This document shows, piece by piece, positions 1 through 64,000 of a stretch of 64,000 nucleotides of DNA. Each line of letters opens with the position of its first letter. Position 1 is the first letter of the stretch. Under the pieces are notes generated by a model, which did no database searches, was not told the DNA's origin, and was given only the letters and a program-made list of their open reading frames with translations. Source of the stretch: an uncultured Candidatus Entotheonella sp. (lineage in GTDB: Bacteria > Tectomicrobia > Entotheonellia > Entotheonellales > Entotheonellaceae); contig OX639990.1 of NCBI GenBank assembly GCA_951828535.1, forward strand, positions 2,467,300-2,531,299, read 5' to 3'. A program made the position numbers and the translations under genes.

Positions 1-111
1 CGTTGCAAAGACGATGACTACTGCCGAACATTGAAAGAAGAACACACTCAGTGCAAACGGTTTCAAGCCGATCTTGGAAGAATAATGGACCTTGTTCAAG
101 AAATTGTCTGA
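1..111 (+). CDS. C-terminal end of an unidentified protein (cut by window edge)
   Basis: The first frame is open from base 1 to a TGA at 109-111 and encodes 36 residues ending in IMDLVQEIV. It is rich in charged residues and contains three cysteines (RCK, DYC, TQC), so it looks like real coding sequence and not random DNA. The start lies outside the window. I do not recognise the family. Bases 112-299 after it hold nothing I can identify. Confidence 0.4.
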   Translation, partial: RCKDDDYCRTLKEEHTQCKRFQADLGRIMDLVQEIV

Positions 112-299
112 CCGGCCGGCATAACCTTGCTTCCGGCTCAAGAAGTTACTCATCCCATCGCCACTCTCACAGCTCGACAAAGTTGCTGGCCCAGATACCA
201 CGCTAGCCTACCGTGCTACGGTTTCCTGTGTAACGCACCTGACGCCGGTAGGCCAGGGCATGCTCACGTTTCGTCCAACCAGTTGTTCAGAGCCATCCG

Positions 300-1532
300 T
301 CACGCGCCGTCCGCCTCCAGGATGGCGTGCAGCAGCACGTCGCAGCCGGCGGCGGTGTGCTCCGGGGTCGCGTCTTCGATCTCGTTGTGGCTGATGCCGT
401 CCTTGCAGGGGATGAAAATCATCGCCGCCGGGCACACGTTGGCTACGTACTTGGCGTCGTGACCGGCGCCGCTGATCACGTCCATGTGCGTCAGGTCCAG
501 GTTTTGGGCGGCACGGCGGACGGCGGCGACGCTGCCGGCGTCAAAGGGCGTCGGCGGCGCGTACCAGATTTCATCAAGCGCGGCGGTCAGCCCCATGGCC
601 GTCTCGACCTCCGCCACGGCTTCCCGCAGGGCATTGGCCATGGCTGCCAGGGCCGCGTCGTCGGGGTGCCGCAGATCGACCGTGAAATTTACCCGTCCGG
701 GTATGACGTTGCGCGAGTTGGGGTGTACCCGCAGGTCGCCAACCGTGCCGACGCCATGCGGCGCCTGCGCCAGGGCGGCCTGTTGCACGGCGGTGACGAT
801 CTGCGCGGCGCCGCACAGGGCGTCGCGCCGCCGCGGCATGGGGGTCGTGCCGGCGTGCGATTCCATCCCTTCGATCGTGCAGTCGAACCAGCGCTGTCCT
901 TGCAGTCCCTGCACCACGCCGATGATGCACTCGTTCGCTTCCAGCAGCGGCCCCTGCTCGATATGCGCCTCGAAGAAGGTGTGTACCGGCTGGCCGCCGC
1001 AGGGCCGCGTGCCGGCGTAGCCGATGCGGTCCAGTTCCTGGGCCACGGTGACGCCGTCGTGGTCGGCCCGCGTCAGGCCGTATTCGAGGCTGAACTCGCC
1101 GCCAAACACGCCTGAGGCCAGCATGGCGGGGGCGAAGCGGCAGCCCTCCTCGTTCGTCCACGCCACCACCTCCACGGGGCGTCGCGTGGTGTGGTTGGCG
1201 TCGTTGAGGGTGCGGATGACCTCCAGGCCGGCGAGCACCCCATAGGCGCCGTCGAACTTGCCGCCGGTGGGCTGGGTATCGAGGTGGCTGCCGGTCATCA
1301 CGGGCGCCAGGGTCGGATCGGAGCCGGCGCGGCGGACAAAGATGTTGCCCATTTGGTCCACCTCGACCGTGCAGCCGGCCTCGTGTGCCCAGCGCACGAA
1401 CAGGTCCCGGCCCTCGCGGTCCACGTCGCTCAGGGCCACGCGGCAGACGCCGCCGCGCGGCGTTTCGCCAATGCGAGCCAGGGTCATCAGCGACTCCCAC
1501 AAGCGCGCGCCGTTAATCCTCAGGTCAGCCAT
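300..1532 (-). CDS. M20-family amidohydrolase (N-carbamoyl-amino-acid hydrolase / allantoate amidohydrolase type)
   Basis: This 410-residue protein is a zinc-dependent hydrolase of the M20 amidase/hydantoinase-carbamoylase group, which cleaves N-carbamoyl amino acids, ureidoglycolate or allantoate. The metal-binding run GSHLDTQPTGGKFDG lies near residues 81-95, followed by NEEGCRF near 128-133, FEAHIEQGP near 190 and a late histidine in GISHNEIE. Length is normal for the family (400-420). The ATG at 1532 is the first methionine and no better start exists. It appears to be transcribed alone. The exact substrate cannot be read from sequence; a role in hydantoin, pyrimidine or purine nitrogen salvage is the usual one. 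The family assignment is firm, the substrate is not. Confidence 0.9.
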   Translation of the reverse strand: MADLRINGARLWESLMTLARIGETPRGGVCRVALSDVDREGRDLFVRWAHEAGCTVEVDQMGNIFVRRAGSDPTLAPVMTGSHLDTQPTGGKFDGAYGVLAGLEVIRTLNDANHTTRRPVEVVAWTNEEGCRFAPAMLASGVFGGEFSLEYGLTRADHDGVTVAQELDRIGYAGTRPCGGQPVHTFFEAHIEQGPLLEANECIIGVVQGLQGQRWFDCTIEGMESHAGTTPMPRRRDALCGAAQIVTAVQQAALAQAPHGVGTVGDLRVHPNSRNVIPGRVNFTVDLRHPDDAALAAMANALREAVAEVETAMGLTAALDEIWYAPPTPFDAGSVAAVRRAAQNLDLTHMDVISGAGHDAKYVANVCPAAMIFIPCKDGISHNEIEDATPEHTAAGCDVLLHAILEADGA

Positions 1533-1578
1533 GTTGCTTCCTTTCTTCAGTACGGGCTATCACGTGTCAGCCAGAAGG

Positions 1579-1609
1579 CGTATCATCAGATGGGCGGTCG
1601 TATCATCAG
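1579..1609. promoter_or_regulatory. Two direct repeats upstream of the amidohydrolase gene
   Basis: The 11-base word CGTATCATCAG occurs at 1579-1589 and again at 1599-1609, exactly 20 bases apart, so both copies would face the same side of the helix. They lie 47-77 bases upstream of the amidohydrolase start at 1532. This spacing fits an operator for a regulator bound as two adjacent dimers, but that is inference; no regulator gene is next to it. Confidence 0.3.
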
Positions 1610-1717
1610 CGCTGCCGTGGCTAGGGGTTGTGATTGGGAATGCTCTTGGTATTCCAAGATATGCCACGTATGGCATTTGCAGGAACTAGAAGGACTCAAA
1701 TGGTACGGAGGCCAGAA

Positions 1718-2119
1718 ATGTTCGCTACCCTTGTTGGTACTAACACAACCTCCACCGCGTACGAAGCACTGTTCACAAGCCTCTATGATATTGCATGTGT
1801 CTACGGATTCGAACCACCTGATATCGAACTACGGGTGAAGCCGAACTAGCAAATATCACTTCATGGGTGGACCCTTGAACAAAAAGGGCCTCGTGACAAG
1901 AACTCAGATTTTTTCCTTGCCGTGACAGCCCCGGAGGTGCCAAGTATATCGCCCATCCCTGTAATGAAAACCATAGACGGGCCTCTATTTGCAGTTGTGG
2001 TTATGGATTCCTTCTTTGTTGTGTCGCGTGTTGACCAGGGTGATGTCTCGGAGTTCAAGGCGGACACTGACGTTAAAAAGTCATTTGAGGAATTTCTCAA
2101 CTGGCTCAAAGCCAAGTAG
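1718..2119 (+). pseudogene. Unidentified small gene split by an in-frame TAG
   Basis: An ATG at 1718 has a good ribosome site (GGAGG at 1707-1711) and opens a 43-residue reading frame ending in ELRVKPN, then TAG at 1847-1849. The same frame then stays open for another 89 residues to a TAG at 2117-2119, ending SFEEFLNWLKAK. The amino acid make-up looks protein-like on both sides. Removing the one stop would give about 133 residues. It may be a decayed gene, two separate small genes (the second with a GTG at 1922), or a sequencing error. TAG is an ordinary stop elsewhere in this window (for example atpA), so recoding is unlikely. I recognise no family. Confidence 0.4.
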
Positions 2120-2146
2120 ACGTTTTGTCGGCAAGCTGAGGAACTC

Positions 2147-2350
2147 ATGGCAGAAGTCAAGCGAAGCTATGTAGTAGACGAGAATGGCAACAGGACAGCC
2201 GTTATGCTGCCGATTGAAGAGTATGAGGAACTGCTGGAAGACCTCGAAGACCTGGCGCTTATCGCTCAGCGCAGAGACGAGCCAACTGTCCCCCTCGACG
2301 TTGTCGTGCAGCAGTTGGAAATGAAGTGGCGACGTACCGAATCGAGGTAA
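2147..2350 (+). CDS. Antitoxin of a RelE/ParE-type toxin-antitoxin pair
   Basis: This 67-residue acidic protein begins MAEVKRSYVVDENGNRTAV and continues with IEEYEELLEDLEDLALI, the short beta strand plus acidic helix typical of Phd/YefM-like antitoxins. Such proteins neutralise the partner toxin and repress their own operon. GAGGA stands seven bases before the ATG. Its end overlaps the toxin gene by 25 bases, so the two are translationally coupled. The N-terminal DNA-binding part is shorter than in full Phd proteins. The call rests on size, composition and the toxin neighbour. Confidence 0.75.
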   Translation: MAEVKRSYVVDENGNRTAVMLPIEEYEELLEDLEDLALIAQRRDEPTVPLDVVVQQLEMKWRRTESR

Positions 2351-2586
2351 CCCGATCGGCGCAGCGTGACCTTGACGCCCTCACGCCTCGTATCGGCAGG
2401 AGAATCCTGACGGCTATCGCCGCGTTGGCAGGCGATCCGCGACCACACGGGTGCAGGAAACTCACCGGTAGCCGCAACTCCTATCGCCTGAGAGTTGGGG
2501 ACTATCGCATACTCTACAGGATTGGCGAAGTGGAGGGCTCAGTTACCGTAATTGCCGTGGGACATCGCCGTGATGTCTACCGGTAA
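2326..2586 (+). CDS. RelE/ParE-family toxin
   Basis: This 86-residue basic protein starts at GTG 2326 inside the antitoxin gene. It shows the family pattern: an N-terminal strand (TYRIEVTRSAQRDL), a two-helix region (LTPRIGRRILTAIAALAGDPRP) and the C-terminal sheet YRLRVGDYRILYRI followed by VIAVGHRRDVYR. RelE members cut ribosome-bound mRNA, while ParE members poison gyrase. The arginines and the terminal RDVYR resemble RelE, whose last tyrosine is catalytic. Length matches the family and no truncation is seen, so the toxin should be active. Confidence 0.88.
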   Translation: MATYRIEVTRSAQRDLDALTPRIGRRILTAIAALAGDPRPHGCRKLTGSRNSYRLRVGDYRILYRIGEVEGSVTVIAVGHRRDVYR

Positions 2587-2788
2587 TCACGGCGACTCGG
2601 AGGCATGCGGTCACCGTTGCGGGGAACGTCTCGTGCTAATCGCGATCGGTCGCTGTCTCCCCGGCGCTCGTCTCGTCCGTACGAGTCAATTCGATTGACG
2701 TGTGCCGCATCGCAAAATCGGGTGTTGCCGGATACGCGGGCGTCATGCTACACCGTCGGGGTTTTTAAGTCCACGATGCAGCGACCCA

Positions 2789-3628
2789 TTACGGGACCAA
2801 GGCGATCTCGAAGAGCTTGGGCCACCATTTTCCGGTGACAAAGAGGCGGTCGGTGCGGGGGTCGTAGGCAATGCCGTTGAGGACGTCGACGGGCTGGCGG
2901 CGGTCACTAGGTTGAAGGAGGCCGGTGAGATCGATCCAGCCGGTTACGTGGCCGGTGCGGGGGTCAATGCGGGCGATGCGGTCGGTCTGCCAGATGTTGG
3001 CCAGGATTTCACCGCCAACGTATTCCAGCTCGTTCAGGCGAATTACCGGGCCGCGGTGGTCGCGGACGGTCAGGCGGGCCGTTTCGGCAAACGTGTCGGG
3101 GTGCAGGAAGTACAGAGTGGCGGTGCCATCGCTCATGATGAAGCGGCGGCCGTCCTGCGTCAGCCCCCAGCCTTCGGTGCGGTAGGTGAACTCCCGAAGT
3201 ATGCTGAAACTGGCTTTGTCGTAGACGAAGGCGCGGCCGGCCTGCCAAGTAAGCTGGGTAATGCGGTCGCCGAAAACTGTGATGCCCTCACCGAATAGCG
3301 AGGTCGGCAGGTCGTGGCGTTGCAACACCGCACCGCTACTCAGTTCCACCCGGCGCAACGACGATTGACCACGCTGCCCCGTGCCCTCGTATAGTGTCCC
3401 TTGATCGTCGAACGCCAAGCCCTGGGTGAACGCCCCACGGTCATGCGGGTAGGCGCGCACCACATTAAAGCCGTAGACGGGTGCTTGCGGCGGCAGGTTG
3501 GTTGGACCGTTTCCGGTTGGGGAATCCGAACAGGCGAGCACACCCAGACAGGCGCACAGGACCAGGAGGGAGAATAGCCGCCTGTCGCCGCTTGACCGGT
3601 CGGTATGAGGCGCCGTGCTTCGCGCCAC
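2789..3628 (-). CDS. Glutaminyl-peptide cyclotransferase, lipoprotein
   Basis: This 279-residue protein belongs to the plant/bacterial-type glutamine cyclotransferase family, a five-bladed beta propeller that turns N-terminal glutamine into pyroglutamate. Recognisable blocks are YPHDRGAFTQGLAF, LYEGTGQRGQSSLR, ITQLTWQAGRAFVYD, TEGWGLTQDGRRFIMSDG and LNELEYVGGEILANIWQTD. An N-terminal signal ends in the lipobox LGVLAC near residue 33, so the enzyme is probably anchored outside the inner membrane. It ends three bases before the next gene on the same strand, the aminotransferase, which reads into it, so the two likely share a transcript. Membership is clear; the substrate proteins are unknown. 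Confidence 0.92.
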   Translation of the reverse strand: MARSTAPHTDRSSGDRRLFSLLVLCACLGVLACSDSPTGNGPTNLPPQAPVYGFNVVRAYPHDRGAFTQGLAFDDQGTLYEGTGQRGQSSLRRVELSSGAVLQRHDLPTSLFGEGITVFGDRITQLTWQAGRAFVYDKASFSILREFTYRTEGWGLTQDGRRFIMSDGTATLYFLHPDTFAETARLTVRDHRGPVIRLNELEYVGGEILANIWQTDRIARIDPRTGHVTGWIDLTGLLQPSDRRQPVDVLNGIAYDPRTDRLFVTGKWWPKLFEIALVP

Positions 3629-3631
3629 GCC

Positions 3632-4801
3632 TCAGCCCCGCAGTTTGGCCGCGCAATCAGCGATGCGTCCGAGCGCCTTCCTCAGGTTGTCGAGTGAGTT
3701 GGCGTATGAGAAGCGCACGTAGCCGGCGCCGCTGGGGCCGAAGTCATCCCCCGCCAAGGCCGCCACGCCGCCTTCTTGCAGCAGCAGATCCGCGACTTCC
3801 TTCGACGTGTGACCGAGCCCGGTGATGTTCGGGAAGGCGTAGAAGGCGCCGCCGGGCACCGCGCAGCGAACGCCGTCGATGTCGTTCAGCCCGGCCACAA
3901 ATAGGTCTCTGCGGCGCCGGAACTCCGACATCATCTCGCCCACGGCGTCCTGCGGCCCCTGAAGAGCGGCCAGGCCGGCGCGCTGCGTGAACGACGCGGT
4001 GCAGGAATTGCAGTTGGTCATCAGGCGCGTTACGTGATCCGCCAGCGGCTCGGGCATGACGCCGTAGCCGAGCCGCCAGCCCGTCATGGCGTAGGTTTTC
4101 GAGAAGCCGTCCAGGATGATCGCCAGGTCCGCCATGCCGTCGTAGGTGGAAATGCTGTGGAAGGTGCCCTCATACAGCATTTGGGAGTAAATCTCGTCGG
4201 TTAGAACCGGGATGCCGTGTTGCATGGCGACGTCGGCGATGGCGCGCAGGTCCGCTTCCGGCAGCATGCCGCCGGTGGGGTTGTGCGGGGAATTGATGAT
4301 GATCAGCCGCGTGCGGGGTGATACGAGGCTTTTGAGTTCGTCCACGTCGAGGCTGAAGCCGCGCGCCTCGCGCAGCGGCACGGGCACCGGCGTGGCGCCG
4401 ACGAAGCGAATCACCGACTCGTAGATCGGAAAGCCGGGGTCGGGGTAGATCACTTCGTCGCCGGCTTGTGCCAGGGCCATGATGACGAAGAACATGATCG
4501 GCTTGGCGCCGGGCGTCACCACCACTTGCGACATGCGCACGTCGATGCCGCGGCTGCGGGCCACGTCGGCGGCAATCGCCTCGCGGAGTTCCGGCAGGCC
4601 GGCGGACGGCCCGTAGTGCGTATATCCCTCATCAAGGGCCTGCTTGCCCGCCGCGATGACGTGCGGCGGGGTGTCGAAATCGGGCTCGCCGATCTCCAGG
4701 TGCACCACATCGCGGCCCTGCGCTTCCAGGGCGCGGGCCTTCACCAGCACCTCGAACGCCGTTTCCGTGCCCAAGCGGGACATACGCTCCGCCACTTGCA
4801 T
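3632..4801 (-). CDS. Class I/II PLP-dependent aminotransferase (aspartate aminotransferase type)
   Basis: This 389-residue enzyme belongs to the fold-type I aminotransferases. It shows LEIGEPDFDTPPHV at the N-terminus, the glycine-rich SAGLPELREAIA, the NSPHNPTGG block, DEIYSQMLY, and the PLP lysine in GFSKTYAMTGWRLGYG, with the substrate arginine in YVRFSYA near the end. The start is the ATG at 4801, because GGAGGAAGTA lies just upstream; an upstream extension to 4930 is probably not translated. It likely forms an operon with the glutamine cyclotransferase gene. Substrate could be aspartate, alanine or an aromatic amino acid; sequence alone does not settle this. Confidence 0.92.
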   Translation of the reverse strand: MQVAERMSRLGTETAFEVLVKARALEAQGRDVVHLEIGEPDFDTPPHVIAAGKQALDEGYTHYGPSAGLPELREAIAADVARSRGIDVRMSQVVVTPGAKPIMFFVIMALAQAGDEVIYPDPGFPIYESVIRFVGATPVPVPLREARGFSLDVDELKSLVSPRTRLIIINSPHNPTGGMLPEADLRAIADVAMQHGIPVLTDEIYSQMLYEGTFHSISTYDGMADLAIILDGFSKTYAMTGWRLGYGVMPEPLADHVTRLMTNCNSCTASFTQRAGLAALQGPQDAVGEMMSEFRRRRDLFVAGLNDIDGVRCAVPGGAFYAFPNITGLGHTSKEVADLLLQEGGVAALAGDDFGPSGAGYVRFSYANSLDNLRKALGRIADCAAKLRG

Positions 4802-5055
4802 ACTTACTTCCTCCAGGTGGTTGAGATGGCGCCTCGCGCATCTTGGCGCACGCTCGGCACGGCGCCACGTCAAGGCGCTATGTTGTACCAAAGTCGGGGA
4901 CGGAATGGAAGCACGCCGCCGTCTGTACATGGCAACGGGCTGCCGCTATACTTGGCGGATTCAACTACCCCCCGCAAACGCCAAGGCGCCTCGCCCGTTC
5001 CGCGCATCCGAATATCACCCGGCGCCGGGCGAGCCTTGACAGTAAGGAGATAGGC

Positions 5056-6462
5056 ATGGCTGACGACAGACTCGCACTCCTGGCACACTTGCTGCGGCGC
5101 GCCGGATTCGGCGCCACACGCGCCGAGCTAGAGGCGTATGACGGCATGGACTACGCCGACGTGGTGGAAACGCTGCTGCACCCGGAGCAGACGCCCGACG
5201 TTGAGGAAGACGTGGTGTGCCGCTACTACTCCATGGCTACCGTCATGGACGACTCCCCCGTGCTCTGGCAGGGGCGCTGGCTCTATCGCATGATCAATAC
5301 GAAGCGCCCGCTGCAGGAAAAAATGACCCTCTTCTGGCACGGCATCTTCGCCACCGGCTGGCACAAGAGCGAGCATACCCCCAGCGTCCCGCGGCAGATC
5401 GACACCTTCCGCCAAAACTGCCTCTCCGACATGGAGACCATCCTGCTCGACCTGTCCCGCGACCCCGCCATGCTCGACTGGCTGGACAATACCCAGAATC
5501 ACAAAGACACCCCGAACGAGAACTACGGGCGCGAAATCCTCGAGCTGTTCTCCATGGGCGTCGGTAACTACACCGAGCAGGACATCAAAAACGCGGCGCG
5601 CGCTTTCACCGGTTGGACCGCCACGCAACCGATTCCGCTGTACCCGAACGGTTGCAACCCGTCATCGTTCGTGTTCCGCGAGGACGACCACGACGACAGC
5701 GTGAAGACCTTCCTGGGCGAAACCGGGAACTTCAACGGCGACGACATCGTGCGCATCATCGTCAAGCAGCCCGCCGCGGCGCGTTTCATTTGCCGCCATC
5801 TGTACAACTTCTTCGTGGCCGACGAGCCGCAGGTGCCGGCGTGGAACAACGTGCCGCCCCAGGATCCGCAGTGTGTCGAGGCGCTGGAGCAGGCGTATTT
5901 CGAGTCCGGCGGTAACCTGCGCGCCATGCTGCGCGTGCTGTTCAACTCGGAGGCGTTCAAGGCGGCGCGGTTTCGCAAGGTGAAGAGTCCGGTGGAGTTG
6001 GTGGTCAGCGCCGTGAAGCTTGCCGGTTCGCACAGCTTCCCCGAGCCCGGCCTGCTGAACCTGGCGGTGGCGACCTCGGCCATGGGTCAGGCGCTGATGA
6101 ATCCGCCGACCGTGGAAGGCTGGCACACCGGCAAGGAGTGGATCGACGGCGGTACCCTGAACGAGCGGGTCAATTTCGCCGTGAACGAGTTGAACGACGT
6201 CAACCGGCCGGGCGTGCAGCGGGTCGTCGAGCGCCTCGGCGCCATGGGCGGCACGCTGTCACCCGAGGCGTGCGTGGACGGCTGCCTGGACCTGATCGGA
6301 CCGTTGAGCGTGGCCGAGCCGACCCGTCAGGCGCTGATCCATGCGGTGGCGGCCGGCGGCGATGCGGCCCTGGATACGGACGACGCGCGTCAAGCGAGCG
6401 CCGGGCGGATTGCCCGACTGTTGCAGCTCATCGTGGCGACGCGCGAATTTCAGTTTGCATAG
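5056..6462 (+). CDS. DUF1800 domain protein
   Basis: This 468-residue protein carries the DUF1800 domain. Markers include HLLRRAGFGATRAELEAY at the N-terminus, KMTLFWHGIFATG, NYGREILELFSMGVGNYTEQDI, the ARAFTGWTA block and a C-terminal NPPTVEGWHTGKEWIDG. The family is widespread and almost always paired with a DUF1501 gene, as here, 20 bases downstream; function is unknown, with roles in exported or surface processes suggested. ATG 5056 is chosen because AAGGAGA stands just before it. No signal peptide is obvious at this start. Confidence 0.92.
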   Translation: MADDRLALLAHLLRRAGFGATRAELEAYDGMDYADVVETLLHPEQTPDVEEDVVCRYYSMATVMDDSPVLWQGRWLYRMINTKRPLQEKMTLFWHGIFATGWHKSEHTPSVPRQIDTFRQNCLSDMETILLDLSRDPAMLDWLDNTQNHKDTPNENYGREILELFSMGVGNYTEQDIKNAARAFTGWTATQPIPLYPNGCNPSSFVFREDDHDDSVKTFLGETGNFNGDDIVRIIVKQPAAARFICRHLYNFFVADEPQVPAWNNVPPQDPQCVEALEQAYFESGGNLRAMLRVLFNSEAFKAARFRKVKSPVELVVSAVKLAGSHSFPEPGLLNLAVATSAMGQALMNPPTVEGWHTGKEWIDGGTLNERVNFAVNELNDVNRPGVQRVVERLGAMGGTLSPEACVDGCLDLIGPLSVAEPTRQALIHAVAAGGDAALDTDDARQASAGRIARLLQLIVATREFQFA

Positions 6463-6482
6463 TGAATAGGGAGATTCGAAGC

Positions 6483-7628
6483 ATGGCAGGAAACGGTAAA
6501 GCGCCCGTGTTGGTGGTTGTGCAGTTGTCGGGCGGCAATGACTTCATGAACACCATCGTTCCCTTCACCAACGGCAACTACTACGACGCCCGCCCGACGC
6601 TGAGCGTGCCGCAGGAGCAGGTTTTGCCGTTGAACGACACCCTCGGTTTTCACCCCAACGCCGAGGCGCTGAAGGACCTGTACGAAGAGGGTGTGGTGGC
6701 CGTCGTGCAGGGCATTGGCTACCCGGATTCCAACCGCTCGCACTTTCGCGGCATGGACATTTGGCACACCTGCGAACCGGATCGGCTGGTGCTCGAAGGC
6801 TGGCTCGGCAAGGTGCTGCGGGACCTCGACCCGAACAAGGAAAATGTGCTGACGGGCGTCAGCTTCGGACGCGGCTTGCCGCGTGCCATGGCGGCCGCCG
6901 GGGTGCCGGTGACGTCGGTTGCCGACCTCGACACCTACGGCCTCCTGGGCGGCATCGGCGAGGCGGCGGAGCGCCAGGCGGCGCTGCAGAGCTTCCAGAC
7001 CATGTACGCCCCCGGCACGGACGGCGGCGGGGTGATGGATTACCTGGCGCAGACCGGCCTCGACGTGCTGACCGGCGCCGACATCATCAAGCAGGCGCCG
7101 GCGATGTACGAATCCACGGTGCAGTACGCCGACAACCCGATCGCCAAGAGCCTGCGGGACGTTGCCCGCGTGCACACCGCCGGCCTGGGCACACGCATTT
7201 TCTACACCCAGCACGGCGGCTACGACACCCACGCCACGCAGGCGGCGGTGCACCCGCGGCTGCTGAGCGAGCTCACCGGCGCGCTGCGCGATTTCATCCA
7301 GGACCTGCGCGAGCACGACGCCTCGGATGAGGTGGCGATTCTGGTGTTCACCGAGTTCGGCCGGCGCATCAGGGACAACGCCAGCGGCACCGATCACGGC
7401 TCCGGCGGCGGCGCCTTCATCATTGGCGACCGGGTGGCGGGCGGCCTGTACGCCGAGTACCCGTCGCTGGACCCGGCGGACTGGCTCTACGGCGAAGACA
7501 TGCGCCACGCCATCGACTTCCGCGGCATCTACGCCACCATGCTGGAGCAGTGGATGGGCATGGACGCCACCGAATTCGTCGGCGGCACCTTCGAGCAGCT
7601 GCAACCGTTCAAAAGCAATGGTCAGTGA
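6483..7628 (+). CDS. DUF1501 domain protein
   Basis: This 381-residue protein belongs to DUF1501, distantly related to the sulfatase/alkaline phosphatase fold. Seen are LVVVQLSGGNDFMNTIVP near the start, the SNRSHFRGMDIWHT block, FYTQHGGYDTHATQ and the late FTEFGRRIRDNASGTDHGSGG, which holds conserved acidic and histidine residues that may bind metal. Unlike many family members it lacks a twin-arginine leader. ATG 6483 follows GGGAGA. It is the second gene of the DUF1800-DUF1501 pair, and the two products probably act together in an unknown pathway. Confidence 0.92.
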   Translation: MAGNGKAPVLVVVQLSGGNDFMNTIVPFTNGNYYDARPTLSVPQEQVLPLNDTLGFHPNAEALKDLYEEGVVAVVQGIGYPDSNRSHFRGMDIWHTCEPDRLVLEGWLGKVLRDLDPNKENVLTGVSFGRGLPRAMAAAGVPVTSVADLDTYGLLGGIGEAAERQAALQSFQTMYAPGTDGGGVMDYLAQTGLDVLTGADIIKQAPAMYESTVQYADNPIAKSLRDVARVHTAGLGTRIFYTQHGGYDTHATQAAVHPRLLSELTGALRDFIQDLREHDASDEVAILVFTEFGRRIRDNASGTDHGSGGGAFIIGDRVAGGLYAEYPSLDPADWLYGEDMRHAIDFRGIYATMLEQWMGMDATEFVGGTFEQLQPFKSNGQ

Positions 7629-7703
7629 TTAGTGACTGAGGCAGAGAAGGTGTGAGCAAGTCGCTGGCGAAGAGCGCCCCGGCCCGCTGCCGAAAGGGAA
7701 AAT

Positions 7704-7994
7704 ATGGACAGGAAGGAGTTCTGGGCCATTCTTGGCACAGGGATTGCCATCATCGTCCTTCTCCTGATGATTCAGGGTGGTGTCTCCAGCAATACGAGGG
7801 CCATCGCGGACAATGCGAGGGCCATCGCCGATCTCCGTGAAGACACGGCCGAAGGAATGGCGGCACTCCGCGTCGCTATCGCGGACCTGCGCACCGAGAT
7901 CATCCGTGAAACGTCCCGTAACCGTGAGGACATCAGCCGCTTGGATTCCCGCCTCGGCGTCCTTGAAGGAGGAAGGGACAGAGAGAACCCATGA
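7704..7994 (+). CDS. Small membrane-anchored coiled-coil protein
   Basis: This 96-residue protein begins MDRKEFWAILGTGIAIIVLLLMIQGG, one hydrophobic helix at residues 8-26. It continues with a regular heptad pattern built from TRAIADNARAIADLREDT and SRNREDISRLDSRLGVLEGG. This is the layout of a single-span membrane protein with a cytoplasmic or periplasmic coiled coil, probably a dimer or trimer. I recognise no named family. It lies between the DUF1501 gene and the NHL gene on the same strand and may share their transcript. The gene at 34255 has the same parts in reverse order. Confidence 0.65.
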   Translation: MDRKEFWAILGTGIAIIVLLLMIQGGVSSNTRAIADNARAIADLREDTAEGMAALRVAIADLRTEIIRETSRNREDISRLDSRLGVLEGGRDRENP

Positions 7995-8044
7995 ATCGAA
8001 CCAACTGCCTGAGCAGGCTATGAAGACTTTTGAAGGAGTCTAGA

Positions 8045-9058
8045 ATGCCGAGAGCATACGCATTACTTCGTGCCGGGTTCCCCTACGTCAAGAGCCTCGG
8101 CATGCGCCGCGTCACGTCGAATCCGGTCGATCTGGCGATTGGCCGTGAGGGACGGCTCTACGTCCTGTGCCGCGGCTCGCTGACCGTTGACATCCGCCGC
8201 CTCACCTGGGACGACGAGGACCTCGACGTCATTAGTGGTCCGGGCAACGCCGACGGCAAGCTGCTGTGGCCGGCGAACATCCTGCTGGACGGCGACGACA
8301 CGCTGTACGTCTCCGACGAGGGGCGCCACTGTGTTTCGATGTTCAGCACCGCCGGCGACTACCTGGGCAAGTGGGGCGAGCCCGGCGCCGGCGCCGGGCA
8401 GTTCAACCGCCCGTCGGGCATGGCCTTCGACCCGGAGGGCAACCTGTACGTGGTCGATACGCTGAACCACCGCATCCAGCAGTACAGCAAGGACGGCGGC
8501 TTCCGCAAGCAATGGGGCAGCTTCGGCAGCGGCGAGGGCGAGTTCAACATGCCGTGGGGCATTACGGTAGATGATGAGGGCGCGGTGTACGTCGTCGATT
8601 GGCGCAACGACCGCGTGCAGAAGTTCGACGCCGACGGTGGGTTTATCGCCATGTTCGGCTCACCGGGCAGCGGCGACGGGCAGTTCAACCGGCCCACCGG
8701 CATTGCCGTTGACGGGCACGGCGACATTTACGTGGCCGATTGGGGCAACAACCGCGTGCAGTTGTTCGATGCGGACGGCAGGTACGTCGAGCAGTTCTAT
8801 GGGGACGCGACGCTGTCGAAGATGGGCCGGGCTTACGTCCTGGCCAACCCCAAGCCTCTGCGCCAGCGCGAGATGGCCAACCTTGAGCCGCAGAAGCGCT
8901 TCCGCGGCCCCGCCTCCGTACGGCTCGACGACGACGGGCGCATGTACGTCGCGGACTGCGGACCGCATCGCATCCAGGTGTACCAGAAGGACGCCGTGGA
9001 GTTGACCCCGGACCAGATCATTCCCCCCCAGAACGCTCCGTCGTTCTCCGTCGCCTGA
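8045..9058 (+). CDS. NHL-repeat beta-propeller protein
   Basis: This 337-residue protein is built of NHL repeats, each about 45 residues, forming a six-bladed propeller. Repeated blocks such as GQFNRPSGMAFDPEGNLYVVD, GEFNMPWGITVDDEGAVYVVD and GQFNRPTGIAVDGHGDIYVAD make the call direct. There is no signal peptide, so it probably stays in the cytoplasm or is exported by an unusual route. NHL propellers serve as binding platforms or as peptidylglycine-lyase-like enzymes; here nothing points to catalysis. ATG 8045 follows GGAG at 8034-8037, which rules out the TTG at 8030. Confidence 0.88.
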   Translation: MPRAYALLRAGFPYVKSLGMRRVTSNPVDLAIGREGRLYVLCRGSLTVDIRRLTWDDEDLDVISGPGNADGKLLWPANILLDGDDTLYVSDEGRHCVSMFSTAGDYLGKWGEPGAGAGQFNRPSGMAFDPEGNLYVVDTLNHRIQQYSKDGGFRKQWGSFGSGEGEFNMPWGITVDDEGAVYVVDWRNDRVQKFDADGGFIAMFGSPGSGDGQFNRPTGIAVDGHGDIYVADWGNNRVQLFDADGRYVEQFYGDATLSKMGRAYVLANPKPLRQREMANLEPQKRFRGPASVRLDDDGRMYVADCGPHRIQVYQKDAVELTPDQIIPPQNAPSFSVA

Positions 9059-9065
9059 GGCCAGC

Positions 9066-9086
9066 GGGCGGGTGCTCAGCCCGCCC
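9066..9086. terminator. GC-rich hairpin between convergent genes
   Basis: GGGCGGG at 9066-9072 pairs with CCCGCCC at 9080-9086 across a seven-base loop. It lies between the end of the NHL gene (plus) and the end of the VWA gene (minus), so it could end transcription from both sides. There is no T run, so it may instead be one of the dispersed palindromes seen elsewhere here. Confidence 0.4.
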
Positions 9087-10124
9087 CTACGGCTGCCAAT
9101 CCCCGACCCGCCACGCCGCTACCAGCGCCACAAACGCCGCGAAAAACAGGAATCCCCGCAGCGGAAACAGGTACGTGTACGGTCGCTGGCTGCGCACGCC
9201 CTGCTCACGAATGATGTCCTGCAGCGCCGCCACCAGCTCGCCGCGTTCGGCGAAGGTGTGATAGGCGCCGCCGGTCTTGTCGGCGATGAAGCGCAGGGTT
9301 TCCGTGTTGAGGGCGGTGGTGACGGGTTGCTGGTCGTCGTCGAGCAGATAGCCGACTGGTGACTCGTCATCCGGGATGTAGGCCGGGGTGGCGGAGCCGA
9401 TGCCGATGGCGAAGACGGGGACCGGACTTCCGTTGCGCTCGTTCACCGCCTTGCGCAGGTCGTCGTTGATCGCCTCGTCGCCGTCGCTGATGAGGATGAT
9501 CGAGGTGACCGGCGGCCGCCCGGCACCGTTGTCGGCGTGCAGTTGCGTAAAGGCGTCGGCCAGATTGAATCCTTCCTGGAGGGCCAGGGCGAGGTCGGTG
9601 CCCTGTTTGTAGAAGAAATCGCGCTGCAGGCGGCGCACCTTGGCGACCAGTTCGCCGTGGTCGTCGCTGAAGCCGCTGGTGATCGGGATGGCGTATTCGG
9701 AGAACGGCACGAAGCTGACTTTGACCCCTGGCGGCAGGTCGGACAGGAAGCCGAGGATGTTTTGGCGGGTTTCGACGAAACGGCTGGGGGCATTCAGCTC
9801 GTCGGGGTTGCGCGGCGCCTCCATGCTGCGGGAGAAATCCATCATGACCACCAAGGCCACGTTTTCCCAGAAGGGCTCCCACGCCGTGCGCTGCAGCATG
9901 GGCGAGGCGAACCCGGCCACGCTGAGGGCGAAGCCGAGCAGGAACAGCGCGGTGCTGAGGTGGTGGCGCGCGGCGGCGGGCGGCATGCTTTGCGCCCGCG
10001 TGTAGGGCAGCTGGCTCCACGCCTCACGAAAAGCCGTTTTCTGCCGCCACAGCACCCCGAACAGATATGCCAGCCCCGGCACCGCCAGCAAGCCGGTCAG
10101 AACCCACGGATATTCCCACTGCAT
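9087..10124 (-). CDS. VWA-domain membrane protein (BatA/BatB or MxaC/MxaL type)
   Basis: This 345-residue protein starts with a membrane helix (PWVLTGLLAVPGLAYLFGVL), has a second near residues 55-70 (ALFLLGFALSVAGFA), then a von Willebrand A domain whose metal site is seen as VVMMDFSRSME (the DxSxS motif), and ends with a third helix (LRGFLFFAAFVALVAAW). This matches BatA/BatB-type proteins of MoxR-linked operons and the MxaC/MxaL proteins of methanol dehydrogenase clusters. GTG or ATG choice is settled by the ATG at 10124, one base after the stop of the upstream gene. No moxR ATPase gene is present in the window. Confidence 0.82.
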   Translation of the reverse strand: MQWEYPWVLTGLLAVPGLAYLFGVLWRQKTAFREAWSQLPYTRAQSMPPAAARHHLSTALFLLGFALSVAGFASPMLQRTAWEPFWENVALVVMMDFSRSMEAPRNPDELNAPSRFVETRQNILGFLSDLPPGVKVSFVPFSEYAIPITSGFSDDHGELVAKVRRLQRDFFYKQGTDLALALQEGFNLADAFTQLHADNGAGRPPVTSIILISDGDEAINDDLRKAVNERNGSPVPVFAIGIGSATPAYIPDDESPVGYLLDDDQQPVTTALNTETLRFIADKTGGAYHTFAERGELVAALQDIIREQGVRSQRPYTYLFPLRGFLFFAAFVALVAAWRVGDWQP

Positions 10125-10125
10125 G

Positions 10126-11082
10126 TCAGTGCGTACCGCCCTCGCCGCCGGAATCGGCGCTGCCCTTGCCGCTGCGGGAGCCGCTGGGGTCGCGCTCGTT
10201 TTCGCGCAGGGCCGTGGGGCTCTGGTTGAGGAGGAATTTGCGCATGCTGCTCTCCGCGCGGGACAGCGCCTGCGAGTTGGTCGAGCGCAGGATTTCGCCG
10301 AGCGGCGCCACGTCCGACTCGAACTCGGTGTCGCGGAAGAACTGCGCCAGTCGTCGGCGCTCGTCCGCCTCCACGTCCGGGCGGCGCTCAAAACGAGTCA
10401 ACGCCTCCAGCAGTAGCACGAGGCTCCGCTCCTCGGCGGACGACACCCGCACCGCGTCGGTGTACAGGGCGTCGAGGGCTCCCTGGAGCAGCTTGACGGC
10501 GCGCATCAGGCCCTGCTTCAAGCCCGCCTGATCGCGCTGTTTTTCGCCCAGAAAGCCCTGTACCAGGAAGAATTGCGTCATGGCCCGGGCACCGTTGGCG
10601 CGGGCGGTGAACAACCGGTACGGGTCCTGGGTAAGCCCCTGTGCGTCCTTGTATTGCGTCACTGCGGCGCTGAATTGCTGTTTCACATCATCCAGGCTCG
10701 GCGCCGCCGCCGCGGCGCCGTTGCGCGAGTCCCCCGAATCGGCCGCCAAGCGCGCTCGGGCGTACGCACCCAGCAGGCGCTCGCCCTCGCGGTACGACAT
10801 CTCGGCGAGGCGCAGCCGGATGTCGGCGCGCTGGCTGAAGCCCAGGCACGATAACGCGTTCAGCAGCGGCCCCTGCGGAATTCCCCAGAACGTCTTCTCA
10901 TATTGAGCTTCGGCAGCCTGCAAGGCGGACAACGCCTCGGCGGTGTCGCCCGTTTCGGCCGAGGCTGCGGCCCGTTCCAGAATGTCGCCGTGCCGCGCCG
11001 CCACGGTCCCCGCCAGGCACAGCAAAGCGCCCAGCACCATAATTCCCAGGCCGCTTAGCAGCCATGCAACTTTATGTTTCAT
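10126..11082 (-). CDS. Membrane-anchored helical protein partnered with the VWA protein
   Basis: This 318-residue protein has one N-terminal helix (VAWLLSGLGIMVLGALLCLAGTVAA) and then a mostly helical, alanine-rich body with TPR-like stretches such as AEALSALQAAEAQYEKTFWG. Its gene ends one base before the VWA gene, so the two form an operon. A helical single-span protein next to a VWA protein recalls MxaK beside MxaC/MxaL, but overall length is greater than in MxaK and I cannot claim homology by eye. It probably works with the VWA protein at the membrane. Confidence 0.6.
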   Translation of the reverse strand: MKHKVAWLLSGLGIMVLGALLCLAGTVAARHGDILERAAASAETGDTAEALSALQAAEAQYEKTFWGIPQGPLLNALSCLGFSQRADIRLRLAEMSYREGERLLGAYARARLAADSGDSRNGAAAAAPSLDDVKQQFSAAVTQYKDAQGLTQDPYRLFTARANGARAMTQFFLVQGFLGEKQRDQAGLKQGLMRAVKLLQGALDALYTDAVRVSSAEERSLVLLLEALTRFERRPDVEADERRRLAQFFRDTEFESDVAPLGEILRSTNSQALSRAESSMRKFLLNQSPTALRENERDPSGSRSGKGSADSGGEGGTH

Positions 11083-11144
11083 AAATGGTAACTGCCCGTT
11101 AGTTGGTTTTGAGAGGGTCTTGGCAACCTCTCTGTCGTTGGTCT

Positions 11145-11366
11145 TTAAGCCGCAAAGTTGAGTACTTCAAGGAGGATTCCTTCCTCCCACTCCTTTTGAG
11201 ATCGACTGAGGAGATCTCGATTTACGGCTGAGGAAACATATTCTTCCCCGCAGTTAGAACAGATCTGGGCTGGGACGTTCTTGACGACGATGGTCTGATC
11301 ACGCTCCAAGACGAGCGTCGTAAATCCCTCGGTTGTCGAACCGTTCTGGCAGATGGCGCATTTCAT
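11145..11366 (-). CDS. YgiT-type zinc-finger protein (MqsA N-domain-like)
   Basis: This 73-residue protein has two CxxC pairs, MKCAIC at the start and ICSNCGEEYVS near residue 38, separated by TTLVLERDQTIVVKNVPAQ. This is the zinc domain found in MqsA/YgiT antitoxins and their short relatives. Short members usually sit after a DUF4258 or HigB-like toxin gene; neither flank here carries one, so it may be an orphan antitoxin or a free regulator. The local base composition is lower in GC than its neighbours, hinting at transfer. GGAGGATCG stands shortly upstream of the ATG. Confidence 0.8.
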   Translation of the reverse strand: MKCAICQNGSTTEGFTTLVLERDQTIVVKNVPAQICSNCGEEYVSSAVNRDLLSRSQKEWEEGILLEVLNFAA

Positions 11367-11428
11367 ACGATCCTCCGTCCCAGTAGAAGGACGACCCCTT
11401 TTTCTTTCATACGGCTCTCCGTCAGGCC

Positions 11429-12382
11429 CTAATCCGTCACCTCCACCTGCTCATTCTCGGTCTGATCCTCGGAGGCAGGGGGCCAGATGAGGGAGGCGAG
11501 GACAGAGAGGAGCAGAAGGGCGGCGACCACGATGAGCGCCCAGTGGACAGGAATCTTGTAGAAGTCGGCAATGACCATCTTGATACCGATGAAGACCAGG
11601 ACGAAGGAGAGTCCGTATTTCAGGTAGTGGAAGTAGCCCATGACACCGGCGAGGGCAAAATAGAGCGCGCGCAGGCCGAGGATGGCGAAAATATTGGACG
11701 TGTAGACAATGAACGGGTCGGTCGTGACAGCGAAAATGGCCGGGATAGAATCGACCGCGAAAACCACGTCTGTGGCTTCCACCACCAGCACGACGATGAA
11801 CAGCGGCGTGGCGAAAAGACGCCCGTCGAGCCGCACGAAGAACCGCGATTCGTGGTAGGACGTGGTGACCGGAAAGAAGCGAGTGAACAACCGTACCAGC
11901 GGGTTCCTGTCCGGGTGGATTTCCTCATCGCCCTGCATCGCCATGCGCACACCGGTGACCACCAGAAAGCCGCCGAAGACGTAAAGAATCCAGTGGAAGT
12001 GATGGATCAGCGTGACGCCCACGGCGATCATGGTGGCGCGCATCACAAGGGCGCCCAGGATGCCCCAGAACAGCACCTTGTGCTGGTAGAGGCGGGGCAC
12101 GCCGAAGTAGGTGAAGATAAGCAGAAAGACGAACAGGTTGTCGACGCTGAGGGACTTTTCGAGCAGGTAGCCGGTGAAAAACATCAGCGCCACTTCCTGC
12201 CCTTCGTAGATGTACAGGCCGACGTTGAACACCATGGCCAGCGCGATCCACAGCGCGCTCCACAGCAGCGCCTCGCGGACCCCGACGACGTGCTGGCGGC
12301 GGTGGAATACGCCCAAGTCCAGCGCCAGCATGGCCAAAACGAAGATGTTGAACGCCACCCACACCAATATGTCCTGTGACAT
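11429..12382 (-). CDS. TerC-family integral membrane protein
   Basis: This 317-residue protein is TerC/Alx-like, a family of multi-span proteins involved in manganese export and in loading metal onto exported enzymes, and earlier linked to tellurite resistance. It starts VWVAFNIFVLAMLALDLGVF and has about nine membrane helices. Typical blocks are SLSVDNLFVFLLIFTYFGVP, the HKVLFWGILGALVMR segment and VVEATDVVFAVDSIPAIFAV, whose acidic residues within helices are conserved in the family. ATG 12382 follows GAGAGGAC and is preferred over the upstream ORF start. It is transcribed away from the GlcD-like gene, with a 209-base shared control region. Confidence 0.93.
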   Translation of the reverse strand: MSQDILVWVAFNIFVLAMLALDLGVFHRRQHVVGVREALLWSALWIALAMVFNVGLYIYEGQEVALMFFTGYLLEKSLSVDNLFVFLLIFTYFGVPRLYQHKVLFWGILGALVMRATMIAVGVTLIHHFHWILYVFGGFLVVTGVRMAMQGDEEIHPDRNPLVRLFTRFFPVTTSYHESRFFVRLDGRLFATPLFIVVLVVEATDVVFAVDSIPAIFAVTTDPFIVYTSNIFAILGLRALYFALAGVMGYFHYLKYGLSFVLVFIGIKMVIADFYKIPVHWALIVVAALLLLSVLASLIWPPASEDQTENEQVEVTD

Positions 12383-12591
12383 CAATCGTCCTCTCGTCTG
12401 TCGCAACCCTGCCTGAACGTTGTTTGAATGAACTCAACACTATACGCATAGCCGGAAGGTTCTACAACCGCGCATGGCACGGGCAATGATGCCGCCGCTG
12501 TCTGGACGCTGCGGAGACGGGTTGCTAGGATGCCGTGCGTCCCGGCCTTCTGCCGCCGTTGCCTCCACATGAATGAGGAAGTGAACCGCCC

Positions 12592-13953
12592 ATGTCGAAA
12601 TCCGATCTGCTGAACGCCATGATGGCGTCGCTCGACCCGTCCCGCATCCGCACGGATGAGGCATCGCTGACCCTGCTGGCGTGCGATGCCATGCACCCGT
12701 CGCGCCTGCCGGCCGGTACCGAGTCGGCACGGCCCCTGTGCGTCGTGAGTCCCCGGAGCACGGCGGAGGTGCAGGAGGTGGTGCGGCTGGCCAATGCGCA
12801 CCGGGTGCCGGTGATTCCGCTGGGCGGCGGCAGCGGCTTGATGGGCGGGGCGGCGACGGTGACGCCGGGGGTGGTGCTTGATCTGTGCCGGCTGACGGAG
12901 GTGCGGATCCGTCCGGTGGACCGCATGGCGGAGGCCGGCGCCGGGGCGACGATTGCGGCGTTGAACGCGGCGGCCAAGCCCCACGGCCTGACGTGCGGGC
13001 ACGATCCGTGGACGGTTTCGGTGGCCACGGTGGGCGGCACGATCGCCACCAACAGCCTGGGCTACCTCGGCGGCAAGTACGGCGCCATGGGCGATCAGGT
13101 CCTGGGGCTGGAGGCGGTCACGCCGACCGGCGAGATCGTCGCCACCCGCGCGGTGGAGAAAGCCTCCACCGGTCCGGGCCTGCATCGCCTGCTCATCGGC
13201 GCCGAGGGCTGCTTCGGCGTGGTCACGCGCGCCACCCTGCGGCTGTTCCCCATTCCGCAGACGCGGCTGCTGGAAGGCTGGGAGTTCGACGATTTTGCGG
13301 CTGGCTTTGAGGCCATCAATGCCCTGCTGCAGGCGGGTATCCGGCCCGGACTGCTGGAATACGGCGATGACGACCCGAGCGCCGACCACGAGCCGCCGAC
13401 ATCTCTGTACCTCAGTTACGAGGGCCCGGAGGCCGTTGCCCGTGCCGAGGCGCAGACGGGGCGGGAGGTTTGCCTGCAAAGCGGCGGCCAGGCGCTTGAT
13501 CCGTCCGAGGTGCAACGCTTCTGGGATCAGCGGCACGCCAGCGGGGATGCGTATGCCAGGGCGCGAAGAGCCGGGGAACGCCGCGGTCGGCCGGAGATCG
13601 ACTACGTGCACGTGGCGTTGCCGCCGAGCGCGGTGCCGGCCTACCGGCGCGAAAGTTTGAAGCTGCTGGCAGCGCGGGGTTTTCATGTCCACCAGACCGG
13701 GCTGTGGGCGTATGCCGGGCTGTTTTCGCTGGTGTACTCCGGCGGCGGCGTCTCGGCCATGGCCGAGACGCACGCGCAGTTGCTGGAGTTGGCGCAGGAT
13801 GCAAATGGCGCGATGGAGTATTGCCACGGGGTGGGGCTGCGCCTGGCGCCGCTCATGCGTCGCGAACACGGCGAGGGGTTGTCGGTCCTGCGGCGCCTAA
13901 AGAGGGAGTTGGACCCGAACGGCATCATGAATCCGGGGAAATTGGACTTCTAG
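12592..13953 (+). CDS. FAD-binding oxidase (GlcD / D-lactate dehydrogenase type)
   Basis: This 453-residue flavoenzyme belongs to the FAD-linked oxidases that oxidise 2-hydroxy acids such as glycolate or D-lactate. The FAD domain shows VPVIPLGGGSGLMGGA, the glycine-rich GGTIATNSLGYLGGKYG, and LEAVTPTGEIVATRAV. The C-terminal cap has the KRELDPNGIMNPGK ending characteristic of this group. Length matches single-subunit GlcD. No glcE or glcF gene is adjacent, so it probably acts as a stand-alone dehydrogenase passing electrons to quinone or cytochrome. The exact substrate is not visible. Confidence 0.9.
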   Translation: MSKSDLLNAMMASLDPSRIRTDEASLTLLACDAMHPSRLPAGTESARPLCVVSPRSTAEVQEVVRLANAHRVPVIPLGGGSGLMGGAATVTPGVVLDLCRLTEVRIRPVDRMAEAGAGATIAALNAAAKPHGLTCGHDPWTVSVATVGGTIATNSLGYLGGKYGAMGDQVLGLEAVTPTGEIVATRAVEKASTGPGLHRLLIGAEGCFGVVTRATLRLFPIPQTRLLEGWEFDDFAAGFEAINALLQAGIRPGLLEYGDDDPSADHEPPTSLYLSYEGPEAVARAEAQTGREVCLQSGGQALDPSEVQRFWDQRHASGDAYARARRAGERRGRPEIDYVHVALPPSAVPAYRRESLKLLAARGFHVHQTGLWAYAGLFSLVYSGGGVSAMAETHAQLLELAQDANGAMEYCHGVGLRLAPLMRREHGEGLSVLRRLKRELDPNGIMNPGKLDF

Positions 13954-14069
13954 GAGCAGGGTGGATTCCCGGCGTTGCTTCGCTGGGTGCAAGCCGCTAT
14001 GCTTGGTGGCATCCCTCACACTGAATTTCCAGCTTATCACCACAACAATACAGACGACGAGGCGCGATC

Positions 14070-14969
14070 ATGAACAGATTGGCCTTGACCCACACGCCCG
14101 ACCTCCGGGCCCCTTACCTGCTCGCCGGTTTCGACGGCTGGGCCAACGGCGGTGAGGTGTCCACCGAGGTGGTGGAATTCCTGCAATCCAACCTGGCAAC
14201 GGAGCCCTTGGGCGAGATTGTTTCCGACGGCCTCTACATCTACGCTTCGCCCACCCTGGCCAGCCGCCCTGCGGCGGTCATCCACCAGGGGTTGATCGAG
14301 TCCATGCGCTTTCCGTCTAATGCGCTGTACAGCTGGCAATGCCCGCCGGACGGTGAACACGATCTCATCCTGCTGGAGGGCGTGGAGCCCGATCTGCACT
14401 GGCAGGAATACGTGGCAGCCATCCTCGCCTGCGCGGAGCGCTTTCAGGTGCAGCGGCTGTACACCATCGGCGGCTATCTCGACCACGCCCCTCATACCCG
14501 CACGCCGCGCATCTCGGCGGTGGTGACGGACGCCGCCCTGCGCCCGGAACTCATGGCGCACGACGTGGAACTCACCGATTACGAGGGCCCGACCGGCATC
14601 CAATCCTACCTGCTGGCCGCCTGCCAGGAGCGCGGCATCGAGGGTATCAGCCTGTGGGGCGGCACGCCGACCTATATCGAGGGCAGCTATCCGCACGTCG
14701 CCCAGGCCATGCTGCATCTGCTGCGCCGCATGTGGCGCCTGTCCGTCGATTTGCAGCCGATCGAGGAGCACGCCGCCGAGCTCGACGGCGCCTTACATAC
14801 CCAGATGGACAACCACCCCGACCTGGCGGATTACGTCAAGCGCCTCGAGCAGGCCTACGACACGGCCCAGAGCGAGCAGCCGCAGGTGGACACGGACGTC
14901 ATCGTGGACGAAATTCAGCAATTTTTGCGCCAGCGCCGCCGGGGCCCTGAAGCCGGGGGCGCCGCGTAG
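14070..14969 (+). CDS. PAC2-family protein
   Basis: This 299-residue protein is a PAC2 (proteasome assembly chaperone 2-like) protein. It shows LLAGFDGWANGGEVSTEVVEF near the start, a central LYTIGGYLDHAPHTRTPRI and the SYLLAACQERGIEGISLWGG region, all usual in bacterial members. Such proteins are often found next to ATP-grasp or carboxylate-amine ligase genes and their role in bacteria is unclear. The C-terminal 60 residues are helical and charged. It ends four bases before a methyltransferase gene, so the two are likely one operon. Confidence 0.85.
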   Translation: MNRLALTHTPDLRAPYLLAGFDGWANGGEVSTEVVEFLQSNLATEPLGEIVSDGLYIYASPTLASRPAAVIHQGLIESMRFPSNALYSWQCPPDGEHDLILLEGVEPDLHWQEYVAAILACAERFQVQRLYTIGGYLDHAPHTRTPRISAVVTDAALRPELMAHDVELTDYEGPTGIQSYLLAACQERGIEGISLWGGTPTYIEGSYPHVAQAMLHLLRRMWRLSVDLQPIEEHAAELDGALHTQMDNHPDLADYVKRLEQAYDTAQSEQPQVDTDVIVDEIQQFLRQRRRGPEAGGAA

Positions 14970-14973
14970 CCGC

Positions 14974-15828
14974 GTGCCCATTCCGAACGTTCCCACCGCC
15001 TTTCTCCGCGGCATGCAGACCCTTGCCGGGCGTAAAGCGCGCCCGCGCCCGTTTGTTGATGTCGGCTCGCTGCCTTGGCACGAGCCCGACTTCAGCCGCC
15101 ACTTCCTGCGCACCGCCACCCGTTCAAGCCGCCACACGCAGCGGGAGATCGCTTTCCTGGAACGAAACGGTCTGCTGACGCCTGGCCACCGCATCCTCGA
15201 CCTTGCCTGCGGCGGCGGCCGACACAGTATCTCTATGGCGAAACGCGGCGCCGTCGTAACGGGTATCGACTTGGGTCCTACCGCTATCGACGCAGCCCGC
15301 CGGCGGGCAACACGTGCCAGGGTGCACGTGGAGTGGCTGCACGGCGACCTGCGGCACCTGCCGTTCGAAAACGTCTTCCACGCCGTCACCTTCATCTTCG
15401 GGTGCTTCACGGAAATGCCGCGCCGGGACGCGGAAGCCGTGCTGAAGGGCATCAGCCGCAGCCTGCGCCCCGGCGGCACGCTGCTGCTCGACGTCTACGC
15501 CCCGGCGTTCTTTGCCGATCTGGATGGCATGCAGGAATGGTGGGTTGGCGGGGATTTCATTGCCGGGCGCTTCCCCCAGTTGGTGCTGAGTGAATACTTC
15601 TATTACACCCGCACCAAGACCTACGCGCGGCGGGATTTCATTTGTGAGGCCGAAACCGGCGTCGTGCACGCCTTTGGGTTGAGCGGCCAAGCCTATTCGC
15701 TCGCCGAGCTCAAACACATGCTCGCCGCCGCCGGCCTCAGCCTCAGCGCGGCCTGCGGCGATTGGATGGGCACCCCGGTGCGGCGCGACAGCCGCCTCTT
15801 CGTGCTACTGGCAAGCAAGGATTCCTGA
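14974..15828 (+). CDS. SAM-dependent class I methyltransferase
   Basis: This 284-residue protein has the Rossmann methyltransferase core: ILDLACGGGRHSISMAKRG (motif I) near residues 75-93, VTGIDLGPTAIDAARRRA (motif II), and GDLRHLPFENVFHAVTF near 120. It starts with GTG at 14974, four bases after the PAC2 stop. The substrate is unknown; it resembles small-molecule methyltransferases of the UbiE/type 11 group. The convergent gene ends 14 bases later, so any terminator lies inside the coding ends. Confidence 0.85.
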   Translation: MPIPNVPTAFLRGMQTLAGRKARPRPFVDVGSLPWHEPDFSRHFLRTATRSSRHTQREIAFLERNGLLTPGHRILDLACGGGRHSISMAKRGAVVTGIDLGPTAIDAARRRATRARVHVEWLHGDLRHLPFENVFHAVTFIFGCFTEMPRRDAEAVLKGISRSLRPGGTLLLDVYAPAFFADLDGMQEWWVGGDFIAGRFPQLVLSEYFYYTRTKTYARRDFICEAETGVVHAFGLSGQAYSLAELKHMLAAAGLSLSAACGDWMGTPVRRDSRLFVLLASKDS

Positions 15829-15841
15829 AGGATGGAAACTG

Positions 15842-16432
15842 TCAGTGGAGCGGTACGAAGTACTCGCTCTTCTGCCAGTCGCGGTGGGCGTCCTGGAAGG
15901 ATTTCAGATAGCAGCGCCCCTGCTTGTTACGCAGGTCGTAGATGCTGTGCCGCAGCACCACCACGGGCAGGCCGCCCTTAACGTTGACGGTGATGTCGTA
16001 ACGGCTGAAATCGCTGATGAGACCCCTGACGATCTCGCCCTGCAGGAGTGTGAAGAACACCACGTCACGGTCTTTCATCAACACGAACAGTGACTTGTTC
16101 TTCACGTGATGGCGAGCCGCCGGCGACAGAAATGGTCTGAGCCCCTGCGCCCGGAGGCGCGGGTCGAACTTGATGAGGGGCGCCACCGCGGCGGCCTGGG
16201 CCGCCGGGTATAGCAGCTTGACGTTCAGCTTCGGCAGGTCCTCCGGGCCTTCGCCTTCGACGTCCACCTGCAGGTCGTGGGTCAGGTTGGCCGTCACCCG
16301 AAGCCGCTCCATGCGGTGGGTATGCAGGTGGCATTCCCACAGGTCCTGCGCGGCAAGCGCCCGGTCGAACACGGACTGCTCGTAGGCAGCGTTCAGATAG
16401 TCCCTGAAACCCGCCAGATGTCTCATCGCCAT
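15842..16432 (-). CDS. Protein with a C-terminal Hfq/Sm-like domain
   Basis: This 196-residue protein has no family I can name outright, but residues 112-168 align well by eye with bacterial Hfq. The stretch FVLMKDRDVVFFTLLQGEIV matches the Hfq Sm1 part (hydrophobic strand, then G), followed by GLISDFSRYDITVNV, equivalent to the Hfq GQIESFDQFVILL strand, and VVVLRHSIYDL, which matches the Sm2 motif Y-K-H-A-I-S. Hfq is an RNA chaperone ring of six subunits. Here a 110-residue N-terminal half precedes the Sm part and could be a second, more diverged domain. The call of an RNA-binding role is inference. Confidence 0.6.
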   Translation of the reverse strand: MAMRHLAGFRDYLNAAYEQSVFDRALAAQDLWECHLHTHRMERLRVTANLTHDLQVDVEGEGPEDLPKLNVKLLYPAAQAAAVAPLIKFDPRLRAQGLRPFLSPAARHHVKNKSLFVLMKDRDVVFFTLLQGEIVRGLISDFSRYDITVNVKGGLPVVVLRHSIYDLRNKQGRCYLKSFQDAHRDWQKSEYFVPLH

Positions 16433-16474
16433 GCCTTTCAGGCGAGGCCGCCTCTCCCGCCTGCGTCAAACTTT

Positions 16475-17689
16475 CTAAAAGCTTCTCGACGGCGGCGTCG
16501 ATTTGGAATACCCGGATTTGGCGGGATCCCACGGGTGTGCCCGCGCCACCTCCTCATTCAGGTCGATGCCCCATCCCGGCCCGCTGGGCACCGTCATGTA
16601 GCCGTCTTTGATGTCGGGCACCGTTGTCGTCAACTCATCCTTCCAGGGCACGTCGTCAATGTCAATCTCCATAATGCGCACGTTGGGCAATGTGGCGCAC
16701 AGGGCGGCGCTGATGGATGTCGACATGTGGCTGTAATAGTTGTGCGGCGCCACGTTGAGCTGAAAGACCTCGGCCAGGTCGCCGATTTTCTTGGACTGGC
16801 TGAAGCCATTCCAGGGCACGTCGATCATGAACACGTCGGCGGCGTGCAGTTGGAAATACGGCAGGTAGTCGCGCATGTAGTACAGGTTTTCGCCCGTGCA
16901 GATTTTGGTGTTGGTGGACTGCTTGATCTGTAGAAGGGCCTGCGGGTCGTAGCGGTCGATTTCGAGCCACAGGAGCTTGAACGGCTCCAAGACGCGCGCG
17001 ATGCGCATGCAGGCTTCCGGCTTGAAGTGGAAGTTGAGGTCGAGGTTGATGTCCACGTCCGGCCCGACGGCGTCGCGGAAGGTGCCGATGAGCTTTTCGA
17101 TGTGCGCCAGCAGCCACGCGGGAGCGATCTCGTCGTTGGGGCCGCTCTGGCCGTCGAAGCCGCTGTACCAAGTGCCGTCCTGGCCCGGCATGACGACGTT
17201 CGTCTTCAGGGCAGTGAAGCCGCGCGCTGCCACCTCCTTGCCCAAGGCCGCCACGTCGTCCCACGTCTCGATGGGCGGCACGCCGATGAGCTCGTGATGG
17301 CGCACCCGCGAGCTGCCGCAGTGCGACCAGTAGACGCGCACCTTGTCGCGCATCGGACCGCCGAACAGCTCGACCGCCGAGATGCCGAGCGCCTTGGCCT
17401 TGATGTCGATGAAGGCGCAATCCAGCCCGGCCAGGGCCTTGGCCGCGATGCCGCCGGGACTTTGGCGGGTGGCGCGCACCATGTCCCAGAAGCGCGCCTC
17501 GAACGCCCTCGGGTCCTGGCCGATCAGCACGGCCTTGAGGTCCGTGATGGTGCCGACGATGCCGTGCGGCGCTCTGCCGTCGCTGCACTCGCCCCAGCCG
17601 GTGATGCCGGCATCGGTTTCCACTTTGACGTAGGTCCAGGGCCGCCAGCCGGCGTCGACGATGAAGGTTTCGATGTTGGTGATCTTCAT
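16475..17689 (-). CDS. Enolase-superfamily enzyme (mandelate racemase / muconate lactonizing group)
   Basis: This 404-residue protein has the N-terminal capping domain MKITNIETFIVDAGWRPWTY and the TIM barrel of the enolase superfamily. Seen are AVELFGGPMRDKVRVYWSH, the barrel strand FTALKTNVVMPGQ, DINLDLNFHF with metal ligand aspartate, LLWLEIDRYD and KICTGENLYYMRDYL. Members remove the proton next to a carboxylate, mostly of sugar acids. The barrel second-strand lysine is in LKTN, not the classic KxK pair, so the reaction is likely a dehydratase or cycloisomerase step. ATG 17689 is chosen because the protein match starts there. Confidence 0.88.
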   Translation of the reverse strand: MKITNIETFIVDAGWRPWTYVKVETDAGITGWGECSDGRAPHGIVGTITDLKAVLIGQDPRAFEARFWDMVRATRQSPGGIAAKALAGLDCAFIDIKAKALGISAVELFGGPMRDKVRVYWSHCGSSRVRHHELIGVPPIETWDDVAALGKEVAARGFTALKTNVVMPGQDGTWYSGFDGQSGPNDEIAPAWLLAHIEKLIGTFRDAVGPDVDINLDLNFHFKPEACMRIARVLEPFKLLWLEIDRYDPQALLQIKQSTNTKICTGENLYYMRDYLPYFQLHAADVFMIDVPWNGFSQSKKIGDLAEVFQLNVAPHNYYSHMSTSISAALCATLPNVRIMEIDIDDVPWKDELTTTVPDIKDGYMTVPSGPGWGIDLNEEVARAHPWDPAKSGYSKSTPPSRSF

Positions 17690-17798
17690 GGGGGTGCCTC
17701 GCTGTGTAAGAAAGGAAGGTGTCCGGTGGTTACGCTGCACGAAACCGACGCGCCTTATTAGATGACACAAGTCGTAGACATTGGCAAATCCGGCTGCT

Positions 17799-17845
17799 CC
17801 CTCTCCCCTGGAGGGAGAGGGTTGGAGTGAGGGGGGGGGGGAATC
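17799..17845. repeat. GC-rich palindromic repeat with G run
   Basis: CCCTCTCCC at 17799-17807 pairs perfectly with GGGAGAGGG at 17813-17821 over a five-base loop. It is followed by TTGGAGTGA and a run of G. It lies in the divergent space between the enolase-superfamily gene and the MBL gene. The layout is shared with the elements at 19236 and 32163. Confidence 0.6.
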
Positions 17846-17936
17846 CAAACTGAGACGCGACCAACAGGTCGGCGTTCTTGACAGCGGCCAAAGGCGGCCC
17901 TTAGGATGAGCGCCCACAGCGCAGGAAAGGAGCGAT

Positions 17937-18932
17937 ATGGCCGTGCAGATTGAGCATTACCGCGATATGGGCACGTTTGACTACGGCGCCGTCATGCGGA
18001 TGACGCCGCTGATCCGCCGGGTCGTTTGCCGCAATCCGACGCCGTTTACCTACAAGGGCACGGGCACCTACATCGTGGGCACGGGCCGGGTGGCGGTGAT
18101 TGATCCCGGACCGCCGCTGTCCTCGCACGTTGACGACGTGCTGGCGGCGCTGGGGTCCGGCGAGACGGTGACGCACGTCCTGATCACCCACACCCACAGC
18201 GATCATTCGTCCCTGACTGCCCGCCTGCAAGAGCTGACCGGCGCCCGCTCGTACGGCTTCGGGCCGCACGGCGCAGTGCGAGCTTACGACCCGCACGACC
18301 GGGTCGATTTTTCGGCCTACTTCACGGCGGAAGAAAAGAGCCGTTTCGACAAGGAATGGGACGACCTGCCGGCAGAACTGAAGCGCGAGGGTCCCGACCT
18401 CGACTTCCGGCCCGACGAGCGTCTCGGCGACGGCGACGTGGTGCGCGGCGGCAACTGGACCATGACCGCGGTGCACACTCCGGGTCACTGCTCTAATCAT
18501 CTGTGCTACCACCTGCGGGAGGAAAACTGTCTGTTCTCCGGCGACCACGTGATGGGCTGGGCCACCAGCGTGGTGTCGCCGCCGGACGGCTCCATGCAGG
18601 ACTACCTGGCCTCGCTGCGCAAGCTGCTGCCCCGCCGGGCCGAGCGCTTCTGGCCGACACACGGACCCGCCATTACCGAGCCGGACCGCTACGTACGGAC
18701 GTGCGTCGCGCACCGTGAGGAGCGCGAGCAGCAGATCATTGCCCATCTGCGCGCCGGCGCACGGCGCATCGCCGACATCGTGCCCGAGATGTACGTCGGC
18801 TACGACAAGCGCCTGTGGTACCCGGCGGCCAATTCGGTGCACGCCCACCTGTTGCACCTCGTTGACACCGCCCGCGCCAGGGTGGTCGACGGCGACGAGC
18901 CGAAGCTTACGTCTGTCTACGAGTTGGCTTAG
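17937..18932 (+). CDS. Metallo-beta-lactamase-fold hydrolase (LACTB2-like)
   Basis: This 331-residue protein has the MBL metal motif HTHSDHSSL near residues 83-91, the second histidine in VHTPGHCSNHLCY and the aspartate in FSGDHVMGW. A C-terminal helical domain (AHLRAGARRIADIVPEMYVGY) matches the winged-helix end of the LACTB2/glyoxalase II-like group. Members cleave thioesters, RNA or small esters, so a hydrolase role is safe and the substrate is open. ATG 17937 is preceded by AGGAAAGGAG. It is transcribed apart from the enolase-superfamily gene. Confidence 0.9.
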   Translation: MAVQIEHYRDMGTFDYGAVMRMTPLIRRVVCRNPTPFTYKGTGTYIVGTGRVAVIDPGPPLSSHVDDVLAALGSGETVTHVLITHTHSDHSSLTARLQELTGARSYGFGPHGAVRAYDPHDRVDFSAYFTAEEKSRFDKEWDDLPAELKREGPDLDFRPDERLGDGDVVRGGNWTMTAVHTPGHCSNHLCYHLREENCLFSGDHVMGWATSVVSPPDGSMQDYLASLRKLLPRRAERFWPTHGPAITEPDRYVRTCVAHREEREQQIIAHLRAGARRIADIVPEMYVGYDKRLWYPAANSVHAHLLHLVDTARARVVDGDEPKLTSVYELA

Positions 18933-19271
18933 CAGAAGGTCTGAACAACCTGTAACAACGTGCGTGCTGCCTGCGCCAGATCGTCTTGCCGCGGCACTGA
19001 AAATATGATAGTTTGATGCCCCGACTTCAGGAAATTTGAATTTTAATCCCCCCGTTTTTCTTGCCCATTTCCCTGAACCTTGGTGACTGGCAATGCGCTG
19101 GTAGACAGGTGCGGGGAACAACTTTTTGGAGATCGGGCGAGACGGGAACCAAGGCCGTCAACCGTTGCGTCCATAGACACGAGTTGCTCGGGCATCACCG
19201 GTATACAGAGTGCACGCCACAAACTTGGGAATTTTCCCCTCCTCTTGGGAGGGGTCAGGGGAGGGAGTATC
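18933..19271 (+). promoter_or_regulatory. Leader region of the F1-ATPase operon
   Basis: These 339 bases carry no gene. A possible -10 box TATGAT lies at 19004-19009, but no good -35 stands at the right distance. From 19236 to 19271 the leader is a palindromic repeat whose right part (GGGGAGGGAG) also serves as the ribosome site of atpH. The promoter assignment is a guess from position. Confidence 0.3.
19236..19270. repeat. GC-rich palindromic repeat next to atpH start
   Basis: CCCCTCC at 19236-19242 pairs with GGAGGGG at 19248-19254, followed by TCAGGGGAGGGAG. The element ends two bases before the atpH TTG start, so it supplies the ribosome-binding site. It is of the same class as the elements at 17799 and 32163. 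Confidence 0.6.
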
Positions 19272-19814
19272 TTGAAAGGCAGGGCCGCAGCGCGGAGATA
19301 TGCGAAAGCCTTGATGGAGTTGGCCAAGCGCGATGATCAGGTTGCCGACATCGCCGAACAATTGCAGCAGCACCTCAGTCTCCTGCGCTCAAACGCCAAC
19401 CTGCAACTGCTTCTGAACAATCCCGGCATCGATGCCAAGGTCAAAGCCAACCTCCTGACGGCCGTTCTTGACCGCACGCAGCCGACTCCCCTGCTGCGGA
19501 ATTTCCTTCTGCTTCTTCTCGAAAAAGAACGGTTGAACCAATTCGACGTGGTCTGTGAGCACTACGAGCGGCTGGCCAACGAGGAATTGCAACGTGTGAT
19601 GGCGCAGGTGATCACGGCCATCGAGCTTGCGGCGGAGCAACGCGAGGCCGTGACGCAGAAAATCGCCGACATGACGCACAAGAACGTGATTCTGGAAACG
19701 CACGTGGACCCGGGCATCCTTGGCGGCTTGGTGGTGCGTGTCAACAATGTCGTTCTGGATGGCAGCCTGCGAGGCCAGCTCACCCAGTTGCGCAAGGAAC
19801 TGATAGGAGGATGA
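19272..19814 (+). CDS. atpH: ATP synthase F1, delta subunit
   Basis: This 180-residue subunit (TTG start at 19272) is part of the peripheral stalk that holds F1 to F0. The sequence AAARRYAKALMELAKRDDQ at the start and IPDGILGGLVVRVNNVVLDGSLR-like PGILGGLVVRVNN near the end are typical of OSCP/delta. The frame is open upstream to 19080 but that part is repeat and leader, not delta-like, so TTG 19272 is preferred; GGGGAGGGAG stands just before it. Next come atpA, atpG, atpD and atpC in the usual order. The F0 genes (a, c, b) are not upstream, so the operon is split. Confidence 0.92.
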   Translation: MKGRAAARRYAKALMELAKRDDQVADIAEQLQQHLSLLRSNANLQLLLNNPGIDAKVKANLLTAVLDRTQPTPLLRNFLLLLLEKERLNQFDVVCEHYERLANEELQRVMAQVITAIELAAEQREAVTQKIADMTHKNVILETHVDPGILGGLVVRVNNVVLDGSLRGQLTQLRKELIGG

Positions 19815-19820
19815 GGCACC

Positions 19821-21383
19821 GTGGCGGACATTAGCGCAGCAGAAATCAGCGAGATCATCAAACGCCAGATCGAGGGTTACGTCGGCGAGGTCGAGCTCGC
19901 CGAAACGGGCTCGGTGATTACCGTCGGCGACGGCATCGCCCGCATTTACGGCCTCGACAAGTGCATGGCCGGCGAGTTGTTGCTCTTCCCGCACGACATC
20001 TACGGCATGGCCCTCAACCTTGAGGAGGACAACGTCGGCGCGGTGTTGTTGGGCGCCGATACGGACATCAAGGAGGGCGACGAAGTACGCCGCACCAACC
20101 GCATCATGGAGGTGCCGGTGGGCGAGGCGATGATCGGGCGCGTCGTCAATTCGCTGGGGCAGCCCATCGACGGCAAGGGGCCGATCGACACCAAGGACAG
20201 CAGCCCCATCGAGCGCATCGCGCCGGGCGTGATCGACCGCCATCCGGTGAACCAGCCGCTGCAAACCGGCCTCAAGGCCATTGATTCCATGGTGCCGATC
20301 GGACGCGGGCAGCGCGAACTCATCATCGGCGACCGCCAGACCGGCAAGACTGCGGTGGCCATCGACGCCATGATCAGCCAGAAGGCGGCGTGGGAGGGGG
20401 ATCCGGAGTGGAAGCCGGGGCATCCCGGCGTCGTCTGCATCTACGTCGCTATCGGTCAGAAGCGCTCGACGGTGGCGCAGGTCGTGCGCGTGCTGGAAGA
20501 GCACGGCGCCATGCGCTACTCCATCGTGGTGGCGGCCACGGCCAGCGACCCGGCGCCTCTGCAATACGTAGCGCCCTACGCCGGTTGCGCCATGGGTGAG
20601 TATTTTCGCGACAAGGGCGGCCACGCGCTGTGCATCTACGACGATCTCTCCAAGCAGGCTGCGGCCTACCGCCAGCTCTCCTTGCTGCTGCGCCGCCCGC
20701 CCGGACGCGAAGCCTATCCCGGCGATGTGTTCTACCTGCACTCCCGCCTGCTGGAACGCGCCGCCAAGCTCAGCGACGATCACGGCGGCGGCTCCCTGAC
20801 GGCGCTGCCGATCATCGAAACCCAGGCCGGTGACGTGTCGGCTTACATCCCCACCAACGTCATTTCCATCACCGACGGCCAGATCTACCTCGAATCCGAC
20901 CTGTTCTATTCCGGCGTGCGCCCGGCGATCAACGTCGGCCTGTCCGTGTCGCGCGTCGGCGGTGCGGCGCAAACACGGGCCATGAAGCAGGTGGCCGGGC
21001 GGTTGCGCCTCGACTTGGCGCAGTACCGCGAGATGGCGGCCTTTGCGCAGTTCGGCAGCGAACTCGACGCCGCCACCCAGGCGCAGTTGTCGCGCGGCGA
21101 GCGCATGGTCGAAATCCTCAAGCAGGACCAGTACGAGCCGCTGCGCTTCGAGCAGCAGGTCATCACTATCTTCGCGGCAGTTAACGGCTTTCTGGACGAC
21201 CAGCCGACCGATACCTGCCAGGACTTCACGCGCGACTTCCTGCAGACCGTAGAAACGCGCCACCCCGAGATTCCGCGCAGCATCGTGGAGGCCGGAGTCA
21301 TTACCGACGAGACGCAAACGGCGTTGCGTGAAGCCCTCGAAGCCTTCAAGGCGTCGCAAGCCGTACCGGCGGGAGCGGCCTAG
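19821..21383 (+). CDS. atpA: ATP synthase F1, alpha subunit
   Basis: This 520-residue subunit is the non-catalytic nucleotide-binding partner of beta in the F1 hexamer. The P-loop is [15 protein letters not shown] near residue 172, and [26 protein letters not shown] and [18 protein letters not shown] are seen in order. It starts with GTG 19821, ten bases after AGGAGG. The protein carries a slightly enlarged insertion after AMISQKAAW ([12 protein letters not shown]), seen in some lineages. It is second in the atpHAGDC operon. Three bases separate it from atpG. Confidence 0.97.
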
Positions 21384-21385
21384 TC

Positions 21386-22312
21386 ATGCCAAGCCTGCGC
21401 GACATCCGCCGGCGCATCGCCAGCGTCAAGAATACCCAGCAGATTACCAACGCCATGAAAATGGTCTCCGCTGCCAAGCTGCAGCGCGCCCAGGACCGCG
21501 TGCTGGCGGCGCGGCCCTATTCGCAGCGTCTGCGGCAGGTGCTTGAGCACCTCGACGCCCGCGTACGGCCCGACATTCATCCCCTTCTGGCGCCCCGCGA
21601 CCACGGCAGGACCTTGCTGGTGCTGGTGACGTCGGATCGCGGCCTGTGCGGCGGCTTCAACGGTAACGTGCAGCGCGCCGCTGCCGAGTTGCTGCGCGAG
21701 TTGGGCGGCAATGACAACGTTGATATCATCACGATTGGACGCAAGGGGCGGGATTTTCTCACCTATCGCCGCTACCAGATGCAGGCGTCTTATATGGACC
21801 TGTTCACCCGCCAGGTGGCCTACGAGCAGGCCGTGGAGTTGGCGGCGACGATTCTGGCGGCCTACGAGGGCAAACCGGGCGACGCCGAGGACGACGACTA
21901 CGGCTACCCGGACGAAGACTCGGAAGCGGCCGCTGGGTACAAGAACGTCCTGGTTCTGTACAACCGCTTCGGCTCCGCGGTGCAGCAGGTGGTTACCACC
22001 CTGCAACTGCTGCCGATGAGCGGCCATACCACGACGGACGCCGAGCCCAGCGAGCCGTTTGACTTCATCTACGAGCCGTCCGCCGAGGCGGTGCTCGACA
22101 GCCTGCTGCGCCGTGAGGTCGACGTGCAGCTCTTCCAGGTGCTGCTGGAGTCCTTCGCGGGCGAGCACGGCGCCCGCATGACGGCCATGGATTCGGCGAC
22201 GGAAAACGCATCGGAGATGATCGCCAGCCTCACCCTGACCTTCAACCGGGCGCGGCAGGCCGCTATTACCAAGGAATTGATCGAGGTCGTCAGCGGCGCG
22301 GATGCCCTGTAA
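21386..22312 (+). CDS. atpG: ATP synthase F1, gamma subunit
   Basis: This 308-residue protein is the central shaft of F1 that turns inside the alpha-beta ring. It starts MPSLRDIRRRIASVKNTQQI, has the TSDRGLCGGFNGNV block, and ends with ENASEMIASLTLTFNRARQAAITKEL, the C-terminal helix that fits the ring. A charged insertion (DAEDDDYGYPDEDSEAAAG) in the middle makes it about 20 residues longer than standard. The gap to atpD is 90 bases and carries direct repeats (22322-22392), unusual for an otherwise tight operon. Confidence 0.95.
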   Translation: MPSLRDIRRRIASVKNTQQITNAMKMVSAAKLQRAQDRVLAARPYSQRLRQVLEHLDARVRPDIHPLLAPRDHGRTLLVLVTSDRGLCGGFNGNVQRAAAELLRELGGNDNVDIITIGRKGRDFLTYRRYQMQASYMDLFTRQVAYEQAVELAATILAAYEGKPGDAEDDDYGYPDEDSEAAAGYKNVLVLYNRFGSAVQQVVTTLQLLPMSGHTTTDAEPSEPFDFIYEPSAEAVLDSLLRREVDVQLFQVLLESFAGEHGARMTAMDSATENASEMIASLTLTFNRARQAAITKELIEVVSGADAL

Positions 22313-22321
22313 GAAGCTGTG

Positions 22322-23815
<1,494 letters not shown>

Positions 23816-23817
23816 CG

Positions 23818-24222
23818 GTGCCGTTGTCCGTGGAAATTCTCACCCCGAACCGCCTGCTCCTGCAGGACGAGGTGGATGAACTGAATCTGCCCGGGACGGA
23901 GGGCTATCTCGGCATTCTTCCCGGCCACATCGCCTTCCTCACCAACCTGGGACAGGGCGAGCTCATGCTTCGCAAGGACGGTCAGCAGCGCTACCTGGCC
24001 GTCTTCCGGGGTTATATGGAGGTCAACGACGACAAGGTGACCGTGCTCGCCGAAGTCGCGGAAGACATGGCCGAGATCGACCCGGATCGCGCCAATTCCG
24101 CGCGCGATCGGGCCATGGAACGGCTGCGCGGCGGCGATGCCCAGGCCGTTGACTTCGACCGCGCCAGCGCCGCGCTGCAGCGGGCCCTCGTCCGCCTTCA
24201 GGTCAGCGCGCGGCGAGGCTGA
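23818..24222 (+). CDS. atpC: ATP synthase F1, epsilon subunit
   Basis: This 134-residue subunit sits on the gamma shaft and can brake ATP hydrolysis. The N-terminal beta part reads VEILTPNRLLLQDEVDELNLPGTEGYLGILPGH, the family signature; the C-terminal two-helix part follows with DPDRANSARDRAMERL. It starts at GTG 23818, three bases after the atpD stop, and belongs to the same operon. The next gene starts four bases after its stop, so translation is likely coupled. Confidence 0.93.
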   Translation: MPLSVEILTPNRLLLQDEVDELNLPGTEGYLGILPGHIAFLTNLGQGELMLRKDGQQRYLAVFRGYMEVNDDKVTVLAEVAEDMAEIDPDRANSARDRAMERLRGGDAQAVDFDRASAALQRALVRLQVSARRG

Positions 24223-24226
24223 GGGG

Positions 24227-24970
24227 TTGCGAGAGGAGGCGTCGGATGCCCCTGGGGCCTGGCGTCTCACCTTGCACCAAAACCCGAACGGTTACCGCTT
24301 CGCGCTCGACGCCTTCCTGCTCGCCGATTTTGTCCCTTCTGAAACCACCGGACCCATCATCGACCTCGGCACTGGCTGCGGCATCGTTGCCTTTCTGCTG
24401 GCGCGGCGCTTTCCGGGATCTCCTATCGTCGCGCTGGAACTGCAAGCTGGCCTGGCGGCCGTGGCGCAACGGAACGTGGCGCACAACGCTCTGGCCCAGC
24501 AAGTCAGCATCGTACAGGGCGATATCCGTGATGCCGCTGCATGTTTTGCGTCCGCAAGCTTCGGAACCGTGGTGTGCAATCCGCCGTATCGCGCCGTGGG
24601 TCACGGGCGTCTCAACCCGCAATCTGAAAAGGCCATTGCGCGCCATGAGGTCGCGGTGACGCTGTGCCAGGTTGTGCAGGCTGCGCGGCACCTGCTGGCG
24701 CGGCGTGGCCGCCTGCTGCTGGTCTACCATCCATCCCGCCTTGCCGAGTTGTGCAGCCGTCTGGAAGCGGCCGACCTGAACCCTCGCCGCCTGCGTTTCG
24801 TCCATCCAAACGGTGAAGCCACCGCCACGATGGTCCTTGTCGAAGCCCTGCGCGGCGGTCGAGACGCCCTGGAGGTGCTGCCGCCACTGGTGGTCTACCA
24901 AGCGCCGAACGTCTACAGCGCCGAGATGCAGGCCATTTTTCAGGGCCGCGCGCTCGCCGAGGGCCGGTGA
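24227..24970 (+). CDS. TrmN6-like adenine N6 methyltransferase (tRNA type)
   Basis: This 247-residue protein is of the TrmN6 class, which methylates adenine 37 of a tRNA. It has IIDLGTGCGIVAFLLARRFP (SAM motif I), the catalytic NPPYRAVGHGRLNP motif near residue 125, and a later HPNGEATATMVLVE stretch, all typical. A TTG at 24227 after GAGGGG is the likely start; the first ATG codon at 24246 lies in another frame. The gene follows atpC by four bases and precedes rsmI by three, forming a run of RNA methyltransferases behind the ATP synthase genes. Confidence 0.83.
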   Translation: MREEASDAPGAWRLTLHQNPNGYRFALDAFLLADFVPSETTGPIIDLGTGCGIVAFLLARRFPGSPIVALELQAGLAAVAQRNVAHNALAQQVSIVQGDIRDAAACFASASFGTVVCNPPYRAVGHGRLNPQSEKAIARHEVAVTLCQVVQAARHLLARRGRLLLVYHPSRLAELCSRLEAADLNPRRLRFVHPNGEATATMVLVEALRGGRDALEVLPPLVVYQAPNVYSAEMQAIFQGRALAEGR

Positions 24971-24973
24971 GTC

Positions 24974-25672
24974 ATGTCGGAAGCAGCGCCGACGGACGAC
25001 CGCGGCACCCTGTACATCGTCGCCACGCCGATCGGTAACCTCGACGACATCACCCTGCGCGCCCTGCGCGTCCTGGGCAGCGTGGACCTCATCGCCGCCG
25101 AGGATACCCGGCACACGCGCAAGCTGCTGACCCATTACGACATCTCCTGCCCAATGCTGAGCTACCACGACCACAACAAGGTGTCCCAGGCGCAGCGACT
25201 GCTCGGCCTGCTGCAAGAGGGGCGACGCGTCGCCCTGGTCACCGATGCCGGCACACCGGGCATCGCCGACCCGGCGTATCACCTTCTCCAGGTCCTGCTG
25301 CCGCACGACATCCCCGTCGTGCCCATCCCCGGACCCAGCGCCGCCATCGCGGCCCTGTCGGTCTCCGGCCTGCCCATGAATCGCTTTGTGTTCGAGGGAT
25401 TCTTGCCCGTGAAGAGCGGTCGGCGGCGGCAGCGTCTGGAAGCGCTGCGCGAGGAGCCGCGCACCGTGGTGCTCTACGAATCCCCGCACCGCTTCGTCAA
25501 GCTGTTACGCGAACTCGTGGAGCATTTCGGTGCCGAGCGGCGCGTCGTGGTGGCGCGGGAATTGACCAAGCACTATGAAGAGGTCATGCGGGGGACGGCA
25601 GGCAGCCTGCTGGAAAGCTGGCAGGAGCGGTCTGTGCGAGGGGAGTTTACGGTGGTTGTTGACGGGCAATAG
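24974..25672 (+). CDS. rsmI: 16S rRNA 2'-O-ribose C1402 methyltransferase
   Basis: This 232-residue protein is RsmI, which methylates the ribose of cytidine 1402 in 16S rRNA. It shows LYIVATPIGNLDDITLRALRVL at the start, AAEDTRHTRKLL, SYHDHN, VALVTDAGTPGIADP and VPIPGPSAAIAALSVSGLP, the tetrapyrrole-methylase fold used by RsmI. It ends at GTAGSLLESW and lacks the C-terminal HTH extension found in longer members, as is common. It is downstream of the TrmN6-like gene with a three-base gap. A pair with a lytic-protein or UPF0102 gene, common elsewhere, is absent here. Confidence 0.93.
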   Translation: MSEAAPTDDRGTLYIVATPIGNLDDITLRALRVLGSVDLIAAEDTRHTRKLLTHYDISCPMLSYHDHNKVSQAQRLLGLLQEGRRVALVTDAGTPGIADPAYHLLQVLLPHDIPVVPIPGPSAAIAALSVSGLPMNRFVFEGFLPVKSGRRRQRLEALREEPRTVVLYESPHRFVKLLRELVEHFGAERRVVVARELTKHYEEVMRGTAGSLLESWQERSVRGEFTVVVDGQ

Positions 25673-25695
25673 GGACCAATCTCAAATCTTTCCTC

Positions 25696-26119
25696 TCACT
25701 CGCCCACCCACGGATCAATGAAGGCGATTCCCATATCCTCGAAGTCCCGAATGTTCCGCGTCGCCACCGCCATGCCGCGCGAGTGCGCAATCGCCGCGAT
25801 CTTGGCCGTCGGGGTGCGACACCGGACGCCCGGCGGCGTGGCGAGCGGCGGCAATTTCCGCATAGATGCGGGCCGCGGCACTGTCGAAGGGCAGGATCCG
25901 GTTTGCAAAGCCTGGTCGCAGCATCCGTTCGAGACCCGCCGCAAGACCGTCCCGCCGTCTCCCTGGCGGCATCACCGCAAGACCGAAGCGCAACTCCGCC
26001 TCGGTGATTGCCGTCAGAAACAGAGTCGCTGTCGTAAGGCCCGCAACCCACGATGCGACCGCGGGATCGGGAGCCGGCCGCATCAACTCAGACACTACAT
26101 TTGTGTCCAGAACGAACAT
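25696..26119 (-). pseudogene. Frameshifted PIN-domain toxin (FitB/VapC type)
   Basis: The gene starts at ATG 26119 with MFVLDTNVVSELMRP, a PIN-domain opening. It runs to HAAGRPVSHPD and then loses frame; the correct continuation, AKIAAIAHSRGMAVATRNIRDFEDMGI and IDPWVGE, lies in another frame to the stop at 25696. Removing one of two Cs at 25806-25807 (minus GG) would read VSHPDAKIAAIA and restore the conserved aspartate. The toxin nuclease is therefore broken unless there is a sequencing error. It follows its antitoxin gene by ten bases. Confidence 0.85.
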
Positions 26120-26129
26120 GGGCGGGGTC

Positions 26130-26372
26130 TCAACTGAAATCCGGCGGTTCCCGTGCCGGCTCGCGTGGGGGCAGTTCAAGATCCACGCCGCCGTATGGCG
26201 CGAAGCAGTCTCGAATGAACTGGGCCAGGTTCTCAGGTTCGGGTTCCGGCGCGACGGCCTCGTGCAGGATCAGCCGTGCCTCATCTTCCATGGAACGGCC
26301 ATTCCCGGCCGCCCGTACGCGTAAGCGGTGCTTCACCTCGTCATCGAGATTGCGGATCGTGATGCTCGCCAT
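26130..26372 (-). CDS. FitA-type ribbon-helix-helix antitoxin
   Basis: This 80-residue protein begins MASITIRNLDDEVKHRLRVRAA, the ribbon-helix-helix DNA-binding unit, followed by NGRSMEDEARLILHEAV, the FitA/VapB pattern. The C-terminal tail (FIRDCFAPYGGVDLELPPREP) is the toxin-binding stretch of FitA proteins. It precedes the frameshifted fitB by ten bases. With the toxin broken, the antitoxin would still repress its operon, and may neutralise related toxins. The start has GGAGGCGCTGCC ahead of it. Confidence 0.9.
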   Translation of the reverse strand: MASITIRNLDDEVKHRLRVRAAGNGRSMEDEARLILHEAVAPEPEPENLAQFIRDCFAPYGGVDLELPPREPAREPPDFS

Positions 26373-26542
26373 GGCAGCGCCTCCCTGTGTCTCAACCTGG
26401 CCTTAATCTGCGGGGCAATTGCAATGCCAACAAGACGGGTTCGCCTTTCGGTCGCCATCGCCGGCAACTCACCTAACCGTATGCCGAGAGCATACATGGT
26501 GTCACACGGGCGGCAGGAATCCAGTGGGTTCGTTAAGCGGTA

Positions 26543-26869
26543 CTACTGACTGCGATATGACGCTCGAAGTGTTCGAAGGACAACATTGCCACGGGGCTGC
26601 TCACCGTTGCCCTGGATAACAATGACCTCTAGGTCGCTTTCACATCGTTGGATACGTTTCTCCAGTAGCCTACTAATACTCCAAGTATCTGGCGCAGCAC
26701 GTTCGTAGTTGTATTTCTTGACCACACGATTTGCAGCTGTGCGAATCACAATACGAATTCTTTCCTTGGCCCATACGGCCTCTTCAAATTCCCCTACCTT
26801 CTCCATCTTCTCCCTCTCACTGGATGTGACGCTCAACGACAAGCTTCTGACATACTCGATAAATGTCAT
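26543..26869 (-). CDS. Hypothetical protein, AT-richer than its surroundings
   Basis: This ORF encodes about 108 residues from ATG 26869. It contains EFEEAVWAKERIRIVIRTAA, KKYNYERAAPDTWSISRLLEK and LEVIVIQGNGEQPRGN, which look like a folded alpha-beta protein. I recognise no family. Codon use (AGA, ATA, CTT) and base composition are visibly poorer in GC than the citrate synthase gene next to it, suggesting separate origin. The start is not certain; TTG 26893 would add eight residues. Upstream of the stop, bases 26373-26542 hold nothing I can identify. Confidence 0.5.
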   Translation of the reverse strand: MTFIEYVRSLSLSVTSSEREKMEKVGEFEEAVWAKERIRIVIRTAANRVVKKYNYERAAPDTWSISRLLEKRIQRCESDLEVIVIQGNGEQPRGNVVLRTLRASYRSQ

Positions 26870-26919
26870 TGATTCTGGGGTAACACGACCCAAGCCGGCT
26901 CTTTGTTGATCATCTCACC

Positions 26920-28032
26920 CTAACGCTGAGCGGGCGGCACCCACTTCAGGTCGACGGGCCCGACGTACTTGGCGCGCGGGCGGATCAGGCGGTTGCGGTC
27001 CAGTTGTTCGATGATGTGCGCGGTCCAGCCGGCCACGCGGCTAATCACGAAGACCGGCGTGAAGATATCGGTGGGAATTCCCATGTTGTGGTAGGTGGAG
27101 GCGGAGTAGAAGTCGACGTTCGGGATGAGGCCCTTTTCGCGATCCATGATCTGATCAACCAGTACGGACATTTCGTACCACTGCGGCTGTCCGGTCTTCT
27201 CGCCCATGCGCTTCGACATCGGCCCGAGGATCTTGGCGCGCGGGTCGCCTTCCTTGTAGACGCGGTGGCCGAATCCCATGATGCGGTCCTTGTTGGCCAG
27301 CGCCTGCATCAGGTAGGGCTCGACGTTGTCCATGCTGCCGATGGCCTTGAGGGTGACCATCACCTGCTCGTTGGCGCCACCGTGCAGCGGGCCCTTGAGG
27401 GAGCCAATGGCCGACACCACGCCAGAGTATATGTCCGAGACGGTTGACACGGTGGCGCGGGCCGCAAAGGTGGAGGCGTTGATTTCGTGGTCGGCGTGGA
27501 GGATCAGGGCGATGTCGAAGAACTTGGCGAACTCCGGGTCGGGGTCCTGTCCCTGCAGCATGTAGAGGAAATTGGTGGCGATGTTGGCGTCCGGCTTCGG
27601 CGCCAGAGGCTCCTTGTCGTTGCGGATGCGGTCGAAGCCCGCCACCAGAGCCGGCATGCGCGCCACCATGCGGGTGGCCTTGCGGACGTTGGCGCTGGGT
27701 GAGTTGTCATGGCGGTCGGGATCGTAGAGGGCCATGACGGAGGTGACGGTGCGCACGTATTCCATGGGATGCACGTCGGTCGGCAGGCGGTGCATGATGT
27801 CGAGCACGGGTTCCGGGAGCGCGTATTGGCTGCGGAGGTCATGAATCTGTTGGTCGAGTTCGGCTTGACTCGGCAACCGCCCGTGCCATAACAGGTACAC
27901 CACCTCTTCAAAGGTCGAGTGCTCCGCCAGATCTTCGATCACGTAGCCGCGATAGGTCAGCGTCGCTCCAACGATCGAGCTCAGTTCCGAGGCAAACGCG
28001 ACGACCCCTTCAAGACCTTCTTGCACTTCCAT
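26920..28032 (-). CDS. Citrate synthase
   Basis: This 370-residue enzyme condenses acetyl-CoA and oxaloacetate in the citric acid cycle. The HADHEINASTFAARATVSTVSD block near residue 185, LHGGANEQVM, and GFGHRVYKEGDPRAKI (catalytic histidine) are clear, with a late EQLDRNRLIRP. It has the short form typical of many bacteria and archaea; 2-methylcitrate synthases share this layout and cannot be ruled out. It stands alone, with a long leader before the next gene. The 28033-28209 gap holds no gene that I see. Confidence 0.93.
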   Translation of the reverse strand: MEVQEGLEGVVAFASELSSIVGATLTYRGYVIEDLAEHSTFEEVVYLLWHGRLPSQAELDQQIHDLRSQYALPEPVLDIMHRLPTDVHPMEYVRTVTSVMALYDPDRHDNSPSANVRKATRMVARMPALVAGFDRIRNDKEPLAPKPDANIATNFLYMLQGQDPDPEFAKFFDIALILHADHEINASTFAARATVSTVSDIYSGVVSAIGSLKGPLHGGANEQVMVTLKAIGSMDNVEPYLMQALANKDRIMGFGHRVYKEGDPRAKILGPMSKRMGEKTGQPQWYEMSVLVDQIMDREKGLIPNVDFYSASTYHNMGIPTDIFTPVFVISRVAGWTAHIIEQLDRNRLIRPRAKYVGPVDLKWVPPAQR

Positions 28033-28209
28033 TGTGTACCTCTCCCATGCCTTTGGGTGGCAGGCCAGTGCCGTGGCTGCGCACCAATCCTCACGGTTGC
28101 GTTAACTGAATCCATTTGCAGGTGAATTCGCTATCAATAGCATGAACCGCTTGGCGGTTGCAAGCCCTGAATGCGCCGCTTCGGCAGGGCTGCGGCGCAT
28201 GCCCGGCGC

Positions 28210-29631
28210 CTAGAGTTCGGGCGGTCTCAGATGCGCCCACGGTGCCGCCTGCTCGCACGCCGCGGCGGCCTGCAGGACCAGCGTATCGGCGTGCCAGCGG
28301 CCGACGATCTGCAGCGCCACCGGCAACCCCTCGGAGGTGAATCCGCACGGCACGCTGGCGGCGGGCTGTCCCGTGAGGTTGAACGGAAAGGTGAACGGCA
28401 GCCGGTCGAACATCGACGGCGTCGGGGTGCCGTCGATGTGGCTGGGGCCGCGTTCGACCGACCACGCCCCTAGTGGCATCTGCGGGGTAAGCAGCAGGTC
28501 GTAGGTATCGAACAGGCCCCGCACCTGGTGGTAGTACTCGGTGCGCGCCAACTGCGCCAGGCCCAACTGCACGGCGGAAACCCGCTGTCCGGCCTCGATC
28601 ATTTCCACCAGGCTGGGCTCGAACCACTCGGGCCGCTGGGCGTAGCGCTCGGCGTTGCGCGACGCGTAGGAAACATTCCAGGCCATGGCCGCACCCTCAC
28701 GCTGGTCGTCCCAGCCGGGATTGACGGTCTCAATCTCGCAGCCGAAGTCGCTGAAACGCTCAACCGCCGCCGTGGTCAGGCGCCGCACCTCCGGGTCCAC
28801 CGCGGCGTAACCCAGATCGACGCTCCAGGCGACGCGCAGCCCGCGCAGCGCTTCGAGCGGCTGCGCCACCGCGGCGGCGTAGTCCTCGGGCGGGCTGTCG
28901 ATAGTCGTGGGATCGCGCGGGTCGGGGCCGGCGAGAGCGCCGAGAAAGAGCGCCGCGTCGGCGACCGTGCGGGTGATCGGACCGTTGTGCGAGCGCGCCG
29001 CCCAGATGTCGGGATTGGGCCAGTATGGCACGCGTCCGAAGGACGGCTTGTGGCCAAAAACGCCGCACAGCGCGGCGGGAATGCGGATGGAACCAGCGCC
29101 GTCTGAGCCGTGTGCCAGAGGTCCCAGTCCCGCGGCCACTGCCGCCGCGGCGCCGCCGCTCGAGGCGCCCGAGGTGCGGTCCAGCTTCCACGGGTTGCGG
29201 CATGGCGGACCCAGCAGGTTGTCGCACATGTCCTTGTGCCCGTAGTGCGACGTGTTCGTCTTGCCGATTACGATGCCGCCGGCAGCCTTGGCGCGCTCGG
29301 TCACCAGGCCGTCGCTGTCCGCGATGTTGTCGGCGAAGAACTTGGAGCCGAACGTGCAGCGCAGGCCGGCGACCAGCTCCAGGTCCTTGATGGACACGGG
29401 CAGGCCGTACAAAGCGCCTGCCGCCTCGCCTCGCATGACGCCGGCCTCCGCCGCCTTCGCCGCGTCGCGCGCCCGCTCCCCGTCTACCGCCAGGTAGGCG
29501 TTGATGTGGGGATTCACCGCCTCGATGCGTGCCAGCACCGCGTTCATGATTTCCACCGGCGAAAGCTGCCGTTGCCGAATCGCCGCCGCCAGCTCGGTGG
29601 CCGGCGTAAAACAAAGCTCCGTTGCGTCCAT
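28210..29631 (-). CDS. Amidase-signature-family amidase
   Basis: This 473-residue protein belongs to the amidase signature family, which hydrolyses amides through a Ser-cisSer-Lys triad. The lysine is in GIVIGKTNTSHYGHK, the serines are in DRTSGASSGGAAAAVA and GSDGAGSIRIPAALCGVFG, all near residues 95-190. Length is normal. ATG 29631 is chosen because the family match starts with LAAAIRQRQLSPVEIMNAVLARI just after it. GatA is excluded by the absence of gatB/gatC and by its divergence; a catabolic amidase is more likely. Neighbours give no pathway clue. Confidence 0.9.
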   Translation of the reverse strand: MDATELCFTPATELAAAIRQRQLSPVEIMNAVLARIEAVNPHINAYLAVDGERARDAAKAAEAGVMRGEAAGALYGLPVSIKDLELVAGLRCTFGSKFFADNIADSDGLVTERAKAAGGIVIGKTNTSHYGHKDMCDNLLGPPCRNPWKLDRTSGASSGGAAAAVAAGLGPLAHGSDGAGSIRIPAALCGVFGHKPSFGRVPYWPNPDIWAARSHNGPITRTVADAALFLGALAGPDPRDPTTIDSPPEDYAAAVAQPLEALRGLRVAWSVDLGYAAVDPEVRRLTTAAVERFSDFGCEIETVNPGWDDQREGAAMAWNVSYASRNAERYAQRPEWFEPSLVEMIEAGQRVSAVQLGLAQLARTEYYHQVRGLFDTYDLLLTPQMPLGAWSVERGPSHIDGTPTPSMFDRLPFTFPFNLTGQPAASVPCGFTSEGLPVALQIVGRWHADTLVLQAAAACEQAAPWAHLRPPEL

Positions 29632-29778
29632 CGCGTTCTCCCACGTCATCGTCGGTTGGTCATGCCAGAAATATGGAGGTTATTGCCAAGCATTGCTGGC
29701 GAGGCGAGCGTAGGGCGGCAGGGGGCGAAAGTCAATTCAGGATTGGCACTGAGGTACGCGTCAGGACAAGGGCTGAAT

Positions 29779-30663
29779 TCAGTGGTTTCGATGCTGTTCC
29801 AGGAACCCGAGAATGGTTTCCCGGACTTCTTTGTACTCCAGAAGATCGTGCCGCGTGCTGAGATAGCCCGTGGAATAGACCACCGACCTGCTACCATTCG
29901 ACGGCTCGATGAACTTTGTACAATTGCCCTTCGTCCAGACGTTCTGGTACCAGGGATCCTTGCTTCCAACGAGCGTCAGAACCGGCTCGCTGTCGGGGGC
30001 GTTTATGCCCTTGTATTCAACCCAACCGGAACGGCAGGTCCAGCCTTCCACGATCCGTGCTCGAACCGATTTTTCTGGACTTGTCGAGAAAAACGTCGCC
30101 GTGATTACACCGCCTTCACTGAATCCCATGAGGAAGACATTGTCGGCATCCACCCACGGCAACGTCTTGGCTTTGGCAATCGCATATCCGGCATCATTTT
30201 GCCGCATCCGCAAAGTAGGTCGATGTAATCCAGCCCTGTGCGTCTGGGGAGCGCACGATTTGGGATATTTTTCCCGCGCAAGACTAACGGGTGCGATGAC
30301 GGCATAGCCGTTTCTGGCGAAAAAATCGATTCTGGTGTAGGTGCCGCTCCACACGCCGGTGCAGCCGTGCATGTATATTACCGTTGGCCACGTACCGGTG
30401 ATGCTGCGAGAGCCCCTGTTCAGCCCTTCCATTGTCGTTCTGATGTAGCCGCCGCCCGATTTGGGTATCCTGACCCGAGCGGCTTGCCAAGTTCTTTCGA
30501 GCTCTGCCGGATTACTCCAGTCCGAACTTTGCATTGCCGACTGGGGTGTAAATGCCTTCGTGGTGTTGTGAAGTCCGGTTCCTGTACCCCCGCAACTAGC
30601 CAATGCCAGCAGCGCGGTCAGTGACGCCAATAACCTGCAGAGCATTCTGTGGATTCTCAACAA
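29779..30663 (-). CDS. Alpha/beta-hydrolase lipoprotein
   Basis: This protein of about 294 residues starts with a lipoprotein signal whose lipobox is LALASCGG. The body is an alpha/beta hydrolase of the dienelactone hydrolase type: PTVIYMHGCTGVWSGTYTRI (oxyanion region), the nucleophile elbow GFSEGGVIT, and late LVGSKDPWY and STRHDLLEY for the acid and histidine. TTG 30663 is taken as start because GGAGG precedes it by eight bases; this overlaps the hemY end slightly. Substrate is unknown. It is last in the haem gene run and may only share its transcript. Confidence 0.82.
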   Translation of the reverse strand: MLRIHRMLCRLLASLTALLALASCGGTGTGLHNTTKAFTPQSAMQSSDWSNPAELERTWQAARVRIPKSGGGYIRTTMEGLNRGSRSITGTWPTVIYMHGCTGVWSGTYTRIDFFARNGYAVIAPVSLAREKYPKSCAPQTHRAGLHRPTLRMRQNDAGYAIAKAKTLPWVDADNVFLMGFSEGGVITATFFSTSPEKSVRARIVEGWTCRSGWVEYKGINAPDSEPVLTLVGSKDPWYQNVWTKGNCTKFIEPSNGSRSVVYSTGYLSTRHDLLEYKEVRETILGFLEQHRNH

Positions 30664-32159
30664 GGGACCGCCCTCCTTTGAAGACAATTGTCACCCGCGG
30701 CCTCGCAAAACAGGTTTGACAATATACGATGTGCCGCCTCGTCCCCGCTGCGGATGCAGTCGGGCACACCGACGCCGTGGTAGGCATTGCCGGCCAAGGC
30801 CAGGCCGGGCCAACGGCGGGCTGCTGCTTCGAGGTGTTGGACGCGTGCCAAGTGTCCTACGTGGTATTGCGGCATCGCGCTGGGATGGCGGCTCACGTGG
30901 CACAGCGTCGGTGTGCCGGTGAGGCCCAGCAGCAGCCGCAGGTCCTGGAGCACAGCGTCCCGGAGCCTTGCGTCGGGCCAAAGGGCTTGTTCCTGTTGTA
31001 AGGCGCCGCCGACAAAGGCGCGCAGGAGTACCTTGCCGTCCGGCGCTCGGCCAGCGAACTTGATGCTGCTGAACGAGCAGGCGATCAGGTTGCGCTGCTC
31101 GACCGCCGGTACGACGAACCCCATGCCGTTCAGAGAGTGGGCGATGTCAGCGCGGTTGCATGCCAGCGTGACGACGGCTGACGAGGCGTAGGGGATGTCG
31201 CGCAGCCCGGCGGCCAATTCGGGGTCGAGACCGGTCAGTAGGCGCGCCGTCTGCGGCGCGGTGAGCGCCAGGCAGAGGGCATCGGCTTCGAGGTTGGGAC
31301 CGTTTTGCGGCGAGACGATCCAACGCTGGCTGCCGGGGTTGCGTCGGAGGCTACGGACAGGGGTTTGCAGGTGTACGGTGCCGGCAGGCAGGTGATCGGC
31401 GAGGGCGTCCACTAGCGTTTGCATGCCGTGCCGGAACGACGCGAACAGGCCGTAGCGGGCGCCGCTGACCCCCGGCTGTTGCGCGCTGGCCTGACGGTGT
31501 CGTAGCGCGAGGATCAAGCTCCGGTGGCGCCGCTCCATGTCCAGGAATTGCGGCATCGTGGCCTGCATGCTGAGGTGGCGCGGATCAGCGGTGTAAATGC
31601 CGCCGACCATGGGCTGGGCCATGCGATCCAGGGCTTCCCGGCCCAGGCGGCGGGTGACGAAGTCGGCGAGGGATTCATCATCTTCCGATGCACGGCGGGG
31701 CAGTACGAGGTCCAGGGCCATGCGCAGCTTGCCGGGCCAACTGAAGGCGCGGGTGGTGACGAACGGCCACAGAGAGCCCGGCGCCATCAGGTAGAATCCC
31801 TGCGGCACCGGCACGAGTTTGCCGCGGCGCACGATGAAGCTCTGTCGATGTTCGGTGGCGGTGCCGATGAACTCGGCGTTCAGTCCGAGTTCGTCGCACA
31901 ACTCGATGCCCCAGGGCTTGGTGGCGAGAAAGCAGTCCGGACCCTCTTCCAGCAGCAGGCTGTCCCCGGATCGGGGTCCGGGGCAGGCTTCATGACGGGT
32001 GGCGATGACGCCGCCGAGCCGGTCACTGGCCTCCAGCAACATGACGTCAAGCGGCAAATTGTCGGCCTGTGCCTGTTGCATGAGACGGTAACAGGCGGTC
32101 AGACCCGTGATACCGCCGCCGATGACCACCGCCCGCTTGCGGTTCACCGCCTGTTCCAC
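30657..32159 (-). CDS. hemY: Protoporphyrinogen oxidase, oxygen-dependent
   Basis: This 500-residue flavoprotein oxidises protoporphyrinogen (or coproporphyrinogen) using molecular oxygen. It starts VEQAVNRKRAVVIGGGITGLTACY, the FAD-binding GxGxxG unit, and continues with the LEASDRLGGVIATRHEA block and a late GNAYHGVGVPDCIRSG, the typical PPO signature ending. GTG 32159 is the likely start, preceded by GGGAGGGAAC inside a repeat. The C-terminus is extended about 20 residues beyond the usual end by CLQRRAVPC. It is third in the hemE-hemH-hemY run. Confidence 0.92.
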   Translation of the reverse strand: MEQAVNRKRAVVIGGGITGLTACYRLMQQAQADNLPLDVMLLEASDRLGGVIATRHEACPGPRSGDSLLLEEGPDCFLATKPWGIELCDELGLNAEFIGTATEHRQSFIVRRGKLVPVPQGFYLMAPGSLWPFVTTRAFSWPGKLRMALDLVLPRRASEDDESLADFVTRRLGREALDRMAQPMVGGIYTADPRHLSMQATMPQFLDMERRHRSLILALRHRQASAQQPGVSGARYGLFASFRHGMQTLVDALADHLPAGTVHLQTPVRSLRRNPGSQRWIVSPQNGPNLEADALCLALTAPQTARLLTGLDPELAAGLRDIPYASSAVVTLACNRADIAHSLNGMGFVVPAVEQRNLIACSFSSIKFAGRAPDGKVLLRAFVGGALQQEQALWPDARLRDAVLQDLRLLLGLTGTPTLCHVSRHPSAMPQYHVGHLARVQHLEAAARRWPGLALAGNAYHGVGVPDCIRSGDEAAHRILSNLFCEAAGDNCLQRRAVPC

Positions 32160-32162
32160 GCC

Positions 32163-32200
32163 GTTCCCTCCCCCTACCCCCTCCCGGAGGGAGGAGGATT
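32163..32200. repeat. GC-rich palindromic repeat forming the hemH end
   Basis: The bases CCCTCC and GGAGGG around 32180-32193 form a short palindrome in a C-rich stretch, in the same layout as the elements at 17799 and 19236. The last codons of hemH (NPPPSGRG) are read out of it, and its far end is the ribosome site of hemY. Confidence 0.5.
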
Positions 32201-33160
32201 TTGGGCCAGATGTGCGCCGATCAGATCGCTGAGCATAGCCACAAAGGCCGGGTGGTTGCCTGCGGTGCCGGATCGCACATAACCCAGCCCGCACGCTTCG
32301 GCGGTCTCCTTTGCCTGCACGTCGAGGTCATACAGCACCTCCATGTGGTCGCACAGGAAGCCGACGGGCGCGACGATCACGTCACGAAAACCATCCTTTT
32401 GCACCTGATGGATGACGTTATTGACGTCCGGCTGCAGCCACGGGATCGGCGTGCCGGTCACCTGGCTTTGGTAGGCGATCCGGTGTTCCCGACGGCCCAG
32501 GCGTTTCGTCACCGCCTCCGCGGTTTCACGGAACTGGTGCGTGTACGGCGCCCGGTCCGCCATCGGTTCAGGGATGGCGTGCGCCGTGTAAACGAGTGCC
32601 GCCTCGCCGCCGCGCGTCCCGCCGAGCGACGCAGCGGCCTGCCCGATGCCGTCGGCAATGGCCTTGACAAAGCCCGCTTGGGTATGCCAGGGCGACAGAT
32701 ACGTCACCTGCGGGCCGCGCTCGCCAAGGGCCGTGACGCCGTCCGCCACCGATTGCTGGTAGTGCTCCCAACTGGCGGCGCACTGGAAGGGGGAAAGAAT
32801 GACCCCCAGCAAGTGACGGCAGCCCAGCTCGGCCATTTCGGCCAGCACGGTGTCGACGTATGGCGGCCAGAAGCGCATGCCGACGCGGACCGGCACCGTG
32901 AGGCCTCGTGCCCGCAGGACAGCCGACACGTTTTCAGCCTGCCGAATCGTCAGGGCATTGAACGGCGAATAGCCCCCGAACACGTCGTAATGCGCCGCCA
33001 CCTCGTCGATTCTGGCCTGCGCGCCGGGCCGCTCGCCGACAACCGCGCGCACAAAACAGGCCGCCTCGCGTCCGGGGCACGGCTCGTAGCGCTGGCAACA
33101 GCCAGGCGTCGGGCCGCCGAACCCGATCAGCAGCACGCCGTCGATGGCTGGGTCCGTCAT
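32174..33160 (-). CDS. hemH: Ferrochelatase
   Basis: This 328-residue enzyme inserts iron into porphyrin, the last step of haem synthesis. Seen are VLLIGFGGPTP at the start, GMRFWPPYVDT, GVILSPFQCAASWEHYQ, the active-site histidine in YTAHAIPEPM, and the glutamate of LCDHMEVLYDLDV near the end. It reads out of hemE with a four-base ATGA overlap, so translation is coupled. The C-terminus is formed by a repeat (NPPPSGRG), so it probably lost or replaced its native end without harm to the active site. Confidence 0.93.
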   Translation of the reverse strand: MTDPAIDGVLLIGFGGPTPGCCQRYEPCPGREAACFVRAVVGERPGAQARIDEVAAHYDVFGGYSPFNALTIRQAENVSAVLRARGLTVPVRVGMRFWPPYVDTVLAEMAELGCRHLLGVILSPFQCAASWEHYQQSVADGVTALGERGPQVTYLSPWHTQAGFVKAIADGIGQAAASLGGTRGGEAALVYTAHAIPEPMADRAPYTHQFRETAEAVTKRLGRREHRIAYQSQVTGTPIPWLQPDVNNVIHQVQKDGFRDVIVAPVGFLCDHMEVLYDLDVQAKETAEACGLGYVRSGTAGNHPAFVAMLSDLIGAHLAQNPPPSGRG

Positions 33161-34221
33161 GATGGCCCCCGTGCGCTCAACTCGTGGACGTCATCGACCA
33201 GGGCGCGAACATTGTCCACCGGCGTTGTCGGCAGGATGCCGTGCCCCAGGTTGAAGACGTGCCCGGCGCATCCGCCTGCCTGCCGCAGGATATCCTGCAC
33301 CCGCCGGCAGATATACGGGCGCTCCGCCATCAGCACGGCAGGATCGAGGTTGCCCTGAATGGCGACATCCCCCAACCGCTGCCAAGCGTCATCCAGCTCG
33401 ACCCGGAAATCGACCCCGATCACGTCGCCGCCGGCCTCGCGCATCAGTTCCAGCAGCGCGTTTGTGCCGGTGCCGAAGTGGATCACCGGCACGCCGGGGG
33501 TGACGGCGGCGATTACCTCGCGCGAATGCGGCAACACGAAGGCACGGTAATCCGCCGGCGACAGGTTGCCGACCCAGCTGTCGAACAGCTGCACAACCTG
33601 CGCACCGGCCGCTGCCTGGGCGTTGAGATAACGCCCCACGTTGCGGCTCAACAGCGCCATGAGGGCGTGCCATGCTTGCGGCTGCGTGTACATGAATTGC
33701 TTGGTGCGCGTGTATTGACGCGACGAGCCGCCCTCGATCATGTAGGAGGCTAGCGTGAAGGGTGCTCCGGCGAAACCGATCAGCGGCACGTCTGGCGCCA
33801 GCGCGGTGCGTGCGGCACGGACCGCCTGCATCACGAAGGACAGCGATTCGGCGGCGTCTACCTCCCGCAGCCGTTCGACGTCAGCCGCCGTTTGCAGGGG
33901 GTTGTGCAGTACCGGCCCATCGCCGGGGCTGAATTCGAGCTGCATGCCCATTGGTTCGAGAATCAGCAGGATATCGGCAAAGATGATCGCTGCGTCGACG
34001 CCCAGGCGCTCGACAGCGTCCACCGTCACCTCGGCGGCCAGGTCCGGCGTTTTGCACAACTCCAGGAACGACACCCGCGCGCGTATCTGCCGGTACGATT
34101 CCATGTACCGCCCGGCTTGGCGCATCAGCCATACCGGCGTGTACGGGGTCGGCTCACGCCGGCAGGCCCGCATGAAGGGCGAATCGAACAGCGTGGCGGC
34201 CGGCCTGGGAATTTCTGACAT
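33157..34221 (-). CDS. hemE: Uroporphyrinogen decarboxylase
   Basis: This 354-residue enzyme turns uroporphyrinogen III into coproporphyrinogen III. It starts RPAATLFDSPFMRACRREPT and has the family motif VWLMRQAGRYMESYRQ near residues 31-46, ADILLILEPMGMQLEF, GFAGAPFTLASYMIEGGSS and VPVIHFGTGTNALLELM. Length is normal. It heads hemE-hemH-hemY. No hemG or hemF gene lies near. The upstream gene, the coiled-coil membrane protein, ends 33 bases before it, so the operon may begin further upstream. Confidence 0.95.
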   Translation of the reverse strand: MSEIPRPAATLFDSPFMRACRREPTPYTPVWLMRQAGRYMESYRQIRARVSFLELCKTPDLAAEVTVDAVERLGVDAAIIFADILLILEPMGMQLEFSPGDGPVLHNPLQTAADVERLREVDAAESLSFVMQAVRAARTALAPDVPLIGFAGAPFTLASYMIEGGSSRQYTRTKQFMYTQPQAWHALMALLSRNVGRYLNAQAAAGAQVVQLFDSWVGNLSPADYRAFVLPHSREVIAAVTPGVPVIHFGTGTNALLELMREAGGDVIGVDFRVELDDAWQRLGDVAIQGNLDPAVLMAERPYICRRVQDILRQAGGCAGHVFNLGHGILPTTPVDNVRALVDDVHELSARGPS

Positions 34222-34254
34222 GAGAATTCCTTGTTGTGAGTCAGCCGTAACGAG

Positions 34255-34758
34255 CTACTTGAGAATCAGATCCCTGAACAGGATCAGCACGATTGAACCG
34301 ATGAAGCCAAAGACCACCAAGCCAAACAGCCACACTAGCCAATTACGCATCTGGCGCATGTCCGCCCGGAGTTCGGAAAAGCCCTCCTCCATCCGCCCTT
34401 CCAGGCGATCGAAGCGCTGGTTGATGCCCTCGAAGCGCTGGTTGATGCCTCGGTTCATGTCATCGAAGCGCTGGTTGATGCCCTCGAAGCGCTGGTTGAT
34501 GCCTCGATTCATGTCATCGAAGCGCTGGTTGATGCCTTCGAAGCGCTGGTCGATATCTCGGTTCATGTCATCGAAACGCTGGTTGACGCTCTGGAGCAGG
34601 TTGTCAAAACGCTGGTTCAGGTGAACAAAGTTCTGCTCCCGCGCCTTTTCGGCGTGGGCAAATCCCTGTTCCATGCGTTTTTCGAGGCTGAGAAAGCGCT
34701 CGTCCATCCGCAGGACGTGCTCGTCGAAGTGCTCCCTGCGAACAAATTCATCAGCCAT
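34255..34758 (-). CDS. Coiled-coil membrane protein with internal 18-residue repeats
   Basis: This 167-residue protein is helical throughout. Residues about 45-120 consist of repeats of the form MNRGINQRFEGINQRFDD; the C-terminal part is a membrane helix (LVWLFGLVVFGFIGSIVLILF) close to the end. The layout (long N-terminal coiled coil, then one membrane span) mirrors the gene at 7704. I know no named family. The repeat number may vary between strains. It sits between an alpha/beta-hydrolase gene and hemE on one strand, 45 bases after the hydrolase stop. Confidence 0.75.
   Translation of the reverse strand: MADEFVRREHFDEHVLRMDERFLSLEKRMEQGFAHAEKAREQNFVHLNQRFDNLLQSVNQRFDDMNRDIDQRFEGINQRFDDMNRGINQRFEGINQRFDDMNRGINQRFEGINQRFDRLEGRMEEGFSELRADMRQMRNWLVWLFGLVVFGFIGSIVLILFRDLILK
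34441..34602. repeat. Three tandem 54-base repeats within the coiled-coil gene
   Basis: About three copies of a 54-base unit run through 34441-34602, with a shorter 21-base half unit (GCCCTCGAAGCGCTGGTTGA) inside each. They encode 18-residue steps of a coiled coil. Copies are over 90 percent alike by eye. Confidence 0.8.
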
Positions 34759-34803
34759 GTTGTGGTTCCTCCTAAGGCTTGCGGACCACAGAAGCTAACT
34801 GTG

Positions 34804-35598
34804 TCAAGCCGGCAGGCCGTCGAGGAACGACATGACCGCATCGGTGAAAGCGGCCGGCTGTTCGATGTTCGCCAAGTGGCCGGCGCCAGGAATGACGACC
34901 AGCCGCGAGCCAGCGATGCGGTCGTGCATCAGCTTCGACGGCTCGACGAATGGCTCATCCATGTCGCCAACGATAATCAGCGTCGGCACCGTGATCTGCC
35001 CGAGCTCGCCGGTGCGGTCGCGCATGCGCGACAGCGCCCGCAGGCCGCTACAGTAGCCGATGACGTTGTTCTGCGCCATGCGGTCGCGGTACTCCTTGAT
35101 GGCGTAGGGGTTGTCCTGCAGGTGCGGCGCCAGCAGCTTGTTGTCGATCATGTGATCCGCCAGCCCCGCCATGCCGCGGCGCTGCGCCAGGTCGATCATG
35201 TCGTCGGGATGGGTGAGCAGCGGCGTATCCGGGCGCGCCGCGGCGCTGTCCGCGATGATGGCGCCCTTCAACATTTCCTGGTGTGCCAGGGAAAAGTGCA
35301 CGGTAATCATGCCGCCGATGGACAAGCCACCGAGCACGAACTCGCTGAGCCCCAGATGCCGCACCAACTGGTATAGGTCCTCAGTGTGCTGATCCAGCGA
35401 ATACGGACCCGCTGGGCTATCGGTGCGGCCCATGCCCCGGATGTCGTAGGTGATGAACTGGTAGCGCTTGCTAAATACCGGCGTCTGCGGGCTCCACATG
35501 GTGCAATCGCTGGTGAAGCTGTGCGAGAAAAGCACCGGCAGGCCGCTGCCCTGGTATTCGTAGTACATGTCAATGCCGTTCACGTGCGCCTTGGGCAT
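34804..35598 (-). CDS. Alpha/beta-fold hydrolase (enol-lactonase / esterase type)
   Basis: This 264-residue protein has the fold of 3-oxoadipate enol-lactonase-like hydrolases: VLFSHSFTSDCTMW (oxyanion HxF part), the nucleophile elbow in FVLGGLSIGGMITVHF, acid in LIIVGDMDEPFVEP and histidine in GAGHLANIEQP. All three catalytic positions are present. ATG 35598 follows AGGAGATCGATC. It ends a run of carboxylase genes, so it might act on an acyl-CoA pathway product, but nothing in the sequence shows which. The family is certain, the substrate unknown. Confidence 0.9.
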   Translation of the reverse strand: MPKAHVNGIDMYYEYQGSGLPVLFSHSFTSDCTMWSPQTPVFSKRYQFITYDIRGMGRTDSPAGPYSLDQHTEDLYQLVRHLGLSEFVLGGLSIGGMITVHFSLAHQEMLKGAIIADSAAARPDTPLLTHPDDMIDLAQRRGMAGLADHMIDNKLLAPHLQDNPYAIKEYRDRMAQNNVIGYCSGLRALSRMRDRTGELGQITVPTLIIVGDMDEPFVEPSKLMHDRIAGSRLVVIPGAGHLANIEQPAAFTDAVMSFLDGLPA

Positions 35599-35640
35599 GA
35601 TCGATCTCCTCAAACCAGTGATGAGTGGTTAGCAAAAGAC

Positions 35641-36111
35641 TCACTTCTCATTTTTCACTTCTTCCAACACCACAAGCTCCTGGCCTGCGGTTACCTGATC
35701 GCCTTCCTCGCACAGCAGGCTGGCCACGATGCCATCGTGCGGCGCGGTGATCTGCTGCTCCATCTTCATCGCCTCCAGAATGAGCAGGGCGTCCCCGGCC
35801 CGAACGCTGTCACCCGCCTTGGCCAGCACGCGGATGATACGCCCGGCCATGGGTGCGTGCAGGTCACCCGGCGCGCTCGCGGGCGCGCGGCGGCGCTGCC
35901 TGGCGTCGTACAGGCGGTACTCGCGCCCGTCGACCTGTACGGTGATTTCGCCGGCCTGTCTGAGAAACGCGGCGCGCCGCAGGCTTCTGGCCGGCAGGTC
36001 GAAAACGCGGTCCCGCACCGTGACCCGGTAGCCGCCCTCCGGGTCGTCCAGCGGCGCGATATCGATCTCAACGGCCTCGTCCTCGCCGGGGATGCGGTAC
36101 GTATACCTCAC
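35641..36111 (-). CDS. Biotin carrier protein of an acyl-CoA carboxylase
   Basis: This 156-residue protein carries the biotinylation motif ILEAMKMEQQITAP near residue 115, the lysine to which biotin is attached, inside a biotinyl domain (AGRIIRVLAKAGDSVRAGDALL). The first 80 residues look like the linker and BT domain that join carrier and carboxylase in larger alpha subunits. It is thus the detached C-terminal third of a methylcrotonyl/propionyl-CoA carboxylase alpha chain. GTG 36111 overlaps the biotin carboxylase stop by four bases, so they stay coupled. Confidence 0.88.
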   Translation of the reverse strand: MRYTYRIPGEDEAVEIDIAPLDDPEGGYRVTVRDRVFDLPARSLRRAAFLRQAGEITVQVDGREYRLYDARQRRRAPASAPGDLHAPMAGRIIRVLAKAGDSVRAGDALLILEAMKMEQQITAPHDGIVASLLCEEGDQVTAGQELVVLEEVKNEK

Positions 36112-37625
36112 CGCAGGGCTCCCAGCCGCCAGCCATCGTGGCGCGTCCACGGGTTGGAGGCGACTTGGTCGGCGTCCGCGAATCCGGCAATGGGCATGGC
36201 CGCCCCGTTTTCGCGCTGTAATAGGTCACCGAGCGCGGCCAATGCCAGAACGTCCGCCGGCACGGACGCGGCGGGTTGCCAGTTGGCAATGTGCTGTTCA
36301 ATGAACGCCGTATTGGTGTCCCCGGCGGCGAACGCCTCCGACTCGATCACGTCGAGCAGAAACTCGCGGTTGGTGGTCAGGCCGAGGACCACGTAATCGC
36401 GCAGCAGGCTGCGCATGCGCAGTCGTGCCTCCTCTCGCGTCGCGCCGTGGGTGATGAGCTTCGCCAGAATGGGATCGTAATACGGGGTGATCTCCTGTTG
36501 CAGCGCCAGACCGCTGTCGATGCGGCGCCCTGGCCCGTGCGGCTCGCGCAGGACGCGGACGCGGCCGGTGGCGGGCAGGAAGCCGTTGGCGGGGTTCTCG
36601 GCGTATAGGCGGCACTCGATGGCGTGGCCGCGCTGCGTCAACTGCGCCTGCGTGAACGCCAGAGGCTCGCCGCCGGCAATGCGCAACTGCTGGTGCACGA
36701 GGTCGACGCCGCTGACCTGCTCGGTAATGGCGTGCTCGACCTGCAATCGGGTGTTCATTTCGAGGAAATAGAACGAGCCGTCCGGCGCCAACAGAAACTC
36801 GACCGTGCCGGCACTGGTGTAATCCACAGCGTCGGCGAGGCGCAGCGCGGCATCCGTCATGCGCTGCCGCAGGTGGGCGTCCACCGCCGGTGAGGGGGTC
36901 TCCTCGATGATCTTCTGGTGCCGCCGTTGGATCGAGCACTCACGCTCGAACAGGTGAACCCGGTTGCCGAAGGGGTCGCCGAGCACCTGCACCTCCACGT
37001 GCCGCGGGCGGTCGATGTACGTTTCGAGCAGCAGCGTGGCATCGCCGAACGCCTGTTGCGCCTCGCGCGCGCCGGCTTCGAGCGCCGTCGGCAGCTCGTC
37101 GGCGCGCTCGACCACGCGCATGCCCTTGCCGCCGCCGCCAGCCGCTGCCTTTACCAGCACGGGATAGCCGAGTCGCTCCGCCGCTTCCGGCGCCTGACGT
37201 GCCAGGCTGGCCGCATCAGGCGCCTGGAAGCTCGGAATGACCGGCACCCCGGCGCGTTCGGCGATCTGTTTGGAGACGATTTTCGAGCCCATGTCGCGGA
37301 TGGCCGCGGCGCTGGGGCCGACGAACATCAACCCGGCCTTGTCGCACGCCTCGGCAAATGCCGCGTTTTCCGACAGGAAGCCGTACCCCGGGTGCAGCGC
37401 GTCGGCGCCGCAAGCCCTCGCCGCTTCCAGGATGCGGCTTATATCCAGGTAACTCTGCGACGGTTCCGGGGGGCCGAGGTGAAACGCCTCGTCCGCCAGT
37501 TGGGTGTGCGGCGCCTCGCGGTCGGCCGTCGAGTACACCGCCACGGTGCGCAGGCCGAGTTCCCGCGCCGCGCGCATGATGCGCACCGCGATCTCGCCTC
37601 GGTTGGCAATCAGCAGTTTTTGCAT
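36108..37625 (-). CDS. Biotin carboxylase subunit of an acyl-CoA carboxylase
   Basis: This 505-residue ATP-grasp enzyme carboxylates biotin using bicarbonate and ATP. It starts MQKLLIANRGEIAVRIMRAA, and shows GYGFLSENAAFAEAC, AAAGGGGKGMRVVE, FERECSIQRRHQKIIEE and EMNTRLQVEHAITEQVSG in order. The chain ends where other alpha subunits continue into the linker and carrier, which are encoded separately just downstream. ATG 37625 follows GAGG; GTG 37640 would overlap the upstream stop. Partner: the carboxyltransferase upstream. Confidence 0.92.
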   Translation of the reverse strand: MQKLLIANRGEIAVRIMRAARELGLRTVAVYSTADREAPHTQLADEAFHLGPPEPSQSYLDISRILEAARACGADALHPGYGFLSENAAFAEACDKAGLMFVGPSAAAIRDMGSKIVSKQIAERAGVPVIPSFQAPDAASLARQAPEAAERLGYPVLVKAAAGGGGKGMRVVERADELPTALEAGAREAQQAFGDATLLLETYIDRPRHVEVQVLGDPFGNRVHLFERECSIQRRHQKIIEETPSPAVDAHLRQRMTDAALRLADAVDYTSAGTVEFLLAPDGSFYFLEMNTRLQVEHAITEQVSGVDLVHQQLRIAGGEPLAFTQAQLTQRGHAIECRLYAENPANGFLPATGRVRVLREPHGPGRRIDSGLALQQEITPYYDPILAKLITHGATREEARLRMRSLLRDYVVLGLTTNREFLLDVIESEAFAAGDTNTAFIEQHIANWQPAASVPADVLALAALGDLLQRENGAAMPIAGFADADQVASNPWTRHDGWRLGALR

Positions 37626-37636
37626 ATGCCGTTGCC

Positions 37637-39247
<1,611 letters not shown>

Positions 39248-39308
39248 CGTGCCGGCTCATTTCGCTTGGGGAGAAAATTGGACAAAAGAGCGGGTGACGT
39301 CGCACACC

Positions 39309-40016
39309 TTACTGCGGCACCTCGAGGCGGCGAAACGCCTCCGCGTAGGCGCAGCCGGCCTCGGCGCCGTATTTGGCGGCCCACTCGCGTACGAAGCCGG
39401 CGATCTGCTCGGGGTCGGTGATCTGGCTGCGGTGGCTGGTCAGCGCCTGCACCTTGAGGTCGATGGCCTCCGTGATGTCCACGTAGGTGTCGGGATTGGC
39501 GCCGCCGCTGAAATAGACCTCGCGCACCCGGTGCGGCGGCAGCCCGGCATCGGGTTCGGGAACGTAGGTGGCGGTGCCGGCGGCGGGGTAGATGGCGTCG
39601 TACAGGGCTACGGCGGTAGCGCGGTGGTCGGGGTGATACAGATAGAAGTTGTCGAATGCCGACGGGGCCGGTTCCAGGCTGATGATGATGTTCGGCTTCA
39701 GGCGCCGCAGCACGTTGACCAGGCAGTCGCGCAGTTGCAGGTTGGGCTCCAGCCGCCCGTCGGGGAGGTTCAGGAAAACGACTTCCTTGACGCCCACAAC
39801 GCCGGCGGCGATGCGTTGCTCCGCCTCGCGGATGTCGGCCATTTCCGTCCGTGACAGCTTTCGCTTGCCGATGTGATCCTCGCCGCTCTCGCCGCTGGTG
39901 GTCAGCACGTAATACACCTCCTTGCCCTGCTTTGCCCAGACGGCTGCGGTGCCGCCGGCGGCCCAATCCAGGTCATCAGGATGGGCGCCGAAAACGGCAA
40001 CGATATCGCGCTCCAT
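39309..40016 (-). CDS. PIG-L / LmbE-family deacetylase
   Basis: This 235-residue protein starts MERDIVAVFGAHPDDLDWAAGG, the AHPDD metal motif of the LmbE/PIG-L N-acetyl-sugar deacetylases, and continues with YHPDHRATAVALYDAI for the third metal ligand (HxDH). Members act on N-acetylglucosaminyl lipids, mycothiol or bacillithiol precursors. Its place, 61 bases before the carboxyltransferase gene, is shared transcription without a clear common role. Length and motifs are complete, so it should be active. Confidence 0.92.
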   Translation of the reverse strand: MERDIVAVFGAHPDDLDWAAGGTAAVWAKQGKEVYYVLTTSGESGEDHIGKRKLSRTEMADIREAEQRIAAGVVGVKEVVFLNLPDGRLEPNLQLRDCLVNVLRRLKPNIIISLEPAPSAFDNFYLYHPDHRATAVALYDAIYPAAGTATYVPEPDAGLPPHRVREVYFSGGANPDTYVDITEAIDLKVQALTSHRSQITDPEQIAGFVREWAAKYGAEAGCAYAEAFRRLEVPQ

Positions 40017-40160
40017 GTTTGTTCTCCAAGATGGCGTGATTTTGTGGGATGGGGTGTTTGTCAGTGAGGTGTCAGCATAGTGCGTTTTGAACGGTGCTGC
40101 AAACCGATGGGAGCCGGGAGCACCGGCGCTAGGTCGTGCAACACCCGGTCCTGACCGCGA

Positions 40161-43100
40161 TCACTTTGGCATCATCACCTGATAGCACACAACGCCCAGG
40201 TCGTCCTTGCCAATCGGCTCGGGCGCCTGCGGAGCCTGGACCGGACGCAGGCCGAACCTGGCAACGACTTCGAGGATTCGCCGGGCGCAGTCCGGCACGC
40301 TCATTCCGCCGCTTTCGTACTCCCGGCGCAGTTCCGACAGCTCACGACGCACGAGGTTGTTCCTGCCGACCGAGAGCGCCTGATCTCCCGCGTCATAGTC
40401 GTCACCAGCAGGCGCGTCCGGCGAGCGCAGGATGTCTAGCGCCCAACGCTGGCTGGCGGGAAGCGCAGCAAATCGCCTTTCGGGATCGAGCAGGGCGTTA
40501 TGTGCCTCACAGATGTCAGCGGCAGCCACAGTAAACAGGTACTCCAGATCAAGCCCTTCGGGGAAGGGACTTCCAGGCTGCCCCTGCGGGTCGATCAGCC
40601 GCAGCATCGGCAGATCTTCCCTGTACAGGATGTCTCCCGACCGGGAGACCATACGCCAGTAGCGTTCGTCCCGGCGGGTTCGACAGGCGAAGAATACCGA
40701 AAGCCCCGTCAGCGTCGGCGACCGCTGCACGAAAGCGGCGCCGATCCCCCAAGGCAACTCCTTCAGCCTGTTGACTTCGCCTTCCTCTGCAGCGCGCCTG
40801 AGTTGGGCGCGGAAGAGCTCGCCCGCAAACGCCGAGCCGCTCTCGCCGCTGTTCTCCTGCTCGTCCAGAAGCGTGGTGTCCCCACCGGAGAGCCGTTCCA
40901 CAAACGTGTTCAGGTCCGCGTACGCCCGGGATTCCATCTCCACGTCGGCTAGCACCGGGGTTTCCATGCCTACCGAAGCGTTCGCCGCCGTGATCTTGGC
41001 CTGGAGCTTGGCCTCCAGATCCAGCAATCGGTCCAGGTCGCCCTGTTCGGGAAGCAAGGTATAGAGGTACGCCGTGTCGTGCGGACTGCGCAGACGGATG
41101 ACGCGGCCATTGCGCTGCACTACGCGCTGTGGGTTCCAGGGCATGTCGAAGGAGAGCACCGCCTGGGCCTGTTGCAAATTCTGCCCCTCGGAGAGAATGT
41201 CGGTGCTTATCATCACGTCCACCTCACCGCCCTCAGGTCGAAAGCCTGACTCGTCCCTTACCGAATCTGGGCAGAATCGCTCGAGTTCCCGCGTGCGGGC
41301 GTCGGCGCTGGTCTCCGAGCCGATGACGGCCGTCCACGAGCGGCCGCCCAGCAGGTCCTGTCGGCTCTCGATACACGCCTTCAGATACGCAGCCGTGTCC
41401 TGAAACGCCGTAAAGACGGCGACCTTCTTCGACGGCGTTGCGGCCATCACCTCGCGCAGCATATCCAGCTTGGGGTCGTGACTGTCCTTCAGGCTCTCCA
41501 GTTGTGCCGACATGGCTGCCAGGATGTCCCGGTCTTTCTGCAAGTCGGGCAGGAACTCGTCGTTGAACTTGTCGGCGGACAGCCCACCCTCGGCGCCTGC
41601 CAGCGCCTCGTCGATCAGGTCGGCGCTCAGGAAGGCGTCGTCCTCCCCGGCATCGCCAACCAGGTCCTTGATGACTTCCGGCGGCGGAACCACGCCCCGC
41701 TCCGCCATCACGCGGAGCATCACGTCGTTCCCGTCCCGCATCCGGTTCACGGTTTGCAGCGCCGCGTACCAGGACGACTCGAAGCGCTTCAGCAACTGAG
41801 ACTGCATCAGGCCGGCCAGCGCTTCTTCCGATGCCGACTCGCCTTCCTTGTCCAGCCTGTAGGCCGACAAGCGATAGCGCGCCATCGTCAGCCCGTCGAT
41901 GCCGTCGTAGACGGCTTGCACGATGCCGGGGTGGGCGCTGTCCAGGTCGTAGCGGCGCTCGTGCAATTCCGGCTGCGGGAACTTCACCGGGGTGCCGTCC
42001 AAGAAGCGCTCGTTCCGATACCGTTCCTTGATGAAGGCCCTGTCCCGCCGTACCGTCAGGGCGTCGATCAACGGAAAGAGCCTGGCTTCCGACAGGTTCT
42101 CGGACCTGGAGGCTCCGGCTTCGGCAAAGAACTTGCGCAGGCTGGGAATCCGCAGCGGCTCCCCGGTAAAAGCGCTGTCGTGGCGGCTGAAAAGCAGGAA
42201 GAGATGGTGCAGGTCCCACAGTGAATTGTTGACCGGTGTGGCGGTGAGAAGCAGCAGTTTCTTCGGCGTGCCCCCCATGAGCCGGTCCAGCGCCGCGTAC
42301 CACGTGTTGTCCACATTGCGGTAGGCGTGCGCCTCGTCGATGACGATGAACCGGTACACGTCCTTGTTCACCGGCAGAACGCGGCGGCCGCTGCCGGGCG
42401 ACAATTGACGGTCCTGGGCCAACTGCTGGTAGGAGACCACGGTTCCCGGCAGGTTCGCCTCGCTGAGGCGCTGCTCCCAGAGGCGGTCCCGTAGCTGGGC
42501 CGGGGAGATGACCAGCACGTGCTGACCGAGGTCGCGCGTGTGCTCGCGGATGAACTGGACGCCGACCTCGGTCTTGCCCATGCCCACGCCGTCAGCGTAG
42601 AGCACCCCGCCGTAGCGGTCGAGAATGCGCTTCGCCCGCGCAAAACCGTCGCGTTGGAACGCGGTAAGGGCGTGCAACTCCGGCAGCGGCGCCTCGTCGT
42701 CCAGGTCGCCCCCGTAGAGTTCCAGCAAGGCGCGCAGGAAGACGGTCTGGGGGTCGCTCTCCAGAAATGGCAGTCGCAAGAGGTCCAGCAACGCTTCACG
42801 GAAGTCCTGGGCGTCGTCCCAGAGGCGCTCGTACCAATCCAGTGCCATGCCGACGACGTTGGGCTGGTAGTGCACCATGCCCAGTTCGAGATTGGCGACG
42901 AGGCCGCCTTGCGTGAGGTTGGCTGACGACACCAGCGCCGCCCCCGGTCCCATTGCAGACCCGGCGTCGTTCAGTTCGCCGATGACGTAGGCTTTGCCGT
43001 GCAGGAACCGTCTGACGTAGCGCCGCACCGCAACGTTTTCGGACTCGAAAAAGCGGCTGACACGCTCAAGCACGGCTCGCCGGGCGGCTGGAAACGCCGA

Positions 43101-43403
43101 GAAGTCCCGTTCGCGGCGCAGCGCCGACACCGATTGATCGAAGCGGTCGGCAACGGTTTCTCCTGTCGGACCAGCCAGTGCCTCCGGGGTGGCACCGATC
43201 AGAAGCCGGGAGGGCTGTCCCCGTTGCGCGGCTATCCTGGCAAGCGTGTCCAGCCCCTCCAGGCCGACGTAGCCGGTAGCCACGCTGAGCGGCCCTGCGT
43301 AGTGTTCGGCCAGCCATGCCAGCGCCTGCCGGTGGCTGCCGTAGTCAACGTTGTCCACCATCTCGTAGGGGCCATCGTTCACACGACGCTCCATATTCTT
43401 CAC
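40161..43403 (-). CDS. PLD-SNF2 helicase protein of a defence-like locus
   Basis: This 1080-residue protein starts with a PLD-like domain (about residues 15-190): FLHGKAYVIGE gives the H-x-K pair, and SSANLTQGGLVANLELG the second half. A SNF2-type helicase follows: Walker A YADGVGMGKTEVG near 268, DEAH in FIVIDEAHAYRN near 350, and the C-terminal STDILSEGQNLQQ and QRVVQRNGRVIRLRSPHDT near 730-770. In the PLD motif the usual D after H-x-K-x4 is G, so nuclease activity is doubtful. DrmD of DISARM is a SNF2 helicase paired with a methylase, but no DrmA, B or C is here. GTG 43403 lies one base after the PIN stop; ATG 43394 is an alternative. Confidence 0.88.
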   Translation of the reverse strand: MKNMERRVNDGPYEMVDNVDYGSHRQALAWLAEHYAGPLSVATGYVGLEGLDTLARIAAQRGQPSRLLIGATPEALAGPTGETVADRFDQSVSALRRERDFSAFPAARRAVLERVSRFFESENVAVRRYVRRFLHGKAYVIGELNDAGSAMGPGAALVSSANLTQGGLVANLELGMVHYQPNVVGMALDWYERLWDDAQDFREALLDLLRLPFLESDPQTVFLRALLELYGGDLDDEAPLPELHALTAFQRDGFARAKRILDRYGGVLYADGVGMGKTEVGVQFIREHTRDLGQHVLVISPAQLRDRLWEQRLSEANLPGTVVSYQQLAQDRQLSPGSGRRVLPVNKDVYRFIVIDEAHAYRNVDNTWYAALDRLMGGTPKKLLLLTATPVNNSLWDLHHLFLLFSRHDSAFTGEPLRIPSLRKFFAEAGASRSENLSEARLFPLIDALTVRRDRAFIKERYRNERFLDGTPVKFPQPELHERRYDLDSAHPGIVQAVYDGIDGLTMARYRLSAYRLDKEGESASEEALAGLMQSQLLKRFESSWYAALQTVNRMRDGNDVMLRVMAERGVVPPPEVIKDLVGDAGEDDAFLSADLIDEALAGAEGGLSADKFNDEFLPDLQKDRDILAAMSAQLESLKDSHDPKLDMLREVMAATPSKKVAVFTAFQDTAAYLKACIESRQDLLGGRSWTAVIGSETSADARTRELERFCPDSVRDESGFRPEGGEVDVMISTDILSEGQNLQQAQAVLSFDMPWNPQRVVQRNGRVIRLRSPHDTAYLYTLLPEQGDLDRLLDLEAKLQAKITAANASVGMETPVLADVEMESRAYADLNTFVERLSGGDTTLLDEQENSGESGSAFAGELFRAQLRRAAEEGEVNRLKELPWGIGAAFVQRSPTLTGLSVFFACRTRRDERYWRMVSRSGDILYREDLPMLRLIDPQGQPGSPFPEGLDLEYLFTVAAADICEAHNALLDPERRFAALPASQRWALDILRSPDAPAGDDYDAGDQALSVGRNNLVRRELSELRREYESGGMSVPDCARRILEVVARFGLRPVQAPQAPEPIGKDDLGVVCYQVMMPK

Positions 43404-43404
43404 G

Positions 43405-43776
43405 TCAGGGTGTTTCGGCGTATGGAACAGACAGTTCTTGGGCTATTCGGTTGAGCCGCTCGTCTCGCGTCCATAGGAGGGCACCTTCTTGATGCAGTAC
43501 GGAATACAGCATATGCGCGTCCATAAGACCTATGCCGCGCCCCATCAGTCTTGCGGATTCGATAAGGTCCCGGACTTCCTGATGCGTTCCTTCTCGAATC
43601 ACAGGCATTGCATCCATATTCCGCAAGAACGTTGTTCTGTCTGGAAGATTGCCGCAAGCCAACTCTCCGATGACCACCGGATGGGTAAGCACGTTGTTGG
43701 CTTCCAACTGTGCCAGTAGCGCCTGTTCCGGGCGGCGCAAGTGATCGATCCACACGGATGTATCCACCAGAATCAT
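43405..43776 (-). CDS. PIN-domain nuclease (VapC-like) coupled to the DNA methylase
   Basis: This 123-residue protein is a PIN nuclease of the VapC class, which cut RNA using two metals. The acidic positions are all seen: MILVDTSVWIDHL, VIGELACG, GLMDAHMLYS and LLWTRDERL. Its ATG overlaps the methylase stop (ATGA), and its own stop is one base before the helicase start. VapC genes normally follow a small vapB antitoxin gene; here the upstream partner is instead the 1359-residue methylase. It is either an insertion that kept the operon intact or an added effector. Only its toxin-like nature is firm. Confidence 0.9.
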   Translation of the reverse strand: MILVDTSVWIDHLRRPEQALLAQLEANNVLTHPVVIGELACGNLPDRTTFLRNMDAMPVIREGTHQEVRDLIESARLMGRGIGLMDAHMLYSVLHQEGALLWTRDERLNRIAQELSVPYAETP

Positions 43777-46700
43777 CGGGCAAGCTCGCTCCGGCGGCGC
43801 GGGATGTACGCCATGTCCGGCGCGCTGCCCCCCGCATCAGCAAGCCACTTTGCCGCCTCCGCCACCGCGAATTTCTCCAGCACCAGTTCCCGGTAGGCGG
43901 GACTCACGGCGTTCTCCGTGAAGTCGGTGAAGATGAAACGCAGTTCGTCTTCCGTCAGGCCGTAGGCGTGGGCTACCAGCGCGTCGATCTCCGCCCGCAT
44001 GTCGTGGCGCTGGGCGTCGGTCAGCGGTCCGCACACCACCCCGGCCTCCACGGCGAAGTCAGCAAAGCGTTCGTCTACACAAGACAGCCGTGCAGCCAGA
44101 GCACCGATACGTTCCCAAGCGATGTTGTCGGGAGTTGGGAAAGTGAGGCTGTTCAGGACATAGAAATTCAGGTGAAGCTCCACGTACCTGCGTGTAAGCC
44201 AGTCGAATGCAAGACTGTTCATTATTCCAAGCACAGTTGCTTGATGGACAACATCCCATTCAGAAAAGACGAGATAAGGTGCACTGTTTGTCAGTGGCGT
44301 CCGCGGCGGAACTAGGCAGGCTCTTACCGTGCGAGAGTCCGTACTTCGTGTGACGTCACGGAACGCAATACGGCAGTGGTTCATGGGGTGGGGGCCGGGG
44401 TCAGCAAGGAAGTCCGCAGAAAACATTCGCTTGAAGACGGTAGAGTGCCGCCGTTTCTGCTGCGCAAATGAAAAAACCTCTTTCCATACAGCGTATCCGG
44501 CAGGTTCATTGCCGTGCGGTTCGTACTGGTCGAAGGAGCGGCCTTTCCAGACGGGAACGCCTTGCGAGTGAGAGAAAAATGCCCGCTGCTGCGTCTCGTC
44601 CAGTTCCCTATACGGAATTGCATGAAACGCAGCAGCGGGCATTTCTGCAGTTGGTCGGCGTTGGGGATTCTGTAGGGAATCGAACTGAACGCCGCGGCGT
44701 AGTTTGGCGAGAACATCCGCATGCATCTGACTTGGCAGCAGCGGCACCACGCGGGCGCTTCCCAGCGACGAAGCCAAGATACTCACGCCCTTAGACCTTG
44801 CTGCACTCTGGAACTCGCTGAGGTTTACCGATGGTCCCGTTACCTGCAAGGTAGCTTGTTCGGTTGGTGTTCTGCGCTGGCCGGTCAGTAGAGCAATCGT
44901 GTATTGAGGATGAATCGCGAAGGCCCAGCCCCTATTGTTGAGAAGAAGATCAAGGCGCCTCAAACTGTTGTGGGCGAATAGCCATTGTCTGAACCCTTTG
45001 GCTCCCTGTACGAGGAAGGCCGTTCTGGGCAGCACGACGCCCAGACGCCCGTCTTGTCTGACCAGGTGGCTGTAACGTTCGCAGAAGAGTTGGTACAGGT
45101 CCTTGTCGCCCACGCCCTGAAGCTGGTAGCCCCCTCTGTCGGAGAAAAACCCTCGGACGGTCGCCAACTGTTGCTGCTGGGACTCAAACTCCTCACGCCA
45201 GTCGGAATTCTGTTCGTCGAGCTCGGCGATGCGACTTCGCCTATCGGCCAAGCTCGGTAGTCCGCGCAACCCAGGCTCCCGCAGCGCGTAGAACGCAAGT
45301 TCTTCTATGGTTATCTCGTTCCACGGCGGGTTGCCCACTACCACGTCGAAGCCTGGTCGCTCCCGGTGAAAAACGCTGGGGAACTCCAACGACCAGTGAA
45401 AGAAGCGATACTGCCCGGCGATACGCGATGCCTCTGCTATCGCGCCCGCTATCTTGGCGGTCTTGCTTTCGTCCCCCGCGATAATCGCTTCGGCGTTAGT
45501 TTCCAGGGCATGGCGAGCGCCGTCCAGTCCCAGCGGTTCCGCTGCCCACAGGTCGAAGGTGGACCGCAGTCCTGCCGTGGCACCATGGAGGTCGGCGCTC
45601 AGGTCCTCCGAGCGTTTCACCTCGTCGGGGGTGCGGTCCGGGTTCTCGGCCAGCTGGCGCTGGAGACCGGCCGCGTGCGTCATCGCCTCGGTCACGGCCT
45701 GGCCGGTGAACATCGGACTGTCGCTGGCCCCGACGACGGACGGGTCGGCCACGCCGATAAGGGCGTCGCCACACTTGAGGTTGCTGCCCAGGTAGGAAAG
45801 GGCCAGACCGGGGACGAAAGACGCCAGCCACAGCGTGACGTTGGCCACCTCAACCGCCATGGGGGACAGGTCCACGCCGTAGATGCAGCGCTTGAGGATG
45901 AGTCGCCGCAGCAGGTCGCCGTCCTCCGGTTGATGGGCAGCCGGTCCATCGTGCAGGCTCAATTCGCTGAGTTGTCGGGCAATGCCGGGCAGGCCGCCGA
46001 CCTCGGCAAGGAACAGTTCGAAGCGGTCGGCCATCATGTCCAGGGCCGCGGTGAGAAAGTGGGCGCTGCCCATCGCCGGGTCTACCACCGAGAAATCGAA
46101 CAGCCACCGCGCCGCCCCTTGGGGATCCCGCGCCGCCAGCTTGCTGATCCCGTCTAGATGGTCTTCGAGGGCGGGTAGCAGGGAATGGTTGAGCAGGTGG
46201 TCTACAAACTCGTGTCGCGTGTAGAACACGCCGCCAGCCTTGCGCCCGCCCGCCTCCGCCTGGTAGTAGAGCTGCGCCCTGGTCACCTCCGGCTGCTCGC
46301 CGGCGCGGAGCGGCCGGAACACGTCTTGCTTGGGGTCGTAGGCAAGGTCTTCGGGAGCGCGGGTGAGTCGCAGGGTAAGCAGGGCTTCATAGATGGCACC
46401 GAGATGGCCGATCTGCAGACCGGCGTAGTCCAGGCCCGGGGCACCGGCTTTGTCCGTCTCGTAGGCGATGGCCGCAAGCGCGGGGGCGAGATGGGCGTCC
46501 GCGATCTCAGCCCGTTCCAGCAAGGCGCTGCCGGGGAAGCCATCGGCCGCGAAGAGGCTGCCATTGTAGGCCGGCACGCCGGCGGAGCGGTCTCCGGTGC
46601 GTACCATCCGCACCAGCGTCCGCAGCCGGTCCCACCGCTGGGTTGACTTTCGGCTAAGCTGGGACACCGCCAACCGGGAGTCGTCGGCGAGCTGGCGCGC

Positions 46701-47852
46701 ACTGTGCGGGCGGTAGGCAGCCGAACCGATAGGAAGATAGCCGCGCGCCTCGGTGTGCAGCAGGAACATGAATCGGAAGACGAGGGTCAGCGCCGCCGCC
46801 TCGATCTGCCGCAGCTGCTCGCGGTCGCTCAGGTCGGCGCCTTGTGATTCAAGATGCTCGCCCAGTCCGCGCGCGATGTCGGGCAGCGCATCCTTGATGA
46901 GCCGTTCTTCCAGGCCCTTCCGCAGTTCTTCCCCGAAGTCCTTCGCCTCGCCTACCCAATCGGTCAGCCAGCCGTTTTCCTTCAACGACTGTGGCGTGAG
47001 CAGACCGAGGTACAGACGGTCCTTGCGCTCCAACTCTCCGGTATCTATTTCGATGTGCTGTCCTGCTGCCGACCCTATCGGCGGCCGCCGCTGAAACAAT
47101 CGGTAGCGACCCGCTGCCGTCAGGATGCCCCAGGGCGCGCCCTGCTGCTCGCAATCCGCCAACACCACCCCTTCGGGCAGTTCTCCATTGTCCGTCAGAC
47201 GGCTGAACCGGGATGGGTCGCGGTGCGGATGTACCACGGCGACCGGCGTGTTATCGTACCGCAGCAAGTAGCCGCGCTGCGGCAGTTGCTCCGCCTGGTA
47301 GCCCATGCCCTGGAACAGGGAGCGCCATGCCACCTTGCCGGTATGCGGCATGCCTTCGATAGCGCCCGACAAGCGTTGTTGGTTCACGGGCCAACGCAGC
47401 CGTTCGCGCACGAAATGCGGGGTGAGGAGGTCCTTGACCCGCAGACCCGGAACCACGGCCTCTTCAAGGCGGCTGAACTCCCGCGCCAGAAAGGAGGCCG
47501 CCCCGCGGACCGCCAGGCCGCGGCTGGCTTCCAGCAGGTCGAGAACCCGGCCAAGGGGTAACTCGCGAACCGGCCTGGCCTCCTGGGGACCCGCGACACG
47601 AACTCTGGATTCATCGTCCGAAGGGGCCAGCAGGACAACAGCGTACGCTTGGCGGCCCTTCCGCGCCTCCCACAACCTTCGCACTTCCCCTTCGCTGGCG
47701 GCGTCATCGGACCATAGCAGGTGGTAGGCCGGAGTTTCCCACACCGTCGCGGAACAACCTGCCTGTGACGTCCAGGCGCGCCCAGGACCGAAGGTGGCTT
47801 GCAGGCGGGCGAGTGGATGATTGGCAGCGGATGATGTCATGAAACGATTCAC
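43773..47852 (-). CDS. Large adenine DNA methyltransferase (Eco57I/PglX-like)
   Basis: This 1359-residue protein is a DNA N6-adenine methylase of the large single-chain group. Motif I appears as VVDPAMGSAHFLTAALDMM near residue 588 and the catalytic motif IV as VVVGNPPWNEITIEE near 838. The 250-residue spacing is typical of Eco57I/DrmMI/PglX types. The N-terminal 550 residues are helical (as in those proteins); the last 350 probably read the DNA target. No PD-DExK nuclease motif is seen, so cutting would need the partner. Start is GTG 47852 or ATG 47840. Genes for PIN and PLD-helicase follow without gaps, implying one operon. Confidence 0.88.
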   Translation of the reverse strand: MNRFMTSSAANHPLARLQATFGPGRAWTSQAGCSATVWETPAYHLLWSDDAASEGEVRRLWEARKGRQAYAVVLLAPSDDESRVRVAGPQEARPVRELPLGRVLDLLEASRGLAVRGAASFLAREFSRLEEAVVPGLRVKDLLTPHFVRERLRWPVNQQRLSGAIEGMPHTGKVAWRSLFQGMGYQAEQLPQRGYLLRYDNTPVAVVHPHRDPSRFSRLTDNGELPEGVVLADCEQQGAPWGILTAAGRYRLFQRRPPIGSAAGQHIEIDTGELERKDRLYLGLLTPQSLKENGWLTDWVGEAKDFGEELRKGLEERLIKDALPDIARGLGEHLESQGADLSDREQLRQIEAAALTLVFRFMFLLHTEARGYLPIGSAAYRPHSARQLADDSRLAVSQLSRKSTQRWDRLRTLVRMVRTGDRSAGVPAYNGSLFAADGFPGSALLERAEIADAHLAPALAAIAYETDKAGAPGLDYAGLQIGHLGAIYEALLTLRLTRAPEDLAYDPKQDVFRPLRAGEQPEVTRAQLYYQAEAGGRKAGGVFYTRHEFVDHLLNHSLLPALEDHLDGISKLAARDPQGAARWLFDFSVVDPAMGSAHFLTAALDMMADRFELFLAEVGGLPGIARQLSELSLHDGPAAHQPEDGDLLRRLILKRCIYGVDLSPMAVEVANVTLWLASFVPGLALSYLGSNLKCGDALIGVADPSVVGASDSPMFTGQAVTEAMTHAAGLQRQLAENPDRTPDEVKRSEDLSADLHGATAGLRSTFDLWAAEPLGLDGARHALETNAEAIIAGDESKTAKIAGAIAEASRIAGQYRFFHWSLEFPSVFHRERPGFDVVVGNPPWNEITIEELAFYALREPGLRGLPSLADRRSRIAELDEQNSDWREEFESQQQQLATVRGFFSDRGGYQLQGVGDKDLYQLFCERYSHLVRQDGRLGVVLPRTAFLVQGAKGFRQWLFAHNSLRRLDLLLNNRGWAFAIHPQYTIALLTGQRRTPTEQATLQVTGPSVNLSEFQSAARSKGVSILASSLGSARVVPLLPSQMHADVLAKLRRGVQFDSLQNPQRRPTAEMPAAAFHAIPYRELDETQQRAFFSHSQGVPVWKGRSFDQYEPHGNEPAGYAVWKEVFSFAQQKRRHSTVFKRMFSADFLADPGPHPMNHCRIAFRDVTRSTDSRTVRACLVPPRTPLTNSAPYLVFSEWDVVHQATVLGIMNSLAFDWLTRRYVELHLNFYVLNSLTFPTPDNIAWERIGALAARLSCVDERFADFAVEAGVVCGPLTDAQRHDMRAEIDALVAHAYGLTEDELRFIFTDFTENAVSPAYRELVLEKFAVAEAAKWLADAGGSAPDMAYIPRRRSELAR

Positions 47853-47905
47853 AATTTACAGGTTTGCAGAGGCGGGCCAGGTGATCTGGACCGAACTGTC
47901 AGGCG

Positions 47906-48013
47906 TCAGAACAATCCACGGAGCGCCTCCTGGGGATCAACCGCGTGGATGGGAGAGCGCTCGTAGTCCCTGACGTTCCTCTTTAGGTATACTGAACCTA
48001 ATGACAAAGTATG
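47906..48013 (-). pseudogene. C-terminal remnant of a PIN-domain toxin gene
   Basis: On the minus strand this stretch reads LGSVYLKRNVRDYERSPIHA then VDPQEALRGLF and a TGA at 47906-47908. It matches the last third of VapC-type PIN proteins (strand, RNVRDF-like aspartate, then helix). There is no start and no upstream part, so it is a fragment. It lies between the methylase and the SIR2 gene, inside their shared control region. Confidence 0.55.
47983..48001. promoter_or_regulatory. Inverted repeat and possible -10 box before the SIR2 gene
   Basis: TTAGGT at 47983-47988 and ACCTAA at 47996-48001 form a perfect inverted repeat over seven bases. It overlaps TATACT (47988-47993), close to the -10 consensus, 80 bases before the SIR2 gene. 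No good -35 is seen. A repressor site at a promoter is possible, not shown. Confidence 0.35.
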
Positions 48014-48072
48014 CGTATGTATGAAAGGCTATTCAAGACTCTCTGCACGGATTCTGGTGAAGGAGATGGGCG

Positions 48073-51000
48073 ATGGCCCTACGAAATTCAGAGAATGGCC
48101 CTGAATTTCCAGACGATTTTCTTGATTCACTCCTGGCCGGCAAGGTGGTTTTTCTCTGCGGTACTGGGGTAAGCGCACCGCAGATGCCTGATTTCCGGCG
48201 TCTCGTCGAGCGTACGTACGAGATTCTGGCCGTCGAGAGAACAGACTCGGAGGAGTTTGCGTTTGACCAAGGCCGCTTCGAGGAAGTCCTGGGATCACTC
48301 AGCAGGCGATTGTCCGACCCGCAAGCCGTGACGAGCACAGTTTCCGACCTTCTTGCGGTGCCCGATAATCCCATTCTCGATCAGCATCACACGATCCTTC
48401 GCTTGTCGCGTGATCTCGACAACCAAGTCTGCGTGGTGACCACGAATTTCGAGACGCTGTTCGAGCGAGCGATACAGACGACAAAACCAGGCGAAATACC
48501 ACGCAATAACAGCTTCGCCGGTCAGGCGCTGCCCGCTCCGGGCAGCGCGGCGTTTTCAGGGATTATTCATATCCATGGCCGCTTTGGAGATGCTGCGCTC
48601 GGACTCGAAGCCACCCCGCTGGTCCTCACGAGCGCCGATTATGGCGACGCCTACATGCGCTCCGGATGGGTATCGCGGTTTCTTTTCGATCTGGCGCGCT
48701 GCAAGTCCATCGCTTTGGTGGGGTACAGTGCGGGTGACGCGCCGGTTCGGTACTTCCTCAATGTCCTTGAAGCGGACCGCGCCCGTTTCCCGGATCTCAA
48801 AACGGTGTATGCGTTCGACGCCTACGAGAACAATCCCGAGGAAGCGGTCGGAGCCTGGGGCACGCTGGCAGTACGTCTGCTGCCTTACAGCAAGGTAAAC
48901 GCCAATACCGGCGCCCACGACCACTCCCCGCTCTGGGGCGATCTGGCGAAGCTGGCTGACATCGCCGATCGCCCAAAGCAATCACGACAAGAGCGGGCGC
49001 GCGCAATCTTGGAGCAACCAGCGGCAAAGGCAGGCGTTACAGCCCGAAAGGAACTGGGCTGGCTCTTTGGCCGCCGCGACCTCTGGCGAGTCGCGCTTGC
49101 TACAATTTCCGACCCCTCATGGTTTGAGGTCTTTCGGGACGACAGCCTGTGGTCGGCCGAGGATGCTGCCTGGGTAATCGCTGATTGGGTCGCCCAGAAC
49201 TTCCAAGATCGAGACCGCCTTGAGTGTGCTTGCGAATGGCAACGCCGCCTCGGCCGGCCGTTTACGGACAAGGTTGAGCGGCGATTGACCCAGCGGGCAG
49301 GAGATTTGGAGGAAGCCTGGCACCGCGTGTGGCGTCTCTTCTGCCTCGCCGAACCTGTCGAACGCCATGACCTAGCTTACCGTGCGGCGCAGAAACAGCT
49401 TATGAGTGGCGTTGTCCTGGATAGCGATCTGCGAAAAGCCGTAAGCCTGCTCGCACCCAGACTGGAACTGAGGTCGAGGCGTCGCGAGTTTCTGGATTAC
49501 AACGGCAGTCAGCCGGTCGTGCGGCTTTCTGACCTCCTCTGGCTGCGTATGGTCGTCTCTGATCAGTGCGGTGTCGAGGAGTTGATCACGGCTCTACTCG
49601 GGATGCCGAACCACGCCGGCCGAATTCTCGACCTCGCAACGGCTGAACTGCAATCTGCTCTCGAACTGGAAGTCGAACTCCATCGGATCAGCGAGGACCA
49701 CGACGAAAATGATTTCACAGTGCGGTCAATTGAAAGACACCGTCAGAACCACCTCCGACAAGGGGTGAATTTTCTGGTACGCGTGCTGGCAGAATCCTTG
49801 TCCCAGGCCGCCAGCTTGGACCGGGATCATACCAGAAGGGTCGTAACCAGCTGGAAAAATTTGCCCGGACGGATTGGGCTGCGCCTTTGCCTCCATGCCA
49901 TGCGAGACTTCGAGCTCTTCGATGCAGATGAGGCGATGAACACGCTTTTGTCAGTTCCCGGCAACGATTTCTGGGCGATCCGCCGGGAGATTGCGCTCCT
50001 GCTGAAGGATCGGGCGGGAACAGCGTCCCGGACGCTTGTAAGTCGTGTCGAAAAGAGGATACACGAAAGTGGAGATGCCTATTACGCCCGGTTCCCGGTC
50101 CAACCCGGAGAGGCAGAGTGGCGCGCGCATGCACGCGACACCGCCGTGTGGCTGCGCCTCAATATGCTGCGGGAGGCTGGTGCCCTTTCCAAAGCCGGCT
50201 TCGCAGAGCTTTCGGCTATCGAGGACCGGCGCGATTACCTCAACCGCGCGGTGGAAGACCGCGATTTCTTTGGGGCCTACGTCTCCGAGGTCCGCCGTAT
50301 TGATCCTGACCCCGCGCCGATTGTGGAAGCCGATGAAGACGACCGCTTACAAGTCGCACGGGAACTTGTCCGCAGGCCTGAAATCGATTTGCGGGAAGGC
50401 TGGTCGGCGTTCTGCCGATCCGACCCGCAGGCAGCCTTCGATTCACTCCGAGGGGGCTCCCTCACGCCTGAGAACGGAGCCCTATGGAACACGTTTCTTG
50501 GTGAGTTGGCGTTTAACGACGAGGCGAGCAAAGCAATTCGAGACGATCTGGCAATCAAGGCGCTCAAACACTTGGCTGGGTTCAGTCCAGATGTCCTACA
50601 ACCCATGGTTTCCGGCTTGGTCGACTTGATCTATTCAAGACCGCTGAAGCGTATTGGTGCTATACAACGCTGGCTCGAGCTCCTTTGGAGGATGGTTTCT
50701 GGACAGCAGGTAGGACCACTCGATCTCTCAACCGACTTATACGAGAAGGCGATCAATTCCTCCGAAGGAAAGCTCTCCCATGTGTTGTTACTGGAGATTG
50801 ATGCCCGGCGGAAAAGAGGCATCGGCCCTACGAAAGCGCAACACCGACTCCTCGGAAGAATATCCAGATATGAGGGCGCGGCAGGGCAACTCGGACGCGC
50901 CATGTTGGTTCATAACATGGCGTTCTTGCTTACCGTAGATGGCCAATGCGTGATCAAATTGCTAAAGCCGCGCATCAGCGCCGAGAATGCCGAGGGAGCG

Positions 51001-51660
51001 GCTTTACGTGACGTGATGCTGAGGTATGGCTCGATCGCGCCGGAGCTCACGCAGGTGTTCAGCCAAGAAATCACGAAAGGCATGATGGAAAATAAGTCGG
51101 TCGATTATGACGGCAGGGTCATCGCTTCGAATATTCTCCGCCCGGCATTGGACGAAGTCAGCGGAAACAGTGCCCTGAAATGGGGTTTGACGGCATCAGA
51201 CGCTGCGCAGATTCTGCGCAAGGCTTCGCAAGTCATCCGAACCGGCGCACTGGAAGTGCTGGCGGATTGGCTTGGAGATCATGAAGGAAGTGTCGAGGAG
51301 GATTGGCGGCTAAGAATCGCTCCCTTTTTTGAGAGGGTGTGGCCGAAGGAACGTGAATTCCGAGACTCATCACTCACGCCTTCCTTGATCGATTTGGCGG
51401 TCGGGGCTGGCGACGAATTCCCCAGAGCGTTGGAACTGCTGAAATCGTACCTTGTTCCATACGACCGGGGCTATGGAAGTCTGCAATCCATTGCTTTGTC
51501 GGAAGCGCCGGAGAAATTTCCCCGCGAGACGCTGGACTTGCTTTGGTTAGTTTGCGGCCGAAACAGCCGGGGAAGCTTTGACGAGATTTCAAAGATCATT
51601 GATCGGCTGATGGCAGCGGAGCCCGCCATCGAGATTGATCGTCGTTTGCAATCGCTTTAA
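48073..51660 (+). CDS. SIR2-domain protein, 1195 residues, likely anti-phage NADase
   Basis: The first 270 residues are a SIR2-like domain: VVFLCGTGVSAPQMPDF (G30-S34), TTNFETLFE (catalytic N125), IIHIHGRF (H168) and ALVGYSAGDAPVRYFLN near 215-230. Family relatives in DSR, Thoeris ThsA and prokaryotic Argonaute systems degrade NAD when they sense phage, starving the cell. The remaining 900 residues are helical and resemble no family I know; they may be the sensor. It is transcribed away from the methylase arm. ATG 48073 is preceded by GAAGGAGATGGGCG. An IS630 remnant begins just after the stop at 51658-51660, so the natural end may have been changed. Confidence 0.85.
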   Translation: MALRNSENGPEFPDDFLDSLLAGKVVFLCGTGVSAPQMPDFRRLVERTYEILAVERTDSEEFAFDQGRFEEVLGSLSRRLSDPQAVTSTVSDLLAVPDNPILDQHHTILRLSRDLDNQVCVVTTNFETLFERAIQTTKPGEIPRNNSFAGQALPAPGSAAFSGIIHIHGRFGDAALGLEATPLVLTSADYGDAYMRSGWVSRFLFDLARCKSIALVGYSAGDAPVRYFLNVLEADRARFPDLKTVYAFDAYENNPEEAVGAWGTLAVRLLPYSKVNANTGAHDHSPLWGDLAKLADIADRPKQSRQERARAILEQPAAKAGVTARKELGWLFGRRDLWRVALATISDPSWFEVFRDDSLWSAEDAAWVIADWVAQNFQDRDRLECACEWQRRLGRPFTDKVERRLTQRAGDLEEAWHRVWRLFCLAEPVERHDLAYRAAQKQLMSGVVLDSDLRKAVSLLAPRLELRSRRREFLDYNGSQPVVRLSDLLWLRMVVSDQCGVEELITALLGMPNHAGRILDLATAELQSALELEVELHRISEDHDENDFTVRSIERHRQNHLRQGVNFLVRVLAESLSQAASLDRDHTRRVVTSWKNLPGRIGLRLCLHAMRDFELFDADEAMNTLLSVPGNDFWAIRREIALLLKDRAGTASRTLVSRVEKRIHESGDAYYARFPVQPGEAEWRAHARDTAVWLRLNMLREAGALSKAGFAELSAIEDRRDYLNRAVEDRDFFGAYVSEVRRIDPDPAPIVEADEDDRLQVARELVRRPEIDLREGWSAFCRSDPQAAFDSLRGGSLTPENGALWNTFLGELAFNDEASKAIRDDLAIKALKHLAGFSPDVLQPMVSGLVDLIYSRPLKRIGAIQRWLELLWRMVSGQQVGPLDLSTDLYEKAINSSEGKLSHVLLLEIDARRKRGIGPTKAQHRLLGRISRYEGAAGQLGRAMLVHNMAFLLTVDGQCVIKLLKPRISAENAEGAALRDVMLRYGSIAPELTQVFSQEITKGMMENKSVDYDGRVIASNILRPALDEVSGNSALKWGLTASDAAQILRKASQVIRTGALEVLADWLGDHEGSVEEDWRLRIAPFFERVWPKEREFRDSSLTPSLIDLAVGAGDEFPRALELLKSYLVPYDRGYGSLQSIALSEAPEKFPRETLDLLWLVCGRNSRGSFDEISKIIDRLMAAEPAIEIDRRLQSL

Positions 51661-51667
51661 CATCGCG

Positions 51668-51886
51668 CGATGAGATTCGATTAGTACACTTGCCGCCCTA
51701 TTTGCCCGACCTGTCGCTGGTTGATCCCTATTGGTCAAAGCTCAAGACGGCTTTGCGTGGCGCGACGGCACGCACGCAAATGCACTCAACACCGCGTTGG
51801 TTGAGGCTTGGGAGGGTAGCGGCATCAGATGGTCGGGGCCATTGTGCCCATTGTGGCTATCCCAGATAGTCATGCGAAAATCGCTT
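51668..51886 (+). mobile_element. Remnant of an IS630-family transposase gene and end
   Basis: In one frame the DNA reads VHLPPYLPDLSLVDPYWSKL, then KTALRGATART, the C-terminal end of an IS630 transposase (the third acidic residue is the D of VDP). The frame then breaks: HANALNTALVEAWE lies in another frame, and ASDGRGHCAHCGYPR followed by TAG returns to the first. The terminal repeat TCATGCGAAAATCGCTT follows. The copy has lost its front part and is dead. The same right end is found at 63418-63448. Confidence 0.8.
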
Positions 51887-52078
51887 GCCCTATACTCCCG
51901 AAGGCCACCCACTGTCAGGAAGAGAAGCGTGGGGCTTTTCCTGAACGGCGAAGAATGTGTTAGGAGCATCCTCAACCAAACGTCCTGACCGGCATGATCT
52001 ACTCAAGCGCGAAAAGCAATTTCCCGCCTTTATAGCCATTTGCTTATTGGATTTTTGCCAACGGTCAACCGGCGCTCT

Positions 52079-52204
52079 TCAAACTTTCGACAGGAACGCC
52101 CCCGACCGATCGACAAATAGTCCATAGGTACTACCCACCTTCTTCCCCTTAGCGTTCAGCGTTGGGATCCTCAAGTTGGATTCATTGTCGTAAGCGACCG
52201 ATAT
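52079..52204 (-). pseudogene. Unidentified coding-like fragment before the larC stop
   Basis: On the minus strand one frame reads WISVAYDNESNLRIP, then TLNAKGKKVGSTYGLFVDRS and GAFLSKV to a TGA at 52079-52081. It has no start codon and runs into the end of larC on the other side. It looks like the C-terminus of a lost protein. The rest of the 51887-52208 stretch shows nothing I can identify. Confidence 0.3.
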
Positions 52205-52208
52205 CCAC

Positions 52209-53363
52209 CTAGGAGGTCAGCCAGGAGGCCGCCAGGCGGGCTGCCTCGGCATACACCACCCGCACCGGAACGCCGTGCTCACGCGCGGCCTGCTTGCAGG
52301 CGTCGTACTCCGGCGCCGCCTGCACGATCCGGTCGTCCAGGGTGCCGCACTTCACGGCGATGCGGCCGTAGCGGGTGTCGACGTGACGGTGAAACCGCTC
52401 CAGCTTGTGGCGCCACGCTTCGTGCACGCGCACGCCAAAGCTTGACGTGTGCTGCAAGATCAGGCGTGAGAGTTCGTTGACGTGCGGGAGGGGCGACAGG
52501 ACCGTCAGCTTGTTGGCGGGCCGGTTTTTCTTCATGAACAGCGGCGTCAGCGTGACGTCCAGGGCGCCGCGGGCAAAGAGGCACTCGAAGACGGCCTCGT
52601 AAAGCTCCGGGTTCATGTCGTCGATGTGGGTTTCAATGATGGCAATCCATTCGGCGTCCGCCTGACCTTCCCGGTCGCCAAGCGCCATTTGCAATTGTGG
52701 GGCGTCCGGGGCGTCGTTCTGCGTCCCGTAGCCGGTGGCGGCAAGAGTCATGGCAGGCAACGGCCCATAACGGCTGGCGATGGTGGTAAGGATGGCGGCA
52801 CCGGCGACGGTTGTTGCCTGTTCGGCTTGCTTCTGACCCTGAATGGATGCGCCCCGGCACAGTTCGGCGATCAGCGGGTGCAGGAGCGGCGTGTCTTCGG
52901 CTCGGACGCCAAGTGGCAGGGGCGCCGCAACGACCTCATCGACGCCCAGTTCTTCCAGCGCCAGGACCACGCCGCTGCCGAGATGGACGATTTCCGGCAG
53001 GTACTCGGCGCGAACGGCTGCATCGCCCCCGTACACGCGCTCAACGGCGGCGCCATAGCGATTCAGCATGGCCGACAGTTTGCGCTTGGGTCGGTCGGCA
53101 AGCCCGCAGTCGTCGATGTGGGCGAGTACGGTCGCCACGGGTTGGCGGTCGAGGAACTCGGCGGTTTGGTCAGGCGAGAAGTCGACCCGAGTGGCAGCGC
53201 CTTGCGGGAAGGTCACGCGTGCCGCGGATACCTGCGCAACCGGCAGGCCCAGCGACCGCCACCCCAACTCGATAGCGGCGAGCGAGGCGCCGGCGTCCAG
53301 GCACGCCCCCAGCAGCAACGGGGCGCTGAGGCCGCCATGACCGTGTATATGAGCGATACGCAT
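52209..53363 (-). CDS. larC: LarC-like nickel insertion protein
   Basis: This 384-residue protein is LarC, which puts nickel into the pyridinium cofactor of lactate racemase. The LarC signature is seen in the second half: IETHIDDMNPELYEAVFECL, ALDVTLTPLFMKKNRP and QHTSSFGVRVHEAWRHKL. The usual N-terminal block (D-x-x-SG-x-SGDM) is replaced here by IAHIHGHGGLSAPLLLGACL, so the first metal- or nucleotide-handling site is changed. ATG 53363 follows GAGGG. It reads out of larB. LarE, needed for the cofactor sulfur, and the racemase are not in the window. Confidence 0.87.
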   Translation of the reverse strand: MRIAHIHGHGGLSAPLLLGACLDAGASLAAIELGWRSLGLPVAQVSAARVTFPQGAATRVDFSPDQTAEFLDRQPVATVLAHIDDCGLADRPKRKLSAMLNRYGAAVERVYGGDAAVRAEYLPEIVHLGSGVVLALEELGVDEVVAAPLPLGVRAEDTPLLHPLIAELCRGASIQGQKQAEQATTVAGAAILTTIASRYGPLPAMTLAATGYGTQNDAPDAPQLQMALGDREGQADAEWIAIIETHIDDMNPELYEAVFECLFARGALDVTLTPLFMKKNRPANKLTVLSPLPHVNELSRLILQHTSSFGVRVHEAWRHKLERFHRHVDTRYGRIAVKCGTLDDRIVQAAPEYDACKQAAREHGVPVRVVYAEAARLAASWLTS

Positions 53364-53371
53364 GCTTGCCC

Positions 53372-54145
53372 TCACGCGGCGTCGCGCGGCGGTCTTTCCC
53401 CGATCAGATTGATGGTATGGGCCATGTAACCGGCCCCGAAGCCGTTGTCGATATTCACCACGGCCACCCCGGACGCGCAGCTGTTGAGCATGGCCAGCAA
53501 CGGTGCCAGCCCCTGGAAATGGGCGCCGTACCCGACGCTGGTGGGCACGGCGATGACGGGCTTGTCCACCAGGCCGCCCACCACACTGGGCAGCGCGCCC
53601 TCCATGCCCGCGACAACCACAATCACCCTGGCCGACACCAGCAGATCCTGCTTCGCCAAGAGACGGTGCAACCCCGCCACACCCACGTCATACGCCGTCT
53701 GCACGGTGCTTCCCAGAGCGCGGGCGGTGACTGCGGCTTCCTCGGCAACGGGTAAGTCAGACGTGCCGGCGGCGGCAACCAGAATCATCCCCTCCGTCAC
53801 TTTGCCGGGTTCGTGCCGCACCACCACGGTGCGCGCGATGGCGTTGTATTCGGCGCGCGGGTCCAGGGCAAGGAGGGCTTCGGCGGCCTCCGGCGATACC
53901 CGTGTGGCGAGCAGGTCACTGTCTTGATTGAGGATGCGTTCGGCGATGGCCGCGACCTGATCCACCGTTTTGCCGGCCCCGTAAATGACCTCCGGGATGC
54001 CCTGCCGCAGGCTGCGATGGTGGTCGACGTGCGCAAACCCTAAGTCTTCGTAGGGCAGGAAGCGAAGCTGGGTAAGCCCCTCTTCGGGCGAGGTGCTTCC
54101 GGCGGCGATGCGGCGCAGTAATTCGGCCAGTTGCTCACGGTTCAC
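53372..54145 (-). CDS. larB: LarB, cofactor carboxylase (pyridinium-3,5-biscarboxylate synthase)
   Basis: This 257-residue protein is LarB, which carboxylates nicotinic acid adenine dinucleotide in making the nickel pincer cofactor. It starts LAELLRRIAAGSTSPEEGLTQ, has FAHVDHHRSLRQGIPEVIYG and, in the AIR-carboxylase-like C-terminal part, VVVAGMEGALPSVVGGLVDKPVIAVPTSVGYG and INIDNGFGAGYMA-like VVNIDNGFGAGYMAHTINLI. GTG 54145 overlaps the gpsA stop by four bases (GTGA). It is coupled to larC just downstream, so both likely serve one nickel enzyme coded elsewhere. Confidence 0.92.
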   Translation of the reverse strand: MNREQLAELLRRIAAGSTSPEEGLTQLRFLPYEDLGFAHVDHHRSLRQGIPEVIYGAGKTVDQVAAIAERILNQDSDLLATRVSPEAAEALLALDPRAEYNAIARTVVVRHEPGKVTEGMILVAAAGTSDLPVAEEAAVTARALGSTVQTAYDVGVAGLHRLLAKQDLLVSARVIVVVAGMEGALPSVVGGLVDKPVIAVPTSVGYGAHFQGLAPLLAMLNSCASGVAVVNIDNGFGAGYMAHTINLIGERPPRDAA

Positions 54146-55170
54146 GGCATCGGTTCCTCGTGTTTCAGGGTGCGCGTCATCAGTTCCATCACCGCCTCGT
54201 GGGGTGAGATGTGCCCTTGTAGGAGGGTATTGACCTTTTCCGCAATCGGCATTTCCACGCCGTGGCGGGCGGCAAGCGCCACCACACAGCCGGCGGTGGT
54301 GACTCCCTCAGCCACCATCCGCATGGGCGACAGAATGGCGGGCAGCTTCCTGCCCTGTCCAAGTTGCACGCCGACACTGTGGTTGCGGCTGCGCTGCCCC
54401 GTGCAGGTCAGGACCAGGTCGCCAAGGCCGGACAGGCCGGCAAAGGTCTGCGGCCGGGCGCCCATGGCGACACCGAGCTGCGTCATCTCGGCCAGGCTGC
54501 GGGTGATGAGGGCGGCGCGCGTATTGGCCCCGAGGTTAAGCCCGTCGCAGACGCCGGCTGCCAGCGCCATGACATTCTTGAGGGCGCCGCCAATCTCGAC
54601 GCCAACCACGTCGGTGCTGGTGTAGACCCGGAACGCCGGGGTGCTGAACAGCCTCTGTACCGCTTCGGCAAGCCGGCGGTCGCGGGCCGCGGCAACCACG
54701 GCAGTGGGCGTCTTGTCACTGACTTCGTGGGCGAAGGAGGGACCGGAAAGCACGGCCACGTCAACAGGCTTGTTGGCGGGCAAGCTGTCCTGCAAGACCT
54801 GCGACATGGTGAGCAGCGAACCGGCCTCGATGCCCTTAGTGGCGCTTACCAGCGTGGCAGCCTCGGGCAGTAGCGGCGCCATGAACCGCCAGACGGTGCG
54901 CACCGCGTGCGATGGCAGCGCGGAGATGAAGACATCCGCCGCACGGGCGGCAGCCTCGAAATCCCTGGTCGGCGTGATCCGCGCATGCAGCGAGACGCCG
55001 GGCAGGTACGGGGCGTTCTCCCGTTCGCTTGCCAGGCGGCGGGCCAATTGTTCATCCCGGACCCACAGCGTTACGGGGTGGCCACCCTCGGCGAGGTGAT
55101 TGGCCAGCGCCGTGCCCCAGGAACCAGCCCCGATTACCGCTGCACGTCTCTGCTCAACCGGCTGATTCAC
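54142..55170 (-). CDS. gpsA: Glycerol-3-phosphate dehydrogenase, NAD(P)+
   Basis: This 342-residue enzyme reduces dihydroxyacetone phosphate to sn-glycerol 3-phosphate for phospholipids. It starts VNQPVEQRRAAVIGAGSWGT with the GxGxxG dinucleotide unit, then DVFISALPSHAVRTVW, SGPSFAHEVSDKTPTAVV and KNVMALAAGVCDGLNLG, which holds the catalytic lysine. GTG 55170 is preferred: it follows GGGAGGCATGAG and lies four bases after the glpK stop. The reading frame stays open upstream across glpK but shows no match. It forms an operon with glpK, larB and larC. Confidence 0.95.
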   Translation of the reverse strand: MNQPVEQRRAAVIGAGSWGTALANHLAEGGHPVTLWVRDEQLARRLASERENAPYLPGVSLHARITPTRDFEAAARAADVFISALPSHAVRTVWRFMAPLLPEAATLVSATKGIEAGSLLTMSQVLQDSLPANKPVDVAVLSGPSFAHEVSDKTPTAVVAAARDRRLAEAVQRLFSTPAFRVYTSTDVVGVEIGGALKNVMALAAGVCDGLNLGANTRAALITRSLAEMTQLGVAMGARPQTFAGLSGLGDLVLTCTGQRSRNHSVGVQLGQGRKLPAILSPMRMVAEGVTTAGCVVALAARHGVEMPIAEKVNTLLQGHISPHEAVMELMTRTLKHEEPMP

Positions 55171-55171
55171 C

Positions 55172-56713
55172 TCATGCCTCCCGGCACTGTGCCGCTGCTG
55201 GCGCCTCGCCGGGAAGCGCTGCCGTCCAACCTCCGGCACGACGCACGGCCTCCTGCCAGCCGCTATACAACGCTTCGCAGCGGGCCGCAGGCATGCGGGG
55301 CGTGAATTCACGCCCCGCGCCCCAACATGCCGTCAACTCGTCCTGATCCCGCCAATAGCCGACGGCCAGACCGGCCAGGCAGGCGGCGCCCAAGGCGGTG
55401 GTTTCAACCGTCCGCGGACGTTGTACGGGAACCTGCAAGATGTCGCTCTGAAACTGCATGGCCAGATCGTTCGCCGCCGCCCCGCCATCGACGCGCAGCG
55501 TGGAAACGCTCACACCCGAGGCAACCGCCATGCGGTCGATGACGTCGCGCGTCTGGTAAGCCATGGCCTCGAGGGCGGCGCGGACGACATGCGCTTTCTT
55601 CGTGCCGCGCGTCAGGCCGACCAGAAGACCGCGCGCGTACATGTCCCAGTGCGGCGCCCCCAGGCCGGTGAATGCCGGCACGAGATAGACGCCGCCGGTG
55701 TCCGGCACGCTGGCGGCCAGGGTTTCGCTCTCTGCCGCGCTGTCGATGATCTGCAGCTCGTCCCGCAGCCATTGCATCGTGGCGCCCGTCATGAAGATGC
55801 TGCCCTCCAGGGCGTAACTGGTGCGCCCGCCGATGCGCCAGGCGATGGTGGTCAGCAGGCCCTCATGGACCGGTCCGGGACGGTTGCCGTTGTGCATCAA
55901 TACGAAGGACCCGGTGCCGTAGGTATTCTTGACCATGCCAGGGGTGAAACACGTTTGCCCGAAAAGGGCGCCCTGCTGATCGCCAATGACGCCGCCGATG
56001 GGCACCGCAGTGCCGTCGAAGCAGGCCGCGGTGGTGGCGCCGAAATCGCCGCTGGAGTCCCGTACCTCGGGCAGCAGGCTCGCCGGAATGTCCAAGGCAC
56101 GCAGAATATCGTCGTCCCACTCGCAGGCGTGGATGTTGTATAGCATCGTTCGGGAGGCATTGGAAGCGTCGGTGCAGTGCAGCCGGCCGCCGCTCAGTTG
56201 GTAGAGCAGCCAAGCGTCGACGGTCCCGAACGCCAGGTGCCCTTGGCTGGCGAGCCGGCGCGCTCCGGGCACATGATCGAGCAGCCAACGCACCTTGGTG
56301 GCGGAAAAGTAGGCGTCCAGCACCAAGCCGGTGCGCTGCCGGATGTCCGCCTCATAGCCGCGTGCGCGCAGTGTTTCCACAAGCGATGCGGTGCGGCGGC
56401 ATTGCCAGACGATGGCGGGGGCTACCGGCTCGCCGCTGCGGCGGTCCCAGATGAGGGTGGTCTCGCGCTGATTGGTGAGGCCGAGAGCAGCGATCTGAGC
56501 AGCAGCCACGCCAGCCTCTTGCAACACCTGCCGTGCTGCATTGAGTTGCGACTGCCAAAGCGCGGCCGGGTTTTGCTCAACCCAACCCGGCTGCGGGAAG
56601 TGCGATGCGAGGGCTTGTTGCGCTCGATGCAGCACGCTGCCGCTGCGGTCGAACAGCAGGGCGCGCGAACTGCTGGTGCCCTGATCGAGGGCCAGAATGT
56701 ATTGTTCAGCCAT
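55172..56713 (-). CDS. glpK: Glycerol kinase
   Basis: This 513-residue FGGY kinase turns glycerol into glycerol 3-phosphate. Seen are ILALDQGTSSSRALLFDRSG (phosphate loop), QNPAALWQSQLNAARQVL, TNQRETTLIWDRRSGEP, IGGVIGDQQGALFGQTC and RVDGGAAANDLAMQFQSDI. Catalytic aspartate is in CTDASNASRTMLYNI. Length is normal for GlpK. ATG 56713 is chosen by family match. With gpsA it links glycerol uptake with phospholipid precursors. No glycerol facilitator (glpF) gene is in the window. Confidence 0.96.
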   Translation of the reverse strand: MAEQYILALDQGTSSSRALLFDRSGSVLHRAQQALASHFPQPGWVEQNPAALWQSQLNAARQVLQEAGVAAAQIAALGLTNQRETTLIWDRRSGEPVAPAIVWQCRRTASLVETLRARGYEADIRQRTGLVLDAYFSATKVRWLLDHVPGARRLASQGHLAFGTVDAWLLYQLSGGRLHCTDASNASRTMLYNIHACEWDDDILRALDIPASLLPEVRDSSGDFGATTAACFDGTAVPIGGVIGDQQGALFGQTCFTPGMVKNTYGTGSFVLMHNGNRPGPVHEGLLTTIAWRIGGRTSYALEGSIFMTGATMQWLRDELQIIDSAAESETLAASVPDTGGVYLVPAFTGLGAPHWDMYARGLLVGLTRGTKKAHVVRAALEAMAYQTRDVIDRMAVASGVSVSTLRVDGGAAANDLAMQFQSDILQVPVQRPRTVETTALGAACLAGLAVGYWRDQDELTACWGAGREFTPRMPAARCEALYSGWQEAVRRAGGWTAALPGEAPAAAQCREA

Positions 56714-56730
56714 AATTTCCGTTCCCCCCG

Positions 56731-57873
56731 TCAAGACGCGCGTGCGAAAACCCGTATGCTGATTGCCGGGTCGATCAGGTGATCGGGAAACGGGCGATAG
56801 GGCGCCGCGCCCCGCACGGCTTTGAGCAGTGCCTGGTCGATCTCCGTGTAGCCCGACGAGCGCAGCAGGACACTTTCGCTCAATTCGCCGTTACGCTGCA
56901 CGGTGAAGCCAACGATGGGCACGCCGACGGGGCGGTCCGGGACAAGATACGGGATGCTGAACATCAGTTCGATCTGGCGTTGCATGACGAGCAGATACGA
57001 CACGTGCTTGAGACCGAACGACGCAATGGAGCGGAACTTGCCGCCCTCGCCGGGGGTGTCCCCGCCTTCGCCGGGTTGCTCCGGGCCCGCCTCGTAAACG
57101 CCCGGCGCGTCGAAGCCAGGTAGGCGGCGGTGCTCGTCCAGAAGCGCCAGGTGCTCGCCGATAGCCCGCCGCACGTCCTGCTCCGTCATGCCTGCGGCCT
57201 CCTGCTGACGCCGCAGCATCTCCAGTTCTTCCTGAAGGGTCATCTGGTAGCGAGGATCTTGCAGCATTGGCTTCACGATTAAAGGACGCGGCTGCTCGGA
57301 AGTCGGTTTGGGGGTTTCCGCGGGCTTGGGCATGACGGGTTGCCGGGAAGTCGGCGGAACCAACCGTGCAACGGTAGTGGGGGGCGCAGGCGGCTGTGAT
57401 GGCGCCGGTAGGTCACGGGGCCGGGTGGCGCCCTGCACGCTGTAGCGCTCTGGGAGGTTTAGCTCCAGCGGCATGTCGGGGGGATTTGGTCCCGAGGGTC
57501 TTCTCGTACCGCCCTCTCCGGGTCCGACGTCCTGTGCCGTGCCGTCGTAGCGCGACACAATCCGCGCTTCAGCGGGCCGCTCCTGGCGTACCGGCTCGGG
57601 GAGATCGACGACCAGACCGCCCTGCCGGGGCGGTACGGAAGCGGGTTCGGGCCGTTTTTCCGGAGTCGGTTGCGGGTCCGATTGTTCGGGCGGCGTTTGG
57701 ACAGGCTCGGGCGCAGCGGCTGGCGTAGGTATCTCTATAAAGCGGACAGCCACGGGAGCCGACGGCGGATTATGCGATGGCAGGAAACGCCACAGCAACG
57801 GCAGGTGGGCGTGGATGACCACGGACAAGAGCAGGAATATGCAGAGTCGTAATCGGGATTTTCTCATGCTCAT
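56731..57873 (-). CDS. TonB-family energy transducer-like protein
   Basis: This 380-residue protein has the TonB layout: an N-terminal anchor (LCIFLLLSVVIHAHLPLLW), a long proline-rich spacer (PTPAAAPEPVQTPPEQSDPQ and many later PP runs), and a C-terminal TonB fold seen as VPIVGFTVQRNGELSESVLLR then SSGYTEIDQALLKAVRGAAPYRPFP. It would carry the proton motive force to outer-membrane receptors. No exbB/exbD or receptor gene is adjacent. ATG 57873 or 57867 are both possible; the first is given here. The spacer contains glycine-rich blocks (GEGGDTPGEGGKF) not common in TonB. Confidence 0.85.
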   Translation of the reverse strand: MSMRKSRLRLCIFLLLSVVIHAHLPLLWRFLPSHNPPSAPVAVRFIEIPTPAAAPEPVQTPPEQSDPQPTPEKRPEPASVPPRQGGLVVDLPEPVRQERPAEARIVSRYDGTAQDVGPGEGGTRRPSGPNPPDMPLELNLPERYSVQGATRPRDLPAPSQPPAPPTTVARLVPPTSRQPVMPKPAETPKPTSEQPRPLIVKPMLQDPRYQMTLQEELEMLRRQQEAAGMTEQDVRRAIGEHLALLDEHRRLPGFDAPGVYEAGPEQPGEGGDTPGEGGKFRSIASFGLKHVSYLLVMQRQIELMFSIPYLVPDRPVGVPIVGFTVQRNGELSESVLLRSSGYTEIDQALLKAVRGAAPYRPFPDHLIDPAISIRVFARAS

Positions 57874-57941
57874 CCACGTCAGAACGGTGCCCGAGGCTCA
57901 GACGGCATGCCCTTACACGGAACGACTCATCCCCGGAAGAT

Positions 57942-58331
<390 letters not shown>

Positions 58332-59618
58332 TCACTTGGCAGACGCAACGTGCTGCAGCGCCCGCCGCCCTATGTCACGCCGGAACTGTCTGCCCGGCCA
58401 CTGAATGCATTCGACCGCCCGGTACGCCTCGGCAATCGCCTCGGCAATGCCGGCCGCGCGCGCGGTGACGCCGAGCACGCGGCCACCGTTGGTTACCAAG
58501 TGCCCGTCCCGCTCGTCCGTGCCGGCATGAAAGACCCACGCATTCGGCTGATCCGCCGCGGCTTCGATGCCGGTGATCGGCATGCCGCGGGAATACGCAC
58601 CCGGATAGCCCTCCGCTGCCATGACGACGCACACGGCGGCGGCGGGCAGGAACTGCACCCGCGCGTCGCCCAGTTGCCCGCGTGCCGCACCGTCAAGCAG
58701 CGGCAGGAGGTCATCGTCGAGCAGCATGAGCAGGGCTTGTGTCTCGGGATCGCCAAAGCGTGCGTTGAATTCTATAACGTAAGGGCGGTCTTCCACAATC
58801 ATTAAGCCGACGTAAAGAACGCCGCGGTACGGCATGCCGCGCGCCGCCATGCCGCCGACCGTCGGCATGACGATGTCGCTGAGAACCCGCTGCTGCAACG
58901 CCTCGCTGACAACGGGCGCGGGGGCGTAGGCGCCCATGCCGCCGGTATTGGGGCCTTGATCGCCGTCGTAAGCGCGTTTGTGGTCCTGCGAGGTAGCCAG
59001 CGGCACGACGTTCTGCCCGTCTACCAGGACGTGGAACGAAGCCTCCTCGCCATCCAGGAACTCTTCCAAAACGACGCGGCGGCCAGCGTCGCCAAAGATC
59101 CGTTCCTGCATGGCCTGCCGCACGGCCTGGAGCGCCTCGTCCTTGTTCTGACAGACGGTGACCCCCTTCCCTGCGGCCAAGCCATCGGCCTTGACGACCA
59201 CCGGCCCGCCGTGGTGGCGGATGTGGGATTCGGCGGCGGCGAGGTCGTCAAAGGTGACCGCATCGGCGGTGGGAATACCGGCTTCCAGCATGAACTGCTT
59301 GGCGAATATCTTGCTGGATTCGAGCTGGGCGGCGGCTTGCGTGGGGCCGAATACCCGCAGACCCTCGGCCTTGAAAGCGTCGGTGATCCCCAAGGCCAGC
59401 GGGGCTTCCGGGCCGACGACGGTCAAGTCGATCTGTTCTTCCCGGGCGAAGCGCCGCAGTGCTCCGACGTCCTCGGCCGCGATGGCGACGTTGCGGGCCA
59501 GGGTGCGGGTGCCGGGATTTCCGGGGGCGCAGTAGAGGGCGTCTAAGTGGGGGCTCTGGGCCAGCTTCCACGTCAGGGCGTGCTCGCGGCCGCCGCTGCC
59601 TACCACAAGGACCTTCAC
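58332..59618 (-). CDS. purD: Phosphoribosylamine-glycine ligase
   Basis: This 428-residue ATP-grasp enzyme joins glycine to phosphoribosylamine, step two of purine synthesis. It starts KVLVVGSGGREHALTWKLAQS, contains KADGLAAGKGVTVCQNKDEA, DGDQGPNTGGMGAYAPAPVV and EFNARFGDPETQALLM, all PurD signatures, and ends with a typical C-terminal domain. Length is normal. It is 24 bases downstream of purH, so the pair is one operon; the order purH-purD is common in proteobacteria. Confidence 0.96.
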   Translation of the reverse strand: MKVLVVGSGGREHALTWKLAQSPHLDALYCAPGNPGTRTLARNVAIAAEDVGALRRFAREEQIDLTVVGPEAPLALGITDAFKAEGLRVFGPTQAAAQLESSKIFAKQFMLEAGIPTADAVTFDDLAAAESHIRHHGGPVVVKADGLAAGKGVTVCQNKDEALQAVRQAMQERIFGDAGRRVVLEEFLDGEEASFHVLVDGQNVVPLATSQDHKRAYDGDQGPNTGGMGAYAPAPVVSEALQQRVLSDIVMPTVGGMAARGMPYRGVLYVGLMIVEDRPYVIEFNARFGDPETQALLMLLDDDLLPLLDGAARGQLGDARVQFLPAAAVCVVMAAEGYPGAYSRGMPITGIEAAADQPNAWVFHAGTDERDGHLVTNGGRVLGVTARAAGIAEAIAEAYRAVECIQWPGRQFRRDIGRRALQHVASAK

Positions 59619-59642
59619 GGTGACATGCCTCGCTTCGCTGGG

Positions 59643-61214
59643 TTAGTGTCTGAACGCCCGCACGCCGGAGAACGCCATGACGATGCCGTGCTCGTTGGCC
59701 GCGGCGATGGCTTCCTTGTCCCGCACGGAGCCGCCCGGCTGGATGACGGCCTCGACCCCCGCCTCGGCGATGAGGTCCACACCGTCGCGGAAGGGGAAAA
59801 AGGCGTCCGACGCCGCCACACACCCTTTCGTGCTGCTGCGGGCCTTCATCAGCGCCATGCGACTGGCGTCCGCGCGGCTCATCTGCCCGGAGCCGATGCC
59901 GACCGTCTGCGTGTCGCGCACCAGAACGACGGCGTTGGATTTGACGTGCTTGACGACCTTCCAGGCAAACAGCATTGCTTGCATTTGCGCCGGGGTGGGT
60001 TGGCGTTCCGTGACGATGCGCAGATCTTCGGGGGTCAGGAGGGCTTGATCAACGTCCTGCACCAGCGCGCCGCCGGCGATGCTGCGCCACTGGCGCCGGG
60101 GTCTTTGGTTGCTCGCTGTACCGGCGTCCATACCCCAGGCTAGCAGGATGCGGTTTCGCTTCCGGGTCAACAACGCCAAGGCCTCCGGGTGGAACGAAGG
60201 AGCTAGCAGGACTTCCAGGAACCGGTCTCCGATTGCCTCGGCCATGGCGGCGTCCACTTCCCGATTGCAGCTGATGACGCCGCCCGAAGCGGAGTCCGGA
60301 TCGGTGGCGTAGGCGCGCTCGTACGCCTCGGCGGCTGTGGGGGCTACGGCAATGCCGCATGGCGTCTGGTGTTTCAGGATGACCACCGCCAGCTCGTCGA
60401 ATTCCTGCACGGCCGCCAGCGCAGCATCGGCGTCCGCGAGGTTGTTGAACGATAGTTCCTTGCCGTGCAGTTGCTGGGCCTGTATCAGGTTCGGGCGTAC
60501 GGCTGGTGTGGATGCGTACAACGCCGCACCCTGATGCGGATTTTCCCCGTAGCGCAGGGCGCGTTCCCGACGCAGAACCAGGGTTTCCTGCTGGGCGAAG
60601 GAGGTCGCGTCGGCTTGCTCATGGCCAGCAGTGTGTAGATAGGTGCCGATGGCGGCATCGTATGCGGCTGTGCGCTGAAACGTCTCCAGGGCCAATCGTT
60701 GGCGTAGGGGGAGGCTGGTGGCACCGTTGTTTTGCCGCAGATCCGTCAATACCTCATCGTACTGGTGCGGTTGGCACACCACCGTCACGTCCGCGAAATT
60801 CTTGGCGGCGGCACGCAGCATGGCCACGCCGCCAATGTCAATGTAGGAGAGTGCTTCGTCGAGGGGGAGGGCGCCGTTTCCCGTCATGGCCTCAAAGGGG
60901 TAGAGGTTGACGACAACCAGATCGATGAGCGGCAAGCCGTGCGCGGCGGCGTCAGCCATTTGATCGGGCCTGTCGCGCTGGGCGAGAATCCCGCCGTGCA
61001 GGCGGGGATGCAGGGTTTTGACCCGGCCGTCAAGCATCTCCGGCATGCCGGTAACGTCCTCCACAGACGCGACCTGAATGCCGTGATCCCGCAAGGCGGC
61101 AGCGGTGCCGCCGGTGGACAGGATTTCGATGTCGTAGTGCCGCAACTGCTCCACAAAGGGAACAATGCCCTCCTTGTCCGACACGCTGACGAGGGCGCGC
61201 TTGAGTTTATTCAT
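59643..61214 (-). CDS. purH: Bifunctional AICAR transformylase / IMP cyclohydrolase
   Basis: This 523-residue protein carries out the last two steps of IMP synthesis. The N-terminal IMP cyclohydrolase part (RALVSVSDKEGIVPFVEQL, ILSTGGTAAALRDHG, DGRVKTLHPRLHGGIL) is followed by the AICAR transformylase part, with YGENPHQGAALYA, ILKHQTPCGIAVAP, KSNAVVLVRDTQTVGIGSGQMSRADA and the ending GGSVRDKEAIAAANEHGIVM. Length is normal. It lies ten bases after rsmE on the same strand and is followed by purD. Confidence 0.97.
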   Translation of the reverse strand: MNKLKRALVSVSDKEGIVPFVEQLRHYDIEILSTGGTAAALRDHGIQVASVEDVTGMPEMLDGRVKTLHPRLHGGILAQRDRPDQMADAAAHGLPLIDLVVVNLYPFEAMTGNGALPLDEALSYIDIGGVAMLRAAAKNFADVTVVCQPHQYDEVLTDLRQNNGATSLPLRQRLALETFQRTAAYDAAIGTYLHTAGHEQADATSFAQQETLVLRRERALRYGENPHQGAALYASTPAVRPNLIQAQQLHGKELSFNNLADADAALAAVQEFDELAVVILKHQTPCGIAVAPTAAEAYERAYATDPDSASGGVISCNREVDAAMAEAIGDRFLEVLLAPSFHPEALALLTRKRNRILLAWGMDAGTASNQRPRRQWRSIAGGALVQDVDQALLTPEDLRIVTERQPTPAQMQAMLFAWKVVKHVKSNAVVLVRDTQTVGIGSGQMSRADASRMALMKARSSTKGCVAASDAFFPFRDGVDLIAEAGVEAVIQPGGSVRDKEAIAAANEHGIVMAFSGVRAFRH

Positions 61215-61224
61215 TCCGTCTTCC

Positions 61225-61968
61225 TCAGGGATCGAGTTCGCCGCGGCTGTAGCGGATGATGCCGGTCACGGCGACAGCCGCGGTTTCGGTGCGCAGGCGC
61301 CGCGGTCCCAGGCTCACCGGCACGAAACCGTGCGCCTCGGCCACCGCGACTTCGTCTTCGGTGAACCCGCTTTCCGGTCCCACGAGAACGGCAATGGGGT
61401 AGCGATCATCTCTGGTCTCTAACACCTGCCGGATGCCGCGTGATGTTTCCTGTTCCCAACAAATGATCTTAACGGGTGCCGCGTCGTAGCGGGCGCAAAA
61501 ATCGGCCAATGACGACGGGTTACCGAGTTCGAGCAACGTTCGACGTCCGCACTGGCCGGCCGCTGCCGCCGCAATGCGCTGCCAACGAGCCATTTTCTCA
61601 GTCATGCGCTGGCCAACACTCCGCACTACGGACAGCTCAGTTTGGAGAGGCACCAGCGTGGACAATCCCAACTCGGAACATTTCTCGACAATCCAGTCCA
61701 TCCTGGCGCCCTGAGGAAGTCCCTGCCCTAGCACGACAACCTTGCTGCAGGGCGGCGGCGACGCCAGCAGGGTCACCCGCTCGCCTTGAACAAGACCGGC
61801 CGATACATGTGTCAGACGAACGACACATTCCCGGCCATTGTCATCGAACAGGCCGATCTGGTCGCCCACCCTTAACCGCAGCACGCGGGCGACGTAGTGG
61901 GCTGTATCGCGCGGTAGCGAGATGACGGATTCGTCAAGGATTCCCGGGTCTACATACGCGCGGTGCAT
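61225..61968 (-). CDS. rsmE: 16S rRNA U1498 N3-methyltransferase
   Basis: This 247-residue protein is RsmE, a knotted SPOUT methylase that modifies U1498 in 16S rRNA. It starts MHRAYVDPGILDESVISLPR and has GQGLPQGARMDWIVEKCSEL, LVPLQTELSVVR, IAVLVGPESGFTEDEV and the late SLGPRRLRTETAAV knot. ATG 61968 is chosen by family length; the frame is open upstream into prmA but shows no match. It follows prmA by 13 bases, a common pairing of ribosome-modifying genes. Confidence 0.95.
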   Translation of the reverse strand: MHRAYVDPGILDESVISLPRDTAHYVARVLRLRVGDQIGLFDDNGRECVVRLTHVSAGLVQGERVTLLASPPPCSKVVVLGQGLPQGARMDWIVEKCSELGLSTLVPLQTELSVVRSVGQRMTEKMARWQRIAAAAAGQCGRRTLLELGNPSSLADFCARYDAAPVKIICWEQETSRGIRQVLETRDDRYPIAVLVGPESGFTEDEVAVAEAHGFVPVSLGPRRLRTETAAVAVTGIIRYSRGELDP

Positions 61969-61981
61969 ACGATTCTTGAGC

Positions 61982-62929
61982 TCACTTTGCCGACGCATCC
62001 CGGACAGGTTGGGCAGCCAAGGCAATCCAGCCGTCTGTCAGCATCCGGGAGCAAACACCCAGTCCGGCTGTCTTGAGCGACGCCGTCAACGTGGTTTCCT
62101 GGGGAGCGATAATTCCAGATGCGATCAGGGTGCCTCCCGGCCTCAGACGACGACGCAGGGTTTGCATCATCTCGACCAACGGCCCGAGAAAGATATTCGC
62201 CACAATCATGTCGAATGGCCCGGCGGCAGTGTCGTCGCACCAGCCGGAAATGAATTGCACCTGCTTCAGCAGATCATTCGTCGCGGCATTGTCGATCGCT
62301 ACGACAACCGCTTGGGGGTCCACGTCCACGCCGACTGCGGCGCGCAAGCCGAGCCGCACAGCAGTCAGCGACAGGATACCCGAGCCACAGCCCGCGTCAA
62401 GAAGATCACCGCCTTGGTATTGCGGGGCGTAGTCGGCCAGCATGTCCAGGCACATGCGGGTGGTTGGGTGCGTGCCGGTCCCGAAGGCCAGACCCGGATC
62501 AATGGTCAGACACGTCTTGCCCTGCGGTATGCGTGAGATGTCCCAGGAAGGACGGATGAGCAAGCGATCATCCACCCAGAAGGGATGAAAGAAGTCCTGC
62601 CACTGGGTGAGGTATCGCTGGTCGCTCAGCTTGCAACAATACAACGACCAAGGCAGGGCCGCTTCGGACCCGGCGCCGGCGGCTATGAATCGCTGCAAGG
62701 CGGCGAGCCGTGTCAAGAATTCTTCGTGCCCCGCGAAGGCCGCTTGCAGGACGGTCGAGCCGTGGGTGTAAAGCGTGTTGTCCACGCAGGGCTCGCAGCA
62801 GGCCGACAGCCTGGCGTGCTCATGGATGATAACCGCTGCCGAACCCAGGCGATCGAGGTAGGCGCTGACCGCATCGCTTGTATGCGCCGGCGTTTGCACG
62901 TAAACGTTCCACCACTGCATCCAGGCCAC
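61982..62929 (-). CDS. prmA: Ribosomal protein L11 methyltransferase
   Basis: This 315-residue protein is PrmA, which trimethylates ribosomal protein L11. The catalytic part shows GLAFGTGTHPTTRMCLDML, DLLDAGCGSGILSLTAVRLG, VGVDVDPQAVVVA and VANIFLGPLVEMM. The N-terminal 130 residues match the L11-binding part only weakly, as usual. It heads prmA-rsmE-purH-purD on the minus strand. The 62930-63471 space upstream is filled by mobile DNA (see below), so its promoter probably lies near 62935-63005. Confidence 0.92.
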   Translation of the reverse strand: MAWMQWWNVYVQTPAHTSDAVSAYLDRLGSAAVIIHEHARLSACCEPCVDNTLYTHGSTVLQAAFAGHEEFLTRLAALQRFIAAGAGSEAALPWSLYCCKLSDQRYLTQWQDFFHPFWVDDRLLIRPSWDISRIPQGKTCLTIDPGLAFGTGTHPTTRMCLDMLADYAPQYQGGDLLDAGCGSGILSLTAVRLGLRAAVGVDVDPQAVVVAIDNAATNDLLKQVQFISGWCDDTAAGPFDMIVANIFLGPLVEMMQTLRRRLRPGGTLIASGIIAPQETTLTASLKTAGLGVCSRMLTDGWIALAAQPVRDASAK

Positions 62930-63011
62930 CAGTTTGGCTAGTTGGGAGACGTCAGGGGGACGCCGCAGCTAAATTCAGAAAGCTCCGCTTTCGACCTGTT
63001 CAATAGACTTA

Positions 63012-63448
63012 GAGCGGTTTGCGTTCGTTATGTCTGACCTATCTACGCGCCATGTTGTGATGCGCCGCATCGAGATCGTTCGTGACTGCGGCGTTTGTTT
63101 AGCAGGACCTCGATGCAGCACATGGGCTCTGCGGGGGTTGGGTTTTTGCGGTTCTGACGCGCCTTTTCGGCCAGGGATTTGTTGTCGGGGATCGAACCCC
63201 CCTTGCCCCCCTTATCAGGGGGGAATTTCTGAAAACCGCAAGGGCTCAAGGACAACGTCTCCAAAGTCTCCCTTATCAGGGGGAATTTCTGAAGACCGCA
63301 AGGGCCCAAGGACAACACCTCCAAGGCCCCCCTGACAAGGGGGGTTGGGGGGTTATACCAACGCAGGCGCAGGGCCGCTCGGGTGCACGTCTTTGTCCGG
63401 CGCCTTACGCCGCTGCGGATATCCCATATAGGCATGCGAAAATCGCTC
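63012..63448. mobile_element. 437 bp IS630-ended element with DUF559 scrap
   Basis: The element lies between TA dinucleotides (63010-63011 and 63449-63450). Ends read GAGCGGTTTGCG on the left and CGAAAATCGCTC on the right, a partly matching inverted repeat, and the bases beyond (CT-TA, TA-AG) are also symmetrical. Just inside the right end lies RCGYPI then TAG, the end of an IS630 transposase, as in the remnant at 51668. Inside, 63127-63198 (minus) reads IPDNKSLAEKARQNRKNPTP, the start of a DUF559 nuclease-like protein, which then breaks off. It looks like a deleted IS630 copy that captured other DNA. Confidence 0.6.
63211..63330. repeat. Two tandem 60-base repeats beside cas2
   Basis: The unit beginning CTTATCAGGGGGGAATTTCT at 63211 repeats exactly 60 bases later at 63271, with few differences. 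The units start and end with a hairpin-like CCTTATCAGGGGG. Only two copies exist and there is no spacer, so this is not a CRISPR array. Confidence 0.8.
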
Positions 63449-63471
63449 TAAGGAACGATCTCTATAGTAGC

Positions 63472-63741
63472 CTACACCATCGTGGTACGTGCCGGGCGGC
63501 TGACCACGCCGCCGAGCGCCACGACCTGTCGCGCGCAATGCTCGCACAGGTGGTAATAGCGCACGTGATCATCGTCCTTGATCTCCCGGCGCACCGCGGC
63601 CTGAAGCCGTCCCACGTCCCTGGGTGCGAGCACGCATTCAAACACGGAATACTGCACACGGGCGCCGAAATTCTTCAGGGTACGGTGCAGACGGTTGCGG
63701 CGCTTGGTGTGCGAAATATCGTAACTCACGACGATGAACAT
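63472..63741 (-). CDS. cas2: CRISPR adaptation endonuclease Cas2
   Basis: This 89-residue protein is Cas2, the partner of Cas1 in making new CRISPR spacers. It starts MFIVVSYDISHTKRRNRLHR with the catalytic aspartate in SYDI, and continues TLKNFGARVQYSVFECVLAP, the Cas2 signature, and YYHLCEHCARQVVALGG. Length is normal. It is 41 bases downstream of cas1 on the same strand. An array normally lies close; the 540 bases after cas2 instead hold an IS630-ended element. Confidence 0.95.
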   Translation of the reverse strand: MFIVVSYDISHTKRRNRLHRTLKNFGARVQYSVFECVLAPRDVGRLQAAVRREIKDDDHVRYYHLCEHCARQVVALGGVVSRPARTTMV

Positions 63742-63782
63742 GCTCGGTCTCCCGGGAAAAAGGATGTGGGTTCGGGGTCCCT

Positions 63783-64000
63783 CTACACCCGAAACGCTTC
63801 ATAGGTTGCCCGTTCGCCGCCAATGACACGCGCCAGTTGGCGTGCTTGCAGCTCAAAGGCGCGGCCATAGGTCGTCTTGCCCGCCGCGCCGGGCAGTGAA
63901 ACCGTCTCATGGAGCCGGGTATCAAAGCGGCTGAGGAAGCGTGTCAAGGCGGCCTTGGTCAGACGTGGGCCGCGGCTGCTGCGTTGGACGTCGCCGGGCT
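63783..64000 (-). CDS. cas1: CRISPR adaptation integrase Cas1, C-terminal end
   Basis: The last 71 residues of a Cas1 protein run off the right edge. They read RLTKAALTRFLSRFDTRLHE, then TTYGRAFELQARQLARVIGG and ERATYEAFRV with a TAG at 63783-63785. The ELQARQLARVI helix near the end is the usual Cas1 ending. The catalytic glutamate and histidine lie outside the window. The gene is followed by cas2, the normal order. Type cannot be told from this part. Confidence 0.85.
   Translation of the reverse strand, partial: PGDVQRSSRGPRLTKAALTRFLSRFDTRLHETVSLPGAAGKTTYGRAFELQARQLARVIGGERATYEAFRV

What the first reader, a model, noticed from the sequence alone, without database searches (positions are those of the whole stretch)
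40161..51660. Unassigned defence locus: DNA methylase, PIN nuclease and PLD-SNF2 helicase, with a SIR2 NADase facing away
Seen: a 1359-residue adenine methylase, a PIN nuclease and a 1080-residue PLD-SNF2 helicase packed without gaps on one strand, and a 1195-residue SIR2-domain protein on the other, 220 bases away. Known: DISARM class 1 pairs a SNF2 helicase (DrmD) with an adenine methylase (DrmMI) but also needs DrmA, B and C, which are absent. SIR2 proteins kill infected cells by destroying NAD. Inference: this may be a two-layer system in which modification-guided attack is backed by a suicide effector and an RNA-cutting PIN.
Basis: partly seen in the sequence, partly recalled or inferred. 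Interest (0 to 1): 0.8.

Follow-up and report, generated by a model that had tools for sequence, protein, structure and literature searches.

The report
DNA methylase fused to VapC antitoxin tail
A bacterial two-gene system that probably marks its own DNA and cuts foreign DNA has picked up an RNA-cutting toxin between its two genes, and the piece of protein that normally silences that toxin is now the last 31 residues of the DNA-marking enzyme, so the cell may poison itself if a virus disables that enzyme.

Summary
All four genes are present as described, but they are not one four-gene system. The core is a conserved two-gene cassette, an Eco57I-type adenine methylase (1359 aa) plus a PLD-SNF2 helicase (1080 aa), paired in many bacterial phyla and haloarchaea. 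The methylase's nuclease-like domain has lost its (D/E)xK residues family-wide; the helicase's PLD residues are invariant in 37 of 37 sequences, so the helicase probably cuts. The SIR2 gene is a Dsr1-family gene, standalone elsewhere; it shares only the 12.1-kb island, an empty site in a same-genus genome. The new observation is the PIN gene: a VapC toxin without a vapB gene. Its VapB is fused to the methylase. Orthologous methylases end '..EKFExL*'; this one continues with 31 residues matching the toxin-neutralising VapB tail (HMM E=1.4e-5; next of 11,039 ORFs 0.16), then overlaps VapC by ATGA as ordinary vapBC does. Best reading: the methylase is the antitoxin, a PrrC/EcoprrI-like guard built from VapBC parts. 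The fusion was seen once; an unrelated PIN toxin module (XRE-ImmA plus DUF4411) occupies the same gap in several distant relatives. Neutralisation and guarding are inferred, not shown.

The parts
43773..47852 (-). Eco57I-type adenine-N6 DNA methylase (motif I DPAMGS at residue 591, NPPW at 841) with an N-terminal PD-(D/E)XK-like domain (residues ~166-300) lacking the (D/E)xK residues, fused at its C-terminus to a VapB tail
43776..43868 (-). VapB antitoxin C-terminal tail, methylase residues 1329-1359 (AVAEAAKWLADAGGSAPDMAYIPRRRSELAR); replaces the last three codons of the family's own C-terminus
43405..43776 (-). VapC-type PIN RNase toxin, acidic residues D5, E38, D86, D105 present; start codon overlaps the methylase stop (ATGA)
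40161..43403 (-). PLD-SNF2 helicase-nuclease: PLD motif H135xK137, S160xN162, E173; Walker A 272-278; DEAH 356
48073..51660 (+). Dsr1-family SIR2 NADase (GTGVS 30, N125, H168); island neighbour, separate defence gene
40106..52214 (.). Extent of the inserted defence island; in same-genus genome G002 the flanking PIG-L and LarC genes are ~140 bp apart
51690..52140 (+). Decayed transposase remnants (IS630-like LPPYLPDLSLVDPYWSKLKTALR and a second fragment) at the right edge of the island
   Evidence: read by eye

Best explanation
A two-subunit ATP-dependent restriction-modification-like cassette (adenine methylase plus PLD-SNF2 helicase-nuclease) in which a 5'-truncated vapBC module landed at the end of the methylase gene. 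The methylase now carries the VapB tail and acts as the antitoxin of the downstream VapC. While the methylase is made and intact, its tail sits in the VapC active site, and the two proteins are made together through the ATGA overlap. If a phage degrades, displaces or outcompetes the methylase, or shuts off host expression, VapC is freed and stops translation by cutting RNA (a backup like PrrC behind EcoprrI). Shown by sequence: the cassette, the fusion, the intact VapC, the degenerate nuclease fold in the methylase and the invariant PLD site. Inferred: methylation, restriction, neutralisation by the fused tail, and release during infection.
For: Fusion: orthologous methylases in 14 relatives end within a few residues of the junction, without the tail. 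A VapB-tail HMM built from 21 VapBs hits the window methylase at 23.7 bits, E=1.4e-5 among 11,039 ORFs, next 0.16; best of 20,000 shuffled tails 15.2 bits. 23 of 24 VapC homologues examined have a VapB with this tail directly upstream, many with the same ATGA overlap. PF09957 finds no VapB near this VapC, and this is the only such VapC in the genome. VapC acidic residues intact. Literature: the VapB C-terminal tail covers the VapC active site (PMC10127717); only VapB5 residues 53-86 are modelled on VapC5 (PMC4803016). Cassette: the same six plasmids give the best-covered hits of both proteins, genes adjacent; 75 loci carry both genes in order, 56 within 150 bp. Guarding: PIN modules recur in the same gap (L039, L047, L050, L056; a decayed PIN in L095; L148). 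Precedent: PrrC silenced by its linked type Ic R-M enzyme and activated by the T4 Stp peptide (PMC2610378).
Against: One genome only: no second methylase-VapB fusion among ~97 loci or in the roughly 440 genomes scanned. No experiment shows that the tail alone, without VapB's N-terminal dimerisation domain, neutralises this VapC. PIN nuclease activity is unproven. The other PIN modules in the gap carry their own XRE-ImmA partner, so they do not support methylase-as-antitoxin directly. No complex with VapC could be modelled.
Confidence: 0.5

Rival explanations
1. The vapBC fragment is a recent, neutral insertion. The in-frame fusion with the tail persists because VapC needs some neutraliser, or because VapC is weak; it adds no infection-sensing function to the methylase-helicase cassette.
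For: Singleton; no VapC in any other locus; the junction also takes other unrelated cargo (Uma2, DUF5131, PaREP1, AbiE). VapC homologues occur in same-genus G002 and same-class G004, next to VapB, possible donors.
Against: Frames, start-stop overlap and all VapC acidic residues are intact, and no separate VapB gene is adjacent, so a functional tail must have been kept if VapC is active. Toxin or defence genes recur in this gap.
Confidence: 0.3
2. The tail is also translated from an internal start (GTG at the second residue of the tail, behind GGAG) as a free mini-antitoxin, so that vapB'C remains an autonomous addiction module that stabilises the island.
For: An in-frame GTG with a GGAG about 9 nt upstream lies at the junction (read by eye).
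Against: The GGAG belongs to the LEKF codons, which methylases without the tail also carry, so it is probably coincidental; no VapB DNA-binding domain remains.
Confidence: 0.1
3. The four genes form one two-layer system, with Dsr1 as the suicide effector.
For: All four lie in one 12.1-kb island that is absent from a same-genus genome, with a 220-bp divergent promoter region.
Against: Dsr1 absent from ~97 cassette loci; Dsr1 relatives stand alone.
Confidence: 0.05

Closest known systems
PrrC / EcoprrI (anticodon nuclease silenced by a type Ic R-M enzyme)
   Same: RNase toxin genetically linked to an R-M system and held silent by its proteins; release when restriction is inhibited (PMC2610378).
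   Different: Toxin here is a VapC PIN domain, not the PrrC ATPase-ACNase; silencing here would come from a VapB tail fused to the methylase; the R-M part is not type Ic.
VapBC type II toxin-antitoxin systems
   Same: VapC up to 50% identical to ordinary VapCs; VapB tail and ATGA overlap kept.
   Different: VapB's DNA-binding and dimerisation half is replaced by a 1328-residue DNA methylase.
Type IIG R-M enzymes (PADLOC REase_MTase_IIG, BpuSI)
   Same: Methylase matches PDLC03620 over residues 48-1315; N-terminal nuclease-like fold as in BpuSI (Z 8.3).
   Different: (D/E)xK lost family-wide; a separate PLD-SNF2 partner supplies the only conserved nuclease.
DISARM class 1 (DrmD + DrmMI)
   Same: SNF2 helicase with adenine methylase; weak profile similarity.
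   Different: No drmA/B/C nearby; DrmD score 101 against cut-off 610.
Hma / DUF499-centred BREX-related systems and ARMADA
   Same: N6-methylase plus SNF2 helicase-nuclease.
   Different: These need a DUF499 ATPase or a YprA helicase (PMC12839542; PMC12458937); neither was seen beside the cassette.

Membership tests
DISARM class 1 | drmA, drmB, drmC beside drmD/drmMI | tested here: not met
   PADLOC scan of ten flanking genes gave no Drm hit; the neighbours scanned with Pfam are metabolic
DISARM class 1 | helicase passes the DrmD equivalog cut-off | tested here: not met
   NF038317 101 bits vs 610; NF038318 87 vs 950
Type IIG R-M | methylase matches a IIG profile along its length | tested here: met
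   PDLC03620 E=2.7e-119, residues 48-1315
Type IIG R-M | active PD-(D/E)XK nuclease in the same polypeptide | tested here: not met
   fold present but the (D/E)xK positions are not conserved in 43 sequences and read HPH in the window
Hma / DUF499 BREX-related | DUF499 AAA+ ATPase in the operon | tested here: not met
   operon is methylase-PIN-helicase; flanking genes are metabolic or Dsr1
VapBC type II TA | PIN toxin with conserved acidic residues | tested here: met
   D5, E38, D86, D105
VapBC type II TA | adjacent VapB C-terminal neutralising tail (sequence) | tested here: met
   tail HMM E=1.4e-5 at the methylase C-terminus; neutralisation itself not tested
VapBC type II TA | VapB N-terminal DNA-binding domain (autoregulation) | tested here: not met
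   replaced by the methylase; no PF09957 hit near the locus
PrrC/EcoprrI | PrrC ATPase-ACNase protein and type Ic hsd genes | tested here: not met
   toxin is a PIN domain, R-M genes are Eco57I-type methylase and PLD-SNF2
PrrC/EcoprrI | R-M protein silences the toxin, anti-restriction releases it | not testable with these tools
   needs an experiment
Dsr1 (SIR2 gene) | full-length Dsr1 profile match and SIR2 active site | tested here: met
   PDLC04167 residues 6-1193; N125, H168
Dsr1 (SIR2 gene) | passes the NCBIfam Dsr1 equivalog cut-off | tested here: not met
   NF041818 333 bits vs 1400; a divergent member or relative

The most novel reading that the evidence does not exclude
An R-M-type DNA methylase has itself become the antitoxin of an RNase toxin, so loss of the modification enzyme directly arms a suicide nuclease; and the gap between modification and restriction genes of this widespread cassette is a general docking site for such toxins.
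Probability: 0.4. Interest if true: 0.8.

Novelty: new variant of a known kind. Interest (0 to 1): 0.6.

Why it matters
PrrC/EcoprrI is the well-known case of a toxin guarded by a restriction enzyme. This locus suggests that the same logic can arise again from common vapBC parts by a simple gene fusion, gives a direct molecular link (the VapB tail) that can be deleted or mutated, and points to a short search rule (antitoxin tails on large defence proteins upstream of overlapping toxin genes) that standard profile tools miss: Pfam, NCBIfam and PADLOC found no antitoxin here.

Tried and rejected
DISARM, BREX, Hma, ARMADA filing: missing partners. Nuclease in the methylase: fold yes, catalytic residues no. 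SIR2 as part of the unit: no co-occurrence. A second methylase-VapB fusion: none in ~97 loci, 386 genomes spread mostly over other Bacteria, and two further phyla. Close relatives on viral contigs: nothing for the helicase, two ordinary vapBC for the PIN. PDB relatives of the PIN and of the tail by sequence: none useful. In the structural comparison of the helicase the list was filled by SNF2 cores, so the PLD part was barely tested by fold; it rests on Pfam and the invariant motif. A single-chain model of tail plus VapC was not run: the two are in different frames and no suitable alignment could be supplied. Literature searches found no methylase-antitoxin fusion; only open-licence papers were searched.

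Full report
Observation. The methylase, PIN and helicase are packed on the minus strand with a 4-bp (ATGA) overlap and a 1-bp gap; the SIR2 gene diverges 220 bp away.

The island. In a same-genus genome (G002) the flanking genes PIG-L (91% identical protein) and LarC (79%) are about 140 bp apart; in the window they are separated by 12.1 kb, roughly 40106-52214. So all four genes lie in a region absent from that relative. Decayed transposase pieces lie at the right edge. The neighbours are ordinary metabolic genes.

The conserved unit is two genes. On plasmids, the six best-covered hits of the helicase and of the methylase are the same six records, with the genes adjacent in the order methylase-helicase (Euzebya, Halalkalicoccus, Halorubrum, Rhodococcus, Mycobacterium gallinarum, Paenarthrobacter). 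A genome scan gave 80 more methylase loci and a viral-contig scan 11. Of these and the plasmids, 75 carry the helicase downstream, 56 within 150 bp and 19 with a longer gap. The closest relatives of the window's methylase (72-80% identical) are Chloroflexota/SAR202 MAGs. No Dsr1 and no VapC homologue was detected in any of these loci. Three Dsr1 relatives on plasmids stand apart from any methylase-helicase pair. The SIR2 gene is therefore a co-resident of the island, not a part of the cassette.

Who cuts. PADLOC calls the methylase a type IIG enzyme (E=3e-119, residues 48-1315). An AlphaFold model of residues 1-600 (pLDDT 85.6) places a PD-(D/E)XK-like domain at about 166-300 (BpuSI nuclease domain Z 8.3; HsdR fragment Z 8.2). 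The strand that should carry (D/E)xK reads AVVHPH in the window and is A-V-x-(L/H) across 43 relatives with no conserved acidic-lysine pair. The fold is kept and the active site is gone. The partner helicase instead has a PLD motif with H, K, S, N and E invariant in 37 of 37 and an intact Walker A, and its core superposes on SNF2 motors (Z about 19). So the most likely division of labour is methylase for recognition and self-marking, helicase for translocation and PLD cleavage. This is inference from anatomy.

The PIN gene is VapC, and its antitoxin is the methylase's tail. The PIN protein is up to 50% identical to ordinary VapC toxins, and 23 of 24 such homologues examined have a VapB directly upstream, often overlapping by ATGA. 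Here the gene upstream is the methylase. Orthologous methylases end within a few residues of the junction, for example 'YRQLVLEKFEAL*' and 'YREKVLEWFERL*' (14 relatives). The window protein reads 'YRELVLEKF' and continues 'AVAEAAKWLADAGGSAPDMAYIPRRRSELAR*'. VapB tails read, for example, 'EAARRLAALGGSQPGITGAPRRRQEVE' and 'QAGQRLAALGGRAPDMPDVPRRNPEAAAR'. A 27-position HMM of 21 VapB tails hits the window methylase with E=1.4e-5 and 23.7 bits among 11,039 ORFs; the next hit has E=0.16; the best of 20,000 shuffled tails scores 15.2 bits. VapC's acidic residues are intact, this is the only such VapC in the genome, and no VapB domain was found near it (two VapB-like matches over the cut-off lie elsewhere in the genome). 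A 5'-truncated vapBC thus replaced the last three codons of the methylase, in frame.

How it may work. VapB tails neutralise VapC by covering its active site (PMC10127717), and the VapC5 complex shows only VapB5 residues 53-86 (PMC4803016), so a grafted tail could suffice. The simplest functional reading is that the methylase holds VapC silent and releases it when the methylase is lost or blocked. That is the logic of PrrC, silenced by its linked R-M enzyme and activated when T4 Stp inhibits that enzyme (PMC2610378). None of this is shown experimentally for the present locus.

The gap as a cargo site. In 19 of 75 loci something may sit between methylase and helicase: XRE-ImmA/IrrE with a DUF4411 PIN in L039, L047, L050 and L056 (Pfam-confirmed PIN in L039 and L056, read from the translation in L047 and L050), with a decayed PIN in L095; the same pair follows the methylase in genome G102 (L148, by eye). 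Also AbiEi/AbiEii (L105), Uma2 (L025 by Pfam, L023 by eye), DUF5131 (L020, and L023 by eye), PaREP1 (L024), Schlafen AlbA_2 (L057; L038 by eye), a SIR2-domain protein (L047), a trypsin-like protease (L099), AAA_14/DUF4143 (L037) and, on the opposite strand, HigB (L030); a few gaps hold nothing recognised (L028, L035, L073). On the methylase tree four of the five ImmA-PIN loci fall together (with L075, which has other cargo) and L047 apart, so at least two gains or several losses. ImmA-XRE proteins are known partners of PIN toxins (PMC2701414). PIN toxins of two different Pfam families thus reached the same place.

Limits. The fusion is a single case. The census is of the best-scoring loci, not a random sample. 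The neutralising and sensing roles are inferred. Confidence that the tail is of VapB origin is about 0.95; that it neutralises VapC about 0.6; that this serves as a guard in defence about 0.4-0.5.

Noticed in passing
L039, L047, L050, L056, L095, L148 (between methylase and helicase, or after the methylase): XRE-ImmA/IrrE plus DUF4411 PIN module inside the methylase-helicase cassette, in L056 with an ATGA overlap to the methylase; PIN decayed in L095.
   Followed up: partly
L047:11864-17766: A 5.9-kb insert between methylase and helicase holding a SIR2-domain protein, a large following ORF that looks HerA-like by eye, XRE-ImmA, a DUF4411-like PIN and a DUF4062/Fic-like protein.
   Followed up: partly
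L105:11864-14660: AbiEi/AbiEii toxin-antitoxin pair between a distant methylase (27%) and its helicase on a viral contig.
   Followed up: partly
L020, L023, L025 (close Chloroflexota relatives): DUF5131 and Uma2 nuclease genes occupy the same gap in the window's nearest relatives.
   Followed up: partly
window 51690-52140: Decayed IS630-like and other transposase fragments at the right edge of the island.
   Followed up: partly
G002:C1:101489-101821 (L132): Same-genus genome has a vapBC whose VapC reading frame contains a TGA stop.
   Followed up: no
G000:C1:2656998-2659400 (L002, L003), 2003401-2004021, 2977461-2979353: Three further helicase ORFs of 1100-1200 aa resembling this one (29-35%) in the same genome; possible other defence loci.
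   Followed up: no
family-wide, methylase residues 166-300: A whole family labelled type IIG restriction enzyme in PADLOC appears to lack its nuclease residues, so such calls may over-report active IIG enzymes.
   Followed up: partly
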